In this document: in pieces, positions 1 to 64,000 of the stretch
Numbering within the stretch: position 1 is the stretch's first letter
Layout: the number at the start of each line of letters is the position of its first letter
Source: Rhodoblastus acidophilus
GTDB taxonomy: Bacteria > Pseudomonadota > Alphaproteobacteria > Rhizobiales > Beijerinckiaceae
Direction: 5' to 3'
DNA: 64,000 nt
Assembly: GCF_025961575.1 (NCBI RefSeq)
Contig: NZ_JAOQNX010000001.1
Span: 124,001-188,000, forward strand
The notes under the pieces: model-generated
Database searches by the model: none
What the model was told of the DNA's origin: nothing
What the model saw: only the letters and a program-made list of their open reading frames with translations
Made by a program: the position numbers and the translations under genes

Positions 1-716
1 TGCGGCACCGAGGACGAGCCGTGCATGACCATGTGCAGGCCCGGCATTTTCTGGTGGATTTCCTCGATGACATGCATCGCCAGAATGGCGCCGTCGGGCT
101 TGCGGGTGAATTTATAGGCGCCGTGCGAGGTGCCCATGGCGATCGCCAGCGCGTCAACGCCGGTGGCCTTCACAAACTTGATAGCCTCGTCGGGATTGGT
201 GACAAGCTGGTCGTGCGACAGCTTGCCTTCAAAACCGTGGCCGTCTTCCTTCTCGCCCTCGCCGGTTTCCAGCGAGCCGAGCACGCCGAACTCGCCCTCG
301 ACGGAAATGCCGCCGAGATGGGCCATGTCGGTCACATATTTGGTGATGTTGACATTATAGTCCCAGTCGGCCGGGGTCTTGCCGTCTTCCTTGAGCGAGC
401 CGTCCATCATCACCGAGGTGAAGCCGGCCTGCATGGCGGTAAAGCAGGTCGCCGGACCATTGCCATGGTCCTGGTGCACGCAGATCGGAATCTGCGGATA
501 GATTTCGACGCAAGCGTCCATCATGTGCTTGAGCATGACGTCGTTGGCGTATTGGCGGGCGCCGCGCGACGCCTGGATGATCACGGGCGCGTCGAGTTCG
601 GAGGCGGCGGCCATGATGGCGAGCGCCTGCTCCATATTGTTGATGTTGAAGGCGGGAACGCCATAGTCATGCTCGGCGGCGTGGTCGAGCAGTTGGCGCA
701 TTGTAATACGGGCCAT
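1..716 (-). CDS. fba: Class II fructose-bisphosphate aldolase (3' end outside window)
   Basis: Interconverts fructose 1,6-bisphosphate with dihydroxyacetone phosphate and glyceraldehyde 3-phosphate in the cytosol (glycolysis, gluconeogenesis, or the Calvin cycle if the host has one). The first 238 codons are present; the rest lies beyond base 1. Class II family marks are visible: the segment VHQDHG (about residues 80-85) has the catalytic Asp83 and the zinc-ligand His84, and a second zinc-ligand region MHGSSSVP stands at the cut edge. The ATG at 716 follows a strong ribosome site (AGGAGG, 723-728). It is last in the minus-strand group gap, pgk, unknown, fba, 27 bases after the unknown gene. 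That context fits the Calvin-type subgroup, but this is inference. Confidence 0.95.
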
Positions 717-743
717 AATCTTTCCTCCTTCGCGGATGTTCGT

Positions 744-1292
744 CTACCAGGCGGCGGCCTCGCGCAAGTCCGCGGGCGCCTCATCCCGGCCCTTGTATAT
801 GCTCTGCATCAGGGCGTCGCGCTCGCCGGCCTCAAAATCGCGCCCGAGCTCCTTGGGAATGTCGAGCTCCAGCCCGTCAAAACTTTCGAACTGTCCTGAA
901 CAAGACTGGCTGAAATTGAGGACAGCCAGATATTCTTTTCCCAATTTCGCGCTGCCCGCCCGGACGAGGATCGCGGGTTGCCATGCGTTCCTGCCGCGCG
1001 CGCGATGCGCGACGAACAGGATGGCGGCCAGACAGCGCGCCTTGGGCAGGCGCCGCGAAAATTCGGATTGCGCGATCAACATGCTCTGGCTCGCCGCGAC
1101 TTCCGGGTTCGCGGCCTCGCGGACCATGATGCTGCGCGCGTTGTTTTTCGCGCCCGACAAAAAGCCCGTTTCGCGCTCGACCAGCATCGGCGGGCGGCTG
1201 CGGCCTTTGCTGGCGACCACATGCGATGCGGTCGCCAAACAAAAGCCCATGAACTCGCCAAGTTCCGATAAAGTCGGGCGCGAAACCAGCAT
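744..1292 (-). CDS. Uncharacterised protein between pgk and fba
   Basis: A 182-residue product that I do not recognise. Its ATG at 1292 lies one base after the pgk stop codon, so it is almost certainly cotranscribed and translationally coupled to pgk; no clear separate ribosome site is seen. The protein has no signal peptide or convincing membrane segment. The middle is basic with several Arg-Arg pairs, followed by a hydrophobic stretch near residues 90-100 and an acidic C-terminal third. A start further in (for example at Met15) is possible. Placement inside a glycolytic operon suggests, without proof, a link to carbon metabolism. Confidence 0.7.
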   Translation of the reverse strand: MLVSRPTLSELGEFMGFCLATASHVVASKGRSRPPMLVERETGFLSGAKNNARSIMVREAANPEVAASQSMLIAQSEFSRRLPKARCLAAILFVAHRARGRNAWQPAILVRAGSAKLGKEYLAVLNFSQSCSGQFESFDGLELDIPKELGRDFEAGERDALMQSIYKGRDEAPADLREAAAW

Positions 1293-1293
1293 T

Positions 1294-2487
1294 TTACGCC
1301 CGGATGGCTTCGACGCCCGGCAAAACCTTGCCTTCCAGCCATTCGAGGAAGGCGCCGCCGGCCGTCGAGACATAGGTGAATTTTTCGCCGACGCCAGCAT
1401 GGTTGAGCGCCGCCACCGTGTCGCCGCCGCCGGCGACCGTCAGCAGCTTGCCCTCGCCCGTCAGGCGCGCCGCGAATTTCGCCACCGCATTGGTGGCCGC
1501 GTCGAACGGCTCCAGCTCGAAAGCGCCGAACGGCCCGTTCCACACCAGGGTTTTGGACTCCGCCAGAACCTTCTCGACTTCCGAAACCGACTTCGGCCCG
1601 GCGTCGAGGATCATGTCGGCGTCGCCGACGTGATCGACGCCGACCACGTGAGACGGCGCATGGGCCTTGAATTCCTGGGCGACCACGGCGTCGACGGGCA
1701 GCACGATGCGGCAATTGTTTTCAGCCGCGGTCTTCAGGATGTCGCGGGCGGTGTCGAGGAGGTCATGCTCGCACAAGGATTTGCCGACCTTCTTGCCCTG
1801 CGCGGCCAAAAAGGTATTGGCCATGCCGCCGCCGATGATCAGGAAATCGACTTTCTTGGTGAGATTGCCGAGCAGTTCGAGCTTGGTCGAAACCTTGGCG
1901 CCGCCGACCACCGCCGCGACGGGGCGAACCGGGTTTTCCAACGCCTTCGACAAAGCCTCGACTTCCGCCTGCATGGTGCGGCCCGCATAGGCCGGCAGTT
2001 TCTTCGCCAGACCTTCGGTGGACGCATGGGCGCGATGGGCGGCGGAAAAGGCGTCGTTGACATAGACGTCGCCGAGCGCGGCCAAGGCGTCGATCACGGC
2101 CGGATCGTTCTTTTCCTCGCCCTTGTGGAAACGGGTGTTTTCCAGCAGCAGGAATTCGCCGTCCTTCAGCGCGTTCACCGCTTCGGCCGCGACCGGGCCG
2201 ATGCAGTCGGAAGCGAAAGCCACGGGCTTGCCGAGATGCTGGGCGACGGCGGCCGCCACGGGGCGCAGCGAATTGGCCTCATCCGGCCCGTTCTTCGGGC
2301 GGCCGAAATGGGCGAGCAGGACGACCTTGCCGCCTTTCTGGGAAATTTCGTTGAGCGTCGGCAGGATGCGCTCGATGCGGGTGGCGTCGGTCACCTTTCC
2401 GCCGTCCATCGGCAGGTTCAGGTCGACGCGGACAAGCACGCGCTTGCCCTTGAGATCGGCGGAATCGAGGGTGCGGAAAGCGGACAT
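1294..2487 (-). CDS. pgk: Phosphoglycerate kinase
   Basis: Transfers phosphate between 1,3-bisphosphoglycerate and ADP in glycolysis, or runs in reverse in gluconeogenesis and carbon fixation. The 397-residue length is normal for a bacterial PGK. The N-terminal [11 protein letters not shown] segment is typical, as are the substrate-binding HFGRP segment and the late glycine-rich GGGDT nucleotide segment. The ATG at 2487 was preferred over an upstream in-frame start at 2523 because PGKs begin with a segment like MSAFRTLD. It lies downstream of gap, separated by a hairpin, and abuts the next gene by one base. Confidence 0.97.
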
Positions 2488-2521
2488 GGAAAACTCGTGG
2501 CGGGCTTGAGAACGGGTCAGC

Positions 2522-2548
2522 AAAAAGGCGCGCCCTAACGGACGCGCC
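2522..2548 (-). terminator. Hairpin terminator or attenuator between gap and pgk
   Basis: On the minus strand GGCGCG (2548-2543) pairs with CGCGCC (2532-2527), followed directly by five T (2526-2522). It starts 13 bases after the gap stop codon. It probably ends a share of gap transcripts so that gap mRNA exceeds pgk-fba mRNA. Confidence 0.6.
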
Positions 2549-2560
2549 CCATGGTCTGGC

Positions 2561-3568
<1,008 letters not shown>

Positions 3569-3999
3569 ATCGCTTCGCTCCTTGCGTTTCCCTCGGGAAT
3601 GGGCCATTCGAGCGGCCCGCTTAGAAGCGCCAGCCGTGACTGCGCTTCGATTTGATCGCTTCTGATCTGCTGGCGCGCCCCCATGCGGCCTTGCGCATCG
3701 GTCCAGGGCGCGGACGTGCCGCCGGTTTCATCATATGGGGCGGATTGTGCTCGCTGCGAGATCATCGGCCTAAACGAAAGTACGAGCCGGTTGATAGCAG
3801 GTCGCCCCCCGCTGTCAACGGACCCTAGGGCATTTTTAGAGGAATTTACTCGGGTTTTAGCCCGTTTGAGTCCGGCGCGCGCGCTTGCACAAGAATAGGG
3901 CGCCTATTTCGGCTCCTTCGGCAACGGCGCCTTGGCGCGGCGCGCGACTTTGCTACATTGGCATTGACATCCTCTCCGGGGATTCGCGACGAAAGCTTG
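3569..3999. other. Divergent intergenic region between gap and the DUF4164-zapA pair
   Basis: No convincing gene is seen in these roughly 430 bases. Short open frames lack ribosome sites and family resemblance. It holds the probable gap promoter near 3791-3818, which gives gap a leader of about 215 bases, and it must also hold the promoter for the plus-strand DUF4164-zapA pair, which I could not place. Confidence 0.6.
3791..3818 (-). promoter_or_regulatory. Candidate sigma-70-type promoter for gap operon
   Basis: On the minus strand a perfect TTGACA (3818-3813) is followed after 16 bases by TATCAA (3796-3791). Transcription would start near 3784. No other equally good pair was noticed in this gap. 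This is a sequence match only. Confidence 0.45.
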
Positions 4000-4377
4000 A
4001 TGTTGTCCCCATTGCCCAGCGAACCGCTCAGTCCGCGCTCAGCCGCCTGCGGCGATGAGTCGCGCCAGACCTTGCCGGCGCTTCCGCCTTCCTCGGCGGA
4101 AGACGCAGCGATGGCGGCGGCGCGACGGCTGGAGGCGGCGCTGGAGGCGCTCGACCAGGCCATCGCCAGCCACACCGAGCGCCGGGGCGAGCTTTCCGAT
4201 CAGCAAGCTGAATTTTTCGCCCTGCAGGAGGATCGCTCGCGGCTGGCCTGCGCGCTCGACGCCGCCAACACCCGCATCGAGACCTTGCAGGACAACCAGA
4301 TCGAGGCGGCCCGACGGGTCGAGCGCGCCAGGGCCGCGGTGCGCGCCATTCTCGCGGCCTCCTCGGGAGACAGCTGA
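4000..4377 (+). CDS. DUF4164-type small coiled-coil protein
   Basis: A 125-residue protein resembling the small alphaproteobacterial DUF4164 proteins often encoded just before zapA. The N-terminal 35 residues are Pro/Ser rich. The rest (about 36-120) is one long Ala/Glu/Arg-rich helix with heptad character, so a coiled coil is likely. The ATG at 4000 is chosen; an upstream TTG at 3958 has no better ribosome site. Its stop overlaps the zapA start by one base (TGATG), which implies coupled translation and perhaps a role near the division ring. The family assignment rests on position and shape, so it is moderately sure. Confidence 0.75.
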   Translation: MLSPLPSEPLSPRSAACGDESRQTLPALPPSSAEDAAMAAARRLEAALEALDQAIASHTERRGELSDQQAEFFALQEDRSRLACALDAANTRIETLQDNQIEAARRVERARAAVRAILAASSGDS

Positions 4378-4715
4378 TGGCGCAGGCGGTGGTCACCATT
4401 GCCGGGCGCGCCTATCGCATGGGTTGCGAAGAGGGCGAGCAGGCGCATATCGAAGAACTGGCGCGACTTCTCGACGCCCGGATCGCCGACCTGCGCGGCG
4501 TCTTCGGCGAAATCGGCGAGCAGCGCATCGTGGTGATGGCGGCGCTCACCCTTTCGGATGAACTTTTCGCGGCGAAGAAACAATTGGCGGAAACACAAGC
4601 CGAACTGGAAACCGCGCGGCTGCGCCAGCAGGAAGTTTCGGACTGGGCGGCCAAGGCGCTCGACAAGGCGACGGCCAAGGTCACCGCCGCAACCAAGGCG
4701 CTGAACGAGACTTGA
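4377..4715 (+). CDS. zapA: Cell division protein ZapA
   Basis: A 112-residue ZapA homologue. ZapA binds FtsZ and promotes bundling of protofilaments at the division site. The N-terminal globular part has the family pattern (VTIAGRAYRMGC, then EEHIEELARLLD-like residues), and a C-terminal coiled coil runs from about residue 60 to the end. Translation begins within the stop codon of the preceding gene. In many alphaproteobacteria a 6S RNA gene follows zapA, but here only 78 bases separate it from the next gene and these hold a palindromic repeat instead. Confidence 0.92.
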   Translation: MAQAVVTIAGRAYRMGCEEGEQAHIEELARLLDARIADLRGVFGEIGEQRIVVMAALTLSDELFAAKKQLAETQAELETARLRQQEVSDWAAKALDKATAKVTAATKALNET

Positions 4716-4720
4716 TTTAG

Positions 4721-4768
4721 CTCCTCATCCTGAGGAGCGCCTGCAAGGCGGTCTCGAAGGACGAGGGG
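4721..4768. repeat. Intergenic palindromic repeat (REP-like)
   Basis: The segment starts with CCTCATCCTGAGGAGC and ends with TCTCGAAGGACGAGG. CCTC..TCC at the left pairs with GGACGAGG at the right, and an inner GCC..GGC stem gives a long imperfect hairpin. From memory, near-identical palindromes are scattered between genes in Bradyrhizobium, Rhodopseudomonas and relatives. Only one copy was noticed in this window. It lies between the convergent zapA and the secreted-protein gene, where it may also act as a transcription end. Confidence 0.7.
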
Positions 4769-4793
4769 CGGTCCACGGCTTGGAGCCGCCCGC

Positions 4794-5618
4794 TCACCTC
4801 TGCGTCTTCGGCGCGGTCGCGGGGCAAAGCGCCTGATAAAACCCGAGCATGACATCGTAGCCGGAGGCCGTGGAGCCATCGAGGATTTGCCCGCTGGCGA
4901 GATCGCGGATGGAATAATCCGCGAAGACTTCGCCGGAGCCCGGCTTCGTCCTGCCCAGAAAAACATATTTTCCGCCATTCAGATCAGAAAACGTCTTGTT
5001 CGGACAATCGCCGGTAATCGTGTTCCCGTGCGGGTCCTTCTCCTGCTCCGCAATGCATTTTTGTGAATAATCATGCGCATATTCACGACAAAACTGCACT
5101 GCGCCATCGTGGCTGGGCCTGGTCTTCACCAGTGCATGCGACGTATCCAGCCCCTCCCGCGCGGCGATCTCGTCATACATGCCGACCCGCGCCCCATAGA
5201 ACAGCGTCGATTTCGGATCCGGGTCCGCCGGCGAGGGGCCGACATAGACCTTTTCGCCTGGCCCCCAAGCGCAAATCACGGAATCCTTGGCGTCGGGATC
5301 GGCGGCGGTCACCAGCCAGCAGCCGCCGCTGCGGTCGGCGTCGCCCAGTTTAACGCTGGCGACCTCTCCGCCCTGAGGTCCCGTCCAGAACGCCTTGCCC
5401 TCGTCTTTCTTGCCGACATTGACCTGCGCCATGACGCGGCCTTGCGCGTCGGTGATCCGGAACGACCCAGATTTTTCCAGCGGCGCAAAACTGCAGGCGC
5501 CGCCGATATAGTGAACGCCCTGCACCTCAAGCAGGCAAAGCGCTGGACGCGACTGCGCCCAAGCCTGCGGCGCCAGGACCGCCGCCACAACGGCGGCGCA
5601 CAAGCCACGAAAAATCAT
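4794..5618 (-). CDS. Secreted protein of unknown function
   Basis: A 274-residue product with a clear Sec signal peptide (hydrophobic stretch at about residues 5-18, predicted cut after AWA near residue 21), so it should be periplasmic or outside the cell. The mature part contains eight cysteines, which suggests disulfides, and no membrane segment. I do not recognise a family. The ATG at 5618 has a strong ribosome site (AGGAGG). It stands alone, convergent with zapA and downstream of pyrD by about 45 bases on the same strand. Confidence 0.8.
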   Translation of the reverse strand: MIFRGLCAAVVAAVLAPQAWAQSRPALCLLEVQGVHYIGGACSFAPLEKSGSFRITDAQGRVMAQVNVGKKDEGKAFWTGPQGGEVASVKLGDADRSGGCWLVTAADPDAKDSVICAWGPGEKVYVGPSPADPDPKSTLFYGARVGMYDEIAAREGLDTSHALVKTRPSHDGAVQFCREYAHDYSQKCIAEQEKDPHGNTITGDCPNKTFSDLNGGKYVFLGRTKPGSGEVFADYSIRDLASGQILDGSTASGYDVMLGFYQALCPATAPKTQR

Positions 5619-5662
5619 TTCGTCCTCCTGAAATAAAAACGGCGCCGCGCGGCGCCGAAATT

Positions 5663-6736
5663 TTACAGCCAGTCGTTCACCGCCGTTCCCACGGCTTGCC
5701 CGATGGATTCAAGTTTTCGCGCCCGCAAATGTGCGGCGAGCCCGGTCTTGATCCGGCCGACCAGACCCAAACCCTCATAAACCAGCGACGAGTAAAGCTG
5801 GACCAGGGTCGCCCCGGCCTCGATCTTGGCCCAGGCGGCCTCCGGCGAATCCACGCCGCCGACGCCGATCAGCGGAAACTGGTTTTCGACGCGGACAAAC
5901 GTCTGGGCGAGCATGCGGGTCGACAGCGCGAACAGCGGCGCGCCGGAGAGCCCGCCGGTTTCGCTGCGCAAGGCGTCGCGCAGGGTCTCGGGCCGCGCCA
6001 AAGTGGTGTTGGAGACGATCATGCCGTCGACGCCTCTCGCACGCGCGACTTTGACCACATCGTCGAGATCGGCGAGGGCGAGGTCCGGCGCGATTTTCAA
6101 CAGCACCGGGCGGCGCGGCAGCTGCATCGCGGCCTGTTCCCGCGCCGCGATCACCCGCGCCAGGAGGTCGTCGAGCGCGCCGGCCTGCTGGAGATCGCGC
6201 AAGCCCGGCGTGTTGGGCGATGAAATGTTGACCGTAAAATAGCTGGCGACATCGGCGAAACATTTGATGCCGGCGACGTAATCGGCGGTGCGGTCGCTCG
6301 AATCCTTGTTCGCGCCGATATTGACGCCGACGACGCCGCCATTGGCCGCCCGCCGCAACAAACGCTCGCGCGCCCGCTCATGGCCGCCATTGTTGAAGCC
6401 GAAGCGGTTGATGACGCCGCGATCCTCGTGCAGCCGGAACAGGCGCGGCTTCGGGTTGCCGGGCTGCGGGCGCGGCGTCAGCGTGCCGACCTCGGTGAAG
6501 CCGAAGCCGAGTTTCAGCAACGCATCCGGAACCCGGGCCTCCTTATCAAAGCCCGCCGCCATGCCGATTGGGTTGGGGATATCGAGCCCGAACACATTCT
6601 GCGCCAGGATCGGATCGTCGTCGGCCGCAGTCGGCAGCGGCGCGCCCCAGAGCGCGAGAAGGGTGAGATTATGCGCGCGCTCGGCGTCCATGCTGTGCAG
6701 GAGCGGCAGGGCGAAGGAATCGAAAAAACCCGTCAT
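5663..6736 (-). CDS. pyrD: Dihydroorotate dehydrogenase (quinone), class 2
   Basis: Oxidises dihydroorotate to orotate in pyrimidine synthesis, passing electrons to membrane quinone. The 357-residue length and the N-terminal amphipathic segment with HNLTLLAL point to the membrane-associated class 2 type. Family marks are NPIGMAAGFDK near residue 55, GFGFTEVGTLTP (FMN/substrate), RFGFNN, and NISSPNTPGLR with the catalytic serine. The start overlaps the upstream DUF952 gene by four bases (ATGA), so the two are coupled. Confidence 0.96.
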   Translation of the reverse strand: MTGFFDSFALPLLHSMDAERAHNLTLLALWGAPLPTAADDDPILAQNVFGLDIPNPIGMAAGFDKEARVPDALLKLGFGFTEVGTLTPRPQPGNPKPRLFRLHEDRGVINRFGFNNGGHERARERLLRRAANGGVVGVNIGANKDSSDRTADYVAGIKCFADVASYFTVNISSPNTPGLRDLQQAGALDDLLARVIAAREQAAMQLPRRPVLLKIAPDLALADLDDVVKVARARGVDGMIVSNTTLARPETLRDALRSETGGLSGAPLFALSTRMLAQTFVRVENQFPLIGVGGVDSPEAAWAKIEAGATLVQLYSSLVYEGLGLVGRIKTGLAAHLRARKLESIGQAVGTAVNDWL

Positions 6737-7074
6737 GCCAAAAGTCCGGTGAAATCATGGGCGCCGTCGCGCCAGGGCAAGGGATGCGCCGACAGCGCCA
6801 GGGCCGTCGGCAGGGGCGCATAGAGATGGGGGAACAGCGCGCCCCCGCGCGAAGGCTCGAACAGCAGTTTTTCGCCCAAGGCCGCTTCATCGAAGGCGAC
6901 CAGCACGAGGCCGTCCTGGCCGGCGAAATGTTTTGCCGCCGTCTCCTCGACCTGCCCCGCCGTGGAGAAATGGATGAACCCGTCAGTGCGGTCGACGGGC
7001 GACCCTTCGTAAACCCCGCATTCCTGCGCGGCGGCCCAGTCCGTCCCGGGCATGATTTTGTAGATAAGCGCCAA
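6733..7074 (-). CDS. DUF952 family protein
   Basis: A 113-residue protein with the DUF952 pattern: IYKI at the start, then GVYEGSPVD and DGFIHFSTAGQ. The family is small, widespread and of unknown biochemical role, with a fold related to ADP-ribosyl-binding proteins as far as I recall. The likely start is TTG at 7074, because the family begins with this segment and no in-frame ATG precedes it; the alternative ATG at 7053 would remove the IYKI strand. It overlaps pyrD by four bases. Confidence 0.85.
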   Translation of the reverse strand: MALIYKIMPGTDWAAAQECGVYEGSPVDRTDGFIHFSTAGQVEETAAKHFAGQDGLVLVAFDEAALGEKLLFEPSRGGALFPHLYAPLPTALALSAHPLPWRDGAHDFTGLLA

Positions 7075-7203
7075 ATTTGCATTCCACGGCTGCGATCAAG
7101 GCATTTTTTCGACCATCTTGCGACGCTCCGCAAGATGCGGGTTTTCACCGGCGCGCCGCCGTTCTAATAGACGTGCTTCTCTCCAGCCTGCTTCCGGAAA
7201 AAA

Positions 7204-8877
7204 ATGACCGATTTCGCCGAACTCGCCCAATTCGCAAAAACTTCGAACGCCTGGCCGTTCGAGGAGGCGAAGAAACTGGTGGCCAGGGTCGAGCGCACCG
7301 GTCAGAAACAGGTTTTGTTCGAAACCGGCTACGGCCCCTCGGGCCTGCCGCACATCGGCACGTTCGGCGAGGTCGCGCGCACGACCATGGTCCGCCACGC
7401 CTTCGAGACCCTCACCGGCGGCCAGATCAAGACGCGCCTGCTGGCCTTTTCCGACGATCTCGACGGGTTGCGCAAAGTCCCGGACAATATTCCCAACAAG
7501 GACCTGGTCGCCGCCCATCTGGGAAAGCCGCTCACCCAGGTTCCCGACCCGTTCGGCGAATATCCGAGCTTTGGCGCCCACAATAACGCGCGGCTGCGGG
7601 CCTTCCTCGACCATTTCGGCTTCGACTACGAATTCGCCTCCTCGACCGAATATTACCAGTCCGGCCGCTTCGACGAGATGCTCCTCAAAATCCTGGCGCG
7701 GTTTGACACGGTCCAGGCGGTGATGATCCCGTCATTGCGCGAAGAGCGCGCCTCCACCTATTGCCCGTTCCTGCCGATCCACCCGCGCACCGGCGTCGTC
7801 ATGCAGGTCCCGCTCGAGGAAATCGACCTGCCCGGCGGCATGATCGGCTGGCGCGACCCGGACACCGGCGAGCGCTTCATGACCAAGGTCACCGGCGGCC
7901 ATTGCAAGCTGCAATGGAAGCCCGACTGGGCGATGCGCTGGTGCGCGCTCGGCGTCGACTATGAAATGGCCGGCAAGGATTTGATCGATTCGGTCAAACT
8001 TTCGGGCAATATCGCCCGGGCGCTCGGCCACACCCCTCCGGAAGGGTTCAATTACGAGCTGTTCCTCGACGAGAACGGCCAGAAAATTTCCAAGTCCAAG
8101 GGCAATGGCATCACCATCGAGCAATGGCTGACCTACGCCACGCCGGAAAGCCTCGCCTTCTTCATGTATTGGAAGCCGCGCGAGGCGAAAAAATTGCATT
8201 TCGACGTGATCCCGCGCGCCGTCGACGAATATCTGGCGTTTTTGGACGCCTATCCGCGCCAGGACGCCAAGAACCGGCTCGGCAATGCGGTCTGGCACAT
8301 CCATTCGGGCAAGCCGCCGGCGCCGGAATTCATTTCGCATGAGGAGGGGCAGAAGGGGACGGCCATTTCCTTCGCCATGCTGCTCAACCTCGCCGCCGTC
8401 GCCAATAGCGAGGACCCCTCGGTGCTCTGGGGTTTTCTGAGACGCTACGCGCCGACCGCCACGCCGGAAAAATTTCCGCGCCTCGACCAGATGATCCGCT
8501 ATGCGGTGCTGTATTTCCGCGATTTCGTGAAGCCGAAAAAGGTTTATCGCGCCGCCGACGAGGTGGAGCGCGACGCGCTGACAAAGCTTTCGGACGCCCT
8601 GGCGACGCTGCCGGCCGAGGCCAGCGCGGAGGACATCCAGACCCTGCTCTACGATGTCGCCCGCCCGATCCCCCGCTACCAGAATTTTGCGGCCAAGGGC
8701 GCCACGCCGGAGCGTCCGGGCGTGTCGAACGACTGGTTCAACATGCTCTATCAGGTTTTGTTGGGCGAGGATCGCGGTCCGCGCTTCGGCTCCTTCGCCG
8801 CGCTCTACGGCCTCGACAACACCCGCGCCCTGATCGCGGACGCGCTGGCCGGCAAGTTTTTGAAGGTCGAGGCCTGA
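7204..8877 (+). CDS. lysS: Lysyl-tRNA synthetase, class I
   Basis: Charges tRNA-Lys with lysine. This is the archaeal-type class I enzyme (557 residues), unrelated to the class II LysRS of E. coli; alphaproteobacteria commonly carry this form. The Rossmann-fold signatures are plain: a HIGH-like HIGT at residues 50-53 and a KMSKS-like KISKS at 294-298. The ribosome site before the ATG at 7204 is weak (a purine run). It is transcribed alone and divergently from DUF952-pyrD; its stop abuts the stop of a small convergent gene with no base between. Confidence 0.97.
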
Positions 8878-9069
8878 TTACAGCGCACTCGCGACCACGA
8901 TCGCGAGCGCCCCACCGGCGACCATGAACGCGTCGTTGCGGAAATGCGGCTTGCGGTTGGCGAACACCAGCGCAAGCACGGTGAACAGCGCGACGCCGAG
9001 GTCGACGCCGGGCGACCAGATCGCGGCATAGGGAATGGTCGACAGGCTGAAGTACGGCAGGAAAGACAT
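8878..9069 (-). CDS. Small two-helix membrane protein, unknown
   Basis: A 63-residue protein with two hydrophobic helices (about residues 23-36 and 47-62) joined by a short basic loop, so it should be an inner-membrane protein. It ends exactly where lysS ends, tail to tail. No family was recognised, and the ribosome site (GGGGG before the ATG) is poor. The membrane pattern and good frame use support a real gene, though a chance frame cannot be excluded. Confidence 0.55.
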   Translation of the reverse strand: MSFLPYFSLSTIPYAAIWSPGVDLGVALFTVLALVFANRKPHFRNDAFMVAGGALAIVVASAL

Positions 9070-9214
9070 CGCGGCCCCCGCAAAGGTTGATGCATGAACG
9101 TTATTGCACCAACCGCGGCGCCAACCCGCAGTTCCCGCGCGCGTAATTGTACTGAATTTGCGTATTGCTCGACTTTATTACGCAAAGTCTTGCTCCGCTT
9201 GCGGAAAGCTCCGC

Positions 9215-9670
9215 TCAGGACCGCGTGATCAGCGCAATTCCGCCAACCATCAGCGCCGCCCCAAAAACCCGCCCGCTGGTCAATTCATGCACAGGCATGC
9301 CGAACCAGCCGAACCGGTCGATCGCCAGCGACATCAAAAAATTCGAGGTGATCAGCAGGCCGGCGAAGGCGCCGGCGCCCACCCTGTCCACGAACATCAG
9401 CCCCGCCACCACCGCAAAGGCGCCGATCACCCCGCCCAGCGGCGCCCACCACGGCATGTTTGCGATGTTATCCGCACCAGGCAGCGGATACGGCAGGCAG
9501 ATGACGACGCAGGCGAGCAGAGCGACGATGGGCAGGAAGGAGACCAGGCTCGCGAGCCAGGGATTGACCAGCGCGACGCGCAGCGCCCCGTTCATCGGCG
9601 GTCCCCAGGCTTGCAGCACGCCGGAAACGATGATCAGCGCGTAAATCCAGAAAATGTCGGCGTCCCGCAT
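9215..9670 (-). CDS. YdcZ-like (DUF606) DMT-superfamily membrane protein
   Basis: A 151-residue protein with about five hydrophobic helices. The N-terminal segment resembles the DUF606/YdcZ half-transporter pattern (GVLQAWGPPMNGALR, then SLVSFLPI), a branch of the drug/metabolite transporter superfamily. The substrate is unknown. The ATG at 9670 lies 17 bases after the stop of the ArsB-like gene, so the two probably form one unit. Confidence is good for a membrane protein and moderate for the family. Confidence 0.75.
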   Translation of the reverse strand: MRDADIFWIYALIIVSGVLQAWGPPMNGALRVALVNPWLASLVSFLPIVALLACVVICLPYPLPGADNIANMPWWAPLGGVIGAFAVVAGLMFVDRVGAGAFAGLLITSNFLMSLAIDRFGWFGMPVHELTSGRVFGAALMVGGIALITRS

Positions 9671-9687
9671 GTCCGAACCTCCAGAAG

Positions 9688-10917
9688 TCAAACAAGCGCC
9701 AGCGCGGCGATCAGCGCCAGCGGCATCACCACAACGCCAAGAAGCAGGAAATCGCGGTCGCGGACGCGCTGCTGTTCGCGGCGCAACACCGCCAGCCACA
9801 AAATGGTGGCGAGCGAGCCCGTGACCGAAAGATTGGGGCCGAGATCGACGCCGATCAGGATCGCGGCGGTCACGTCGGGCGGCGCCGCGGCCTGATGCAC
9901 GGCGCTGGCGGCGATCAGCCCCGCCGGAAGATTGTTGACGAGGTTCGAGCCGAAGGCGACGGCCGCGCCGCTCGCCGCCGCGCCCCAGACCGGCGGCGCC
10001 TGGCGCAACAGGCCGGCGAGCTGGGCGGTCACGCCGATCTGGTCCAGCGCCTCGACAAAGACGAACAGCCCGGCCACCAGCGGCAGCACGCCCCAGTGAA
10101 TGTCGCGCACCAGCGGCCAGGGGTTTGAGCGACGCACCAGCAAGACCAGAATCGTCGTCCCCGCGCCGGCAAACAGCGTGGGCGCGCCGAGATCGAGGCC
10201 GCGCGCCGAAGCGACCAGCAGAACCAGCGCCGTGGCCGCGAGTCCGAAGGCCGCCACCTTGCCGCCGGCAGAGAGATGCGGCGACTCCTGCGGCTCGGCG
10301 ATCGGCGCCGCGAGCTCCCGGCGCAGCATCAGCCGCAAGGCGGCATAGGTCACGACGATGGCCGCCAGCGACGGCAGGCCGAAGATTTTGAGCCAGTCGA
10401 GCAGCGGCGGCAGGCCGGCGCGTCCATAGACCACGAGATTGGCCGGATTGGAGATCGGCAGGACAAAACTCGCGGCATTGGCGACGAAAGCGCACAGATA
10501 GAGATAGGGCAGCGGCTTTTCGACCTTCGCGGCCTGGGTGGCGGCGAACACGGCGGGCGTCAGCACCACGGCGGTCGCATCGTTCGAGAGAAACACCGTG
10601 ACCAGCACGCCCACCAGATAGACCAGCAGAAAAAGTCTGTTGGCCGAGCCCCGGGCGTGCTTGGCGGCCTCGGCCGCCAAAAAATCGAACAGGCCTTCGC
10701 GACGCGCGGCTTCCGACAGCAGCATCATGCCGGTCAGAAACATGTAGACGTCGGCGCCGCGCGCAACGCCCGCCCAGGCGGCGCCGGCGGGCAGAAGGTG
10801 TGTCAGCACCAGCAGCGCGGCGCCGGCGACCGCCCAGATCGCTTCGGGCCAGTGAAAGGGCCGCAGGATGACGCCCGCCGTCGCGAGCCCGGTGATGCCA
10901 AGGATTTGCCAGTTCAT
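9688..10917 (-). CDS. ArsB/NhaD-type ion transporter
   Basis: A 409-residue inner-membrane protein with roughly eleven hydrophobic helices. It fits the ArsB branch of the ion transporter superfamily: the mid-protein LSNDATAVVLTP segment and the late GVDLGPNLSVTGSLA segment are typical of arsenite/antimonite extrusion proteins. No arsR or arsC gene is next to it, so arsenite export is likely but not shown; another anion or a sodium/proton exchange role is possible. It is followed by the YdcZ-like gene. Confidence 0.8.
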   Translation of the reverse strand: MNWQILGITGLATAGVILRPFHWPEAIWAVAGAALLVLTHLLPAGAAWAGVARGADVYMFLTGMMLLSEAARREGLFDFLAAEAAKHARGSANRLFLLVYLVGVLVTVFLSNDATAVVLTPAVFAATQAAKVEKPLPYLYLCAFVANAASFVLPISNPANLVVYGRAGLPPLLDWLKIFGLPSLAAIVVTYAALRLMLRRELAAPIAEPQESPHLSAGGKVAAFGLAATALVLLVASARGLDLGAPTLFAGAGTTILVLLVRRSNPWPLVRDIHWGVLPLVAGLFVFVEALDQIGVTAQLAGLLRQAPPVWGAAASGAAVAFGSNLVNNLPAGLIAASAVHQAAAPPDVTAAILIGVDLGPNLSVTGSLATILWLAVLRREQQRVRDRDFLLLGVVVMPLALIAALALV

Positions 10918-11013
10918 GATCCCAAGTCGCGGATTCGCGCGCGGCGATCAACCCGCATCTTGACCGTTCAATGCGGAGCGCCGGGCAATGTTCCCGGCCG
11001 CAAGCCGAAGCGG

Positions 11014-11532
11014 TCAAAACATTGCGCCCTCGTGGCGCAGGAGCCATAATTTGCGCTCGAGGCCGCCGCCATAGCCGACCAGCGCGCCGCTGGCGCCGAT
11101 CACGCGATGACAGGGGATCACGAGCACGATGGGGTTGCGGTTGTTGGCGAGGCCGACGGCGCGGGCCGCGCCGGGCTGGCCGATGCGCCGGGCGATCTCG
11201 CCATAGCTCGCCGTCGCGCCGTCCGGGATCGTCCGCAGCGCCGCCCAGACCTGCTGCTGGAACGGCGTTCCGGCCGGCGCGACCGAAAGGGCGTCGAGCG
11301 CCGCCGCCTCGCCGCCGAAATAAGCGTCCAGAGCGACAAGGGCCGCCGAGGCGCGGGGCGGCGCGTCCAGCCGCACACGGCCCAGACCCAGCGACAATCT
11401 TTGGCGCAGGCCGGCGGCATCGCCAGCCTCGCCCCAGTCCAGCAGCCGAACGGCGCCGGCGCCATCGGTGACGAGGCGAAGCGCGCCGGTGGGCGTCGGC
11501 AGGGTTTCAAGGAACAGGCGCGTTTCCATCAT
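11014..11532 (-). CDS. ogt: Methylated-DNA-[protein]-cysteine S-methyltransferase
   Basis: A suicide repair protein that takes methyl groups from O6-methylguanine (and O4-methylthymine) onto its own cysteine. The 172-residue protein has the active-site motif IPCHRVIG (Cys141 with this start) and the DNA-binding helix-turn-helix region GEIARRIGQPGAARAVG. An upstream ATG at 11544 would add four residues; neither start has a clear ribosome site. It is divergent from the Ada-AlkA fusion gene, so the shared 117-base gap probably controls both. Confidence 0.93.
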   Translation of the reverse strand: MMETRLFLETLPTPTGALRLVTDGAGAVRLLDWGEAGDAAGLRQRLSLGLGRVRLDAPPRASAALVALDAYFGGEAAALDALSVAPAGTPFQQQVWAALRTIPDGATASYGEIARRIGQPGAARAVGLANNRNPIVLVIPCHRVIGASGALVGYGGGLERKLWLLRHEGAMF

Positions 11533-11649
11533 GGCGCTGGTCATATCGCGAGACAGAAGCCGCGTCTGGCGGTTATCGGACCCGGACAAAGGCGCCGCCA
11601 TGTCCGAAAACCGCGAGACTTTTCCAGCCCCGCAGCGCAGACTCCGGTC

Positions 11650-13122
11650 ATGGACCTCGACCAAGACGCCTGCTACCGCGTCATTTGCGCGCGCGATCCC
11701 CGCTATGACGGGCGCCTGTTCACCGGCGTGAGGACGACGCGCATCTACTGCAGGCCGGTTTGCCCGGCGCGCACGCCGCGGCGCGAAAACGTCCTCTTCT
11801 ACCCCACGGCGGCGGCCGCCCAGGAGGCGGGGTTCCGGCCGTGCCTGCGCTGCCGTCCGGAAACGGCCCCCGACCTCGGCGCCTGGCGCGGCGCGTCCAA
11901 CACGGTGTCGCGCGCTTTGGCGCTGATCGAAATGGGCGCGCTCGACCAGCAAGGCGTGGCCGCGCTCGGCGAAAGATTGGGCGTGGGCGAGCGTCACCTG
12001 CGGCGCCTGTTCGCGCGTTACCTCGGCGCCTCGCCCGTCGCCGTGGCGCAAACGCGGCGCGTGCTGCTGGCCAAACAGCTCATCCAGGAAACCGCGCTGC
12101 CGATGACCGAGGTGGCGCTGGCCTCCGGCTTCGACAGCGTCCGCCGCTTCAACGAAACGTTTCTGGCGCTTTACCGTCGCCCGCCGACGGCTTTGCGCCG
12201 CGAAGGCGGCGTGGAGACCGCGGCTTCCGGCGAGATCGCCCTGGCGCTGCGCTTCAAGCCGCCCTACGACTGGCCGGCGATGCTGGCGTTTTTCGCCGCC
12301 CGCGCCATCACCGGCGTCGAAGCCGTCGAGGACCAGACCTATCATCGCGCCATCGCCATCGACGGCGCGCATGGAACCCTGGCGGTTCGCCCGGCCGGCG
12401 CGAACGCGCTGTCCGTCGCGCTGCGCCTACCCAAGCTCGCGGCGCTGCCCGGCATCATTGCGCGGCTGCGCGGCATGTTCGACCTCGCCTGCGATCCCGA
12501 GGTCGTCGCCGCGACCCTGGTCCAAGACGAAAAGCTCGCGCCGCTGGTCGCCGCGCGCCCGGGCCTGCGCCTGCCCGGCGGCTGGGACGGCTTTGAAACG
12601 GCGGCGCGCGCCATTCTCGGCCAACAGGTGACCGTCGCGGGCGCCGCGCGCTGCGCCGGCGCGCTCGTGGAAAAATTCGGCGAAGAGTTGCGCGCCTCCC
12701 ACCCCCGGCTGACGCGGGTGTTTCCGACGCCGGCCGCGCTCGCCGGCGCCGATCTCACGTCGATCGGCCTGACCCGCGCCCGCGCGGCGAGCCTGCGCCG
12801 CCTCGCGGAAACCGTCGCCGCCGATCCTGATTTTTTGTCGCCTCGCCATTCCGCCGAGGAGATCATGGCGCGGTTGCGGGCGCTGCCGGGCGTCGGCGAA
12901 TGGACGGCGCAATATTTCGCTTTGCGGCAGTTGCGCGATCCCGACGCCTTTCCCGCCTCCGACCTCGCCCTGTTGCGCGCCATGGCCGATGAGGCGGGCG
13001 CGCGCCCCTCGCCCAAGACCCTGCTGGCGCGAGCGGAACACTGGCGGCCCTGGCGCGCCTATGCCGCCCAGCACCTTTGGACAGCGGAGGCGCCGCGCCT
13101 CAGCGGCGCAAGCCGCGCCTGA
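11650..13122 (+). CDS. Ada-AlkA fusion: AraC-type regulator and 3-methyladenine glycosylase
   Basis: A 490-residue multidomain alkylation-repair protein. The order is: Ada zinc/phosphotriester domain (about 1-75) with cysteines 34, 38, 65 and 68, Cys34 being the likely methyl acceptor; AraC-type DNA-binding domain (about 80-180); AlkA N-terminal domain (about 195-310); and helix-hairpin-helix glycosylase (about 310-480) with LPGVGEWTAQY and catalytic Asp438 in FPASDLAL. It would sense methylated phosphate, switch on repair genes, and excise 3-methyladenine. The start at 11650 gives the normal Ada beginning. The last 23 bases overlap the convergent GMC gene. Confidence 0.93.
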   Translation: MDLDQDACYRVICARDPRYDGRLFTGVRTTRIYCRPVCPARTPRRENVLFYPTAAAAQEAGFRPCLRCRPETAPDLGAWRGASNTVSRALALIEMGALDQQGVAALGERLGVGERHLRRLFARYLGASPVAVAQTRRVLLAKQLIQETALPMTEVALASGFDSVRRFNETFLALYRRPPTALRREGGVETAASGEIALALRFKPPYDWPAMLAFFAARAITGVEAVEDQTYHRAIAIDGAHGTLAVRPAGANALSVALRLPKLAALPGIIARLRGMFDLACDPEVVAATLVQDEKLAPLVAARPGLRLPGGWDGFETAARAILGQQVTVAGAARCAGALVEKFGEELRASHPRLTRVFPTPAALAGADLTSIGLTRARAASLRRLAETVAADPDFLSPRHSAEEIMARLRALPGVGEWTAQYFALRQLRDPDAFPASDLALLRAMADEAGARPSPKTLLARAEHWRPWRAYAAQHLWTAEAPRLSGASRA

Positions 13123-14722
13123 TCATATCCGCCGCCTTTTCCGCGATCATGATGGTCGGGGCGTTTGTATTGCCGCCGATCAGCGTCGGCATGATCGAGG
13201 CGTCGACCACCCGCAGGCCCTCCAGCCCGCGCACCCGCAGCTCCGGATCGACCACGGCCTCGGCGTCCGAGCCCATCCGGCAGGTCCCGACGGGATGATA
13301 GATGGTGTCGGCGCGGGCGCGGATATGCTGCTCCCATTCGGCGTCGCTCATACCGTCGCGGACGCCAAAAAGCTCTTTTTCGCAATAGGCCCGCATCGGC
13401 GGCGTCAGCATGATGTCGCGCGAAATTTTGGCCCCCCGGATCATGGTTTCGAGATCGCGGCGGTCGGACAGGAAAGCCGGATCGATCGCCGGCGGCGCCA
13501 AGGGGTCCGCGCTTTGCAGAAAGACGCGCCCGCGTGAAAACGGATGGAGCGCGCAGACATGCAGGCAAAATCCGTGGCCGGGATGCAGCCGCCGGGCGTG
13601 ATTGTCGACGACGCCAATGACAAAATGCAGTTGCACATCGGGCCGGTCGAGATCGGGCGTGGTCTTGAGAAACCCCGCGCCCTCGGCGAAGGGGGTGGCG
13701 AGCAGCCCGCCGCCATCGCGCCGCCATGCGGGAATTTCTCGCAAAAGTTTGAAGAACGCGCCGAGACCGATGCCGAAATTGTCCTTGTCGGAGGTCTTCC
13801 AGGCCAGGATGAAATCGAGATGGTCCTGAAGGTTTTGGCCGACGCCCGGCGACTCGTGAACCAGCGCAATGCCGTGCGGACAAATGTCCTCGGGCCGCCC
13901 GACGCCGGACAATTGCAGCAGCTGCGGCGTGCCGAAGGCGCCGGCGCTCAAAATGATTTCGCGCGACGCATGCAAAACCTTTTCGACCCGGCCCTGCAGG
14001 CAGGCGACGCCCACGGCGCGCTTGCCCTCGAACACAATCTTGGTGGCTTGGGTCTTGGTCAGCACGGTCAGGTTCGGCCGCTGCTCCATGACCGGAAACA
14101 GATAGGCGGCGGCGGACGAGCAGCGTTCGCCCCGGCGGGAGGTCCCGTGGAACTGGGTCACCTGATAGAGGCCCACCCCTTCGGTGTCGCCCGTGTTGAA
14201 ATCCTCGCGCACCCGATGCTGCCGCGCGCTCGCGGCCTCGACAAAAGCCTTGGTGATCGGCCGGGGCGCGCGCTGGTCGGAGACATGCAGCGGCCCGTCG
14301 CCGCCATGCGCGGCGTCGGCGCCCCATTCATTGTTCTCGGCCTTGCGAAAGTAAGGCAGCACCTCGTCCCAGGACCAGCCGGGGCAGCCGAGATCGGCCC
14401 ATTGGTCGTAATCGGCGCGGTGGCCGCGCACATAAAGCATGGCGTTGATCGCCGAGGAGCCGCCGAGCGCTTTTCCGCGCGGCTGGTATCCCCTCCGGCC
14501 GTTCAGTCCAGGCTGCGGGACCGTCCAAAGCGCCCAGTTGTTGATCCGGGGCCGGCCAGGAATCATGGCCACCGCGCCCGCCGGGGTGCGGATCAAAAAA
14601 TCGTCGCCCCGCCCGCCCGCCTCGAGCAGACAGACGGTGACATCAGAATCTTCGCTCAGCCGCGCCGCCAGCGCCGCGCCGCTGGAGCCGCCGCCCACGA
14701 TCACATAGTCGAAACGGTCCAT
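13100..14722 (-). CDS. GMC-family FAD oxidoreductase (choline dehydrogenase-like)
   Basis: A flavin-dependent alcohol oxidoreductase of about 540 residues. The N-terminal FAD-binding motif is GGGSSG (10-15); the GMC signature PRGKALGGSSAIN follows, and the C-terminal catalytic His and Asn regions are YHPVGTCRMG and GGNTNAPT. The substrate is not predictable; no betB or choline genes are near. The ATG at 14722 has an AAAGGA ribosome site. An alternative ATG at 14737 overlaps the preceding gene's stop as ATGA. Coupling to the upstream unknown gene is likely either way. Confidence 0.88.
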   Translation of the reverse strand: MDRFDYVIVGGGSSGAALAARLSEDSDVTVCLLEAGGRGDDFLIRTPAGAVAMIPGRPRINNWALWTVPQPGLNGRRGYQPRGKALGGSSAINAMLYVRGHRADYDQWADLGCPGWSWDEVLPYFRKAENNEWGADAAHGGDGPLHVSDQRAPRPITKAFVEAASARQHRVREDFNTGDTEGVGLYQVTQFHGTSRRGERCSSAAAYLFPVMEQRPNLTVLTKTQATKIVFEGKRAVGVACLQGRVEKVLHASREIILSAGAFGTPQLLQLSGVGRPEDICPHGIALVHESPGVGQNLQDHLDFILAWKTSDKDNFGIGLGAFFKLLREIPAWRRDGGGLLATPFAEGAGFLKTTPDLDRPDVQLHFVIGVVDNHARRLHPGHGFCLHVCALHPFSRGRVFLQSADPLAPPAIDPAFLSDRRDLETMIRGAKISRDIMLTPPMRAYCEKELFGVRDGMSDAEWEQHIRARADTIYHPVGTCRMGSDAEAVVDPELRVRGLEGLRVVDASIMPTLIGGNTNAPTIMIAEKAADMIRRGLRR

Positions 14723-14733
14723 GGCGCGTCCTT

Positions 14734-15441
14734 TCATGCCAGAGGACTGTCGTCGCCCGAGAACAGCGCGACGCTGATCGCCTCCTCGCGATTGGCGACG
14801 ATTTCAACGAAATCGCGAGCGTCGCCCATCTGGCGGAAGGCGGCGTAACCGCGTTCGAGAAAGGCCTGCAACGGGCCGAATCCGGCGAGCTCCGCCGGCT
14901 TGCGCATGGCCTTGAGCGCCAGGCCGATCAGCGGCGCCTTGACCAGATCCTCCAACCGATGGCCGAGGTGGCGGATCAGTTCAATCTGCCGGGCGCGGTC
15001 GTCGCGCCGTCCGGTGCGCCGATAGGCCTCGCCATAGGCGGGCGCGTCGTCCCCAGGCCCCAGCAGCCCCGCCATATCGGCGTCGAGAGACTCGGAGAGC
15101 GCATCGAGTTCGATGGCGTCGGCGACGGTCTCGATCCCCGAGGCCGGCAGCCCCTTTTTCATCAGCGGCAGCACGCGCCACACCGTCTCCGCGTCGACGC
15201 TATGGTCTTGCGGACCATAGAGGTCGGTGAGGAAGAACCGCGCGGCGGCGGCGTAGTGCGGATGGGCGAGCAGGTCGGCATGGGTGCGGGCGAGCCGCGC
15301 CGCCTGCCATGCGCGCAGCCGCAGGCGCGCCTCCTGCGCGGATGCGTTGCGCCGTGTCGCCGCCCGCACTTCGGTGGCGCGCGCCAGCTGCGCTTCAAGG
15401 CGTTTGGCGGCGATCTCTTTGGGGTCGAGGTCGTTTTCCAT
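14734..15441 (-). CDS. Uncharacterised alpha-helical protein
   Basis: A 235-residue, mostly helical, soluble protein with an Arg/Ala-rich N-terminal 60 residues and the segment FFLTDLYGP near residue 70. I have a faint memory of that segment in unnamed alphaproteobacterial proteins but cannot give a family. It is directly upstream of, and overlaps or abuts, the GMC oxidoreductase gene. It is divergent from the WS/DGAT gene, with a perfect palindrome in the 101-base gap. Confidence 0.75.
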   Translation of the reverse strand: MENDLDPKEIAAKRLEAQLARATEVRAATRRNASAQEARLRLRAWQAARLARTHADLLAHPHYAAAARFFLTDLYGPQDHSVDAETVWRVLPLMKKGLPASGIETVADAIELDALSESLDADMAGLLGPGDDAPAYGEAYRRTGRRDDRARQIELIRHLGHRLEDLVKAPLIGLALKAMRKPAELAGFGPLQAFLERGYAAFRQMGDARDFVEIVANREEAISVALFSGDDSPLA

Positions 15442-15464
15442 GTGCTCATTCTATCACGAGGGGC

Positions 15465-15480
15465 TAGGCGTCAACGCCTA
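15465..15480. promoter_or_regulatory. Perfect inverted repeat in the WS/DGAT divergent promoter region
   Basis: TAGGCGT, two bases, ACGCCTA: a 7-2-7 perfect palindrome. It is 62 bases before the WS/DGAT start and 24 bases before the start of the divergent unknown gene. Size and symmetry fit a dimeric repressor such as a TetR protein; the TetR gene at 18518-19180 is a candidate. This is inference. Confidence 0.5.
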
Positions 15481-15542
15481 ATCGCGGGCCTTCCCCCGGC
15501 CTGAGAAACCGATAAGATCGGCAAAAAACAAGGGGAGTTGGC

Positions 15543-17111
15543 ATGTCTCGAGACGCGCGCATGGCGCCGGTGGATGTCACCTGGCTGCGAATGGACAGGC
15601 CGAACAATCACATGGTGATCGTCGGGGTGATCGTCTTGCGCGACCCGGTCGAGCTCGATCGCCTCGAGCGGACGCTGGAGGCGCGGCTGCTCGCCCATGA
15701 CCGCTTCCGCCGCAGAATCGAGGAACGCGCCGGGACCTATTATTGGCGCGAGGACCCGCGCTTCGACGCGCAGCGGCACCTGCGCCGCGCCCGCCTGCCC
15801 GGCGACGCCGGCAAGGCGGAATTGCAGCGGTTCGTCTCCGAACTCGCGGTGCGCCCGCTCGATCCCCGCCATCCCCTCTGGCAGATCCATATTGTCGAGG
15901 GCTATGAGGAGGGCGTGGCTCTGGTGCTGCGCATCCATCACGCCATTGGCGACGGCGCGGCCATGATGCGCGTGCTGCTCGACCTCACCGACGAAGACCC
16001 GGACGCCCCACTGCACGGGGTCGAGGGGAGCGGGAGCGAGGAGACGGAGCACCCGTTTCGGCCATCCTGGGACGTGCTGGCGCCGCTGCTCGAAAAGGTC
16101 GAGGGCGGATTCAAGGCGTCCACTGAGGCCGCGCGCACCGCCTTCGGCCTGGTGCGCAACCCCTCCGACACGAAAAAACTGTTGCGCGACGGCGCCAATG
16201 TCGCCGCCGAACTCGCCTGGCTGCTGATGATGCCGACGGATACGGAGACCCGGCTCAAGGGGGAATTGTGCGGCGAGAAAATGGTGGCCTGGAGCGCGCC
16301 GATCCCGCTACCCGAGGTGAAGGCCGTCGGCCATGCGCTGGGCTGCACGGTCAACGACATGCTGCTGTCCTCCTTCGCCGGCGCGCTGAAAACCTATCTG
16401 GATTCCAAGGGCGATCCCACCGAAGGCGTCGAGGTGCGGGCGCTGGCCCCCATCGACCTGCGTCCGCCCGGCCGGGCGAAAACGCTGGGCAACCAGTTCG
16501 GGATCATCGCCGTCGAATTGCCGGTTGGCATGGACAATCCGCTGGCGCGGCTGGAGGAGGTGCGCCGGCGCATGCTGGCGCTGAAACGCTCCTATGAGCC
16601 TGTGGTGACGCTCGGCCTGATCACCGCGCTCGGCTATGGCCCGAAAATGGTGCAGGACCGGCTGTTCGACCTGCTGCTCAGCCGCGCCACGGCGGTGATG
16701 ACCAATGTTCCGGGGCCGCAGCGCCCGCTCTATCTCGGCGGCGCCGCCATCGACCAGATCATGTTCTGGGTGCCGCAATCCGGCGAGATCGGCATGGGCG
16801 TGTCGCTGCTGTCCTTCAACAATCGCGTGCAGCTCGGCCTGATCACCGATGCGGCGCTGGTTTGCAATCCCGACGAGATCATCCAGCATTTTCAGCCTGA
16901 ATTCGAGCAATTGCTCTACCACGCCCTGCTGCACAGCGGCCTGGACGAGGCGGCGCCGGAGGCGCAGCAGCGCGCGCCCAAACCGAAAGCAAAACCCAAG
17001 CAAAAGCCGAAGCCGAAGCAAAAACCGGCCGTGTTGCGCGTCAACGGCGCGGCGATCGACCCGCCGCCGAAGCCGCGGCGCGCGCGGGCGAAGGCGCCCG
17101 AAGCAGTTTAG
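15543..17111 (+). CDS. Wax ester synthase / diacylglycerol acyltransferase (WS/DGAT)
   Basis: Joins acyl-CoA to a fatty alcohol (wax ester) or to diacylglycerol (triacylglycerol) at the membrane or inclusion surface. The 522-residue protein has the catalytic HHAIGDG motif at 132-138 (HHxxxDG), the PLW motif at 111-113, and the conserved ND motif in CTVNDMLLSSFAG. The last 60 residues are a Lys/Pro-rich tail of KPK and KQKP units that typical WS/DGATs lack. A good ribosome site (GGGGAG) precedes the ATG, and a hairpin terminator follows. With the fatty acyl-CoA reductase 4 kb away, wax ester synthesis is the likely role. Confidence 0.92.
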   Translation: MSRDARMAPVDVTWLRMDRPNNHMVIVGVIVLRDPVELDRLERTLEARLLAHDRFRRRIEERAGTYYWREDPRFDAQRHLRRARLPGDAGKAELQRFVSELAVRPLDPRHPLWQIHIVEGYEEGVALVLRIHHAIGDGAAMMRVLLDLTDEDPDAPLHGVEGSGSEETEHPFRPSWDVLAPLLEKVEGGFKASTEAARTAFGLVRNPSDTKKLLRDGANVAAELAWLLMMPTDTETRLKGELCGEKMVAWSAPIPLPEVKAVGHALGCTVNDMLLSSFAGALKTYLDSKGDPTEGVEVRALAPIDLRPPGRAKTLGNQFGIIAVELPVGMDNPLARLEEVRRRMLALKRSYEPVVTLGLITALGYGPKMVQDRLFDLLLSRATAVMTNVPGPQRPLYLGGAAIDQIMFWVPQSGEIGMGVSLLSFNNRVQLGLITDAALVCNPDEIIQHFQPEFEQLLYHALLHSGLDEAAPEAQQRAPKPKAKPKQKPKPKQKPAVLRVNGAAIDPPPKPRRARAKAPEAV

Positions 17112-17137
17112 CCGGCGGAGCGAAGATCGGTTGATCT

Positions 17138-17165
17138 CATTCTGACGTCGATCAGAATGATTTTT
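17138..17165 (+). terminator. Intrinsic terminator after WS/DGAT
   Basis: CATTCTGA (17138-17145) and TCAGAATG (17152-17159) form a perfect 8-base stem with a six-base loop, followed by A and five T. It starts 27 bases after the WS/DGAT stop codon. Confidence 0.8.
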
Positions 17166-17398
17166 CTCGCCTTAAGAAGACGGCGCAAAATCAATCCAAA
17201 CACTCTGAGGTTCCCGCTCAGGAGAACAACGACAAACACACGGAACCAACTGGATAATTCATCGTCTTCGTGGATGAGATATCATTATTTTGGTATTCAT
17301 TTGCGTCGGCACACGACGATTTGCTCATTCATTATTGATTCACGCTGAACCTTTATAACGCCCAGGCTTCCCGATGCGGCGGAGCCATGGAGCTTGTC
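17166..17398. other. AT-rich intergenic stretch before the HiPIP gene
   Basis: About 230 bases visibly richer in A and T than the surrounding DNA, especially 17255-17360. No convincing gene is present; a 63-codon frame at 17157-17348 is odd in composition and starts inside the terminator. It probably holds the HiPIP promoter (a TTTATAACG segment lies at about 17351-17360). Confidence 0.5.
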
Positions 17399-17701
17399 AT
17401 GAAAAATCTTGAGACGCCCGAGACGACTCAGGTTTCGCGCAGAAAGCTGCTGGTCGGCGCCATCGCGGTGAGCGCGGCGCCCTTGCTCGCCGTCCCCGGC
17501 GCCCATGCCAATGTCAAACTGTCCAAATCCGCGGTAAAATTCCTCGCCGTGGCGGGCAACGGCAAGACTTGCGGCTCCTGCAAACTGTTCCAGGCGCCCG
17601 CCAGTTGCGCCTTTGTCGAGGGCGTGACCGATCCGAACGGCACATGTTGGATCTGGCAGGGCAAGCCCGCCGATCCTGAGCACGTCGCATCCAACACCTG
17701 A
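17399..17701 (+). CDS. High-potential iron-sulfur protein (HiPIP), Tat-exported
   Basis: A 100-residue precursor of a periplasmic electron carrier. The N-terminus has a twin-arginine signal (SRRKLLVG at 13-20, hydrophobic to about 34, predicted cut after AHA near 37), as expected for a cofactor loaded before export. The four cluster cysteines are Cys58, 61, 70 and 83 (C-x2-C-x8-C-x12-C), the HiPIP pattern, with aromatic residues near the last one. The ATG at 17399 is preferred over 17387 because GGAG lies seven bases before it. A partner oxidoreductase is not evident nearby. Confidence 0.88.
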   Translation: MKNLETPETTQVSRRKLLVGAIAVSAAPLLAVPGAHANVKLSKSAVKFLAVAGNGKTCGSCKLFQAPASCAFVEGVTDPNGTCWIWQGKPADPEHVASNT

Positions 17702-17732
17702 TCTGCATTGCATAGGGCGCGAGCCCCCGCCC

Positions 17733-18509
17733 CTATCCCGCGAGCTCCGCCTTGGCGGCTTCGACGTCCAGCCGCTCCATGGCGTCGGCGGGAACGCATT
17801 TCGCCGCCTCCTCGTAAAGCGCTGTCGCCTGTTTCAGTTTCGGCGCGCCGAACAGCATGGCGAGCGCATTGGCATATTCCATGCGGGCGATGGCGGAGGT
17901 CGGATTGAGCTTCAGCGCCTCTTCAAAATGTTTCACCGCCGCCTCCTTGCTCGCGCCATAGGTGAGGCTGGCGATCATGCCGCCGATCTTGTCCACGACT
18001 TCGGCGTGATAGGCGCCGAGCGCGATATGCGCGTCGGCATGGCGCTTTTCCAGACGCAGCGCGGTTTCGAGAGCGTGCTTGATCTTGCCGCCCAACCCCT
18101 GCGCAAGCGCCTTGGCCACGGAAATGCACTGGCTGTAGCGCCCGAGCGCCTGGGCGTGGAGATACCAGGCGTTGGCATTGTCGGATTGCTGCAGGCTTTC
18201 CGCGAGCGCGGCGGCGCGCTGGAACAGCGCGATCTTGTCCTCGCGATCCTCGACCAGATAGGAGGCGTAGATGTTGATCGCCTTGGCGGCGACATTGGCA
18301 CCCAGCGCCCCCAAAACCTCGCCCTGGCGCGCCGCGGTTTCGAAATCGCCGCGATGGTAGGCGCGCCAGGCGTCCTGCACACGCTCATCCTCGGGAAAAG
18401 GCTCGCGGTCGCCGGCGTGCAGGCGCGGCCAGTTTTTTTCCAGCGCCGCGCCTTCATAGGAATAGGCGTCGTCGGAATAGGGAAAACGCTTCCATTTCAA
18501 TTTCGACAT
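17733..18509 (-). CDS. TPR-containing protein
   Basis: A 258-residue soluble protein made of helical repeats. TPR-like units are visible around residues 48-80 (AYHRGDFETAARQGE), 85-115, 140-165 (ALETALRLEKRHADAHIALG) and 185-235 (HFEEALKLNPTSAIARMEYA). There is no signal peptide. It lies 8 bases after the TetR gene, so the two are in one transcript. The role is unknown; TPRs bind partner proteins. Its place in the lipid locus is suggestive only. Confidence 0.8.
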   Translation of the reverse strand: MSKLKWKRFPYSDDAYSYEGAALEKNWPRLHAGDREPFPEDERVQDAWRAYHRGDFETAARQGEVLGALGANVAAKAINIYASYLVEDREDKIALFQRAAALAESLQQSDNANAWYLHAQALGRYSQCISVAKALAQGLGGKIKHALETALRLEKRHADAHIALGAYHAEVVDKIGGMIASLTYGASKEAAVKHFEEALKLNPTSAIARMEYANALAMLFGAPKLKQATALYEEAAKCVPADAMERLDVEAAKAELAG

Positions 18510-18517
18510 GTTCGGCC

Positions 18518-19180
18518 TCAGTTCAAATAGCGTTTGGACAATTCATCGAACAGTTCGCGCTCGCGCGGCGCGAGATAAGGCGCAGCGAGCGAAATGACGT
18601 GAAAGGCGCCGCGCGCCAGCGCCCGGCTTTCCTCTTTTTCGTCGGCATCCTCGCCATTGCGCGGATTGCGCGCGAGTTCGTAGGAGAGCCAGTAGGTCGC
18701 GATCACGGTCATGTTGACGGCCAGCGCCTCGACGTCCTGCGGCGAGGCCCTGAGCTCGCCCGCCTTGACCAGGCCGGTGAGAATGGCGACCGCCGTGCGC
18801 CGCTTATGCGCGAGAATGCGCTTGAACTGCGCGCCCAGCACCCGGTAGCGCGAGGTGAGTTCGTTGATGTCACGATAGATGAAGCGATATTTGTGGATGG
18901 CCTCAAAGATCAGGTGCAGGAACAGCCAGGCGTCCTCGGCATGCGCCGGCCTCTGCTCCGGCGCGGCCAAAGTGTGCTCGATTTCCTCGCGAAACGCGGC
19001 GAACAGCGCTTCGACGATCTTGTCCTTGCAACGATAGTGATAATAGAGATTGCCCGGGCTGATGTTCATTTCATCGGCGATGGCCGTCGTGGTGACGCCC
19101 GGCTCGCCGTAGGTGTTGAACAATTTCAGCGCCGTATCGAGAATGCGTTCGGGCGTTCGCCTCTTTGGTTTTCTCTCCAT
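18518..19180 (-). CDS. TetR-family transcriptional regulator
   Basis: A 220-residue TetR-type repressor. The N-terminal 55 residues carry the DNA-binding domain (RILDTALKLFNTYG, then TTTAIADEMNISPGNLYYHYRCKDKIVEAL). The C-terminal helices would bind a small ligand, perhaps an acyl-CoA given the neighbours. The ATG at 19180 has a strong GGGGAGG-type ribosome site. It lies between the patatin gene (32 bases upstream) and the TPR gene. Possible targets are the palindrome before WS/DGAT and the TAGAATCC sites before the phasin and reductase genes; this is untested inference. Confidence 0.92.
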   Translation of the reverse strand: MERKPKRRTPERILDTALKLFNTYGEPGVTTTAIADEMNISPGNLYYHYRCKDKIVEALFAAFREEIEHTLAAPEQRPAHAEDAWLFLHLIFEAIHKYRFIYRDINELTSRYRVLGAQFKRILAHKRRTAVAILTGLVKAGELRASPQDVEALAVNMTVIATYWLSYELARNPRNGEDADEKEESRALARGAFHVISLAAPYLAPRERELFDELSKRYLN

Positions 19181-19212
19181 GCCTGCTCCCCTCCCCGGAA
19201 CGGGCGAAACAA

Positions 19213-20415
19213 TTATCGCAATGCGCGCTCCAGTGAATCCAGGGCCGTTCCGAGCTGGCTCGCCGTCTGTTTGAGCCCGACGCGGCGCGGCGCGCGGCGC
19301 CGGCGCGACAGCGTGCGGGTCTCGTCGGCGAGACAGGCGCGGTCGAGCGACACGCAATGGCGGGCCAGCACGCGATCGAGCTCGTCGGCGCGGCGGCGCA
19401 ATTCCTCGCGCGTCCTCTGATAGGCGTGTTCGGCCAGCCGGTGACGGCTGGAATAGGAAAACACATTGGTGAAGAACATTTCGGCGTCGTCGCGCGCGGG
19501 CTCGAACAGGATGACGTCGGCGTCGGGAAAGGTTTGCGCATAGCGCTCCATCCCCACCCGCATGCGCGAATGGATCAGCGCGCGAAAGGTCTGCGACATC
19601 ACGGAGGGCAGGCCGCGCGCCGCGAGCGACAGGCGTCTGCGGTGACTTTTGCGCGCGACCGCGTCAGCGTCGATGGGGGTGAGCGGATTGACGCAGATCA
19701 GCAGTTTCGCGCCCTCGGCCAGCGCCACCGAGGCATGAAGGGTCTTCATCAGCGCGCCGTCGACATAATGGCGTCCGTTGATCTCCACTGGCGGGAAAAG
19801 CCCCGGCAGCGCCGAACTGGCCTGAACGGCGCGAGAGATGGGCACGTCGTCCAGCCCCGGGCCGCCGAACGGCGTCGCCGAACAGGAATCGAGATCGGTG
19901 GCGACAATGAACAGTTTTTTTGCAAGCCGCCGAAAATCGTTGACCCGGCCCCCCGCGGAAAACAGCCGCGCCAGATAGGCGCCCACGGGCTCATTATCGA
20001 ACAGCCCGGCCGGCAGCGCGCGCCCCAATTGTTGCAGCGATTCGGCGAAGCCGTGCGGGGGCGCGCCATTGAGGTAGGACTGCATCGCCACCGCCAGAAG
20101 CCCCGGCAGACTGGCGAGGCGTTGCCCGAATTCCTGAAAGGCCGGCTGCAACAGGATTTCGGGTTCGAAGGGGTCGTCGGCCTCCTCGCTCTCGATGAAC
20201 AGCCGGTGCATGTCGCGCGGGGTGACGCCATTGGCGAGGCCTGCGGCGACGAAGGCGCCCGAACTGACGCCGACAAAAATATCGCAGCCGGTGAGGTCGA
20301 GGCCGATCAGCGCCTCATCGAGCGCCGCCAGGGCGCCGACTTCATAAATGCCGCCGACGGGTCCGCCGCCAGCCAGAGCGACGCCCTTGAGATCGCGGTT
20401 CACGGCGCCCTCCAT
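19213..20415 (-). CDS. Patatin-like phospholipase / lipid acyl hydrolase
   Basis: A 400-residue serine hydrolase with a Ser-Asp dyad. The oxyanion-hole glycine run is LAGGGPVGGIYEVGAL (about 14-29), the nucleophile elbow GVSSG is at 49-53 (Ser51), and the catalytic aspartate lies in YVDGAL. No signal peptide is seen, so it acts in the cytosol, plausibly on the surface of lipid inclusions. The C-terminal 80 residues are Arg-rich. It sits downstream of the phasin gene, separated by a stable hairpin, and upstream of the TetR gene. Confidence 0.9.
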   Translation of the reverse strand: MEGAVNRDLKGVALAGGGPVGGIYEVGALAALDEALIGLDLTGCDIFVGVSSGAFVAAGLANGVTPRDMHRLFIESEEADDPFEPEILLQPAFQEFGQRLASLPGLLAVAMQSYLNGAPPHGFAESLQQLGRALPAGLFDNEPVGAYLARLFSAGGRVNDFRRLAKKLFIVATDLDSCSATPFGGPGLDDVPISRAVQASSALPGLFPPVEINGRHYVDGALMKTLHASVALAEGAKLLICVNPLTPIDADAVARKSHRRRLSLAARGLPSVMSQTFRALIHSRMRVGMERYAQTFPDADVILFEPARDDAEMFFTNVFSYSSRHRLAEHAYQRTREELRRRADELDRVLARHCVSLDRACLADETRTLSRRRRAPRRVGLKQTASQLGTALDSLERALR

Positions 20416-20430
20416 CGTCTCAGAACCCGG

Positions 20431-20457
20431 CGGGCGCGCCGGTTCAAGGCGCGCCCG
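20431..20457. promoter_or_regulatory. Stable hairpin between phasin and patatin genes
   Basis: CGGGCGCGCC (20431-20440) and GGCGCGCCCG (20448-20457) form a perfect 10-base stem with a seven-base loop. It starts 11 bases after the phasin stop codon (minus strand). There is no T run, so it is more likely an mRNA-stabilising or attenuating hairpin than a full terminator. Confidence 0.55.
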
Positions 20458-20468
20458 TCAGCTCGCAT

Positions 20469-20894
20469 TCATTTCGCCGCCGCAGGCGCCTTGGCCGGCG
20501 CCTTGCGCTGTTCCAGCTCGGCGGACAGGGTCTTCACCTCATGGGTGAGTTCCGACACCCGCCGGCCCAAGTGCTCGATATCCTTGCGGGTGGGCACATT
20601 CAGCGAATGCAGGGCGCGGGCGACGCGCTCTTCAAAAACCTGTTCGAGCTTGTCCCAGGATCCCGTCGCCTGTTTCCTGACTTCGGCGATCTTGTCGTCG
20701 GCGGTCTTCTTCGCCCGGTCCTGGACGGCCTCGCCTTCCTTGACCAAGGCTTCGAAGACTTTCGTGCCCTCCTCCTGCGCCTTGGCGAAGGCGCCGAGGC
20801 CGGCGAGCCAAATCTGGTTGGCGGAATTCTTGATCAGCGTCGCAAGTTCGTTCTCGCCCTTGCCTTCCGCAAGTTCGGTAAGCTTCTTGACCAT
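20469..20894 (-). CDS. Phasin-like granule-associated protein (PhaF/PhaI type)
   Basis: A 141-residue protein of the polyhydroxyalkanoate granule-associated family: an N-terminal amphipathic domain with IKNSANQIWLAGLGAFAKAQEEG (split here: the key part is NQIWLAGLGAFAKAQ, residues 26-40), a helical middle, and a C-terminal coiled coil ending in an Ala/Pro/Lys tail. Such proteins coat hydrophobic inclusions. The ATG at 20894 has a GAGAGGAT ribosome site; the longer reading to 20939 is less likely. No PHA synthase is in the window, so it may coat wax ester or PHA bodies. It is divergent from the acyl-CoA reductase gene. Confidence 0.88.
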   Translation of the reverse strand: MVKKLTELAEGKGENELATLIKNSANQIWLAGLGAFAKAQEEGTKVFEALVKEGEAVQDRAKKTADDKIAEVRKQATGSWDKLEQVFEERVARALHSLNVPTRKDIEHLGRRVSELTHEVKTLSAELEQRKAPAKAPAAAK

Positions 20895-20961
20895 GATCCT
20901 CTCCCGTGGATTGCCGGCGGTTGAGCCTGCCGGTTTCATTTTTATAATTTATCCGTCCAGA

Positions 20962-21090
20962 CTAGAATCCTCGCCCTAGAATCCTCATTTCTTTTGGTCA
21001 CATCTGCGAGATCGCAGTCATTCCCCTGTTCCACCGGTTTTTTAGCTTGGCTATTTGGCGTCTTGCGTTTTGAATAGGCGGCGGATTCTA
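20962..21090. promoter_or_regulatory. Three TAGAATCC motifs in the phasin / acyl-CoA reductase promoter gap
   Basis: TAGAATCC occurs at 20963-20970 and 20977-20984 (plus strand, within an 11-base direct repeat CTAGAATCCTC of period 14) and at 21083-21090 (minus strand). Three copies of one octamer in about 235 bases is far above chance. One pair lies near each divergent gene start, so a shared regulator is plausible. Confidence 0.5.
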
Positions 21091-21130
21091 ATCGACACCA
21101 TTATCTTGCAAAAGCTTTGGAGACCGAGCC

Positions 21131-23107
21131 ATGATCTACGTCATCACCGGCGGCAGCGGCTTCATCGGCAAGCGTCTGATCCAAAAATTCTTGGCGCGGC
21201 CCGACGCCGAAGTCCATTTCCTGCTGCGCAATTCCTCGCCTGAACGCCTGAAAATTTTGGGCGATTTCTGGGGCGCCGAGGCCGCCCGCGCGCTTCCCCT
21301 GCCCGGCGACCTCACCGCGCCGCTGTGCGGCGTCGATCCCAAGACCATCGAAGCCCTACGCGGCAAAGTCGATCATTTCTTCCATCTCGGCGCCATCTAT
21401 GATCTCGCCGCCGACCCCGCCCAAGAAATGCTGGTCAATATCGAGGGGACGCGCAACGCCCTGGCGCTGGCGGAAGCCCTTGGCGCACGGCGCTTTCACC
21501 ACATGAGCTCCATCGCCGCCGCCGGCCTCTACGAGGGCGTGTTCCGCGAAGACATGTTTGATGAGGCGGAAAACCTTGAGCACCCCTATTTCGCCAGCAA
21601 GCACGAGTCGGAAAAAGTGGTGCGCGCGGAAGCGAAAATTCCCTATCGCATCTATCGTCCGGGGCTGGTGGTCGGCGATTCCCGCACCGGCGAAATGGAT
21701 AAGATCGACGGCCCCTACTATTTCTTCAAGCTCATCCAGAAACTTCGCGGCCTGCTGCCGCCCTGGGCGCCGATGATCGGCCTGGAAGGCGGGCGCATTA
21801 ATCTCGTCCCCGTCGACTTCGTCGTTGCGGCCACGGACGTCCTCGCGCACAAGGACGGCCTCGACGGGCGCTGCTTCCATCTCGTCGATCCCGACCCGCG
21901 CCGCGTCGGCGACATTTTCGCCCTGTTCGCCGGCGCCGCGCACGCGCCGCGCGTCACCATGCGGGTCAACACCGCCTTGTTCGGCCTGCTGCCGCGCACG
22001 CTCACCCAGGCGCTCAAGGCGCTGACGCCGGTGCGCCGCATCCGCAAGGCGCTGATGAAGGATCTGGGCCTGCCCGAGGGCATTCTCGCCTTCTTCAACT
22101 ATCCCACGCGCTTCGACAGCCGCGAGGCCGGGCCGTTGCTGGCAAACGCCGGCATCAAAGTCCCCGCAATCGAGGATTACGCCTGGCGCCTGTGGGATTA
22201 TTGGGAGCGCCATCTCGATCCCGACCTGTTCATCGACCGCTCGCTGCGCGGACGGGTCGCCGGCAAGGCGATTTTGGTGACCGGCGGCTCCGCCGGTATC
22301 GGCAAGGCGACGGCGCTACGCCTCGCCGAAGCCGGCGCGCGCGTGCTGATCGTCGGGCGCGACCAGATCAAGCTCGACGCCGCCTTGCAAGAGGCGAAGG
22401 CGCGGGGCCTGAAGCTCGAGGCTCATGCGGCGGATCTCGCCGATCCCGCGCAATGCGAAGCCCTGGTCGCCGCGCTCAACACGCAGGGCGGCGTCGAGAT
22501 TCTGATCAACAACGCCGGCCGCTCGATGCGGCGCGGCATCGAACATTCCTACGACCGGCTGCATGATTTCGAACGCGCCATGCAGGTCAATTATTTCGGC
22601 GCGCTGCGGCTCACCCTCGGCCTGCTGCCGGGCATGGCGCAGCGCCACAGCGGCCATGTCATCAACATTTCGTCGATTGGCGTGCTGACCAATGCGCCGC
22701 GGTTTTCGGCCTATGTCGCGTCAAAGGCGGCGCTCGAAGCCTTTTCGCGATGCGCGGCCAGCGAATTTCTGGACCGCGGCGTGCATTTCACCACGATCAA
22801 CATGCCGCTGGTGCGCACCGCCATGATCGCGCCGACAAAATTGTATGAGCACGCGCCGGCGCTTTCGCCGGAGGAGGCGGCGGAGCTGGTGGTCGAGGCG
22901 ATCGTCAAACGCCCGTCGCGCATCGCCACGCCGCTCGGCGTGTTCGGCCAGATCGTCCACGCGTTCAGCCCGCGTCTGGCGCAGATCGTGATGAACACGG
23001 CGTTCCGCATGTTCCCCGACAGCGCCGCCGCGACCGGCGCCAAGCACGAGGCGCCGAACGCGGATCAGATCGTGTTCACGCAGATCATGCGCGGGCTGTA
23101 TTTGTAA
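21131..23107 (+). CDS. Two-domain fatty acyl-CoA reductase (alcohol-forming, Marinobacter type)
   Basis: A 658-residue fusion of two Rossmann domains. The N-terminal extended-SDR domain has GGSGFIG at 7-13 and YFASK at 153-157. The C-terminal classical SDR domain has TGGSAGIG at 384-391, NNAG at 460-463 and YVASK at 528-532. Length, domain order and many local segments match, from memory, the Marinobacter fatty acyl-CoA reductase (Maqu_2220, about 660 residues) that reduces acyl-CoA to fatty alcohol. It would supply the alcohol for the WS/DGAT. A GGAG ribosome site precedes the ATG. Its stop directly abuts the convergent hydrolase gene. Confidence 0.9.
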   Translation: MIYVITGGSGFIGKRLIQKFLARPDAEVHFLLRNSSPERLKILGDFWGAEAARALPLPGDLTAPLCGVDPKTIEALRGKVDHFFHLGAIYDLAADPAQEMLVNIEGTRNALALAEALGARRFHHMSSIAAAGLYEGVFREDMFDEAENLEHPYFASKHESEKVVRAEAKIPYRIYRPGLVVGDSRTGEMDKIDGPYYFFKLIQKLRGLLPPWAPMIGLEGGRINLVPVDFVVAATDVLAHKDGLDGRCFHLVDPDPRRVGDIFALFAGAAHAPRVTMRVNTALFGLLPRTLTQALKALTPVRRIRKALMKDLGLPEGILAFFNYPTRFDSREAGPLLANAGIKVPAIEDYAWRLWDYWERHLDPDLFIDRSLRGRVAGKAILVTGGSAGIGKATALRLAEAGARVLIVGRDQIKLDAALQEAKARGLKLEAHAADLADPAQCEALVAALNTQGGVEILINNAGRSMRRGIEHSYDRLHDFERAMQVNYFGALRLTLGLLPGMAQRHSGHVINISSIGVLTNAPRFSAYVASKAALEAFSRCAASEFLDRGVHFTTINMPLVRTAMIAPTKLYEHAPALSPEEAAELVVEAIVKRPSRIATPLGVFGQIVHAFSPRLAQIVMNTAFRMFPDSAAATGAKHEAPNADQIVFTQIMRGLYL

Positions 23108-24253
23108 TCACGCGCCCGCGACGGGTTGCTCCTGCGCGGCGGGCGCCGGCGGCGGCGCGACCGCCTCGACCGCCGCTTCCGCGACGCTCGGCGCAGGTTC
23201 AACAGCTTCCACCACGACAGGCGCTGGCGCGGCAGGCGGGGCCACGACGATGATGGGCGTTTCCTCCACCACCGGCGCAGCTTCGACCGCCGGCGCCGCT
23301 TCAACCGGCGCGACGACGACCAGCGGCGGCTCCGGCTGCGGGTTCAAAGCGACGGAGGGCGCGCGCTTCGCCGCGGGTTCGGAAAAGGCCAGAATCTTCT
23401 TCAGCACTTCCGGCTGATCGATCACCGACAAATGACCGGCGAGCGGCGCGCAGGTCTCCGGCGCCCCCTGCAGGCGCGCGGCGTCCGGCGGCGAGACGAA
23501 TTCGTCGCGGCCGGCCCAGAAGGCGTGGACCGGAACCGAGGTCTCCTTGGCGTTAAGCGCCTGCAGCCAGGGGGAATCCGGCTCCATCTGGCGAGCGCTG
23601 CGGCCGAGGCCGAATTTGGCGAAGCTGGTGCCATGGTTCGGCGTGGCCAGCGTGATCAAGCCGGCGACATCGTCGCCGCCGCGCCGGGCGATGCGGGCGC
23701 GCGCCACCAGGCCGCCCTTGCTGTGACCGACCAGCAGAACTTTTTCCGCGCCGGTCTGTTGCTTCACGCGGGCGATGTGCTGGTCGAGTTCGTCGGCGAG
23801 TTCGTCGATATCAGCGAAGGTCCACCCGAGCGTCACCGGCGCGACCTTGCGGCCAGCCGCTTCGAGATCGCGCGCCAGATCGAACCACATGCCGCGATTG
23901 CAGCAATAGCCGGGAACGAGCACGATCGGGGTTTCGTCCGGCGCATGAGCCAGCACTTTCTCGTCGCCCATCCAGAACGTGTCGAACGGCATCAGCACGA
24001 CAAAGGCGCGCCAGAAGGCGTAGATCTCGGAGGCGCTGGCCAGCCAGCGACGCTCGGGCGTTCCGATATTCAGGAAATTGGGCGCGTTCACGGCGATGGC
24101 GGCGGCGGGAATGGCCGCGGGCAGGCCGACGAAGACGAGGAGCAGGACGATCAGCCCGGCCTCGAAGCCAAACAGCAATCTTGTGAGGTGGCCGGCGATT
24201 GCGGCCACAATTAGGATCAGAACGACGGCGCTCCGCAACAAAAGGGTCCGCAT
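23108..24253 (-). CDS. Membrane-anchored alpha/beta hydrolase (lipase-like)
   Basis: A 381-residue protein with one or two N-terminal hydrophobic segments (about 5-20 and 33-55), then an alpha/beta-hydrolase domain with the oxyanion segment VLVPGYCCNRG (111-121), nucleophile elbow GHSKG (176-180, Ser178), a probable acid in WAGRDEF and the histidine in GHLSVID. The last 80 residues are low-complexity Pro/Ala/Val/Glu. It resembles triacylglycerol lipases and esterases of the LipA/PGAP1-like type; the substrate is unproven. The ATG at 24253 has GGAG upstream. It may release acyl chains from stored lipid. Confidence 0.82.
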   Translation of the reverse strand: MRTLLLRSAVVLILIVAAIAGHLTRLLFGFEAGLIVLLLVFVGLPAAIPAAAIAVNAPNFLNIGTPERRWLASASEIYAFWRAFVVLMPFDTFWMGDEKVLAHAPDETPIVLVPGYCCNRGMWFDLARDLEAAGRKVAPVTLGWTFADIDELADELDQHIARVKQQTGAEKVLLVGHSKGGLVARARIARRGGDDVAGLITLATPNHGTSFAKFGLGRSARQMEPDSPWLQALNAKETSVPVHAFWAGRDEFVSPPDAARLQGAPETCAPLAGHLSVIDQPEVLKKILAFSEPAAKRAPSVALNPQPEPPLVVVAPVEAAPAVEAAPVVEETPIIVVAPPAAPAPVVVEAVEPAPSVAEAAVEAVAPPPAPAAQEQPVAGA

Positions 24254-24369
24254 CTCAGTCTCCGCGCTATCGGCGTATTGATCGGAATCATTGTCTGTGA
24301 CTGCGGCGACCAGATTATGAATGGGCAAAGCGCGCAATGACAAAGATCAACAATCGGGAGGGGCGCATC

Positions 24370-26046
24370 GTGGAGCACATCTGGACGGCCCGCTATCCCG
24401 CCGGCGTCGACGCGAAAGTCGACGTCCACGTCTTTCCGTCGTTGCGCCACATGTTCGAGGACAGCGTCGCCCGCTTTCCCGACAACACCGTCTTCATCAG
24501 CATGGGCGCGCGGCTCAGCTACCGCCGCTTGCGCGAACTCGCCTGGAATTTCGGCTCCTGGCTGCAAAATGTCGTCAAACTGCCGCGCGGCGCGCGCGTC
24601 GCGCTGATGACGCCCAACCTGCTGCCCTATCCGGTCGCGCTCTTCGGCGCGCTCTCCGCCGGTTATGTCGTGGTCAATTGCAACCCGCTCTACACGGCCT
24701 TCGAGCTCGAGCGGCAATTGCAGGATTCCGGCGCCGAGGCTCTGGTCGTGCTGGAGAATTTCGCGGCGACCGCGGCCAAAGCGATCGAGCGCACCCAGGT
24801 GCGCGCCGTGGCGGTGGCGCGCATCGGCGATCTCCTCGGCTTTCCCAAGGGCGCGCTGACCAATTTCGTCGTCAAGCGCGTCAAACACCTGGTTCCCCCC
24901 TGGGAAATTCCCGGCGCGATCCCGTTCACCCAGGCGCTGCGCCTGGGCGCCGGCGCGCCGCTGGCTTTGCCGGACCTCGGCCCCGACGATCTCGCCTTCC
25001 TGCAATATACCGGCGGCACCACGGGCGTGCCGAAGGGCGCCGAACTCACCCATGGGAGCGTGATCGCCAACATCCAGCAGGGCTACGCCTGGGTGCGGCC
25101 CTTCGCCGAGGACGGGCGCGAAATCATCGTCACGCCGCTGCCGCTCTACCACATCTTCGCGCTCACGGTGAGCTGCCTGCTGTTCATGCGCTTCGGCGCG
25201 GCCAACCTGCTCATCGCCAATCCCCGCGACATCAAGGGCCTGGTGAAGGCGCTGTCGCGCACGAAATTCACCGCGATCAGCGGCGTGAACACGCTGTTCA
25301 GCGCGCTGCTCAAGAACGAGGATTTTCGCCGGCTCGATTTCAGCGCGATGAAGATTTCGGTGTCCGGCGGCATGGCTTTGCACAAGGCCGTCGCGGAAAA
25401 ATGGAAGGCGGTCACCGGCCGGCCGCTGATCGAAGGCTACGGCCTGACCGAATGCTCGCCAGCCGCCCTGATCAATCCGCTCAACCTGGAAAATTTCAAC
25501 GGCGCCGCCGGCCTGCCCATGCCGCAAACCGACGTCTCCATCCGCGACGATTCCGGCGCCGAAGTCGCGCTGGGCGAACGCGGCGAGCTCTGCATCAAGG
25601 GACCGCAATTGATGCGCGGCTACTGGAAACGGCCGGAGGAAACCGCCGACGTTTTCACCGCCGACGGTTTTCTGCGCACCGGCGACATCGCCACCATGGA
25701 CCCGCAAGGTTTCGTCCACATCGTCGATCGCAAGAAGGACATGATCCTGGTGTCCGGCTTCAACGTCTATCCCGGCGAGATCGAGGACATCGTCGCCCTG
25801 CACCAGGGCGTGGAGGAGGTCGGCGCGGTCGGCGTCTGCGACGAACAGACCGGCGAAGCCGTGAAGATCGTCGTGGTCAAGCGCGACGAAGCCCTCTGCC
25901 CGGACGAATTGGTCGCCCATTGCCGCAAATATCTGGTCGGCTACAAGATCCCACGCCAGATCGAATTCCGCCGCGACCTGCCGAAAACCAATGTCGGCAA
26001 AATCTTGCGCCGCGCGCTGCGCGAGGAGAACGCGCCGCCGCATTGA
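24370..26046 (+). CDS. fadD: Long-chain fatty acid-CoA ligase
   Basis: Activates free fatty acids to acyl-CoA with ATP, via an acyl-adenylate. The 558-residue product has the AMP-binding P-loop YTGGTTGVPKG, the EGYGLTECSP motif, the TGD motif (RTGDIATMD), the linker region DRKKDMI and the C-terminal catalytic lysine (KTNVGKILRR). The GTG at 24370 is chosen because GGGAGG precedes it by eight bases and FadD proteins begin with a segment like EHIW..YPAGV; an ATG at 24337 would add 11 residues. In this locus it can feed the acyl-CoA reductase and WS/DGAT, or recycle released fatty acids. Confidence 0.94.
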   Translation: MEHIWTARYPAGVDAKVDVHVFPSLRHMFEDSVARFPDNTVFISMGARLSYRRLRELAWNFGSWLQNVVKLPRGARVALMTPNLLPYPVALFGALSAGYVVVNCNPLYTAFELERQLQDSGAEALVVLENFAATAAKAIERTQVRAVAVARIGDLLGFPKGALTNFVVKRVKHLVPPWEIPGAIPFTQALRLGAGAPLALPDLGPDDLAFLQYTGGTTGVPKGAELTHGSVIANIQQGYAWVRPFAEDGREIIVTPLPLYHIFALTVSCLLFMRFGAANLLIANPRDIKGLVKALSRTKFTAISGVNTLFSALLKNEDFRRLDFSAMKISVSGGMALHKAVAEKWKAVTGRPLIEGYGLTECSPAALINPLNLENFNGAAGLPMPQTDVSIRDDSGAEVALGERGELCIKGPQLMRGYWKRPEETADVFTADGFLRTGDIATMDPQGFVHIVDRKKDMILVSGFNVYPGEIEDIVALHQGVEEVGAVGVCDEQTGEAVKIVVVKRDEALCPDELVAHCRKYLVGYKIPRQIEFRRDLPKTNVGKILRRALREENAPPH

Positions 26047-26067
26047 AGCCCATCGACGCTGGCGCGT

Positions 26068-26736
26068 TCAAATCAGATAAAGCTCGGCGCCGAGCGCGAA
26101 GGGCGCGAGCGCGGCGCTGGTCACGCAGAGCCCGCCGGTGAGCGCGCCGAAAGCGGGCATGACGATGGTTTCGGCTCCTACCACAAAACAGGGGCGTCGC
26201 TGTTTTCCCGCGCGCGTCGCGACGCGCGCGCAAGGGTGCAGATGGCCAAAAATCTGCGGACCGGCGAGGGCGTCGGGTTCGTGACGCAGGCGAATGACGT
26301 CCACACGCCATTCCTCATGCAAGGCGCACGACAGTTTTTCAAGCGCCCGCGCCAGAGGCCGGTCATGGTTGCCGAGCACGAAGACGGGCGCGGCCCGGCG
26401 CGCCAGAAATTTTATCATGCGCGGCAGGAAATCGGGGTCGGCGGTCAGACGCGTGGAATGGAAGGCGTCGCCGAGCAGCAGGATTTTGGCGGCCCCCGTC
26501 GCCTGGGCCTCGGCGTCGAGTTTGTGCAGCGTCGCGTCGGACTCGTAGGGCGGCAGGAACATCCCGGCCGCCGAAAAATGCAGCGCCTTGCCGAGATGGA
26601 GGTCGGCGACCGCCAGGGCGGAAAAGTCCGGGAAAAAAAGCGCCCCGCTCGGGCGCAGTTCGATGCGGCAGCCATGGAAAGAAATTTCGCGCGCGGCCAG
26701 CAGCGGCTTGATGCTCAAAGGCGTCGGCTTGTTCAT
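26068..26736 (-). CDS. pdeM: Ligase-associated phosphoesterase PdeM
   Basis: A 222-residue calcineurin-type metallophosphoesterase of the ligase-associated DNA damage response set. Metal-binding motifs are ADLHLGKA (D-x-H), LLGDAFHS (G-D), LGNHDR (GNHD) and FGHLHPC (GHxH). It is thought to act as a DNA endonuclease with the neighbouring helicase, exonuclease and ligase. Its start overlaps the helicase stop by four bases, so it is translated with it. Confidence 0.93.
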   Translation of the reverse strand: MNKPTPLSIKPLLAAREISFHGCRIELRPSGALFFPDFSALAVADLHLGKALHFSAAGMFLPPYESDATLHKLDAEAQATGAAKILLLGDAFHSTRLTADPDFLPRMIKFLARRAAPVFVLGNHDRPLARALEKLSCALHEEWRVDVIRLRHEPDALAGPQIFGHLHPCARVATRAGKQRRPCFVVGAETIVMPAFGALTGGLCVTSAALAPFALGAELYLI

Positions 26737-29177
26737 GTCGCCAAAAATTCGTCGCCGAGTTCTTCCAGAGCCAGGTCACGCGCGTCGCCCGGCGCCTTTT
26801 CGCGGCCGATCTCCAGCAGCAGCGGCACAGCCAGCGGGGTCGGGCGGTCGCGGCGCACCACATCGATTTTTCCGTCGAACATCACCAGCTTTCCCGCGAG
26901 GCGGTCGAGATCGAGCATTTCGCGAGACGCCTCCAGACGCGCCGCCTGCAACAGAATGTGGTCCGGCTCGTAACGCCGCAGCACGTCGTAAATGAGGTCG
27001 GAGGAGACGGTCAACGCCCGCCCCGCTTTCGCCTCGCCGAACACGCGCCGCTCCACCAGTCCCGCCACCTGCGCGCAATTGCGGAAGGCGCGTTTCATGA
27101 TGCTGCTGTCGCCGAGCCATGCCTCGAGATCGTCGCCCAGCATGTCCGGCGACAGCAGCGTGGCAAAATCCTCCGTCTCGGGAAACGGCCGCAACTGCCA
27201 GACCAGGACGGCATAATCATTGGCGGCGAAACCGATCGGCGCGAGCCCGGCGCGGTTGAGCCGCCGCGTCAGCAGCACGCCGAGGGTTTGGTGCGCCAGC
27301 CGCCCGGCAAAGGGATAAAGAGCCAGATAGTGCCGCTTGGCGCGCGGAAAAATTTCGACCAGCAACCGGCCGGGGCGCGGCATCATGCTGACGTCGCCCT
27401 GGGCCGCAAGCCATTCCGCCACCTGCGGCGGGAACGGAATGTCGTGACGCGCCCCCGAAATCAGTTCGGCGACGCGGGCGGCGAGCGATTCGGACACGGG
27501 CAGCCGCCCGCCCATATAGGAAGGGATGATCGTCGAACTGTTGGCCCGCGCGCGGGAGACAAAAAGCTTTTCCTCACGCAACTCACGCGCTTCCCAGACC
27601 TCGCCGGAAAAGTAAAACGTGTCGCCCGGCGCCATGCCGGCCGCGACCAGCGAGTCGATCGTCCCCAGCTCCCTGCCGGCCTTGAGCGCGCGACCGGCGC
27701 CGACGGCCAGGACAACGCGGGCCATGGGATTGTCGACGATGGTCCCGATGTTCATGCGATGCGCCGCCAGCATTTTGGCGTTGGCGACCCGCAAAACCCC
27801 TTTGGAATCGACGCGGATTTTTTCGAAGCGCTCGTAGGCCTTGAGCGCATAGCCGCCATTGCGGGCGAAGGCGAGGACACGATTGAAGGTCTCGCGCGTG
27901 AGGCCGCAATAGGGGGCGGCGCTGACGATTTCGCCATAAAGCGCGTCGGCGGTCATCGGCTCGGCGCCGAGCCGGCTGACGACATGCTGGGCGAGCACGT
28001 CGAGCGCGCCCGCGCGCGCCGGTTCATTGTCCTGGGCGCCGGCCTCCACCGCCTCGACCGCAGCAACGCATTCCAGCCATTCGAAACGATTGGCCGGCGC
28101 GAGCAAGGCCTGAGAGGGCTCGTCCAGCCGGTGATTGGAGCGGCCGACGCGCTGGGTCAGACGGCTGGCGCTCTTCGGCGCGCCGACCTGGATGACCAGA
28201 TCGACATCGCCCCAATCCAGGCCGAGATCGAGCGTGGAGGTCGCCACCACCGCATCCACCGCGCCCTCCGCCATGGCCGTTTCGACGCGGCGACGGTGCG
28301 CCCGGTCCAGCGAGCCGTGATGCAGGGCGATGCGCAGATTGTCCTCGTTGATGTCCCAGAGCAGCTGGAACATCAGCTCCGCTTGCAGCCGGGTGTTGAC
28401 GAAGACGATGCTGAGCTTCGCGCCGCGCAGGCGCTGGTAAATGTCGCCAACGGCATAGCGCCCGGAATGGCCCGCCCAGGGCGTGCGGTTTTCGCTCTCC
28501 AGAATTTCGAAGCGCGGCGGCGGCGCCTGCGCGGCTCGCACGAGCGCCGGCGCCGCCGCGCCGCCCGAAGCCAGCCAGAGCGCCAGCGCCTCCGGGTCCT
28601 TCACCGTCGCGGACAGGCCAAAACGCTGCGCCTCCGGGGCGATCCGCGCGAGCTGCGCGAGGTTCAGCGCCAGGAGATCGCCGCGCTTCGACGGCGCGAG
28701 CGCATGGATTTCGTCGAGCACCAGATATTTGAGATTTGAAAAAGTTTTGGCGCCATCGGGCCGCGACAGCATCAAGGCAACCTGCTCCGGCGTGGTCAGC
28801 AAAATGTGCGGCGGGTTTTTCTGCTGGCGCGCCCGGCGGCCGGCGGGGGTGTCGCCGGTGCGCGCCTCGATGCGGGCGTCGAGCCCGATCTCCGCGACGG
28901 GAATTTCGAGATTGCGGCGCACATCCACCGCCAGCGCCTTGAGCGGCGAAACGTAAAGCGCGAACAGCGGCGCCGCCTCGCCGCGCGCCAGATCGCACAG
29001 CGCCGGCAAAAAGCCGGCGAGCGTCTTGCCCGCGCCGGTCGGCGCGATCACCAGCGCCGATTTTTTTGCCGCCGCGAGGTCCAGAACCTGCCTTTGGTAC
29101 GCGCGCAAAACCCAGCCGCGCCGCTCGAACCAGCGGACGAGGTTTTGTGGCAAATCGGCAGGCGGCTTGGCGTTCAT
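26733..29177 (-). CDS. Ligase-associated DEXH-box helicase (Lhr-like)
   Basis: An 814-residue superfamily 2 helicase of the Lhr-core type. Walker A is APTGAGKT at 45-52 and the Walker B box is DEIH at 155-158; motif III (SAT) and motif VI (QRVGRSNHR) follow in the second RecA domain, then a winged-helix and Lhr-core C-terminal part. It unwinds nucleic acid from the 3' side in studied relatives. The ATG at 29177 has GAGGA upstream and is preferred to 29192. It is divergent from the exonuclease gene with only 39 bases between, implying shared control. Confidence 0.95.
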   Translation of the reverse strand: MNAKPPADLPQNLVRWFERRGWVLRAYQRQVLDLAAAKKSALVIAPTGAGKTLAGFLPALCDLARGEAAPLFALYVSPLKALAVDVRRNLEIPVAEIGLDARIEARTGDTPAGRRARQQKNPPHILLTTPEQVALMLSRPDGAKTFSNLKYLVLDEIHALAPSKRGDLLALNLAQLARIAPEAQRFGLSATVKDPEALALWLASGGAAAPALVRAAQAPPPRFEILESENRTPWAGHSGRYAVGDIYQRLRGAKLSIVFVNTRLQAELMFQLLWDINEDNLRIALHHGSLDRAHRRRVETAMAEGAVDAVVATSTLDLGLDWGDVDLVIQVGAPKSASRLTQRVGRSNHRLDEPSQALLAPANRFEWLECVAAVEAVEAGAQDNEPARAGALDVLAQHVVSRLGAEPMTADALYGEIVSAAPYCGLTRETFNRVLAFARNGGYALKAYERFEKIRVDSKGVLRVANAKMLAAHRMNIGTIVDNPMARVVLAVGAGRALKAGRELGTIDSLVAAGMAPGDTFYFSGEVWEARELREEKLFVSRARANSSTIIPSYMGGRLPVSESLAARVAELISGARHDIPFPPQVAEWLAAQGDVSMMPRPGRLLVEIFPRAKRHYLALYPFAGRLAHQTLGVLLTRRLNRAGLAPIGFAANDYAVLVWQLRPFPETEDFATLLSPDMLGDDLEAWLGDSSIMKRAFRNCAQVAGLVERRVFGEAKAGRALTVSSDLIYDVLRRYEPDHILLQAARLEASREMLDLDRLAGKLVMFDGKIDVVRRDRPTPLAVPLLLEIGREKAPGDARDLALEELGDEFLAT

Positions 29178-29216
29178 GGCGTCCTCGACCATATAGGAAG
29201 GGAATCCGGATTGGCG

Positions 29217-30224
29217 ATGCGTCCACAGGACTTGGCTGTGCTGCGCCCGGAGGGTTTGTTTTGCCCGCCGGGCGATTTTTTCATCGACCCCCTGCGGCCC
29301 GCCGCGCGGGCTGTGATCACGCATGGCCATTCCGACCACGCCCGCGCCGGCCACGATGAGGTGATCTGCACCGAGCCCACCGCCGCCATCATGCAAGCGC
29401 GGCTCGGCGAGGGCGCGGCCGGGCGGTTTCACGCCCTGCGCTATGGCGAGAAAATCCGGATCGGCGAGGTCGAGGTCACCCTGGCGCCCGCCGGCCACGT
29501 GCTCGGTTCGGCGCAGGTCCTGTTGGAATGGCGCGGACTTCGAATCGTGTTCTCCGGCGACTACAAGCGCGATCCCGACCCGACCTGCGCAGCCTTCGAG
29601 CCGATCCGCTGCCATGTCTTCATCACCGAGGCGACATTTGGCTTGCCGGTGTTCCGCCACCCGCCGCCCGGCGACGAGGTGGACAAGCTCCGTCTCTCCA
29701 TGGCGCGCGCGCCCGAGCGCTGGCATGTGATCGGCGCTTACGCGCTCGGAAAGGCCCAACGTCTGGTCGCCGAAATGCGCGCCACGGGCGACGAACGCGC
29801 CGTGCTGATGCATGGCGCGGCGATGAAGATCTGCGAGCTCTACAAAAACTTCGGCGTAAAGCTGGGCGCGTTGGAGCCGGCCAGCGCCGAAAGCACGAAA
29901 TCCTCCGCGCCCGGCCTCGTGATCTGCCCGCCCTCGGCCTTGCAGGACCGCTGGTCGCAAAAATTCGGCGACGCCGTGCGCGGCATGGCCTCGGGCTGGA
30001 TGCAGATCAAGGGCCGCGCCCGCCAGCGCAATGTCGAACTGCCGCTGATCCTCTCCGACCACGCCGACTGGCCCGACCTGCAGCAAACCATCCTCGACAC
30101 CGGCGCGGAGGACATCTGGATCACCCATGGCCAGGAAGACGCGCTGATGCGCTGGTGCGAAACGCGCGGCCTTTGCGCCCGCCCACTCAATCTTCACGGT
30201 TATGAGGGGGAGGAGGCGGAGTGA
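29217..30224 (+). CDS. Ligase-associated DNA exonuclease (metallo-beta-lactamase fold)
   Basis: A 335-residue nuclease of the beta-CASP metallo-beta-lactamase group, related to SNM1/Artemis. Metal ligands are in THGHSDHA (HGHSDH, 36-41), AGHVLGSA, FSGDYKRD and, late, LSDHADW. It would trim DNA ends before sealing. The ATG at 29217 is the first fitting start. Its stop overlaps the GTG of the DNA ligase (GTGA), so the two are coupled. Confidence 0.94.
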   Translation: MRPQDLAVLRPEGLFCPPGDFFIDPLRPAARAVITHGHSDHARAGHDEVICTEPTAAIMQARLGEGAAGRFHALRYGEKIRIGEVEVTLAPAGHVLGSAQVLLEWRGLRIVFSGDYKRDPDPTCAAFEPIRCHVFITEATFGLPVFRHPPPGDEVDKLRLSMARAPERWHVIGAYALGKAQRLVAEMRATGDERAVLMHGAAMKICELYKNFGVKLGALEPASAESTKSSAPGLVICPPSALQDRWSQKFGDAVRGMASGWMQIKGRARQRNVELPLILSDHADWPDLQQTILDTGAEDIWITHGQEDALMRWCETRGLCARPLNLHGYEGEEAE

Positions 30225-31834
30225 AGAATTTTGCCGGACTACTCGAAAAGCTGCTCTACCAGCCGGCGCGCAATGGAAAATTGGCGCTGCTCGTCGACTA
30301 TCTCAACGGCACGCCCGACCCCGACCGCGGCTATGCGCTGGCGGCGCTGTGCGGCGATCTGGTCCTCGATGAGGTCAAGCCGGGACTGTTGCGCGGACTG
30401 ATTGAGGAGCGCGCCGACCCCATCCTGTTCCGGCTGTCCTACGATTTCGTCGGCGACCTCTCCGAAACCATCGCGCTGATGTGGGAGCCGGGCGAGCCGG
30501 CCGAGGCGCCCGAACTGGCGCAAGTGGTCGAAGCGATGCGCGCCATGTCCAAGGCGGAGGCGCGACGGCGCCTTCCCCACTGGCTCGACGCCCTCGACGG
30601 GACCGGCCGCTGGGCGCTGCTGAAACTGGTGACAGGCGCCTTGCGCGTCGGCGTCTCCACCGGCCTCGCCAAACAAGCCCTTTCGCAATGGAGCGGCGTG
30701 GCGCAGACGGAGATCGAGGAGGTCTGGCACGGTTTTGCGCCACCCTACCTGCCGCTGTTCGCCTGGCTGTCAGGGGCGGCGGCGCGCCCCTCCGCCAATG
30801 ACGCGCTCTGCTTCCATTCGCCGATGCTGGCGCATCCCATCGACGATACAGATTTCGAAAAACTCGACCCGACAGAATTCGCCGCGGAATGGAAATGGGA
30901 CGGAATTCGCGTGCAGACCAAGGCGCGGGCTGGCGCCGGGGCGCGCCTGTTCTCGCGCTCCGGCGACGAGATTTCCAACGCCTTCCCCGATCTCCTGGAC
31001 CCGCCGCTGTTGATGGGCGGGCTCGACGGCGAGCTGGTCGCGCTGGAGCCGGGCAAGAGCGGCCTGGAGGCCGTGGCGAGTTTTTCCACGCTGCAGCAGC
31101 GGCTCAACAGAAAAACCGTTTCCGCCGCCATGCTGAAACGCATTCCCGTGGCGATCATCGCCTATGATCTGTTGTTCGCGGCCGACGCCAGCGGCGAAAA
31201 CTGGACGGATGTGCGCCCGCTGAAGTTTCAGGAGCGCCGCCGCCTGCTCGAGGATGCGGTCGCGAAAGCCAGGGATCCGCGCCTGCTGCTGTCGCCGCTG
31301 CTCGATTTCGAAAGCTGGGACTCGCTCGCAGCCCAGCGCGCCTCATCCGCCGCGCACCCGAGCGTCGAGGGCGTGATGCTCAAGCGCAAGGCCAGCGCCT
31401 ATGTTGCGGGACGCCCGAAGGGCGAGTGGTTCAAGTGGAAGCGCGACGCCCATCTGCTGGATTGCGTGGTCATGTATGCGCAACGCGGCCACGGCAAGCG
31501 CGCCTCGCTCTATTCGGACTACACGTTCGGCCTGTGGAGCGGCGAAGCGCTGCTGCCGGTCGGCAAGGCCTATTTCGGTTTTACCGACGCGGAACTGGCC
31601 CAGCTCGACCGTTTCGTCCGGCAGAACACGGTGCAAAAATTCGGTCCGGTGCGCGAAGTGGTTCACGCGCCGGACGACGGCCTGGTCCTGGAAATCGCCT
31701 TCGAGGGCGTGCAGGTTTCGGCGCGGCACAAATCCGGCTACGCCATGCGCTTCCCGCGCATCAACCGCATCCGGCGCGACAAAAGACCGGCCGAAGCCGA
31801 TCAATTGGAGGCGCTGGCCAAACTGGCGCGGTGA
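30221..31834 (+). CDS. ATP-dependent DNA ligase
   Basis: A 537-residue ATP-dependent ligase of the archaeal/bacterial type found with the helicase-nuclease set. The adenylated lysine is Lys225 in KWDG (225-228); an N-terminal DNA-binding domain covers about 1-200, and later nucleotidyltransferase motifs include GGLDGELVA, EGVMLKRK and EWFKWKRD. The C-terminal OB domain is complete. It starts with GTG, preceded by a very strong GGGGGAGGAGG ribosome site inside the exonuclease gene. Its stop abuts the convergent glmM stop without a gap. Confidence 0.95.
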   Translation: MKNFAGLLEKLLYQPARNGKLALLVDYLNGTPDPDRGYALAALCGDLVLDEVKPGLLRGLIEERADPILFRLSYDFVGDLSETIALMWEPGEPAEAPELAQVVEAMRAMSKAEARRRLPHWLDALDGTGRWALLKLVTGALRVGVSTGLAKQALSQWSGVAQTEIEEVWHGFAPPYLPLFAWLSGAAARPSANDALCFHSPMLAHPIDDTDFEKLDPTEFAAEWKWDGIRVQTKARAGAGARLFSRSGDEISNAFPDLLDPPLLMGGLDGELVALEPGKSGLEAVASFSTLQQRLNRKTVSAAMLKRIPVAIIAYDLLFAADASGENWTDVRPLKFQERRRLLEDAVAKARDPRLLLSPLLDFESWDSLAAQRASSAAHPSVEGVMLKRKASAYVAGRPKGEWFKWKRDAHLLDCVVMYAQRGHGKRASLYSDYTFGLWSGEALLPVGKAYFGFTDAELAQLDRFVRQNTVQKFGPVREVVHAPDDGLVLEIAFEGVQVSARHKSGYAMRFPRINRIRRDKRPAEADQLEALAKLAR

Positions 31835-33178
31835 TCAGGCGGCGGCGGCGACCGCCTCGCAGACCTCATCGACAATGCTCTCGACGATCGCCCTGTCGTC
31901 GCCCTCGGCCATCACGCGAATGACCGGCTCGGTGCCGGAGGGACGGATGACCAGCCGCCCTTCATCGCCGAGCTTCTGCTTGGCGGCCTGGATCACTTTC
32001 GACACGGCCTCGGTCTCCAAGGGCTTGCCGCCTTTGAAGCGCACGTTTTTCAAAATCTGCGGCAGCGGATCAAAGGCGTGGCAGACTTCGGAAACCGGCT
32101 TGCCGCGGCGCTTGACCACCGCCATGACCTGCATGGCCGCCACCAGACCATCGCCGGTGGTGCAATAATCGGACAGGATCATGTGTCCCGACTGCTCGCC
32201 GCCGACATTATAGCCATGCTCGCGCATGTGCTCGAGCACATAGCGGTCGCCCACCGGCGTGCGCGCCAGCGACAGGCCGAGCGAACTCAGATAGCGCTCC
32301 AGCCCGAGATTGGACATGACGGTCGCGACAATGCCGGGCCGCGACAATTTTCCGTCGGCGCGCCAGTCCTGCGCCACCACCGCCATCAACTGATCGCCAT
32401 CGACGAGACGGCCATGTTCATCGACGATGAGCACCCGGTCCGCATCGCCATCGAGCGCGATGCCAATGTCGGCGCGCAACTCCCGCACCCGCTGGGCCAG
32501 CGCCTGCGGCGCGGTCGAGCCGACATTGCGGTTGATGTTGAAACCGTCGGGCTCGACGCCAAGCGAAAACACTTCGGCGCCCAGTTCCCACAGGGCTTCC
32601 GGCGCCACCTTGTAGGACGCGCCATTGGCGCAATCGATCACCACCCGCATGCCCTCGAACGACATGTTGCGCGGCAGCGTGTGCTTGGCGAATTCGACAT
32701 AACGCGCGCGCACGTCATCGACGCGGCGCGCCCGGCCCAGGGCCGCGGGACCGGACAGCCGCGCGCCGAGATCGCTTTCGATCAAGGCTTCGATCTGATG
32801 CTCGACCTCGTCGGAGAGCTTGAACCCCTGCGGGCCGAACAATTTGATGCCATTGTCCTCATAAGGATTGTGCGAGGCGGAGATCATCACGCCAAGATCG
32901 GCGCGCATGGAGCGGGTCAGCATGGCGACGGCCGGCGTCGGCATGGGGCCGAGCAGCAGCACGTCCATGCCCACCGAAGTAAAGCCGGCGACCAGAGCAT
33001 ATTCGATCATGTAACCGGAAAGACGCGTATCCTTGCCGATCACGACGCGGTGCCGATAGTCGCCGTTGTTCTGGAAGACGATGCCTGCGGCCTGCCCGAC
33101 TTTCAGCGCCAGTTCCGGGGTGATGACCTTGTTGGCGAGGCCACGAATGCCGTCCGTGCCGAAAAACTTGCGGCTCAT
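31835..33178 (-). CDS. glmM: Phosphoglucosamine mutase
   Basis: Converts glucosamine 6-phosphate to glucosamine 1-phosphate, for UDP-GlcNAc, peptidoglycan and lipopolysaccharide synthesis. The 447-residue protein has the phosphoserine loop ISASHNP (active Ser102), the metal loop DGDADR, the sugar-binding GGEQSGH and the phosphate-binding RPSGTEP. The ATG at 33178 starts the family sequence [12 protein letters not shown]; a reading from 33199 is longer but unlikely. It lies downstream of ftsH, with a hairpin terminator between, as in other Hyphomicrobiales. Confidence 0.97.
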
Positions 33179-33266
33179 GTTACCGAATCTCCAATTCATG
33201 CGGCGAACCTATCGCGCAACGACAGCATTCTCCACAATTCATCAATGTTCAAACCGGCCAAAACGT

Positions 33267-33290
33267 CGACGGGCGGAAAGCCGCCCGTCG
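33267..33290 (-). terminator. Hairpin terminator after ftsH
   Basis: CGACGGGCGG and CCGCCCGTCG form a perfect 10-base stem with a four-base loop. On the minus strand it is followed by ACGTTTT. It starts 11 bases after the ftsH stop, so glmM probably needs read-through or its own promoter. Confidence 0.7.
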
Positions 33291-33300
33291 AACCACCAGA

Positions 33301-35226
<1,926 letters not shown>

Positions 35227-35333
35227 CTCTTCCTTGCGTAGCCTTTCCGACCGATGAAGCGCGCCGGTCGTATCGAAACTTGAATGTAGTTGCGCAGGTT
35301 CCACTTGCCAAGTGAAGGAAGCGGGCAAGAATT

Positions 35334-36326
35334 TCAACGGCCCCGCTTGCGCGGAGGCTCCAATGCGAATTTCAGACGCCTGTCACGGGTCAAACTGACG
35401 GCGCAACCCCCTAAGGTCGCGGAAAGCTCGGTTTCCGTGCGGAGCGCGGTTTTCAGGCGGGCGGCCAGACGTTCGACGCGCTCCAGCCGAGACGCCGGAG
35501 CGCCAGACATCCTGGTTAACGCCAATTGCAGAAAATATTCGATGATCGCCACCGGCGCATCCCGCGCCTGGGAAAAATCATAGACATCGCTTTCGGTCGG
35601 AATTTGGGCGTCTTCCAAAAAACGCGCCGCCGCCCATTCCAGGGCGCGGTCGGATTTTTCCGCCCGCTCGGACAATTTTGCGGCGCGCTCGCACGTCAAG
35701 CCGAGACGATGCAGGGGCGCGGCGAGTGCGCGCCATTGCGAACGCGCAAAGCGCGGGTCGGCATTGGAGGGATCGTCAAAAAATTTCTGGCCGCGCGCGC
35801 AGCAATGCTCCACCAAAACCGCTTTCGGCAGGTTCAGCAGCGGACGGACCAGCCGCCCGCCCGGAAACGGCTGATCTCGGGACATGCCCGCGAGCCCGGC
35901 GACGCCGCTGCCCCGCGCCAGCCGGATCATCATTGTTTCCCATTGGTCGTCGGCGTGATGCGCCGTGACGAGCGCCGTCGCCCCGATGTCCCGCATATGA
36001 GCGGCGAGCAAAGCGTAGCGCGCGTCGCGGGCGCGCGCCTGAAGGCCGGTGACCGGCTTTTCGCCCTTCCAAACCAGGGTTTTGTGGATTACGCCCAGGG
36101 CCTGAGACCATTCCGCGACCGTGGCGGCCTCGCTCGCCGCCTCGGGTCTCAGCCCATGATCGACAGTCGCGGCATGAAAAACCGGCGCGTTCGGATCGGC
36201 GTCGCGCCATTCCGCCGCCAGATGCAGCAGCGCCATGGAATCGGGTCCGCCGGAAACGGCGAGCAAAACGACCGCATGCGACGCCAGCGCCTCGCGCAGC
36301 CGGCGCGCCGACTCGTCGCTCAACAA
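35334..36326 (-). CDS. tilS: tRNA(Ile)-lysidine synthase
   Basis: Adds lysine to C34 of the tRNA-Ile anticodon so that it reads AUA codons; an essential step. The N-type ATP pyrophosphatase P-loop SGGPDS is at 25-30, followed by TVDHGLR and the HHADDQWET segment. The 330-residue length fits the shorter alphaproteobacterial form. No ATG fits: the start is one of two tandem TTG codons (36326 or 36323), the second overlapping the cpoB stop as TTGA, so it appears coupled to cpoB and weakly translated. Confidence 0.92.
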
Positions 36327-37300
36327 GCGGTCTTTTTCGCCTCACGCGCGGCCGCCTGCTTTTCCGAAGCAGACGCATTGGGATATTTGCGCGGCAGTTC
36401 GGCGAAAAAGGCGCAGGCCTGCTCCTTGGCGCCCAGCGCGTTCAGGGACACGCCCAACTTGACCATCGCGCCGGGCGCGACGCTGCTCTTCGAATAATCC
36501 GTGGCGATCTTCAAGAATTGCTCGGCCGCTTCGCGGTGGCGATTCTGGAAATAATAGCTCTCGCCATAATGATAGATCGCGGGCGCATTGTAGCGGGTGC
36601 CCGGATGCTTTTGCAGGAAGGAGGCAAACGCCTGCTGCGCCGCGTCATAGCGCTGCGCCTTCAGCAAGTCGGCGGCGGCCTCGAAATCCGTCTTCACCGG
36701 ATCAGCTGACGGCGTCGCAGCGGGCGGCGCCACAGCCACCGGCGTCGCATTCCCTTCGTTGCGCGCGCTCCGCGGGCTGATGTCGAGCGGCGCCAGCGGA
36801 TCGGCGTCCGCGCGCAGCGGCTTGCTGGCGGAATTCGGCGATCCCAGCTCCCTGGGCGCGCCCGGCGCCGCGGCCTGGGCGGCGGGATCGAAGGCGTCGC
36901 GCCGCCGCCCCTCGCCCGGCGAAGGAACGGCCGGCGGCTGAACCTGAGCTTGCGGCGAGGCAGGCTGGTCGGGCAGTTCGGAGCGCCGCTGCGGCTGACG
37001 CGCCCCGCCCTGCTCCTGAAAACGCTGGTCAACGTCCAACTGGAACTTGCGCAGCATGTCTTCCATGCGCTTGACCTGGTACTGCAATTGCTCGACCTGG
37101 CCATTCAGGGTCCGCACCTGCGATTCCAGGCGGTCGACGCGCAACGATGCGCTGGGGTCCTCGCCAGGACCGCGGTCATCCACATCGGCCGGCGGCCGAT
37201 CAAATCTCTGCGCGCGAACCTCGGCGGCGCCTCCCGCGATAAAAATCGCGCACGCCACTCCAATAGCGCGAAAATACGCGTTTTGAGTCAGGTTCATCAT
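36320..37300 (-). CDS. cpoB: Tol-Pal system periplasmic protein CpoB (YbgF)
   Basis: Coordinates outer-membrane constriction by Tol-Pal with peptidoglycan synthesis at division. The 326-residue precursor has a signal peptide (cut near residue 30), a coiled-coil trimer segment (about 53-95), a long Pro/Ala/Arg-rich linker (about 95-200) and C-terminal TPR repeats (about 205-320, for example YHYGESYYFQNRHREAAEQF). Tandem ATGs stand at the start. It is downstream of pal, separated by a strong hairpin, and overlaps tilS. Confidence 0.93.
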   Translation of the reverse strand: MMNLTQNAYFRAIGVACAIFIAGGAAEVRAQRFDRPPADVDDRGPGEDPSASLRVDRLESQVRTLNGQVEQLQYQVKRMEDMLRKFQLDVDQRFQEQGGARQPQRRSELPDQPASPQAQVQPPAVPSPGEGRRRDAFDPAAQAAAPGAPRELGSPNSASKPLRADADPLAPLDISPRSARNEGNATPVAVAPPAATPSADPVKTDFEAAADLLKAQRYDAAQQAFASFLQKHPGTRYNAPAIYHYGESYYFQNRHREAAEQFLKIATDYSKSSVAPGAMVKLGVSLNALGAKEQACAFFAELPRKYPNASASEKQAAAREAKKTAC

Positions 37301-37390
37301 ACCCTCGGAAGCGCTGTGAGTCGGCGCATTCTACACCAGGAGCGCCGCGATAGGCGGCAAAAGTGGCGAATGCGCGCCAACACCAAACGA

Positions 37391-37416
37391 AAATTCGACG
37401 CCGGAGCGTCGAATTT
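37391..37416 (-). terminator. Hairpin terminator after pal
   Basis: AAATTCGACGC and GCGTCGAATTT make a perfect 11-base stem with a four-base loop, 22 bases after the pal stop. The A/T ends of the stem give a short U-rich end in either direction, so it may act on both strands. Confidence 0.6.
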
Positions 37417-37438
37417 CGGCATGCCCGGAAAAACCGCG

Positions 37439-37963
37439 TCAGGACCCCGGCTTGAGCACGGTCACGGCGCGGCGGTTCTGCGACCAGCAGGAGATGTCGT
37501 CGCAAACGGCCACCGGACGCTCCTTGCCATAGGAGATCGTCTTGATGCGCGAGGCGGAGACGCCGCGCGAAACGAGATAGTTCTTGGTCGATTCAGCGCG
37601 GCGGGCGCCCAGCGCGAAATTATATTCGCGGGTGCCGCGCTCGTCCGCATGGCCCTCGATGGTGAAGGCATAGCTGCCGTACTGGTTCAGCCAGCGCGCC
37701 TGCTTGTCGAGCGTCGCCTGCCCGGCGCCGTTGATCTCCGAGGAATCGCTGTCGAAGAAGATGCGGTCGCCGACATTGACGACGAAATCCTGGGTCGAGC
37801 CGGGAGTCGCCGAGCCGGCGCCGCCGACGCCGCCAAGCCGCGAGCCGCTGGTCCCGGAGCCGTTGAGTCCGTCGAGATCGGTCGGATTCTTCGAGCAGGC
37901 GCCCAGGGCCACGGCCACGGCGATGACCCCGGCGAGTTTTAGTCGATGCATGGAAATATTCAT
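37439..37963 (-). CDS. pal: Peptidoglycan-associated lipoprotein Pal
   Basis: An outer-membrane lipoprotein that binds peptidoglycan and TolB. The 174-residue precursor has a lipoprotein signal with lipobox ALGAC (Cys23), a Gly/Ser-rich linker, and an OmpA-like domain (about 65-174) with the diaminopimelate-binding GHADERGTREYN and the NRRA segment. The ATG at 37963 has an AAAGGAG ribosome site; the longer reading to 38089 is unlikely. A perfect inverted repeat lies in the tolB-pal gap. Confidence 0.97.
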   Translation of the reverse strand: MNISMHRLKLAGVIAVAVALGACSKNPTDLDGLNGSGTSGSRLGGVGGAGSATPGSTQDFVVNVGDRIFFDSDSSEINGAGQATLDKQARWLNQYGSYAFTIEGHADERGTREYNFALGARRAESTKNYLVSRGVSASRIKTISYGKERPVAVCDDISCWSQNRRAVTVLKPGS

Positions 37964-38031
37964 CCGGCGCTCCTTTGGCTGGCGGATCAAGCTTTCCGCC
38001 AGTGGTAGCCTGCGAAACATTAAGCGAAGGT

Positions 38032-38060
38032 TTTCGTAACCTTGATAAGGGGTTACGAAA
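38032..38060. promoter_or_regulatory. Perfect inverted repeat in the tolB-pal gap
   Basis: TTTCGTAACC (38032-38041) and GGTTACGAAA (38051-38060) are perfect 10-base arms around nine bases. It lies 69 bases before the pal start. No T run follows on the minus strand. It could be an operator for a separate pal promoter or a hairpin that protects pal mRNA. Confidence 0.5.
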
Positions 38061-38143
38061 TCCGGCGCTTTTGTGGCGTTTGGGCTCATGGTTAACAGGA
38101 CGTTTCTGGCCAGAATGGGGCGAAAGCTTCGCCTTTTGTGTCG

Positions 38144-39439
38144 TCAGCCCAAAAGCGGGCTCCACGAGGGATCGGAGGCAAAGCCCGGCGTCGGCACCGG
38201 GAATTCGCCGCGGCCAAAAATATCGACCATGAACAGTTTCGGGCCGCCGCCGCCATTGCGGAAGAACATGACGAACAGGCCATTGGGCGCCCAGCTCGGG
38301 CCTTCGTTATGAAAACCTTCGGTGAGGATGCGCTCTCCGGACCCGTCGGGCTTCATCACGCCGATGGCGAAGCCGCCGCTGCCCTGGCGGGTGAAGGCGA
38401 TGTAATCGCCCTTGGGCGACCAGACCGGCGTGGAATAACGGCCCTGGCCAAAGGAGATGCGGTTGGCCCCGCCCCCGCCCGCGCCCATGACGTAGATCTG
38501 CTGGGTGCCGCCGCGGTCGGATTCGAAGGTGATCTTCGATCCATCCGGCGAATAGGACGGCGATGTGTCGATGGCGCCGGAATCGGTCAGGCGCGTGGTG
38601 GCGCGGGTGCGCAGGTCCATGGAATAGAGGTTGGCGGCGCCGGCCTGCGACAGCGACATCACCACGCGCTGGCCGTCGGGCGAGAAACGCGGCGAAAAGG
38701 TCATGCCCGGAAAATTGCCGACGACCTCGCGCTGGCCCGTATCAATGTTGAGCAGGAAGACGCGCGGGTCCTCGGCGCCGAACGCCATATAGGTGAGTTC
38801 CTGCGAATTGGGCGAGAAACGCGGCGTCACCACCAGATCGTCGCCGCGGGTGAGATGGCGCAGGTTGGCGCCGTCGAGGTCCATGATCGTCAGGCGCTTG
38901 CGGCGGTTTTCGCGCGGGCCGCTCTCGTCGACGAAGGCGACGCGGGTGTCGAAAAAGCCCTTCTCGCCGGTGATCTTCGAAAAAATCGCATCGGAGACAA
39001 TATGGGCGACGCGGCGGGCGTTGTTGGGGTCGGTGACATATTGCTGTCCCGCGGCCTGGGCGCCCGAGCCGACGTCCCAGAGCCGGAATTCGGTTTTCAT
39101 CCGCCCCTCGCCGCGCCCCGACCGCCCTGTGACCACGAATTGCGCGTTCACGGCCCGCGCGGCGGCAAGGTTCGGCGCGGCGTCCGGATTGCCGCCGAGA
39201 TCGCCGGCCTCGACCGGATTGAGAAAGACCGAGCGCTTGAAATTGTTGACGATGATCGTGCTCATCGCGGCGCCGCTGTCGCCGCCGAACGGGGCCACCG
39301 CGACATTGACCGGCTTGAAGTCGCCGCCGCCGCGCACGTCGATGTAGCGTTCGGCGAAACCGGCGCCGCGCAGCAAGGGAAGAGCCGCCAATCCGCCGAG
39401 CAAGGCGGCGGCGTGGCGGCGGGTCGGAGCAAAGGTCAT
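38144..39439 (-). CDS. tolB: Tol-Pal system beta-propeller protein TolB
   Basis: Periplasmic protein that cycles between Pal and TolA to recycle Pal to the division site. The 431-residue precursor has a signal sequence with an Arg pair ([11 protein letters not shown], hydrophobic to about 28), an N-terminal alpha/beta domain (about 35-165) and a six-bladed propeller with repeated FSPDG / YSPDG / WSPKG turns (about 185-420). It sits 40 bases after tolA. Confidence 0.96.
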
Positions 39440-39479
39440 TTCTGTCGTCCTGCGTCTAATGGGATCAGGTTGTCCGCAA

Positions 39480-40610
39480 TCAGTCCTGCGGGTTGAAGGC
39501 GACGGTGGAATCCTTCCACTGCTCGAAATAGGGCGCGAATTGCGGGGGAATCTTCATGGGATTGCAGGACCTCACCGCGCGCAGGGCGCTTTCGGCCAAG
39601 GCGCGCGCGGTGGGGTCTGACGGCGGATTGATCAGGACCGGCGCCGCCGCCAGCGATCCATCTGCGCGGAAGGCGACACGCACCTTGGGCACGTAGCGCG
39701 GCGCCTCCGAAAAGGCGACATAGTTCCAGCACTGCTTGTAGCGCTCGCGCAAATAGCCATCGAGCGCGTCGGCCATGGACGGCGACATTTTCGCGGCATT
39801 GGCGTTGGGCGCGCCGGCCGCCGGGGCGTGGCTGACCTCGCGCCCGGCCGAGCCGCGCGATTGCGCCGCCTCACGGCTGAGCAGTTTTGAAACGTCCGCC
39901 AGATTGGGCGAAGGGCGCGCGTTGCTTTCCTCGCCGGATTTCGGCTTCGGCGGCTTGTCGCTCGGTTTATCCGTCGGTTTCGCATCCTTCGACGAAGACG
40001 CAGATGACGACGACGACAAAAGCTTGGCGACCTCGTCGAGCTTCGGCGGCTTGGGCGTCGGCTTTTCCGGTTTGGGCGGCTTGGGCGGTTGCGGCGGCTG
40101 CGGCTCCGGCTTGGTCTCGACCTTCTTTTCCGGCGGCTTGGGCCGCGGCGGCGGCTTCACCGGCTCGGCGTCGTCCTTCTCGTCCTCCTCCTCTTTCTCC
40201 TCGACCTTCTCAGGCTTCGGCGGAGGCTTGGGCGTCGGTTTCACCTCCGGCTTCGGCTCGACCGGGCGGACCGGCGGCGGCGGAGGCGGCTCTTCGGCGG
40301 GTTCGGGCTGGCGCTTGAGCGGCGGAGGCGGAGGCGCAACCTCCTTCTGCGCTTTGGGGGTGGGCGGCGTCGGCTTCTGGTCGTCCGCCTGCGCGACGCG
40401 GTCCACGCGCGGCTTGGGCGCGATCTCCTTGACCTTCTCGCCCTTCATGATCTGGCTGAATTGCGCGTCGGTGATGGTTTCGACCGGAACGGCTTCGTGA
40501 GCGTCCTCGAACTTGTGTTCGCTGGTGAAATGGATGAGCAGAAACGCCAGCACGCCCAGATGGACGGCCGCAGACACCAACAGGCCCGGTTCGGAGCGCG
40601 AAATCTTCAC
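39480..40610 (-). CDS. tolA: Tol-Pal system protein TolA
   Basis: Inner-membrane protein that links the TolQR motor to Pal/TolB. The 376-residue protein has one membrane helix (about 9-28), a long Pro/Lys/Glu-rich spacer (about 60-235, with PPPPP and KPEKP-type runs), a serine run, and a C-terminal TonB/TolA domain (about 285-376) with two cysteines. The alphaproteobacterial spacer is Pro-rich rather than the Ala-rich helix of E. coli TolA. The start is GTG at 40610, since no fitting ATG is present. Confidence 0.94.
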
Positions 40611-40630
40611 CGCCGCATCACCCGCAAAAC

Positions 40631-41071
40631 CTATTTCTTCTCCTGCTGCGTCACGAGCGCGACCTTCTTGAAGCCCGCCGCGGTCAGATCGGACATGACC
40701 TCCGCCACCTTGCCGTAAGGCACGGCCTTGGCCGCGCGCACATAGACGCGCTCGTCCACGCCATCCTTGGCCTGGGCCTTCACGGCCTCGACCAGCTGGG
40801 AGATTTCGATCTTCTGGTCCATCAGAAAGATTTCGCCATTGTCGTTGATGGCGACGGCGACCGGCTTCTTTTCGATGTTCAGTTCGCCCGCCCGTGTGGA
40901 GGGCAGGTCGATGGGCACGCCCGACGACAGCAGCGGCGCCGCCACCATGAAGATGATGAGCAGCACCAGCATAACGTCGATGAACGGCGTCATGTTGATG
41001 TCGGCCATGGCGCGATAGCGCGGCACGCCGCGCCGCTTGCGCGCGCCCCCGGATGAGACGGACATGCCCAT
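40631..41071 (-). CDS. tolR: Tol-Pal system protein TolR
   Basis: ExbD/TolR-type stator subunit that uses the proton gradient with TolQ. The 146-residue protein has one membrane helix (about 28-48) with the key aspartate in PFIDVMLVLLIIFMV and a periplasmic domain. An internal ATG six bases in (41065) is an alternative start. It is between tolQ (15 bases) and tolA (20 bases). Confidence 0.96.
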   Translation of the reverse strand: MGMSVSSGGARKRRGVPRYRAMADINMTPFIDVMLVLLIIFMVAAPLLSSGVPIDLPSTRAGELNIEKKPVAVAINDNGEIFLMDQKIEISQLVEAVKAQAKDGVDERVYVRAAKAVPYGKVAEVMSDLTAAGFKKVALVTQQEKK

Positions 41072-41086
41072 AGTCGAAAAAACTCC

Positions 41087-41791
<705 letters not shown>

Positions 41792-41915
41792 CAGGGCGAT
41801 CCTCATCCTTCCCGCGGCGCTTGTGCTGCGCTGCACATGCAGGGGAAATCCGTCATTTCTGCGGCTGTGCGCGCGAAAAGGCGCGCTCGACGCCCCAGTA
41901 AAGCGGCCGGGACGG

Positions 41916-41930
41916 TTAATGTTTGGTTAA
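41916..41930 (-). promoter_or_regulatory. CtrA-type box upstream of tolQ
   Basis: TTAA-N7-TTAA on both strands; read on the minus strand it is TTAACCAAACATTAAC, a full match to the CtrA consensus TTAA-N7-TTAAC. It lies between ybgC and tolQ. CtrA control of envelope-division genes would fit, but binding is inferred. Confidence 0.6.
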
Positions 41931-41953
41931 ATTGTCGATTTTAGCCGCCTGGT

Positions 41954-42367
41954 TCACGCTTGCGGCGACAGCCTCTCCCGGACCTCGCGGGGGATGCGGC
42001 AGGCGCGCCCGCCTGAGACAGCGGCGATCAGGACCTTGGCCGTGAACAGGGTTTCTTCCCCCTTCTTCACGCGCTGGTCGAGCTCCAGCGTCGCGGCGGT
42101 GAGCCTGAGCACCCGCGTCTCGACCGACAGCAAATCGTCCATCCGCGCCGGGCGCAGGAATTCGATGGCCATGCGCGCCACGACGAAAAAAACCTGCTCC
42201 CCCGCATGGATTTCGCGCTGGTGGAGATCGGCGTCGCGCAGCATTTCGGTCCGCGCGCGCTCGATGAAGCGCAGATAGTTGGCGTGATAGACGATGCCGG
42301 AAAAATCGGTGTCCTCATAATAGACACGAATGGAAAAGAGATGTGGCGGGGTCTCGTGCGCGCTCAT
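41954..42367 (-). CDS. ybgC: Acyl-CoA thioesterase YbgC (Tol-Pal associated)
   Basis: A hotdog-fold thioesterase of 137 residues that hydrolyses short- or medium-chain acyl-CoA and sits with tol-pal genes across Proteobacteria. The active-site region YYEDTDFSGIVYHANYLRF carries the catalytic aspartate (Asp21). It precedes tolQ by 160 bases on the same strand, with the CtrA box between, so tolQ may also have its own promoter. Confidence 0.95.
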   Translation of the reverse strand: MSAHETPPHLFSIRVYYEDTDFSGIVYHANYLRFIERARTEMLRDADLHQREIHAGEQVFFVVARMAIEFLRPARMDDLLSVETRVLRLTAATLELDQRVKKGEETLFTAKVLIAAVSGGRACRIPREVRERLSPQA

Positions 42368-42460
42368 TCCGGTCGTCCCTTGAAAGTGCCAGCGAGCACC
42401 TGGACCATGCGCGCCGCGGAATCAATCCGCGCCAAGCTCTCGTTCACCACATAAACAGTT

Positions 42461-42474
42461 CTTTATATCTTTAT
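42461..42474. promoter_or_regulatory. AT-rich motif upstream of ahcY
   Basis: CTTTATATCTTTAT, 56 bases before the ahcY start, in an otherwise GC-rich area. The reverse reads ATAAAGATATAAAG. From memory, operators of the SAH-responsive ArsR-type regulator in Rhizobiales contain ATAAAGATAT, but only one half matches here. It could equally be promoter -10 DNA. Confidence 0.3.
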
Positions 42475-42529
42475 TGCCAATCCCCCTCCCCGCTGCTATA
42501 GGCGTGCAACAGCCCGGAGGATTGTTTTC

Positions 42530-43936
42530 ATGACCCACCCGACCCACGATTACGTTGTTCGCGACATCGCCCTTGCCGATTGGGGCCGCAAGGAGATCGC
42601 GATCGCCGAGACCGAAATGCCAGGCCTGATGGCCACGCGCGCGGAATATGGCCCGAGCCAGCCGCTCAAGGGCGCCCGCATCGCCGGCTCGCTGCACATG
42701 ACGATCCAGACCGCCGTGCTGATCGAGACGCTGCAGGCTTTGGGCGCGGACGTGCGCTGGGCCTCCTGCAACATCTATTCGACCCAGGACCACGCCGCCG
42801 CCGCCATTGCGGCGAAGGGCACGCCGGTCTTCGCCATCAAGGGCGAGAGCCTCGAGGAATATTGGGAATACACCCACAAGATCTTTGAATGGGCCGACGG
42901 CGGCCAGCCCAACATGATCCTCGACGACGGCGGCGACGCCACGCTGCTGATCCACCTCGGCCTGCGCGCCGAGCAGGGCGACGTCGCCTTCCTCGACACC
43001 GCGTCCAATGAGGAAGAAGAAGTTCTCTACGCCGCCATCAAGAAGCGCCTCAAGGGCAATCCGGGCTTCTATGGCCGCAACGCCGCCGCGATCAAGGGCG
43101 TGACCGAAGAGACCACCACGGGCGTGCATCGTCTCTACATCATGCACAAGGAAGGCCGCCTGCTGTGGCCGGCGATAAACGTCAACGATTCCGTCACCAA
43201 GTCGAAGTTCGACAATCTCTACGGCTGCCGTGAATCGCTCGTCGACGGCATCCGTCGCGGCACCGACGTGATGATGGCCGGCAAGGTCGCCATGGTCGCC
43301 GGCTTCGGCGACGTGGGCAAGGGTTCGGCCGCTTCGCTGCGCAACGCCGGCTGCCGCGTGCTCGTGTCGGAAATCGACCCGATCTGCGCGCTCCAGGCCG
43401 CCATGGAAGGCTATGAAGTCACCACCATGGAAGACGCCGCGCCGCGCGCCGACATTTTCGTCACCTCGACCGGCAATGTGGACGTGATCACCGTCGACCA
43501 CATGCGCGCCATGAAGGACCGCGCCATCGTCTGCAACATCGGCCATTTCGATTCCGAAATCCAGGTCGCCGGCCTGCGCAATTACACCTGGCACAATGTG
43601 AAGCCGCAGGTGGACGAGATCGAGTTCCCCGACGGCAAGCGCATCATCCTGCTGTCCGAAGGCCGTCTCGTGAACCTTGGCAATGCGACGGGCCATCCGT
43701 CCTTTGTCATGTCGGCGAGCTTCACCAACCAGACGCTGGCGCAGATCGAGCTCTACACCAAGCAGGGCCAGTACAACCGGCAGGTCTACACCCTGCCCAA
43801 GCGCCTCGACGAAAAGGTCGCCAAGCTGCATCTCGAAAAGATCGGCGTGAAGCTCACCGAAATGACCCAGGCCCAGTCCGACTACCTGTCGGTGCCGGTC
43901 GAAGGTCCGTTCAAGCCCGAGCATTACCGCTACTGA
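42530..43936 (+). CDS. ahcY: Adenosylhomocysteinase
   Basis: Splits S-adenosylhomocysteine to adenosine and homocysteine, relieving inhibition of methyltransferases. The 468-residue enzyme has the NAD-binding motif [12 protein letters not shown], the conserved [16 protein letters not shown] start region, the catalytic [11 protein letters not shown] segment (Lys and Asp), and the C-terminal KPEHYRY that reaches into the partner subunit. A GGAGG ribosome site precedes the ATG. It is transcribed alone and ends in a strong terminator. Confidence 0.98.
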
Positions 43937-43968
43937 TCGTCGCAGACGGCGATACGAAACGAAACTTG

Positions 43969-43997
43969 GCCTCCGCGTTGCAGCGCGGAGGCTTTTT
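43969..43997 (+). terminator. Intrinsic terminator after ahcY
   Basis: GCCTCCGCG (43969-43977) and CGCGGAGGC (43984-43992) form a perfect 9-base stem with a six-base loop, followed by five T. Confidence 0.9.
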
Positions 43998-44079
43998 CAT
44001 GGCGCCCGAACGCAGTAAATTGGATTGATTCGTCAGGGGCGGGACCCTGCGATTTGCTCGTTGGAAAGACTCAGGGTCC

Positions 44080-46569
44080 ATGTCGAAGCGGAAAAGACGT
44101 CCGGCTCCGCTGAAAGGCGCACTCGCGCAGGCGCTTGGAATCGCCGCCCTCCTCCCCTGCTCGACCGCGCGGGCGGAGTCCCTGCTGAATTTCGCGCAAG
44201 CGGAGGAGGCGCATGGCGTGATCCGCATCACCGCCGGCGTCGGCCTGGTGATTTTCTCCGCCATCACCATCCTCTTCCATCTCACGGGCCGGCAAGCCTG
44301 GCGCAAACGCGAGCTGGAGCTGGAGGCCGAGGTCGAAGCCCTGCGCCAGCAGGCCGACCGCGCCCGCTCCTTCAGCGCCTCGGACACGCAATTCGTCATC
44401 GTCTGGGGCGGACCGTCCAACGATCCCGAGATCGAGGGCGACATCGGGCTGGCGCTCGAAGCGCCGCTGCCGCGCCGCATTCTGGGCTTCAACACCTGGC
44501 TCTCCCCCGACCAGGCGAGCGTCATGGAAGCTCATGTCGCGCGCCTGCGCGAACGCGGCCAGGGTTTCAGGCTCGATCTCGTCAGCAACAACGGGCGCCA
44601 TCTCGAAGCCGAGGGCCGGGCGATCGGCAGCCGCGCGGTCTTGCGCGTCCGCGACGTGTCCGGCGACCGCCTGGAGCTGATGCGCCTGCGCGCCGTCCAT
44701 GCGGAGCAATCCGGCCAGCTCGAAGCCGTGCACGCGCTGCTCGACGCCTCCCCGCAGCCGGTCTGGACCCGAAGCGCCGACGGCGCGATCGCCTGGGTCA
44801 ACGAGGCCTATGTCCGCGCCGTCGAAGCCAGGGACCGGCAGGATGTCCTTGCGCGAAACGTCGAGCTCCTCGACAGCCAGTCGCGCGAACACTCGGCGCG
44901 CGCCCGCGCCTCCGGCGAGGTTTTTCGCGCCCGCAGGAACATCGTGGTCGCCGGCGAGCGCAAGCTCATGGAGGTCTTCGACGCGGACGCCGGCGGCATC
45001 GCCCACGACCTCTCGGAACTGGAAGCGCTGCGCGCCGATCACGCGCGGCAAATGGACTCCCACATCCGCACGCTCGACCAGATCGCCACCGCCGTCGCCA
45101 TTTTCGACCGCAGCAAGACCCTGGTGTTCGCCAATGCCGCCTACCGGCAATTGTGGAGTCTCGACCAGAGTTTCCTCGACCAGAAGCCCAGCGATTCCGA
45201 AATCCTCGAGCGTCTGCGCGCGGCGCGGCGGCTGCCGGAACAACCGGATTTCCGCAGCTGGCGCAACAGCCTGCACGCGCTCTATCACAGCCTCGACCCG
45301 GCGCCGCAGACCTGGCATCTGCCGGACGGACGCACGATCCGCGTCGGCTTCGACCCCAATCCCCAGGGCGGCCTGACCTATCTGTTCGACGACGTGACCG
45401 AGCGGTTCACGCTGGAATCCCAGTACAACGCCCTCGCCCGGGTGCAGACCGAAACCCTGGACGCGCTCCAGGAAGGCGTGGCCGTGTTCGGAGCGGACGG
45501 CCGGCTGAAACTTTATAATCCGGCGTTCGGGCGCATGTGGCGCCTGCCGCTCAGCCAGTTGAGCGAAAAGCCGCATATCGACGTGATCGCGGAAGGCTGT
45601 CGCGCGCTCGGACCGGATGACGCGGCCTGGAGCGATCTGCGCTCCATCGTCACCGGGCTTCACGCCGCGCGGATGGGCTTTGGCCGGCGGATGCCGCGCG
45701 CCGACGGCTCCATCGTCGATTGCGCCGCCGCGCCCCTGCCCGACGGCGGCACGCTGCTCACCTTCATCGACGTCACCGACGGCGTGAATGTCGAGCGCGC
45801 CCTCACCGAACGCAACCAGGCGCTGGTCGCCGCCGAACGGCTGCGCGACGATTTCGTCCACCACGTGTCCTACGAGTTGCGCTCGCCGCTGACCAATATC
45901 ATCGGCTTCATCCAGCTGCTCGGCGATTCCTCGGTCGGTCCGCTGAACGAGAAGCAGCGCGAATACACGGACTATGTGCTCAAATCCTCGGCGGCGCTGC
46001 TGGCGATCATCAACGACATTCTCGACCTCGCGACCATCGACCGCGATTCCATGGAATTGCGCATCGAGGACGTCGACATCGCCAAGACCATTCGCGAAGC
46101 CGCCGAGGGCGTGCAGGATCGCCTGCTCGAATCGCAGGTCGAGCTGTCCCTGGTGATCCCGAGCGACATCGGGACGTTCCGCGCCGACGGAAAGCGCGTG
46201 CGCCAGATCCTGTTCAACCTGCTGTCCAACGCCATCGGCTTTTCCGAGCCCGGCCAGACCGTGACGCTGGCGGCGTTCCGCCGCGCCGAGGATCTGGTGT
46301 TCAAGGTCTCGGACAGCGGGCGCGGCATCCCGCCCGAAATCCTCGACAAGGTCTTCAATCGCTTCGAAAGCCACACGCTGAATTCGCGCCATCGCGGCGT
46401 CGGCCTCGGACTGTCCATCGTGCGCGCCTTTGTGGAATTGCATGGCGGCCGGGTCCTGATCGTTTCGGCTCCAGGAGAAGGGACGGTCGTGACCTGTATT
46501 TTCCCTACGAAGGGCGTCCGTGAACCCGGATGCCCTGAAACGAACGTCAAGGCAGAGGCGCAGGCATGA
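44080..46569 (+). CDS. divL: DivL-type cell-cycle kinase homologue (Tyr at phospho-acceptor site)
   Basis: An 829-residue sensor of the CckA-ChpT-CtrA cell-cycle pathway. It has an N-terminal hydrophobic segment (about 14-32), a membrane helix (about 45-67), PAS-type domains (about 215-300, 335-450 and 460-580), then dimerisation and ATPase domains. The H-box reads HHVSYELRSPL: Tyr598 stands where histidine kinases have the phosphorylated His, the mark of DivL (Tyr550 in Caulobacter). The ATPase motifs remain (NLLSNAI, DSGRGIP, GVGLGLSIV). It overlaps the next gene by four bases and heads a six-gene operon. Confidence 0.93.
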   Translation: MSKRKRRPAPLKGALAQALGIAALLPCSTARAESLLNFAQAEEAHGVIRITAGVGLVIFSAITILFHLTGRQAWRKRELELEAEVEALRQQADRARSFSASDTQFVIVWGGPSNDPEIEGDIGLALEAPLPRRILGFNTWLSPDQASVMEAHVARLRERGQGFRLDLVSNNGRHLEAEGRAIGSRAVLRVRDVSGDRLELMRLRAVHAEQSGQLEAVHALLDASPQPVWTRSADGAIAWVNEAYVRAVEARDRQDVLARNVELLDSQSREHSARARASGEVFRARRNIVVAGERKLMEVFDADAGGIAHDLSELEALRADHARQMDSHIRTLDQIATAVAIFDRSKTLVFANAAYRQLWSLDQSFLDQKPSDSEILERLRAARRLPEQPDFRSWRNSLHALYHSLDPAPQTWHLPDGRTIRVGFDPNPQGGLTYLFDDVTERFTLESQYNALARVQTETLDALQEGVAVFGADGRLKLYNPAFGRMWRLPLSQLSEKPHIDVIAEGCRALGPDDAAWSDLRSIVTGLHAARMGFGRRMPRADGSIVDCAAAPLPDGGTLLTFIDVTDGVNVERALTERNQALVAAERLRDDFVHHVSYELRSPLTNIIGFIQLLGDSSVGPLNEKQREYTDYVLKSSAALLAIINDILDLATIDRDSMELRIEDVDIAKTIREAAEGVQDRLLESQVELSLVIPSDIGTFRADGKRVRQILFNLLSNAIGFSEPGQTVTLAAFRRAEDLVFKVSDSGRGIPPEILDKVFNRFESHTLNSRHRGVGLGLSIVRAFVELHGGRVLIVSAPGEGTVVTCIFPTKGVREPGCPETNVKAEAQA

Positions 46570-48089
46570 TGGATCGGGTTTGGCGTATTGAATTGGCGGA
46601 TGAAGCCGCGACCCGCGCGCTCGCCGACGACATCGCCGAATTTTTGCGGGCCGGCGATCTCGTCACCCTCTCCGGCGATCTCGGCGCGGGCAAGACGACT
46701 TTCGCCCGGGCGCTGCTGCGCCGGCTTGCGGACGATCCCGAACTGGAGACTCCCAGTCCCACTTTCACCTTGATGCAGGTCTACGACACCCCGCGTTTCC
46801 CCGTCGTCCACGCCGACCTCTACCGCGTGCGCGACCCCGGGGAACTGGTGGAGCTCGGCTGGAACGAAGCCTCGGAGGGCGCGCTGGTCATTGTCGAATG
46901 GGCGGAGCGCGCGGGAGGCGAATTGGCGGCGGACCGTCTCGACATTGCGCTCGCCACCGACGCCAGCCGCGGCCCCGCCTTCCGGCGCGCCGACATCCGC
47001 GGCCACGGGGCGATGGCGGCGCGTCTCGCCCAGACGCGCGGCGCCAAGGCGGTTCTGGAGCGCTCGGGCTGGCGACACGCGGAACGCACGCGCCTGCAGG
47101 GCGACGCGTCGAGCCGCGCCTATGACCTGCTGCGCCGTCCCAATGGCGAAACCGCGATCCTGATGATTTCGCCGCCGCGCCCCGACGGCCCCGTCATCAA
47201 GAACGGTAAATCCTACAGCGCGCTGGTGCATCTGGCGGAAAACATCGGCCCCTTCGTCGCGATCGATGAGGGATTGCGGACCCTTGGCCTCTCGGCGCCG
47301 GCGATCCACGCCGTCGATCTCGAGCATGGTTTCGCCGTGCTCGAAAATTTCGGCAGCGACGCGGTCGTCAACGACGCCGGCCCCATTGCGGACCGCTATC
47401 TCGAAGCCGTCAACGTCCTAGCCTTTCTCCACAACCGCGATCTGCCGGACACCCTGCCGCTCGGCGAGGGGCAATACGCCATTCCCACCTATGACCTCGA
47501 CGCGCTGCTGACCGAAACCGAACTGCTCCTCGACTGGTACGCGCCGCACATCGCCGGGGTGTCCTTCGCTTCCGGCGCGCGGGCCAAACTGGAAAACGCC
47601 TGGCGCGCGGCGCTGGCGCCTGCGCTGGCGGAGAAGAAAACCTGGTGCCTGCGCGACTACCATTCGCCCAACCTGCTCTGGCTGGAGAACCGGCCGGGCT
47701 TGCGTCGCGTCGGCCTGCTGGATTTCCAGGATTGCGTGCTCGGCCCCGCCGCCTACGACGTTGTCTCCTTGGCGCAGGACGCGCGCGTAAATGTTTCAGA
47801 CGAACTTGAATTGAAACTGCTCGGCGGCTATGCGCTGGCGCGCAAGCGCGTGTTCCCGGACTTCGACATGGCGGCTTTCGCCGCCTCCTATGCGGTGATG
47901 GGCGCGCAAAGGGCGAGCAAGATCATCGGCATTTTCGCGCGCCTCGACCGCCGCGACAACAAACCGGCCTATCTGAAGCATTTGCCGCGCGTGATCGGCT
48001 ATCTCAACAAGAATTTGAGGCACCCCGCGCTGCGCGAGCTCAAGGACTGGTTCGACCAGAATCTGCCCAAACTCGTATCGGAGGTTTGA
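46566..48089 (+). CDS. TsaE-AmgK fusion: tRNA t6A ATPase and amino-sugar kinase
   Basis: A 507-residue fusion. The N-terminal part (about 1-150) is TsaE, the ATPase needed for t6A37 modification of tRNA, with the P-loop GDLGAGKT at 37-44 and the SPTFTLMQVY segment. The rest (about 165-505) is an aminoglycoside-phosphotransferase-like kinase matching AmgK, which phosphorylates N-acetylmuramate and N-acetylglucosamine at C1 in cell-wall recycling; catalytic segments are RDYHSPNLLWL and GLLDFQD. With murU next, a MurNAc salvage route to UDP-MurNAc is likely. The fusion is common in alphaproteobacteria as I recall. Confidence 0.9.
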   Translation: MMDRVWRIELADEAATRALADDIAEFLRAGDLVTLSGDLGAGKTTFARALLRRLADDPELETPSPTFTLMQVYDTPRFPVVHADLYRVRDPGELVELGWNEASEGALVIVEWAERAGGELAADRLDIALATDASRGPAFRRADIRGHGAMAARLAQTRGAKAVLERSGWRHAERTRLQGDASSRAYDLLRRPNGETAILMISPPRPDGPVIKNGKSYSALVHLAENIGPFVAIDEGLRTLGLSAPAIHAVDLEHGFAVLENFGSDAVVNDAGPIADRYLEAVNVLAFLHNRDLPDTLPLGEGQYAIPTYDLDALLTETELLLDWYAPHIAGVSFASGARAKLENAWRAALAPALAEKKTWCLRDYHSPNLLWLENRPGLRRVGLLDFQDCVLGPAAYDVVSLAQDARVNVSDELELKLLGGYALARKRVFPDFDMAAFAASYAVMGAQRASKIIGIFARLDRRDNKPAYLKHLPRVIGYLNKNLRHPALRELKDWFDQNLPKLVSEV

Positions 48090-48090
48090 C

Positions 48091-48843
48091 ATGACCTCCC
48101 GTCCCGAAAAGGCCTTTGTGTTCGCCGCCGGTCTCGGCACGCGCATGCGCCCGCTGACCCTGACCCTGCCCAAACCGCTGATTCAGGTCGGCGGCAAGAC
48201 CATGCTTGATCACATGCTCGACCGTCTGGCCGAAGCCGGGGTGAACGAGACCATCGTCAACGTGCATTGGCTCGCGGACCAGATCGAGGCCGCGCTGAAA
48301 AAGCGCCGGTCGCCCGCGATAAAGATCTCGGACGAGCGGGCGCTGTTGCTCGACCAGGCCGGCGGAATCATAAAGGTTTTGCCTGATTTCGCGGGCAAGC
48401 CGTTCTTCATCTGCAATACGGACGCGCTGTGGATCGATTCGCCTGCCCCCGAGGTCACGCGGCTGCGCGACCACTGGGATGGCGACAAGATGGACGTGCT
48501 GCTGCTCCTCGCCAAAAGCTCCGAAAGCCTTGGCGTCGAAGGCCGCGGCGATTTCTTCATGGACGCGTCCGGCGCGCTGTCCCGTCCCGCGCCGGGCGAG
48601 GAGGCGCCCTACACCTATGCCGGCGTGGGCGTGATCAAATCCGCGCTGTTCGCGAACCGGGCGGTCGAGCCGTTGCGCTTGGCCCCGTTCTTCTTCGACG
48701 CCGCCGCCCGCGGAAAACTTCACGGTCTGGTCCTGCAGGGGCGCTGGCTGCATGTCGGAACGCCCGATATGATCGAACGCGCTGATGCGGCCTTCGCATC
48801 GCGATCGGAGGCCAAGACGTGCCCCCCCGCGTTTTCAACATAG
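48091..48843 (+). CDS. murU: N-acetylmuramate-1-phosphate uridylyltransferase MurU
   Basis: A 250-residue sugar-nucleotide transferase with the signature FAAGLGTRMRPLT (11-23) and PKPLIQVGGKTMLDH. Next to an AmgK it is best read as MurU, making UDP-MurNAc from MurNAc 1-phosphate, a recycling path that lowers fosfomycin sensitivity in Pseudomonas. It starts one base after the tsaE-amgK stop, and its 3' end overlaps addB by 25 bases. Confidence 0.9.
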   Translation: MTSRPEKAFVFAAGLGTRMRPLTLTLPKPLIQVGGKTMLDHMLDRLAEAGVNETIVNVHWLADQIEAALKKRRSPAIKISDERALLLDQAGGIIKVLPDFAGKPFFICNTDALWIDSPAPEVTRLRDHWDGDKMDVLLLLAKSSESLGVEGRGDFFMDASGALSRPAPGEEAPYTYAGVGVIKSALFANRAVEPLRLAPFFFDAAARGKLHGLVLQGRWLHVGTPDMIERADAAFASRSEAKTCPPAFST

Positions 48844-51800
48844 CTCCGGGCTGCCCGTTCCTCGAAACATTTGTGGCAGCCTTTTATGAAGGCCGCGTGA
48901 TCCCCGGGCTGAGCCGATCGTCCCCCAGCGATTTGGCGCGATGCCGAATTTTTGTGCCCACACAGCGCGCTGCGCAGGCTCTGGCCCTGGAGCTGAAGCG
49001 GCAGAACCGCGGCGGCCGCCTGCTGCCCGCGATCCTGCCGCTCGGCGCCCTGGAGGACGACGGCTCCGCGCTCCCCGACGATTTTTTCGACGCGCCGGCG
49101 CCCCGCGCGGCGGGCGAACTCGAACGCCGCATGATTCTCGGCGAACTGATCTTGGCGTGGTCGGCGCACCTCAAGCAAGCCATCGTCTCCATCGACCGCG
49201 ACGGCTCCATCCGCCACGCCCCCGAGCCGCTGCTGGTGGGAACGCACCCGGTCGACGCCTGGCGCCTGTCCGGCGAACTTGCGCGCCTGATCGACGAAAT
49301 GATCATCGAGGACGTCGCCTGGAAAAACCTCGACGCCCTCAACCTCGATTTCGACGAATACTGGCGCCTCACCCTGCACTTCCTCGACATCGCCGTCGAA
49401 GCCTGGCCGGCGATCCAGCGCGAGCGCGGCCTCGTCGATCCCGCGACCCGCCAAAAAGAGTCGATCAAGCGCGCGGTCGAAACAGTTTCGAATGCGGACC
49501 ATCCGGTGATCGCTCTGGGCTCGACGGGCTCCAACATCAGCACGGCGCAATTGCTCGCGGCGATTGCCCGCGCCAAGCGCGGCGCCGTCGTGCTCCCCGG
49601 ACTCGACACCCATCTGGACGCCCGCTCCTTCGCCGCCTTGCGCGACGCCGTAGTGTCGAAGCCGACCCACCCCCAAGCCTTTTTGGCGCGGCTGATCGCC
49701 GGCATCGGCATTGATCGGGACGACGTCGTCCCGCTCGGAACCGCTGCCGCAAAACTGGCGAAGCGCGAGGAATTCATCTCCGAAAGCTTTCGGCCCGCCG
49801 AGAGCACGGACCTTTGGCGGCATTGGCGCGCCCTGCAACACCCGGCTGACCTCCGCGCCGCGCTGGACGGCGTTTGCGTCATCGAAGCCGCCAACGAACG
49901 CGAGGAAGCGCTCGCCATCGCCGTTTGCCTGCGCGAGGCGCTTGAGGACGAGACGCGAATCACCGCCTTGGTGACGCCGGATCGCGCGCTGGCGAGACGC
50001 GTGCGCGCGGAAATGCTGCGCTGGGACGTCGAGATCGACGACACCGGCGGCGTCTCCCTCGGCCTGACGCAGGCCGGGACTTTGGCGAGCCTCCTCCTCA
50101 AACTGTTGGACGCAACGTCCTGGGCCGCCTTGCTCAGCCACCCGCTGGCGACATTCGGCCTGGAATCGCAAGCGCCGGACCTTGCGCGTCTGTTCGAGAT
50201 CGGCGTGCTGCGGTCAGGCGCGCGCGTCACGGGGCGCTGGCGCCCGGAAGTGGACCGCGCCCGCGAGGCGGCGCAAAGGCGCGACGCGCATCCCCGACAA
50301 AAGGCGATTTCGGAGGAGCAATGGCTCCAACTGGAAGATTTTGCCGACCGCCTCGACGCCGCCCTGGCGCCGCTTCAATCCCTGACCGGCCGCTTCCCGC
50401 TGAGCCGCTGGCTCGAGGCGCATCGCCAGGCGATTGTCCTCACGACCGGCTCGGACATTCTTGCCCCCGGCGAGGATGGCGAGGCCCTCGCCGCCCTTTT
50501 CGACGACCTGTCCGGCGCGGCGAGCGCGCGTTACGTCTTCGATCTCGAGGCCTACACGACCTTCTTCGACGCCCTGGTCGGAGAGCGCGTGTTGCGCGGC
50601 GCCGAGAGCGGCCATCCGCGTCTCAAAATTCTGGGACTTTTGGAGGCGCGGCTGTTCGGCGCGACGCGCGTCGTTCTGGCGGGGCTCGACGAAACCGTCT
50701 GGCCGCCGGAGGCGCCGAGCAGCTCCCTGTTGAGCCGCCCGATGCGCGAAAAGCTCGGCCTCTCCTCCATCGACCGCAGGATCGGACAGACGGCCCACGA
50801 TTTCTGCCAAGCGCTCGGGACGCAAGAGGTGATCATCACCCGCGCCCGGAAACGCGGCGGCGTCCCCACCATTCCCTCGCGCTTCCTGCAACGCATGGAG
50901 GCGCTGGCCGGCGCCGAGATTTTTGACGACCTGCGCGTGCGCGGCGCGCGTTGGCTCGATTTCGCCCGCCGCCTCGACCAATCCGCGCCCGTCGCCCCGT
51001 TGAAACGGCCGGACCCGAAGCCGCCGATGGAGCTGAGACCCAAAACCCTCTCGGTCACCAAGATCGAGACGCTGCGCCGCGACCCCTTTTCCATCTACGC
51101 CCAGCACATCCTGCAGTTGGAGCCGCTGCCGCCGCTGGATGAGGAAACCGGCGCGCGCGAGATCGGCGTCGCCGTCCACGCCGTTCTGGAAGAATTTTGC
51201 CGCGCCCACCCGCACGGCCCCCTGCCGGAAGACGCGCGCGAAAAACTCCTGGACCTCCTGAAACGCCAGCTCGGCGCCCTCGCCAATGATCCGGAGTTCC
51301 AGACGTTTCGCTGGCCGCGCCTGCAAAACGGAATTGACCTCTATCTCGCCTACGAGGCCGAGCGCCGTCCGGCGCTGAAAAAACTGTTCATCGAGGAAGG
51401 CGGCGCGCTCTCGATCCCATTGCGCGACGGCTCGGAATTCCTGCTGACCTGCCGGGCGGACCGCATCGAATTTTCGGTCGACGGAAACATGGCCGTTTGC
51501 GATTTCAAGACCGGCGCAGTCCCGAGTTTTGCGCAGATCAGCGCCGGCTTTTCGCCGCAACTGACCCTGGAAGCCGCGATGATCGCGCGCGGCGGTTTTA
51601 GGCGCATCAAACCCGGCCCGGTGACCTCAGGTTTTTACATTCCGCTCGGCGGCGCGCCAAAAAGCGCGGTCAGCGAAATCAAACCGGGCCCGCGCGCCCG
51701 CGAGAAACTGACCTTTGAGGAGCTCGCGGAAGAGCATTTCAGCGAACTGCAAAAACTGCTCAACGATTTTCGCGATCCCAGGCGCGGCTATCCCGCCCGC

Positions 51801-51899
51801 CCCTTCCCGCAATTCGCCTCGCGCTACAACGATTACGATCATCTGGCGCGCACGCGGGAATGGTCCATCGTCGGCGCCAATGAAGCGGACGACGCATGA
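48819..51899 (+). CDS. addB: Double-strand break repair protein AddB
   Basis: The AddB subunit (1026 residues) of the AddAB helicase-nuclease that resects double-strand breaks for RecA. It has the helicase-like but inactive body and a C-terminal PD-(D/E)XK nuclease domain (about 750-985): SVTKIETLRRDPF, the metal-ligand region in RADRIEF, and DFKTG with Asp895. The GTG start at 48819 has GGAGG upstream inside murU. It overlaps addA by four bases (ATGA). Since AddA here lacks its nuclease, this may be the only nuclease centre of the complex. Confidence 0.94.
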   Translation: MPPRVFNIAPGCPFLETFVAAFYEGRVIPGLSRSSPSDLARCRIFVPTQRAAQALALELKRQNRGGRLLPAILPLGALEDDGSALPDDFFDAPAPRAAGELERRMILGELILAWSAHLKQAIVSIDRDGSIRHAPEPLLVGTHPVDAWRLSGELARLIDEMIIEDVAWKNLDALNLDFDEYWRLTLHFLDIAVEAWPAIQRERGLVDPATRQKESIKRAVETVSNADHPVIALGSTGSNISTAQLLAAIARAKRGAVVLPGLDTHLDARSFAALRDAVVSKPTHPQAFLARLIAGIGIDRDDVVPLGTAAAKLAKREEFISESFRPAESTDLWRHWRALQHPADLRAALDGVCVIEAANEREEALAIAVCLREALEDETRITALVTPDRALARRVRAEMLRWDVEIDDTGGVSLGLTQAGTLASLLLKLLDATSWAALLSHPLATFGLESQAPDLARLFEIGVLRSGARVTGRWRPEVDRAREAAQRRDAHPRQKAISEEQWLQLEDFADRLDAALAPLQSLTGRFPLSRWLEAHRQAIVLTTGSDILAPGEDGEALAALFDDLSGAASARYVFDLEAYTTFFDALVGERVLRGAESGHPRLKILGLLEARLFGATRVVLAGLDETVWPPEAPSSSLLSRPMREKLGLSSIDRRIGQTAHDFCQALGTQEVIITRARKRGGVPTIPSRFLQRMEALAGAEIFDDLRVRGARWLDFARRLDQSAPVAPLKRPDPKPPMELRPKTLSVTKIETLRRDPFSIYAQHILQLEPLPPLDEETGAREIGVAVHAVLEEFCRAHPHGPLPEDAREKLLDLLKRQLGALANDPEFQTFRWPRLQNGIDLYLAYEAERRPALKKLFIEEGGALSIPLRDGSEFLLTCRADRIEFSVDGNMAVCDFKTGAVPSFAQISAGFSPQLTLEAAMIARGGFRRIKPGPVTSGFYIPLGGAPKSAVSEIKPGPRAREKLTFEELAEEHFSELQKLLNDFRDPRRGYPARPFPQFASRYNDYDHLARTREWSIVGANEADDA

Positions 51900-54727
51900 A
51901 GCCGCCGATTCCGGAAAAGACGCGGTACGATCAAACGCGCGCCTCGGACCCGCAAAAATCGGCCTGGGTCGCCGCCAATGCCGGCTCGGGCAAAACCCAT
52001 GTCCTGGCCCAGCGCGTCATCCGCCTGCTGCTCCAGGGCGCCCGCCCCGACCGCATCCTGTGCCTGACTTTTACCAAGGCGGCGGCGACCAATATGTCGG
52101 AGCGCGTGTTCCGCACGCTGGCGAATTGGGCGACCTTTTCGGATGCCGAACTCGGCGACGCCATCGCGGCGACCGGAGAAAAGCGCCCCGAGCCGGCGGG
52201 TCTTGCGGCCGCACGCAAGCTTTTCGCCCGCGCGCTTGAGACGCCCGGCGGCCTCAAAACCCTGACAATCCATGCGTTTTGTGAGCGGCTGCTGCACATC
52301 GCCCCGTTCGAGGCCAACGTTCCCGCGAATTTTTCGGTGCTGGAAGACCAGCAAAAGAGCGAACTGCTCGACCGCGCCCGCGCCGATGTCTTGGCTGCGG
52401 CCGCCGAAGATGCTGCGCTTCGCTCTGCGCTCGAAATCGTCGCCCGCGACGGCGGCGTCGATTTTGAGAAGACCATCGGCAGCGCCCTGGAAAAGCGCGC
52501 CGCCTTCCGCGAACTGAATCAAGAAGACGCCCAACAACGCCTCCGCACGGCGCTGGGCGCCGGCGCGCATGACACGGTCGAAACGGTCCTGCGCGCCATA
52601 GGCGCAGGAGACCTGCCCCCGGAGGACTGGCCGAAAGTGGCCGATTTTTTGGCCACCGGCTCAGCCACGGATCAAAAAAACGCCTCCGCCTTTCGCGCGG
52701 CGCACCAGCATTGGCGCGCAGAAAAGCTTGAGGCGGCCAGCCAGTCGCTGGCGTCGATCTATTTGAAAAGCGATGGCGGACCAGCAAAACTGCTGACCAA
52801 GGCGCTCGCGACCGCTCGGCCCGACATGCTGGCGGCGCTGGAGGCCGAGCAAAGCCGCCTGATGCTGCTGTGGGACAGATTGGCCGCCGCGCGCGTGTGC
52901 GAGCGAACCCTCGCCCTGGCTGTGGTCGTCAACGCCGTCGCGGATCGCTACGAGCGCGACAAGTCGATGCGCCAATGCATCGACTTCGACGACATGATCG
53001 AACGCACCTCGACGCTGTTGACCCGATCCTCGGCGGCCTGGCTCCTCAAAAAACTCGACGGCGGCATCGACCACATTCTGCTCGACGAGGCCCAGGACAC
53101 ATCGGCGTCGCAATGGGAGATCGTCGAGCGCATTTCGGCGGATTTTTTCGCCGGCGAAGGCCAAGCCAAGCACGTCCGCACCCTGTTCGTCGTCGGCGAC
53201 GAAAAGCAATCCATCTTTTCTTTCCAGGGCGCGCAGCCCGAGCTGTTTTCGACGAAGCGGCGCATGTTCGCGCAAAAAATTCGCGAGGCGGACCAGCAAT
53301 TCGAATCCGTCGAACTGCACCTGTCCTTCCGCTCGGCGCCCGGCGTTCTGGCCGCGGTCGATGAGATTTTTTCTTCGCCCGAGCGCAGCCGGGGCCTTTA
53401 CGGCGGGCAGGAGCACGTCAAAACCGTGCACGAGGCCTGGAAACGCGAGCAGCCGTCGATCGTCGAACTCTGGGACGTGATCGCGGCCTTAGAGAGCGAA
53501 CCCAGCCGCGACTGGCGCCTGCCGCTGGACTATCGCGACGAGACCGATCCGGCAGTCGCCTCCGCCCGGCGCATCGCCGGCGTCATCGCCGGCTGGCTGC
53601 GCGACGGCGAACCGATCGGAACGGGTCAAAACCGTCGCGCCATAAGGCCCGACGACATCATGATCCTGGTGCGCCGCCGCGACGCATTTTTCGAGGCGAT
53701 GATCCGCGCCTTGAAGGAAAAGGGCGTGCCGACCGCCGGTTCCGATCGGCTGGCGCTCGCCGAGCATATCGCCGTCATGGACCTGCTGGCGATCGCGCGC
53801 TTCGCCTTGTTGCCCGAGGATGACCTTACGCTCGCGACGGTTTTGAAAAGCCCGGTGTTCGGCCTCGGCGACGAGGACCTGATCGCTCTGGCGCCGAACC
53901 GCGAAGGCGCGCTCATCCGGGCGCTGCAAACGTCCGAGCGCCCCGAACATCAGGCCGCCTGCGCAAAACTCGACCTGCTCGGCCGCATGGCGCGCGAGCT
54001 CCCCCCCTTCGATTTCTTCGCCAGACTTTTGGGGCCGATGAGAGCGCGCGAAAAAATCCTGGCCCGTCTCGGTCCGGAAGCCGGCGACGTCCTCGACGAA
54101 TTCTTGAACCTCGCCCTCCAGCATGAGGGCAAGACGACGCCGAACCTGCGCACTTTCGTCGCCGAGGTGGAATCGTCGGAGGGAACGATCAAGCGCGATC
54201 TCGACACCGGCGCCGGCCAGGTCCGCGTCATGACCATCCACGCGGCCAAGGGGCTTGAAAGCCGGATCGTCTTCCTGCCCGACGTCTGCGCGACGCCGAC
54301 CACCCGCCTGGATTTCCCGATCTTCCTGTTCGAGACGCCAGCCGGCCCGCTGCCGGCATGGTCGCCGCGAAAGGAGCTGGACTGCGCGCGGGTCGGGGCC
54401 CTGCGGGCGGACAAGAAGGAAGCGGGATTGCAGGAATACCGGCGACTGCTCTATGTCGCCATGACACGGGCCGAGGAACGCGTCTATATCGGCGGCCATC
54501 GCGGCAAGAACGCGCTTCAGCCGGAAAGCTGGCGCCTCATGCTGGAGCAGGCCCTGAGCGCAAACGCCCAGACCGCTCCCGCGCCGTGGAGCCAGGACGA
54601 AACCGTTCTGCGCTACGCGGACCAGCCGTCCGATGGGCCATGCGAAAAGCCCGAGGCCGCTGGTCCCGCGGAAAAAACGGAAATGCCGGATTGGCTCACC
54701 CGCCCGGCGCCCGCGCCACAAGCTTGA
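51896..54727 (+). CDS. addA: Double-strand break repair helicase AddA, lacking C-terminal nuclease
   Basis: The UvrD-type helicase subunit of AddAB. Seen in order: Walker A ANAGSGKT (27-34), CLTFTKAAATNM, the DEAQDT box, GDEKQSIFSFQGA, VMTIHAAKGLES and YVAMTRAEERVY. It ends at residue 943, just after PDWLTRPAPAP, the linker that in relatives leads into a RecB-like nuclease domain. AddA proteins of this order are, as I recall, about 1,100-1,200 residues, so roughly 200 are missing. No trace of the nuclease is seen in any frame downstream. The helicase part looks intact, so the gene is probably functional but shortened. Confidence 0.9.
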   Translation: MKPPIPEKTRYDQTRASDPQKSAWVAANAGSGKTHVLAQRVIRLLLQGARPDRILCLTFTKAAATNMSERVFRTLANWATFSDAELGDAIAATGEKRPEPAGLAAARKLFARALETPGGLKTLTIHAFCERLLHIAPFEANVPANFSVLEDQQKSELLDRARADVLAAAAEDAALRSALEIVARDGGVDFEKTIGSALEKRAAFRELNQEDAQQRLRTALGAGAHDTVETVLRAIGAGDLPPEDWPKVADFLATGSATDQKNASAFRAAHQHWRAEKLEAASQSLASIYLKSDGGPAKLLTKALATARPDMLAALEAEQSRLMLLWDRLAAARVCERTLALAVVVNAVADRYERDKSMRQCIDFDDMIERTSTLLTRSSAAWLLKKLDGGIDHILLDEAQDTSASQWEIVERISADFFAGEGQAKHVRTLFVVGDEKQSIFSFQGAQPELFSTKRRMFAQKIREADQQFESVELHLSFRSAPGVLAAVDEIFSSPERSRGLYGGQEHVKTVHEAWKREQPSIVELWDVIAALESEPSRDWRLPLDYRDETDPAVASARRIAGVIAGWLRDGEPIGTGQNRRAIRPDDIMILVRRRDAFFEAMIRALKEKGVPTAGSDRLALAEHIAVMDLLAIARFALLPEDDLTLATVLKSPVFGLGDEDLIALAPNREGALIRALQTSERPEHQAACAKLDLLGRMARELPPFDFFARLLGPMRAREKILARLGPEAGDVLDEFLNLALQHEGKTTPNLRTFVAEVESSEGTIKRDLDTGAGQVRVMTIHAAKGLESRIVFLPDVCATPTTRLDFPIFLFETPAGPLPAWSPRKELDCARVGALRADKKEAGLQEYRRLLYVAMTRAEERVYIGGHRGKNALQPESWRLMLEQALSANAQTAPAPWSQDETVLRYADQPSDGPCEKPEAAGPAEKTEMPDWLTRPAPAPQA

Positions 54728-54802
54728 GCGCTATGCCTTTGTTAACCATAAATGCCTAACGCTAGAGCTGGCGTGATCGCGCGCCGCTCTAGCGAGGTTC
54801 AG

Positions 54803-56419
54803 GTGTCGAGTTTTCCGCGTCGAGGCGTTCGCCGGGCCGCGCTGTCGCTGACGGCGCTGCTTGCGTTCGCGCCGATCTGGACCGCCGGCGCGCAGCAGAT
54901 CGATCGCCTGTCGAAGCCCGGGCCGCCCGCGCCGGCGCCGATGGACGATTCGCTCAGGCTCGGCGACGACGGATCGGCGTCCCTGGACGCAGCGGGCGCG
55001 CCGCCCGAAGGCGGCGCCGGCGAGCTTCCCGGAACCGACGCGATGGATTTGCGCAGCGGCGCCGACGACGAGGACAGGCCGGCGCCCCGGAGACCCGGCC
55101 AAAGACCGCCAAAGAGAATGCCGGCTCTGCCGCCGCTCGTCCCCTATGCGACCTCCGCCGAGGCGCGGCGGGCGGCGAGGCTGAACCACGTCCCGGTTCC
55201 CGGCGACGCCGATTACATCGCCCCCTCGCCGACCACGGCGGCGCCGCCGCCGATTCCGAGCAAGCCCCGCCCCAGGGTCGAGGAGCGGCCCTATGCGCCG
55301 ATCGGGATCGATGTCGGCCTGCTGCGGGTCAGGCCGTATTACGAAAGCGATATCGGCTTCAACAACAACCCGGGCGGCTCGCAAAGCGGGAACGTCACCC
55401 CTTCGGCCTTCACCCGCCAGGAGATCGGCGCCGCAGCGGAATCCGATTGGGGCGCCCACAGCTTCACCGGCAAGATGCGCCTCGGCTATTACGACTATTT
55501 CAACGCGCATCCCTCCGATGCGCCGGACGGCGTGGGCGATTTCCTGCTGCGCCTCGACGCCGCCCGCGACCTGAAGATCAATGTGGACGGCGCCTACAGC
55601 CTGGGCACGCAAGGCGCGAGCTCGCCGAACATCATCAATGCCGGCCAGCTCTCGAACCGCCCGATCGTCGCCATTTTCAGCGGAGGTTTGGGCTTCACCA
55701 AAACCTTCAACCGGCTCGACCTCACCCTGCGCGGCTCCGCCGAGCGGGACTACTGGCAGGACGCCCATTTCACCGACGGCTACACGCAGAACCTGTCCGC
55801 CTATTCCTACAACGCCTATGGCGTGAGCGGGCGCGCCTCCTACGAGCTGAACCCGGGCGTCAAACCCTTCATCGAGGCGAATGTCGACACGCGCCTCCAC
55901 GACGGCGCCTATTGGCGGGATTCCAACGGCGTCCAGGTTCGGGCCGGCACGTCGTTCGAGATCACCCGCTTGCTCACCGGCGTGATCAGCGTCGGCTATG
56001 GCCAGCGCAATTATTACCGCGATCCCCTGCTCATCCCGCTGCGCGGCCCGCTGCTCGATTCGTCCCTGCTCTGGACGGTGACGCCCCTGACCCGGGTGAG
56101 CCTGCGCGGGACGACCACGATGGACGAGACCACCATGCCCCTCTCGCCCGGCGCCCTCACCCACGCCGTCAATCTTGAAGTGGCGCATGCGCTGATGCGC
56201 AATGTGACGCTGACCGCCTTGGGCAGCGTCACGAACTCGCGCTACGAGGGCGTCAATCTGATCCAGACCACCTATCAGGGCGGTCTCCAGGTGGAATACA
56301 GCCTGACGCGCTCCGTCGTGGTCAAGGGCTCGTTCACGCATCAGCGGCTGGACTCGAACCAGCCCGGAAGCGATTATACGGCCAACATCATCATGGTCGG
56401 CCTGCGGCTACAGCGCTGA
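54803..56419 (+). CDS. Outer-membrane beta-barrel protein (BBP2-like)
   Basis: A 538-residue precursor with a signal peptide (RRGVRRAALSLTALLAFAPIW, read as basic start then hydrophobic; cut after TAGA near residue 30), a Pro/Arg-rich linker to about residue 160, and a C-terminal barrel of alternating strands ending in the aromatic/charged terminal strand IIMVGLRLQR. It resembles the putative beta-barrel porin 2 family often tied to exopolysaccharide export or unknown roles. The GTG at 54803 has GAGG five bases upstream; an ATG at 54752 would add 17 residues but has no ribosome site. Confidence 0.8.
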   Translation: MSSFPRRGVRRAALSLTALLAFAPIWTAGAQQIDRLSKPGPPAPAPMDDSLRLGDDGSASLDAAGAPPEGGAGELPGTDAMDLRSGADDEDRPAPRRPGQRPPKRMPALPPLVPYATSAEARRAARLNHVPVPGDADYIAPSPTTAAPPPIPSKPRPRVEERPYAPIGIDVGLLRVRPYYESDIGFNNNPGGSQSGNVTPSAFTRQEIGAAAESDWGAHSFTGKMRLGYYDYFNAHPSDAPDGVGDFLLRLDAARDLKINVDGAYSLGTQGASSPNIINAGQLSNRPIVAIFSGGLGFTKTFNRLDLTLRGSAERDYWQDAHFTDGYTQNLSAYSYNAYGVSGRASYELNPGVKPFIEANVDTRLHDGAYWRDSNGVQVRAGTSFEITRLLTGVISVGYGQRNYYRDPLLIPLRGPLLDSSLLWTVTPLTRVSLRGTTTMDETTMPLSPGALTHAVNLEVAHALMRNVTLTALGSVTNSRYEGVNLIQTTYQGGLQVEYSLTRSVVVKGSFTHQRLDSNQPGSDYTANIIMVGLRLQR

Positions 56420-56430
56420 AGTCGGAAAGG

Positions 56431-56446
56431 TTTAGACAAGGTTAAC
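56431..56446 (+). promoter_or_regulatory. CtrA-like box upstream of the chemoreceptor gene
   Basis: TTTA-GACAAGG-TTAAC, one mismatch from the CtrA consensus TTAA-N7-TTAAC, 46 bases before the chemoreceptor ATG. CtrA commonly drives motility and chemotaxis genes in alphaproteobacteria. This is inference from sequence. Confidence 0.45.
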
Positions 56447-56491
56447 GCGATTAGACTGCGCGACGCCACGCCCGCGCAAAGTGCTCCCGCC

Positions 56492-57877
56492 ATGCTGAAC
56501 CTCCTGAAGCCGAAGCGAACCGAACAGGTCGCCATCGCCCCCCCGAGCGAACCCGACAGCGCGCAAGCGCAACAGGATCTGCTCAGGCCCATCGCCGAAG
56601 CCATCTACCGGCTGCGCGCCGGCCTCCGGCCCGAAGGCGCGTTTCCCGATCCCGTGGGCGCGGCGCTGCTCGCCCTGTTCGAGGCGCTCCAGGCGCGCGA
56701 CGAAGCCGGCTTGAGGCAGACCGTCGGGCTCTCGACCCAGGCCAGCGAAGCCATGGCGTCCTTCTCGCGCACCACCGTGGAAGTGCGCGAGATCGACAAG
56801 CTGGTGCAGGACATGTCAGCGGCGCTGGGACGCCTCGACGGCTCCATGAAAAACCTGGACGCGGTCGGCGGCCAGACCCGGACCGTGATGCTGGAGAGCG
56901 CCCAGCTCGTCCGCGAGGGCGCGCAAGCCGTGGGCGCCTCAACCGCCTCGGTGGAGCAGATCGGCGAAGCGCTGAAGAAACTCGCCGCGCGCGCCGCCGC
57001 GCTCACCGAGGCGACCGCGCAAATCACGGGCATTGTCGGCAATATCGAGGCCATCGCCTCGCAGACCAACATGCTGGCGCTCAACGCCACCATCGAGGCG
57101 GCGCGCGCCGGCGAAAGCGGCCGGGGATTTGCGGTGGTGGCGCAGGAGGTCAAGGCGCTCGCCGGCCAGACCGCCAAGGCCACGGACGATATCCGCCGGC
57201 GCATCGAGCGCCTGCGCGGCGACACCGAGGGCCTCGGCGCTTGCGTCGTCGACGCGGAGGCGGCGATGGAGCATTGCCGGGAGGTCAATGCCGAAGCCCA
57301 TTCGAAAATGTCGGCGGCCGAGGCGGCGCGCGAATCCAACGCGGGCCGGATGAGCGAGCTTTTTCAAATTCTCGGCGAACAGACGGCGACGACCTCGCAG
57401 CTGGCGACGACCGCCGCGAAAATCTCAAAGCAGCTCGACAAGACCGTCGTACATTCCAACGCCGCCGTCGCCGCCTGCAAGGCGTCGGACAAGCTGATCG
57501 AAGCCCAGCTCGCCGAGTTCGACACGCGCAGCCCGCGCGACTACGTGCTGCACCGCGCCAAGTCGGACCACATGCTGTGGAAGAAGCATTTGAACGAAAT
57601 GCTCGCGGGTGTGTCAAAGCTCGAGGCGTCGGAACTGGTCGATCATCATTCCTGCCGGCTCGGCAAGTGGCGCGACGGGCCGGTCGAGCCCTCGATCAAG
57701 CGGCATCCGGCCTTTGCCGCGCTGGAGCGGCCGCATGAGGCCGTTCACGTCCACGGCCGGCGCGCGGCCGAGTTTTTTGCGCGGGGCGACCGCGCCGGCG
57801 CCTTTGCCGAAGTCGAGAAAATGGAGGCGGCCTCGACCGAGGTCGTCCGCCTCCTGGATCAGCTGATCAACCGATGA
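56492..57877 (+). CDS. Soluble chemoreceptor with C-terminal CZB zinc-binding domain
   Basis: A 461-residue methyl-accepting chemotaxis protein without membrane segments. The signalling hairpin is around residues 184-222 ([20 protein letters not shown], then [13 protein letters not shown]). The C-terminal chemoreceptor zinc-binding domain (about 355-460) has likely ligands His360, Cys388 (in CRLGKW), His415 and His419. CZB proteins sense zinc or hypochlorous acid in studied bacteria, and this one would act in the cytosol. It abuts convergent galU with no gap and has a CtrA-like box upstream. Confidence 0.93.
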
Positions 57878-58762
57878 TCAGAGCGCCCCGACGATTCGTT
57901 TCAGCTCAGCCCTGAATTCCGGCTCGATATCCGGCCGCGCCAGGGCGAAGGCGACATTGGCCGCCAGGAACCCGACCTTGGAGCCGGTGTCATAGGTCTT
58001 GCCGTCAAAATGGTGGCCGAAGAATTTCTGCGCCTTGGCCAGTTCGATCATGGAATCGGTGAGCTGGATTTCGCCGCCGGCGCCCTTCTGGCCCTTGCCG
58101 AGCAGGTCGAAAATCTGCGGCTCCAGGATATAGCGGCCGGAAATGATGAAATTCGACGGCGCGGTTCCCTGCGGCGGCTTTTCCACCATTCCAGTGATTT
58201 CAAAGGCCTGGCCGAATTCCTGGCCCCGCGCCACCACACCATATTGATGGGTCTGGTCGTTCGGCACGGTTTCGACGGCGATCACATTGCCGCCATGGGC
58301 GTTGTAGGTGTCGACGCATTGCTGCAGGCAGCGTTTGCCGCTGGCGCCCGGCAAGGTGATCATGTCGGGCAGCAGGACGGCGAAAGGCTCGTCGCCGACG
58401 ATATCGCGCGCGCACCAGACGGCGTGGCCGAGGCCAAGCGGCGACTGCTGGCGCGTAAAACTGGTGGCGCCCGCCGCCGGCAGGTCGGCCTTCAGCCCGT
58501 CCAGCTCCTTCAGCTTGTTGCGGCGCTGGAGCGTGTCCTCGAGTTCGTAGGCGATATCGAAATGGTCCTCGATCACCGCCTTATTGCGGCCGGTGACGAA
58601 GATGAAATGCTCGATGCCGGCCTCGCGCGCCTCTTCGACGCAATGCTGGAGCACGGGGCGATCCACGACGGTCAGCATTTCCTTGGGCACGGTCTTGGTC
58701 GCGGGCAGAACGCGGGTGCCGAGACCAGCGACGGGAAATACGGCTTTACGAATTTTCTTCAT
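57878..58762 (-). CDS. galU: UTP-glucose-1-phosphate uridylyltransferase
   Basis: Makes UDP-glucose from UTP and glucose 1-phosphate for polysaccharides and lipopolysaccharide. The 294-residue protein has the nucleotide loop FPVAGLGTRVLPATKTVPKE (9-28), VDRPVLQHCVEEA, GLGHAVWCA and VEKPP. It is divergent from galE with a 181-base gap; together they provide UDP-glucose and UDP-galactose. Confidence 0.96.
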   Translation of the reverse strand: MKKIRKAVFPVAGLGTRVLPATKTVPKEMLTVVDRPVLQHCVEEAREAGIEHFIFVTGRNKAVIEDHFDIAYELEDTLQRRNKLKELDGLKADLPAAGATSFTRQQSPLGLGHAVWCARDIVGDEPFAVLLPDMITLPGASGKRCLQQCVDTYNAHGGNVIAVETVPNDQTHQYGVVARGQEFGQAFEITGMVEKPPQGTAPSNFIISGRYILEPQIFDLLGKGQKGAGGEIQLTDSMIELAKAQKFFGHHFDGKTYDTGSKVGFLAANVAFALARPDIEPEFRAELKRIVGAL

Positions 58763-58943
58763 GGATCGTCCATCTCAGCTGATGAAGCTTCGGTAAGCTC
58801 ATAGCACCGCAACGGTGGCCGCGTTAAGGAGATTGCGGCGCCCGCCCGCCTGCCGCTTTAGTCTATCCCCTTCCGTTCACGGGCGGATTCGACTAAATCG
58901 GGACGATTCCCGCGACGTCTCGTCGCATTGCACAGGATTTCAC

Positions 58944-59933
58944 ATGACCGTCCTCGTTACCGGCGGCGCCGGCTATATCGGTTCGCACATGGTTTTGGAG
59001 CTGGTCGAGGCCGGCGAAAAGGTCGTCGTGCTCGACAATCTCTCGACCGGCCGCCGCGACGCCGTGCATCCTGACGCGGAACTGGTGGTCGGAGAATTCG
59101 GCGACGCCGCTTTGGTGAAAGACTTGCTCGCCAGCCGGGGCGTCGATGCCATCATCCATTTCGCGGCGAAAATCGTCGTGCCCGAATCCGTGTCCGACCC
59201 GCTCGGCTATTATCTCAACAACACAGCCTCGGCCCGCAGCCTGCTGGCCTGCGCGGTGGAAAGCGGCGTGAAACATTTCATCTTCTCCTCAACCGCCGCC
59301 GTCTATGGCGATCCCGAGCAGAACCCGGTCACCGAGGACGAAACGCTCAAGCCGGTTTCGCCCTATGGCCGCTCAAAACTGATGGTCGAATGGATGCTGG
59401 CCGACACCGCCGCCGCCCATGACCTCAAATATGTGGTGCTGCGCTATTTCAACGTCGCCGGCGCCGATCCCAAGGGGCGCACCGGCCAGTCCTTCCCCAA
59501 CGCCACCCATCTGATCAAGGTGGCGGTGCAGGCCGCTCTGGGCATGCGCAAAGGCATGGAGATGTTCGGCACGGATTATCCGACCCCCGACGGCACCTGT
59601 CTGCGCGACTACATCCAGGTCACCGACCTCGCCCGCGCCCATATGGACGCGCTCAAACATTTGCGCGCGGGCGGCGACAACCTGACCTGCAATTGCGGCT
59701 ACAAGCGCGGCTATTCCGTGAAGGAGGTGATCGAGACGGTGAAAAAAGTCTCGGGCGTCGATTTCCCGGTGAAAATTTCGGGACGCCGGCCCGGCGATCC
59801 CGCGGCGATCGTCGCCGACAACGCCCGCGCCAAATCGGTGCTGGGCTGGACGCCCGAACATGACGATCTCGAAGAGATCGTGCGCCAGGCCCTGGCGTGG
59901 GAGAAGAAGCTCTTGGCGGAACAGGCGGACTGA
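58944..59933 (+). CDS. galE: UDP-glucose 4-epimerase
   Basis: Interconverts UDP-glucose and UDP-galactose with bound NAD. The 329-residue extended SDR has GGAGYIG at 7-13, the SSTAAVYG serine-threonine segment and the catalytic YGRSK (Y-x3-K). The ATG at 58944 has AGGAT upstream; the open frame back to 58815 is not expected to be translated. It converges on a small secreted-protein gene 6 bases beyond its stop. Confidence 0.95.
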   Translation: MTVLVTGGAGYIGSHMVLELVEAGEKVVVLDNLSTGRRDAVHPDAELVVGEFGDAALVKDLLASRGVDAIIHFAAKIVVPESVSDPLGYYLNNTASARSLLACAVESGVKHFIFSSTAAVYGDPEQNPVTEDETLKPVSPYGRSKLMVEWMLADTAAAHDLKYVVLRYFNVAGADPKGRTGQSFPNATHLIKVAVQAALGMRKGMEMFGTDYPTPDGTCLRDYIQVTDLARAHMDALKHLRAGGDNLTCNCGYKRGYSVKEVIETVKKVSGVDFPVKISGRRPGDPAAIVADNARAKSVLGWTPEHDDLEEIVRQALAWEKKLLAEQAD

Positions 59934-59939
59934 TCCGCC

Positions 59940-60332
59940 TCAATCCTCGACGGGACGGTAGAGGGAGGAATACAGCCGCGCCACGCCGAGCCGGCAAAAG
60001 GCGTTGGCGCTGAGATACATCGTGCCATCCCATCCCTTGTATTTGGCGTCGCATTTCGCTTGCAGGCCGTTATAGACCTGCTTGTCCGCGGCGCTCAGCT
60101 TTTGCCAAAAGTCCAGTCCGCACTTGCGTTCGGCGACAGGCGCGATGTCCAGGTCGCCGGAGGCCCCGAAGGCGCAGGACTCGGCGATTTCAGCGCCTTG
60201 CTCGCAGCCCGGCGCTGCCTTGATCGCCCGATTGACGCGGTCGATATAATCAGGCCCATGGTCCTTCACGGGACAGTCCAACGCCCAGGCGGGCCCGGCG
60301 CAAAGCAGCGCCAGCAAAGCGGTTTTGCGCAT
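59940..60332 (-). CDS. Small secreted cysteine-rich protein
   Basis: A 130-residue precursor with a short signal peptide (cut after AWA near residue 17). The mature part has six cysteines, which suggests three disulfides in the periplasm, and ends with YLSANAFCRLG and a short tail. No family was recognised, though the compact cysteine pattern recalls lysozyme-inhibitor-like periplasmic proteins. It lies just after cutA on the same strand. Confidence 0.75.
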   Translation of the reverse strand: MRKTALLALLCAGPAWALDCPVKDHGPDYIDRVNRAIKAAPGCEQGAEIAESCAFGASGDLDIAPVAERKCGLDFWQKLSAADKQVYNGLQAKCDAKYKGWDGTMYLSANAFCRLGVARLYSSLYRPVED

Positions 60333-60334
60333 CG

Positions 60335-60655
60335 TCAGCGCTCCGTTTCGCGCCGCAGCCAGTCCAGATAGGAGGGATCGCCCGCCACGACAGGCGTGGC
60401 GATGATCTCAGGCAGTTCGTAGCTGTGCAGCGCGCGGATCGCGGCGGCGACGGCGTCGAAATCGCCGCGCCGCGCCTTGGCGGCCAGCAAATATTCTTTT
60501 TCGCGCGCCGCCGCGCCCTTCCAGACGTAATGGCTGACGACTTCCGTCACTTGCACGCAGGCGGCGAGCTTTTGCGTCACCAGCGCGGCGGCCATCTGGT
60601 GCGCCCTGGCCTCGTCGTCGACGGTGGTCTGGACGACACAAAAGGCTAAATCCAT
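60335..60655 (-). CDS. cutA: Divalent-cation tolerance protein CutA
   Basis: A 106-residue CutA1 protein, a stable trimer linked to copper tolerance but of unclear mechanism. Family segments are TTVDDEARAHQMAAALV, KLAACVQV, VSHYVWKG, EYLLAAKAR and SYELPEIIATPV. Its start overlaps the hemH 3' end by 10 bases, so it is cotranscribed with hemH. Confidence 0.95.
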   Translation of the reverse strand: MDLAFCVVQTTVDDEARAHQMAAALVTQKLAACVQVTEVVSHYVWKGAAAREKEYLLAAKARRGDFDAVAAAIRALHSYELPEIIATPVVAGDPSYLDWLRRETER

Positions 60656-61665
60656 CCGCCGGTCTCCGCGCGAACAATGTCCTCCAGGACGTCGATGGCC
60701 TCTGGCCCATCGTTCAGGCAGGGGACGAGCGCGAAATTTTCGCCGCCGGCGTCCAGGAAGGCGTGGCGGTTTTCGACCCCCAGCTCCTCCAGCGTCTCCA
60801 GGCAGTCGGCAAAAAAGCCGGGAGCGATCACCACGATGTTCTTCGCCCCTTCGGCGGGCAGGCTTTCGACCGTCTCCAGCGTATAGGGCTGGAGCCATTC
60901 CTTGGGGCCGAACCGCGACTGGAAGGTCATGACCATCTTGTCGGCGAGGCCGGTGGCGAAGCCGAGCAGGCGGGTGGTCTTGGCGCAATGGCAATAATAG
61001 GGATCGCCGCGCTCGGAATAATCTTTTGGTATGCCGTGCCAGGACACGACGATGCGGTCGGGCGTGAACGGCAATTCCGTCAGTCTTTTGCGCAGGGTCG
61101 AGGACAGCGCCTCGATATAGATGGGACGCTCGTAGAAGGGCGCGGCGATGCGCAAAGTGGGCTGCCAGCGCATTTGCTTCAGCGCATCAAAAACCTTGTC
61201 GGCGACCGTGGCGAAGGTTGCGGCGCAATATTGCGGGTAGAGCGGGACCACCAGCAGCCGGTCGCAGCCCTGCGCCTGCAAGTGCAGAATTTTTTCCGCG
61301 ATCGCCGGCTTGCCGTAGCGCATGGCCCAGTCGACGATGATGATCCGGTCGCCTGCGTCCGAAAGTCGCGCCGCGAGCTTTTCGGTCTGCGAGCGGGTGA
61401 CCGTCTTCAACGGGCCCTCGTCGCGCTCATGGTTCCAGATCGCCTCATAGTCCTTGCCTTTTTGCGTGGAACGCTTGGGCAGGACCATCAGGTGGAGGAT
61501 CGGCAGCCAGAGCCAGGGCGAGGTCTCGATGACCCGCCGGTCCGACAGGAATTCCGCGAGATAGCGGCGCATGGGCCAATAGGATGTCGCCTCGGGCGTG
61601 CCGAGGTTGACCAGCAGCACGCCGATCTTTCCGAACTGTGGCGGATGGAGTGTCGAAGAGGTCAT
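60646..61665 (-). CDS. hemH: Ferrochelatase
   Basis: Inserts ferrous iron into protoporphyrin IX, the last step of heme synthesis. The 339-residue protein has the N-terminal GVLLVNLGTPEA, PLYPQY, the catalytic histidine in SWHGIPKDY, and APGFFADCLETLEE. It is divergent from hemN, another heme gene, and the 123-base gap carries a FixK/FnrL-type box. Confidence 0.97.
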   Translation of the reverse strand: MTSSTLHPPQFGKIGVLLVNLGTPEATSYWPMRRYLAEFLSDRRVIETSPWLWLPILHLMVLPKRSTQKGKDYEAIWNHERDEGPLKTVTRSQTEKLAARLSDAGDRIIIVDWAMRYGKPAIAEKILHLQAQGCDRLLVVPLYPQYCAATFATVADKVFDALKQMRWQPTLRIAAPFYERPIYIEALSSTLRKRLTELPFTPDRIVVSWHGIPKDYSERGDPYYCHCAKTTRLLGFATGLADKMVMTFQSRFGPKEWLQPYTLETVESLPAEGAKNIVVIAPGFFADCLETLEELGVENRHAFLDAGGENFALVPCLNDGPEAIDVLEDIVRAETGGWI

Positions 61666-61740
61666 GGCTAAATCGGGAAAACTCGTCTATTGTTATTCCG
61701 ATAACGCTGCGCGGAAAGCAATGGATCAGGCCAGGGCCGT

Positions 61741-61754
61741 TTGATCCGCGTCAA
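61741..61754 (+). promoter_or_regulatory. FixK/FnrL-type box upstream of hemN
   Basis: TTGAT-CCGC-GTCAA fits the FNR/FixK consensus TTGAT-N4-(A/G)TCAA. It lies 34 bases before the hemN start, as expected for a gene induced at low oxygen. Confidence 0.7.
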
Positions 61755-61788
61755 GGAGCGCGCGCGTGACTTGTGTCTAAGAGGGAAC

Positions 61789-63141
61789 ATGAGCACTCTT
61801 TCGTCCAGTCTGGTCCTAGCCGAAAAGTCGGTCCCTCGCTATACGAGCTATCCGACCGCCCCTCATTTTTCCGACGCCGTGGGCGCCGAAAAGGCCGGAG
61901 AGTGGCTGCGCGCCCTCGATCCGCGCGCGCGTCTGTCGCTCTATGTACACGTCCCATATTGCCGGGAGCTGTGCACTTATTGCGGTTGCCACACCAAGGC
62001 GACGCAAAAAGCCGAGCCGCTCGACGCCTATGCGGCGACGCTCGAGCAGGAAATTGAGCTGGTCGCCAATGCGACCCCTGCGCGCACCGTCACCCACGCC
62101 CATTGGGGCGGCGGCACCCCGAGCCTGCTCGGCGGCGCCCGCCTGCTCGCCCTCACCGACGCTTTGCGCAGCCGCTTCGCCTTCGCCCCCGGCGCCGAAA
62201 TCTCCATCGAGATCGACCCGCGCCACGCCGACCGCGAGCTGACCGACTCCCTGGCCGTCGCCGGCTTCAATCGCGTCAGCCTCGGCGTGCAGGACCTCAA
62301 CGATCACGTCCAGCAGGCCATCGGCCGCGTCCAGCCGTTTGAAGTGGTGGAAAAGTGCGTCGCCGACCTCCGCGCCAGCGGGTTCAAGGCGATCAACCTC
62401 GACCTCATGTACGGCCTGCCCTACCAGACCGAAGAGGATGTGATCCGCACCGCCGAACTCGCGGCCTCGCTGAACCCGAGCCGCCTCGCCATTTTCGGCT
62501 ATGCCCACGCCCCCTGGTTCGCCAAGCGCCAGCAGCTCATCAACGCCGCCGCCCTGCCTGGCGCCGCCGAGCGCCTGCGCCAGGCCGCCATCACCCGCGA
62601 AACGCTGGTGGCCAAGGGCTATCAGGCCATCGGCCTCGACCATTTCGCCTTGCCGTCCGACCCTATGGCGATCGCCGCCCGCAACGGCACGCTGCGCCGC
62701 AATTTCCAGGGCTATACGGTCGATCAGGCCGACGCCATGCTGCCCTTCGGCGCCTCGTCAATCGGCAAGCTGCCGCAGGGCTATATCCAGAACGCCCCCG
62801 ATGTCGGCGGCTGGCGCCGCGCCGTCGAGGCCGGCCAGTTCAGCGTGGTCAAGGGCGTCGCCTTCACCCGTGAGGACATTGCCCGCGCCGCGGTGATCGA
62901 GCGCCTGATGTGCGATTTCAGCGTTGATTACGGCGCGATCGCCGAAAAAATGCTCGGCGACGTCGCCGCCTTCGACGGGGCGCAAGAGGAACTGTCGCAA
63001 CTGGTCCGTGACGGCGTCGCCACCCAGGAAGGCCGCACCGTGGCGCTCACCGAACCCGGAAAACCCTTCATGCGTCTGGTCGCCGCGGCCTTCGACGCTT
63101 ATCTCAAGGCGCGCGCCGCCAAGCACAGCGTCGCCGTCTAA
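61789..63141 (+). CDS. hemN: Oxygen-independent coproporphyrinogen III oxidase
   Basis: A radical-SAM enzyme that makes protoporphyrinogen IX under low oxygen. The 450-residue protein has the cluster motif C58-x3-C62-x2-C65-x-C67, the SAM-binding GGGTPS and DLMYGLPYQT. The start at 61789 has GAGGGAA just upstream; the reading from 61741 starts within the FixK box and is unlikely. It ends with a clear terminator. Confidence 0.97.
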   Translation: MSTLSSSLVLAEKSVPRYTSYPTAPHFSDAVGAEKAGEWLRALDPRARLSLYVHVPYCRELCTYCGCHTKATQKAEPLDAYAATLEQEIELVANATPARTVTHAHWGGGTPSLLGGARLLALTDALRSRFAFAPGAEISIEIDPRHADRELTDSLAVAGFNRVSLGVQDLNDHVQQAIGRVQPFEVVEKCVADLRASGFKAINLDLMYGLPYQTEEDVIRTAELAASLNPSRLAIFGYAHAPWFAKRQQLINAAALPGAAERLRQAAITRETLVAKGYQAIGLDHFALPSDPMAIAARNGTLRRNFQGYTVDQADAMLPFGASSIGKLPQGYIQNAPDVGGWRRAVEAGQFSVVKGVAFTREDIARAAVIERLMCDFSVDYGAIAEKMLGDVAAFDGAQEELSQLVRDGVATQEGRTVALTEPGKPFMRLVAAAFDAYLKARAAKHSVAV

Positions 63142-63160
63142 GGCGAGACACGCAATTGGA

Positions 63161-63193
63161 GCCGGCGGCCGTTCAAAACGTCGCCGGCTTTTT
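63161..63193 (+). terminator. Intrinsic terminator after hemN
   Basis: GCCGGCG (63161-63167) and CGCCGGC (63182-63188) form the stem of a hairpin, extended inward by imperfect pairing, followed by five T. It begins 20 bases after the hemN stop. Confidence 0.8.
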
Positions 63194-63294
63194 CGTTTCG
63201 ACGCGTTTGTTCGTGAAAACGCTATGGCCGCCGTGCGCAAAACCGACATAATGGCCGGCGAAAACCAGTCGAGCCACCGGAGCGCCCCGCCCGC

Positions 63295-64000
63295 ATGATT
63301 TCCGAAAAACTCGTCTTTTCCCGCCGCGCCGTCCTCGCCGCCGCCGCGACCCTGCCGCTTCTGCGCAACGCGCGCGCCGAACAGGCGACGCATCGCAGCC
63401 ACGGCCTGTCCTCCTTCGGCGATCTCGCCCTTCCCGCCGATTTCAAAGCGTTCCCCTACGCCCAGCCCGATGCGCCCAAGGGCGGTCAATTGATCATGGA
63501 GGCGGGCGGCAGCTCCTGGGATTCCCTCAACGGTTTCATCCTCCAGGGCAATCCGGCCCAGGGCCTGAGCCTTGTCTATGACACGCTGATGGCCGGCAGC
63601 CTCGACGAGGACAACACGCTCTACGGCCTCGTGGCCGAAGCGGTCGAATATAGCGACGACAAGAAGACCTATCGTTTCTTCCTGCGCAAGCAGGCGCGCT
63701 TCCATGACGGCTCGCCCCTCACCGCCACCGACGTGGTTTTTTCACTCAATGTGTTGCGGGAAAAGGGCCATCCGCTGATCCGCCAATTGCTGCGCGATCT
63801 CGATCGCGTCGAGGCGGAGGCCCCCGACCGGGTGCTGGTGGTGCTGAAGGACGGGTTCGGGCGCGACTCCATCCTCAATGTCGCGGGCCAGCCGATCTTT
63901 TCCGCCGCCTATTACGCCAAGCGCGATTTCGGCCGCGCCGGACTGGAGCCGCCGCTGGGCTCCAGCGCCTACAAGATCGGCGCGTTCGAGCAGGGCCGCT
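63295..64000 (+). CDS. Peptide ABC transporter substrate-binding protein, YejA-like (3' end outside window)
   Basis: The first 235 residues of a periplasmic solute-binding protein of family 5. A twin-arginine-type signal (SRRAVLAAAATLPLL, cut after ARA near 26) is followed by the family pattern GLSSFGDLALPADFKAFPY, DAPKGG, and FRLRK-like YRFFLRKQARFHDG with TATDVVFSL. The match to YejA, the binding protein of the microcin C / peptide importer YejABEF, rests on the GLSxFGDL and APKGG segments. yejB-like genes would be expected just beyond the window. Confidence 0.87.
   Translation, partial: MISEKLVFSRRAVLAAAATLPLLRNARAEQATHRSHGLSSFGDLALPADFKAFPYAQPDAPKGGQLIMEAGGSSWDSLNGFILQGNPAQGLSLVYDTLMAGSLDEDNTLYGLVAEAVEYSDDKKTYRFFLRKQARFHDGSPLTATDVVFSLNVLREKGHPLIRQLLRDLDRVEAEAPDRVLVVLKDGFGRDSILNVAGQPIFSAAYYAKRDFGRAGLEPPLGSSAYKIGAFEQGR

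Follow-up and report, generated by a model that had tools for sequence, protein, structure and literature searches.

The AddA protein encoded in the window analyzed (64,000 nucleotides of a 4.91 Mb genome of the purple bacterium Rhodoblastus) was found to be a helicase that ends at the domain border, where its relatives continue into a C-terminal nuclease, and its partner AddB retains a nuclease of its own. AddA proteins shortened in the same way were found in three further Rhodoblastus species, and the resulting enzyme probably trims one DNA strand only.

AddA and AddB Domain Structure

The features of the addAB operon are collected in Table 1; the start of addA overlaps the stop of addB by 4 bases. 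In the profile search suggested by the original prediction, AddA matched TIGR02784 (addA_alphas) with 1020.8 bits, above the curated cut-off of 860.75 bits, which identifies it as an alphaproteobacterial AddA helicase. The match stopped at position 947 of 1138, lacking the last ~190 positions, so that AddA does not provide the second nuclease of a two-nuclease AddAB. Pfam likewise detected UvrD-type helicase domains only. Inspection of the SF1 helicase motifs showed I to VI to be intact, as predicted, in all four truncated species. The protein ends in PDWLTRPAPAPQA, followed by TGA. The end had been correctly placed at residue 943, but not in its exact context, since two more residues (QA) come after the sequence PDWLTRPAPAP that was thought to be terminal. 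In the AlphaFold model, the helicase is well formed up to approximately residue 910, and the residual linker is mostly predicted to be disordered (pLDDT <50 at residues 911–931 and 939–943). Among solved structures, the model was closest to B. subtilis AddA, at a modest TM-score (0.53).

Table 1. Features of the addAB region (positions in the window).
Feature	Position	Strand	Details
addB	48819..51899	+	1026 aa, full length; TIGR02786 893.5 bits over 1-1024/1024
AddB nuclease domain PD-(D/E)XK, with DFKTG	51045..51770	+	PF12705, residues 743-984
addA	51896..54727	+	943 aa, helicase without nuclease; TIGR02784 2-947/1138
AddA motif I (Walker A), VAANAGSGKTHVL	51968..52006	+	Motif inspection
AddA motif II, DHILLDEAQDTSASQ	53069..53113	+	Motif inspection
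AddA UvrD_C helicase domain, motifs V and VI	54116..54493	+	PF13361, residues 741-866
AddA residual linker, residues 911-943	54626..54724	+	Alignment; leads into the nuclease in relatives
Stop codon and 24-base spacer, site of the missing nuclease domain	54725..54751	+	Shared with R. acidophilus
BBP2-type beta-barrel protein gene	54752-56419		Next gene after addA

AddB scored above the TIGR02786 cut-off (893.5 versus 486.5 bits). Its nuclease, claimed from the sequence to be kept with a DFKTG motif, was recovered by Pfam as PDDEXK_1, and the motif was intact in all four truncated species. The beta-barrel gene was also found directly after addA, as described. The absence of trxA beside addA, originally taken as a clue to rearrangement, proved uninformative, as Rhodoblastus species with full-length AddA lack an adjacent trxA too; trxA adjoins addA in two genomes of other genera (G019 and G013).

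Distribution of the Truncation within Rhodoblastus

The nearest named genome was that of R. acidophilus DSM 142, whose AddA is 90% identical and which was the sole match in a contig scan for close relatives. AddA was present in all 11 Rhodoblastus genomes examined and lacked the nuclease in four of them: this genome, R. acidophilus (G001), G005 and G008. In the numbering of this protein, these end at approximately residues 943, 943, 900 and 910, respectively, the first two sharing an identical end position and downstream spacer. The other seven genomes keep the nuclease. Six of these encode a full-length AddA that has a typical nuclease and measures ~1130–1155 residues when counted from the matched start; in G010, the seventh, the beginning of the helicase and the nuclease are found on two different contigs. 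The four truncated species formed one clade, with 97–100% bootstrap support, in each of four gene trees, built on the helicase part of AddA, on AddB, on a histidine kinase and on TsaE-APH.

The comparison of addA length in sister species therefore upheld a real truncation, and one that is not confined to this genome: it is a change of long standing that has become fixed in a single Rhodoblastus subclade, with differing end points (~900, 910 and 943). The genes upstream of addB were the same in the truncated and full-length groups. The DNA directly 3′ of addA (54728–60000 and the equivalent site in relatives) varied among most Rhodoblastus species, truncated or not. As the 3′ end of addA borders this variable region, the loss of the nuclease domain would fit a deletion or rearrangement there, and that part of the original prediction, together with the end at the domain border, was retained. 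The differing ends point to a linker that was trimmed at a later stage, although more than one separate truncation could also lie behind them.

A Putative One-Nuclease AddAB

Why AddAB degrades both strands until Chi is encountered is a long-standing question. In B. subtilis AddAB, each of the two nucleases has a strand of its own; according to the current model, the binding of Chi protects the 3′ strand from cleavage by AddA, with AddB continuing to degrade the 5′ strand (PMC4824097). We consider it reasonably likely that the Rhodoblastus subclade carries a natural one-nuclease AddAB, in which the 5′ strand would be cut by AddB and the 3′ strand spared from the start. The AddA nuclease domain would have been lost at the helicase–nuclease border in the ancestor of the subclade, and the linker, no longer needed, would have been shortened further in some descendants. 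The truncated AddA would still unwind DNA from a break and AddB would still cut the 5′-ended strand, leaving untouched the 3′-ended strand, which AddA normally degrades up to Chi, and giving recombination-ready 3′ overhangs without a prior need of Chi. If the strand assignment of B. subtilis holds in Rhodoblastus, the truncated enzyme would thus act from the start like a normal enzyme after Chi. Formation of the AddA–AddB complex, strand choice and Chi independence are what we infer by analogy, the assignment of strands being borrowed from an organism whose AddB has no significant phmmer match to this AddB. Mapping of the Chi-reading residues from the solved B. subtilis AddB was dropped for the same reason.

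A further and more tentative suggestion, which may well not hold, is that this is a naturally Chi-independent AddAB in ordinary-sized genomes, having given up the destructive, Chi-regulated mode to make 3′ overhangs directly. Against a one-nuclease, Chi-free reading, the Chi-reading part of AddB showed no relaxed constraint beyond a weak trend: within the truncated clade, the N-terminal part of AddB had a weakly raised divergence in relative terms, mostly at p >0.05 and with non-independent pairs, which is not good evidence for lost Chi reading. Were the enzyme Chi-independent, it would show that bacteria in nature can do without Chi control of break resection.

The chief rival to the one-strand reading is that AddB cuts both strands with its single nuclease, like RecB in RecBCD, in which case the products would hardly change. 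It is established that RecBCD operates with one nuclease, which can serve both strands, and the AddB nuclease is intact; for AddB to do the same, however, it would have to reach a strand that it does not normally meet, and the division of strands in B. subtilis AddAB (PMC4824097) also argues against it. This alternative is regarded as unlikely. Sister species of the same genus, with the same operon and the one domain present or absent, offer a natural comparison between the two forms. R. acidophilus DSM 142 being a named strain in a culture collection, the effect of the loss on resection, recombination and defense against linear foreign DNA is directly testable.

Selection on the Shortened Gene and Its Rarity

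It was also considered that the loss of the nuclease might be an early step of pseudogenization in a complex that no longer matters. The variable end points between species would be in keeping with such decay, as would the erosion that accompanies AddA nuclease loss in reduced genomes, where a detached nuclease fragment was seen in one case (G321, below). Within the truncated clade, however, dN/dS of AddA was 0.13–0.17, indicating continued purifying selection as strong as that on AddB of the same species (0.13–0.20); full-length AddA of relatives gave 0.12–0.26. The frame has moreover been kept since before the split of the four species, and every helicase motif persists. Decay is accordingly judged improbable, and the truncated AddA is still maintained by selection. 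Faster evolution of AddA on the stem branch was rejected, as the path lengths of AddA and AddB were similar when the different branching of G009 was allowed for.

Among 248 genomes of the family, 233 gave an AddA helicase match and 231 a nuclease match. Eight had the former without the latter, comprising the four Rhodoblastus, two genomes in which addA reaches a contig end (G033 and G243) and two incomplete assemblies (G188 and G200); there was no other clear AddA nuclease loss among the 248. In the class sample, the nuclease match was absent from 24 of 193 genomes. The AddA profile search covered 19 of these 24, besides this genome, and AddA was found in nine of the 19, in one case (G310) at a contig end. 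The other eight, with genomes of 0.7–1.7 Mb, encode AddA frames of ~760–930 residues that stop after the helicase.

In one of these, the 0.9 Mb alphaproteobacterium G321, a 148-residue AddA nuclease fragment was observed in a frame of its own that overlaps the end of an 885-aa AddA (L089:4645-7738), and its relative G410 has a short AddA without the fragment. In G384 (1.5 Mb), a short AddA (808 aa) is accompanied nearby by an AddB-like protein of 584 residues, whose match to the AddB model is confined to the C-terminal nuclease part (L092:2460-4214 and 5492-7918); in the flanks of addA, such an AddB-like nuclease gene was found in G384 alone of the eight small genomes. Judged from these frames, AddA without a nuclease recurs in reduced genomes and is not unprecedented. 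What is new is that such an AddA has become fixed in a clade whose genomes are of ordinary size and whose sister species have retained the nuclease, together with the evidence that the shortened gene is maintained. A literature search on Rhodoblastus AddA found no paper.

Search for the Missing Nuclease

The original prediction had also proposed looking for the missing nuclease elsewhere in the genome. The queries used against the four truncated genomes were a single AddA nuclease taken from a relative, a profile built from 13 AddA nucleases, and PF12705; none of the three found an AddA-type nuclease elsewhere, although the same searches recovered it in full-length relatives. PF12705 matched only AddB in each truncated genome, compared with at least two matches in the full-length species, and relocation of the nuclease was therefore rejected. 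No RecB helicase–nuclease was identified in this genome, the only matches besides AddA being two UvrD/PcrA-like helicases. A frame-shifted remnant 3′ of addA was likewise rejected, as the matches obtained were weak, scattered and insignificant, with the best ones falling within AddB.

These results also bear on the idea that a distinct protein, from another family, supplies the 3′-strand nuclease. The searches covered AddA-like nucleases and PF12705 only, which leaves this idea some room; but no AddA-type or second PF12705 protein turned up in four genomes with searches that worked in full-length relatives, and it is thought very unlikely. There is a negligible chance that a longer frame is masked by a sequencing or assembly error near 54700, which was named beforehand as a possible refutation, given that R. 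acidophilus DSM 142 has the same end and spacer, that two further species end early too, ~3 kb from the nearest contig end (four separate assemblies in all), and that no nuclease sequence lies nearby in any frame.

A further neighboring pair of large PF12705 proteins was observed in three full-length Rhodoblastus (G002:C11:51360-55588, G003:C16:3452-7446 and G006:C1:76922-81150). With open frames of ~930 and 1170–1240 aa, the pair is perhaps a second AddAB-like or related helicase–nuclease system.

Comparison with Known Systems

The truncated Rhodoblastus enzyme shares the operon, a full AddB with its nuclease and an AddA helicase above the curated cut-off with alphaproteobacterial AddAB (TIGR02784/TIGR02786), from which it differs by the whole AddA nuclease. 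With B. subtilis AddAB, the closest solved structure to the AddA model, it has the helicase and the AddB nuclease in common, unlike the two nucleases, one per strand, and the Chi control of the 3′ strand found there (PMC4824097). It resembles RecBCD in having one active nuclease per complex, but in the reverse arrangement: the RecB (AddA-like) nuclease remains in RecBCD and that of RecC is inactive (PMC1185551), whereas the AddB nuclease is the one kept in the truncated Rhodoblastus.

The nearest parallel in the fate of the gene comes from endosymbionts. Repair reportedly still operates without the nuclease domain, a result that the Wolbachia work attributes to Amundsen et al. 2009. Six Wolbachia strains of isopods have lost the whole AddA nuclease to a premature stop, and their remaining addA is under purifying selection, as it is here (PMC4224334). 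In contrast to that reduced-genome endosymbiont, where a palindromic element brought in the stop, the truncated Rhodoblastus clade has genomes of 4.4–5.1 Mb and retains no nuclease remnant.
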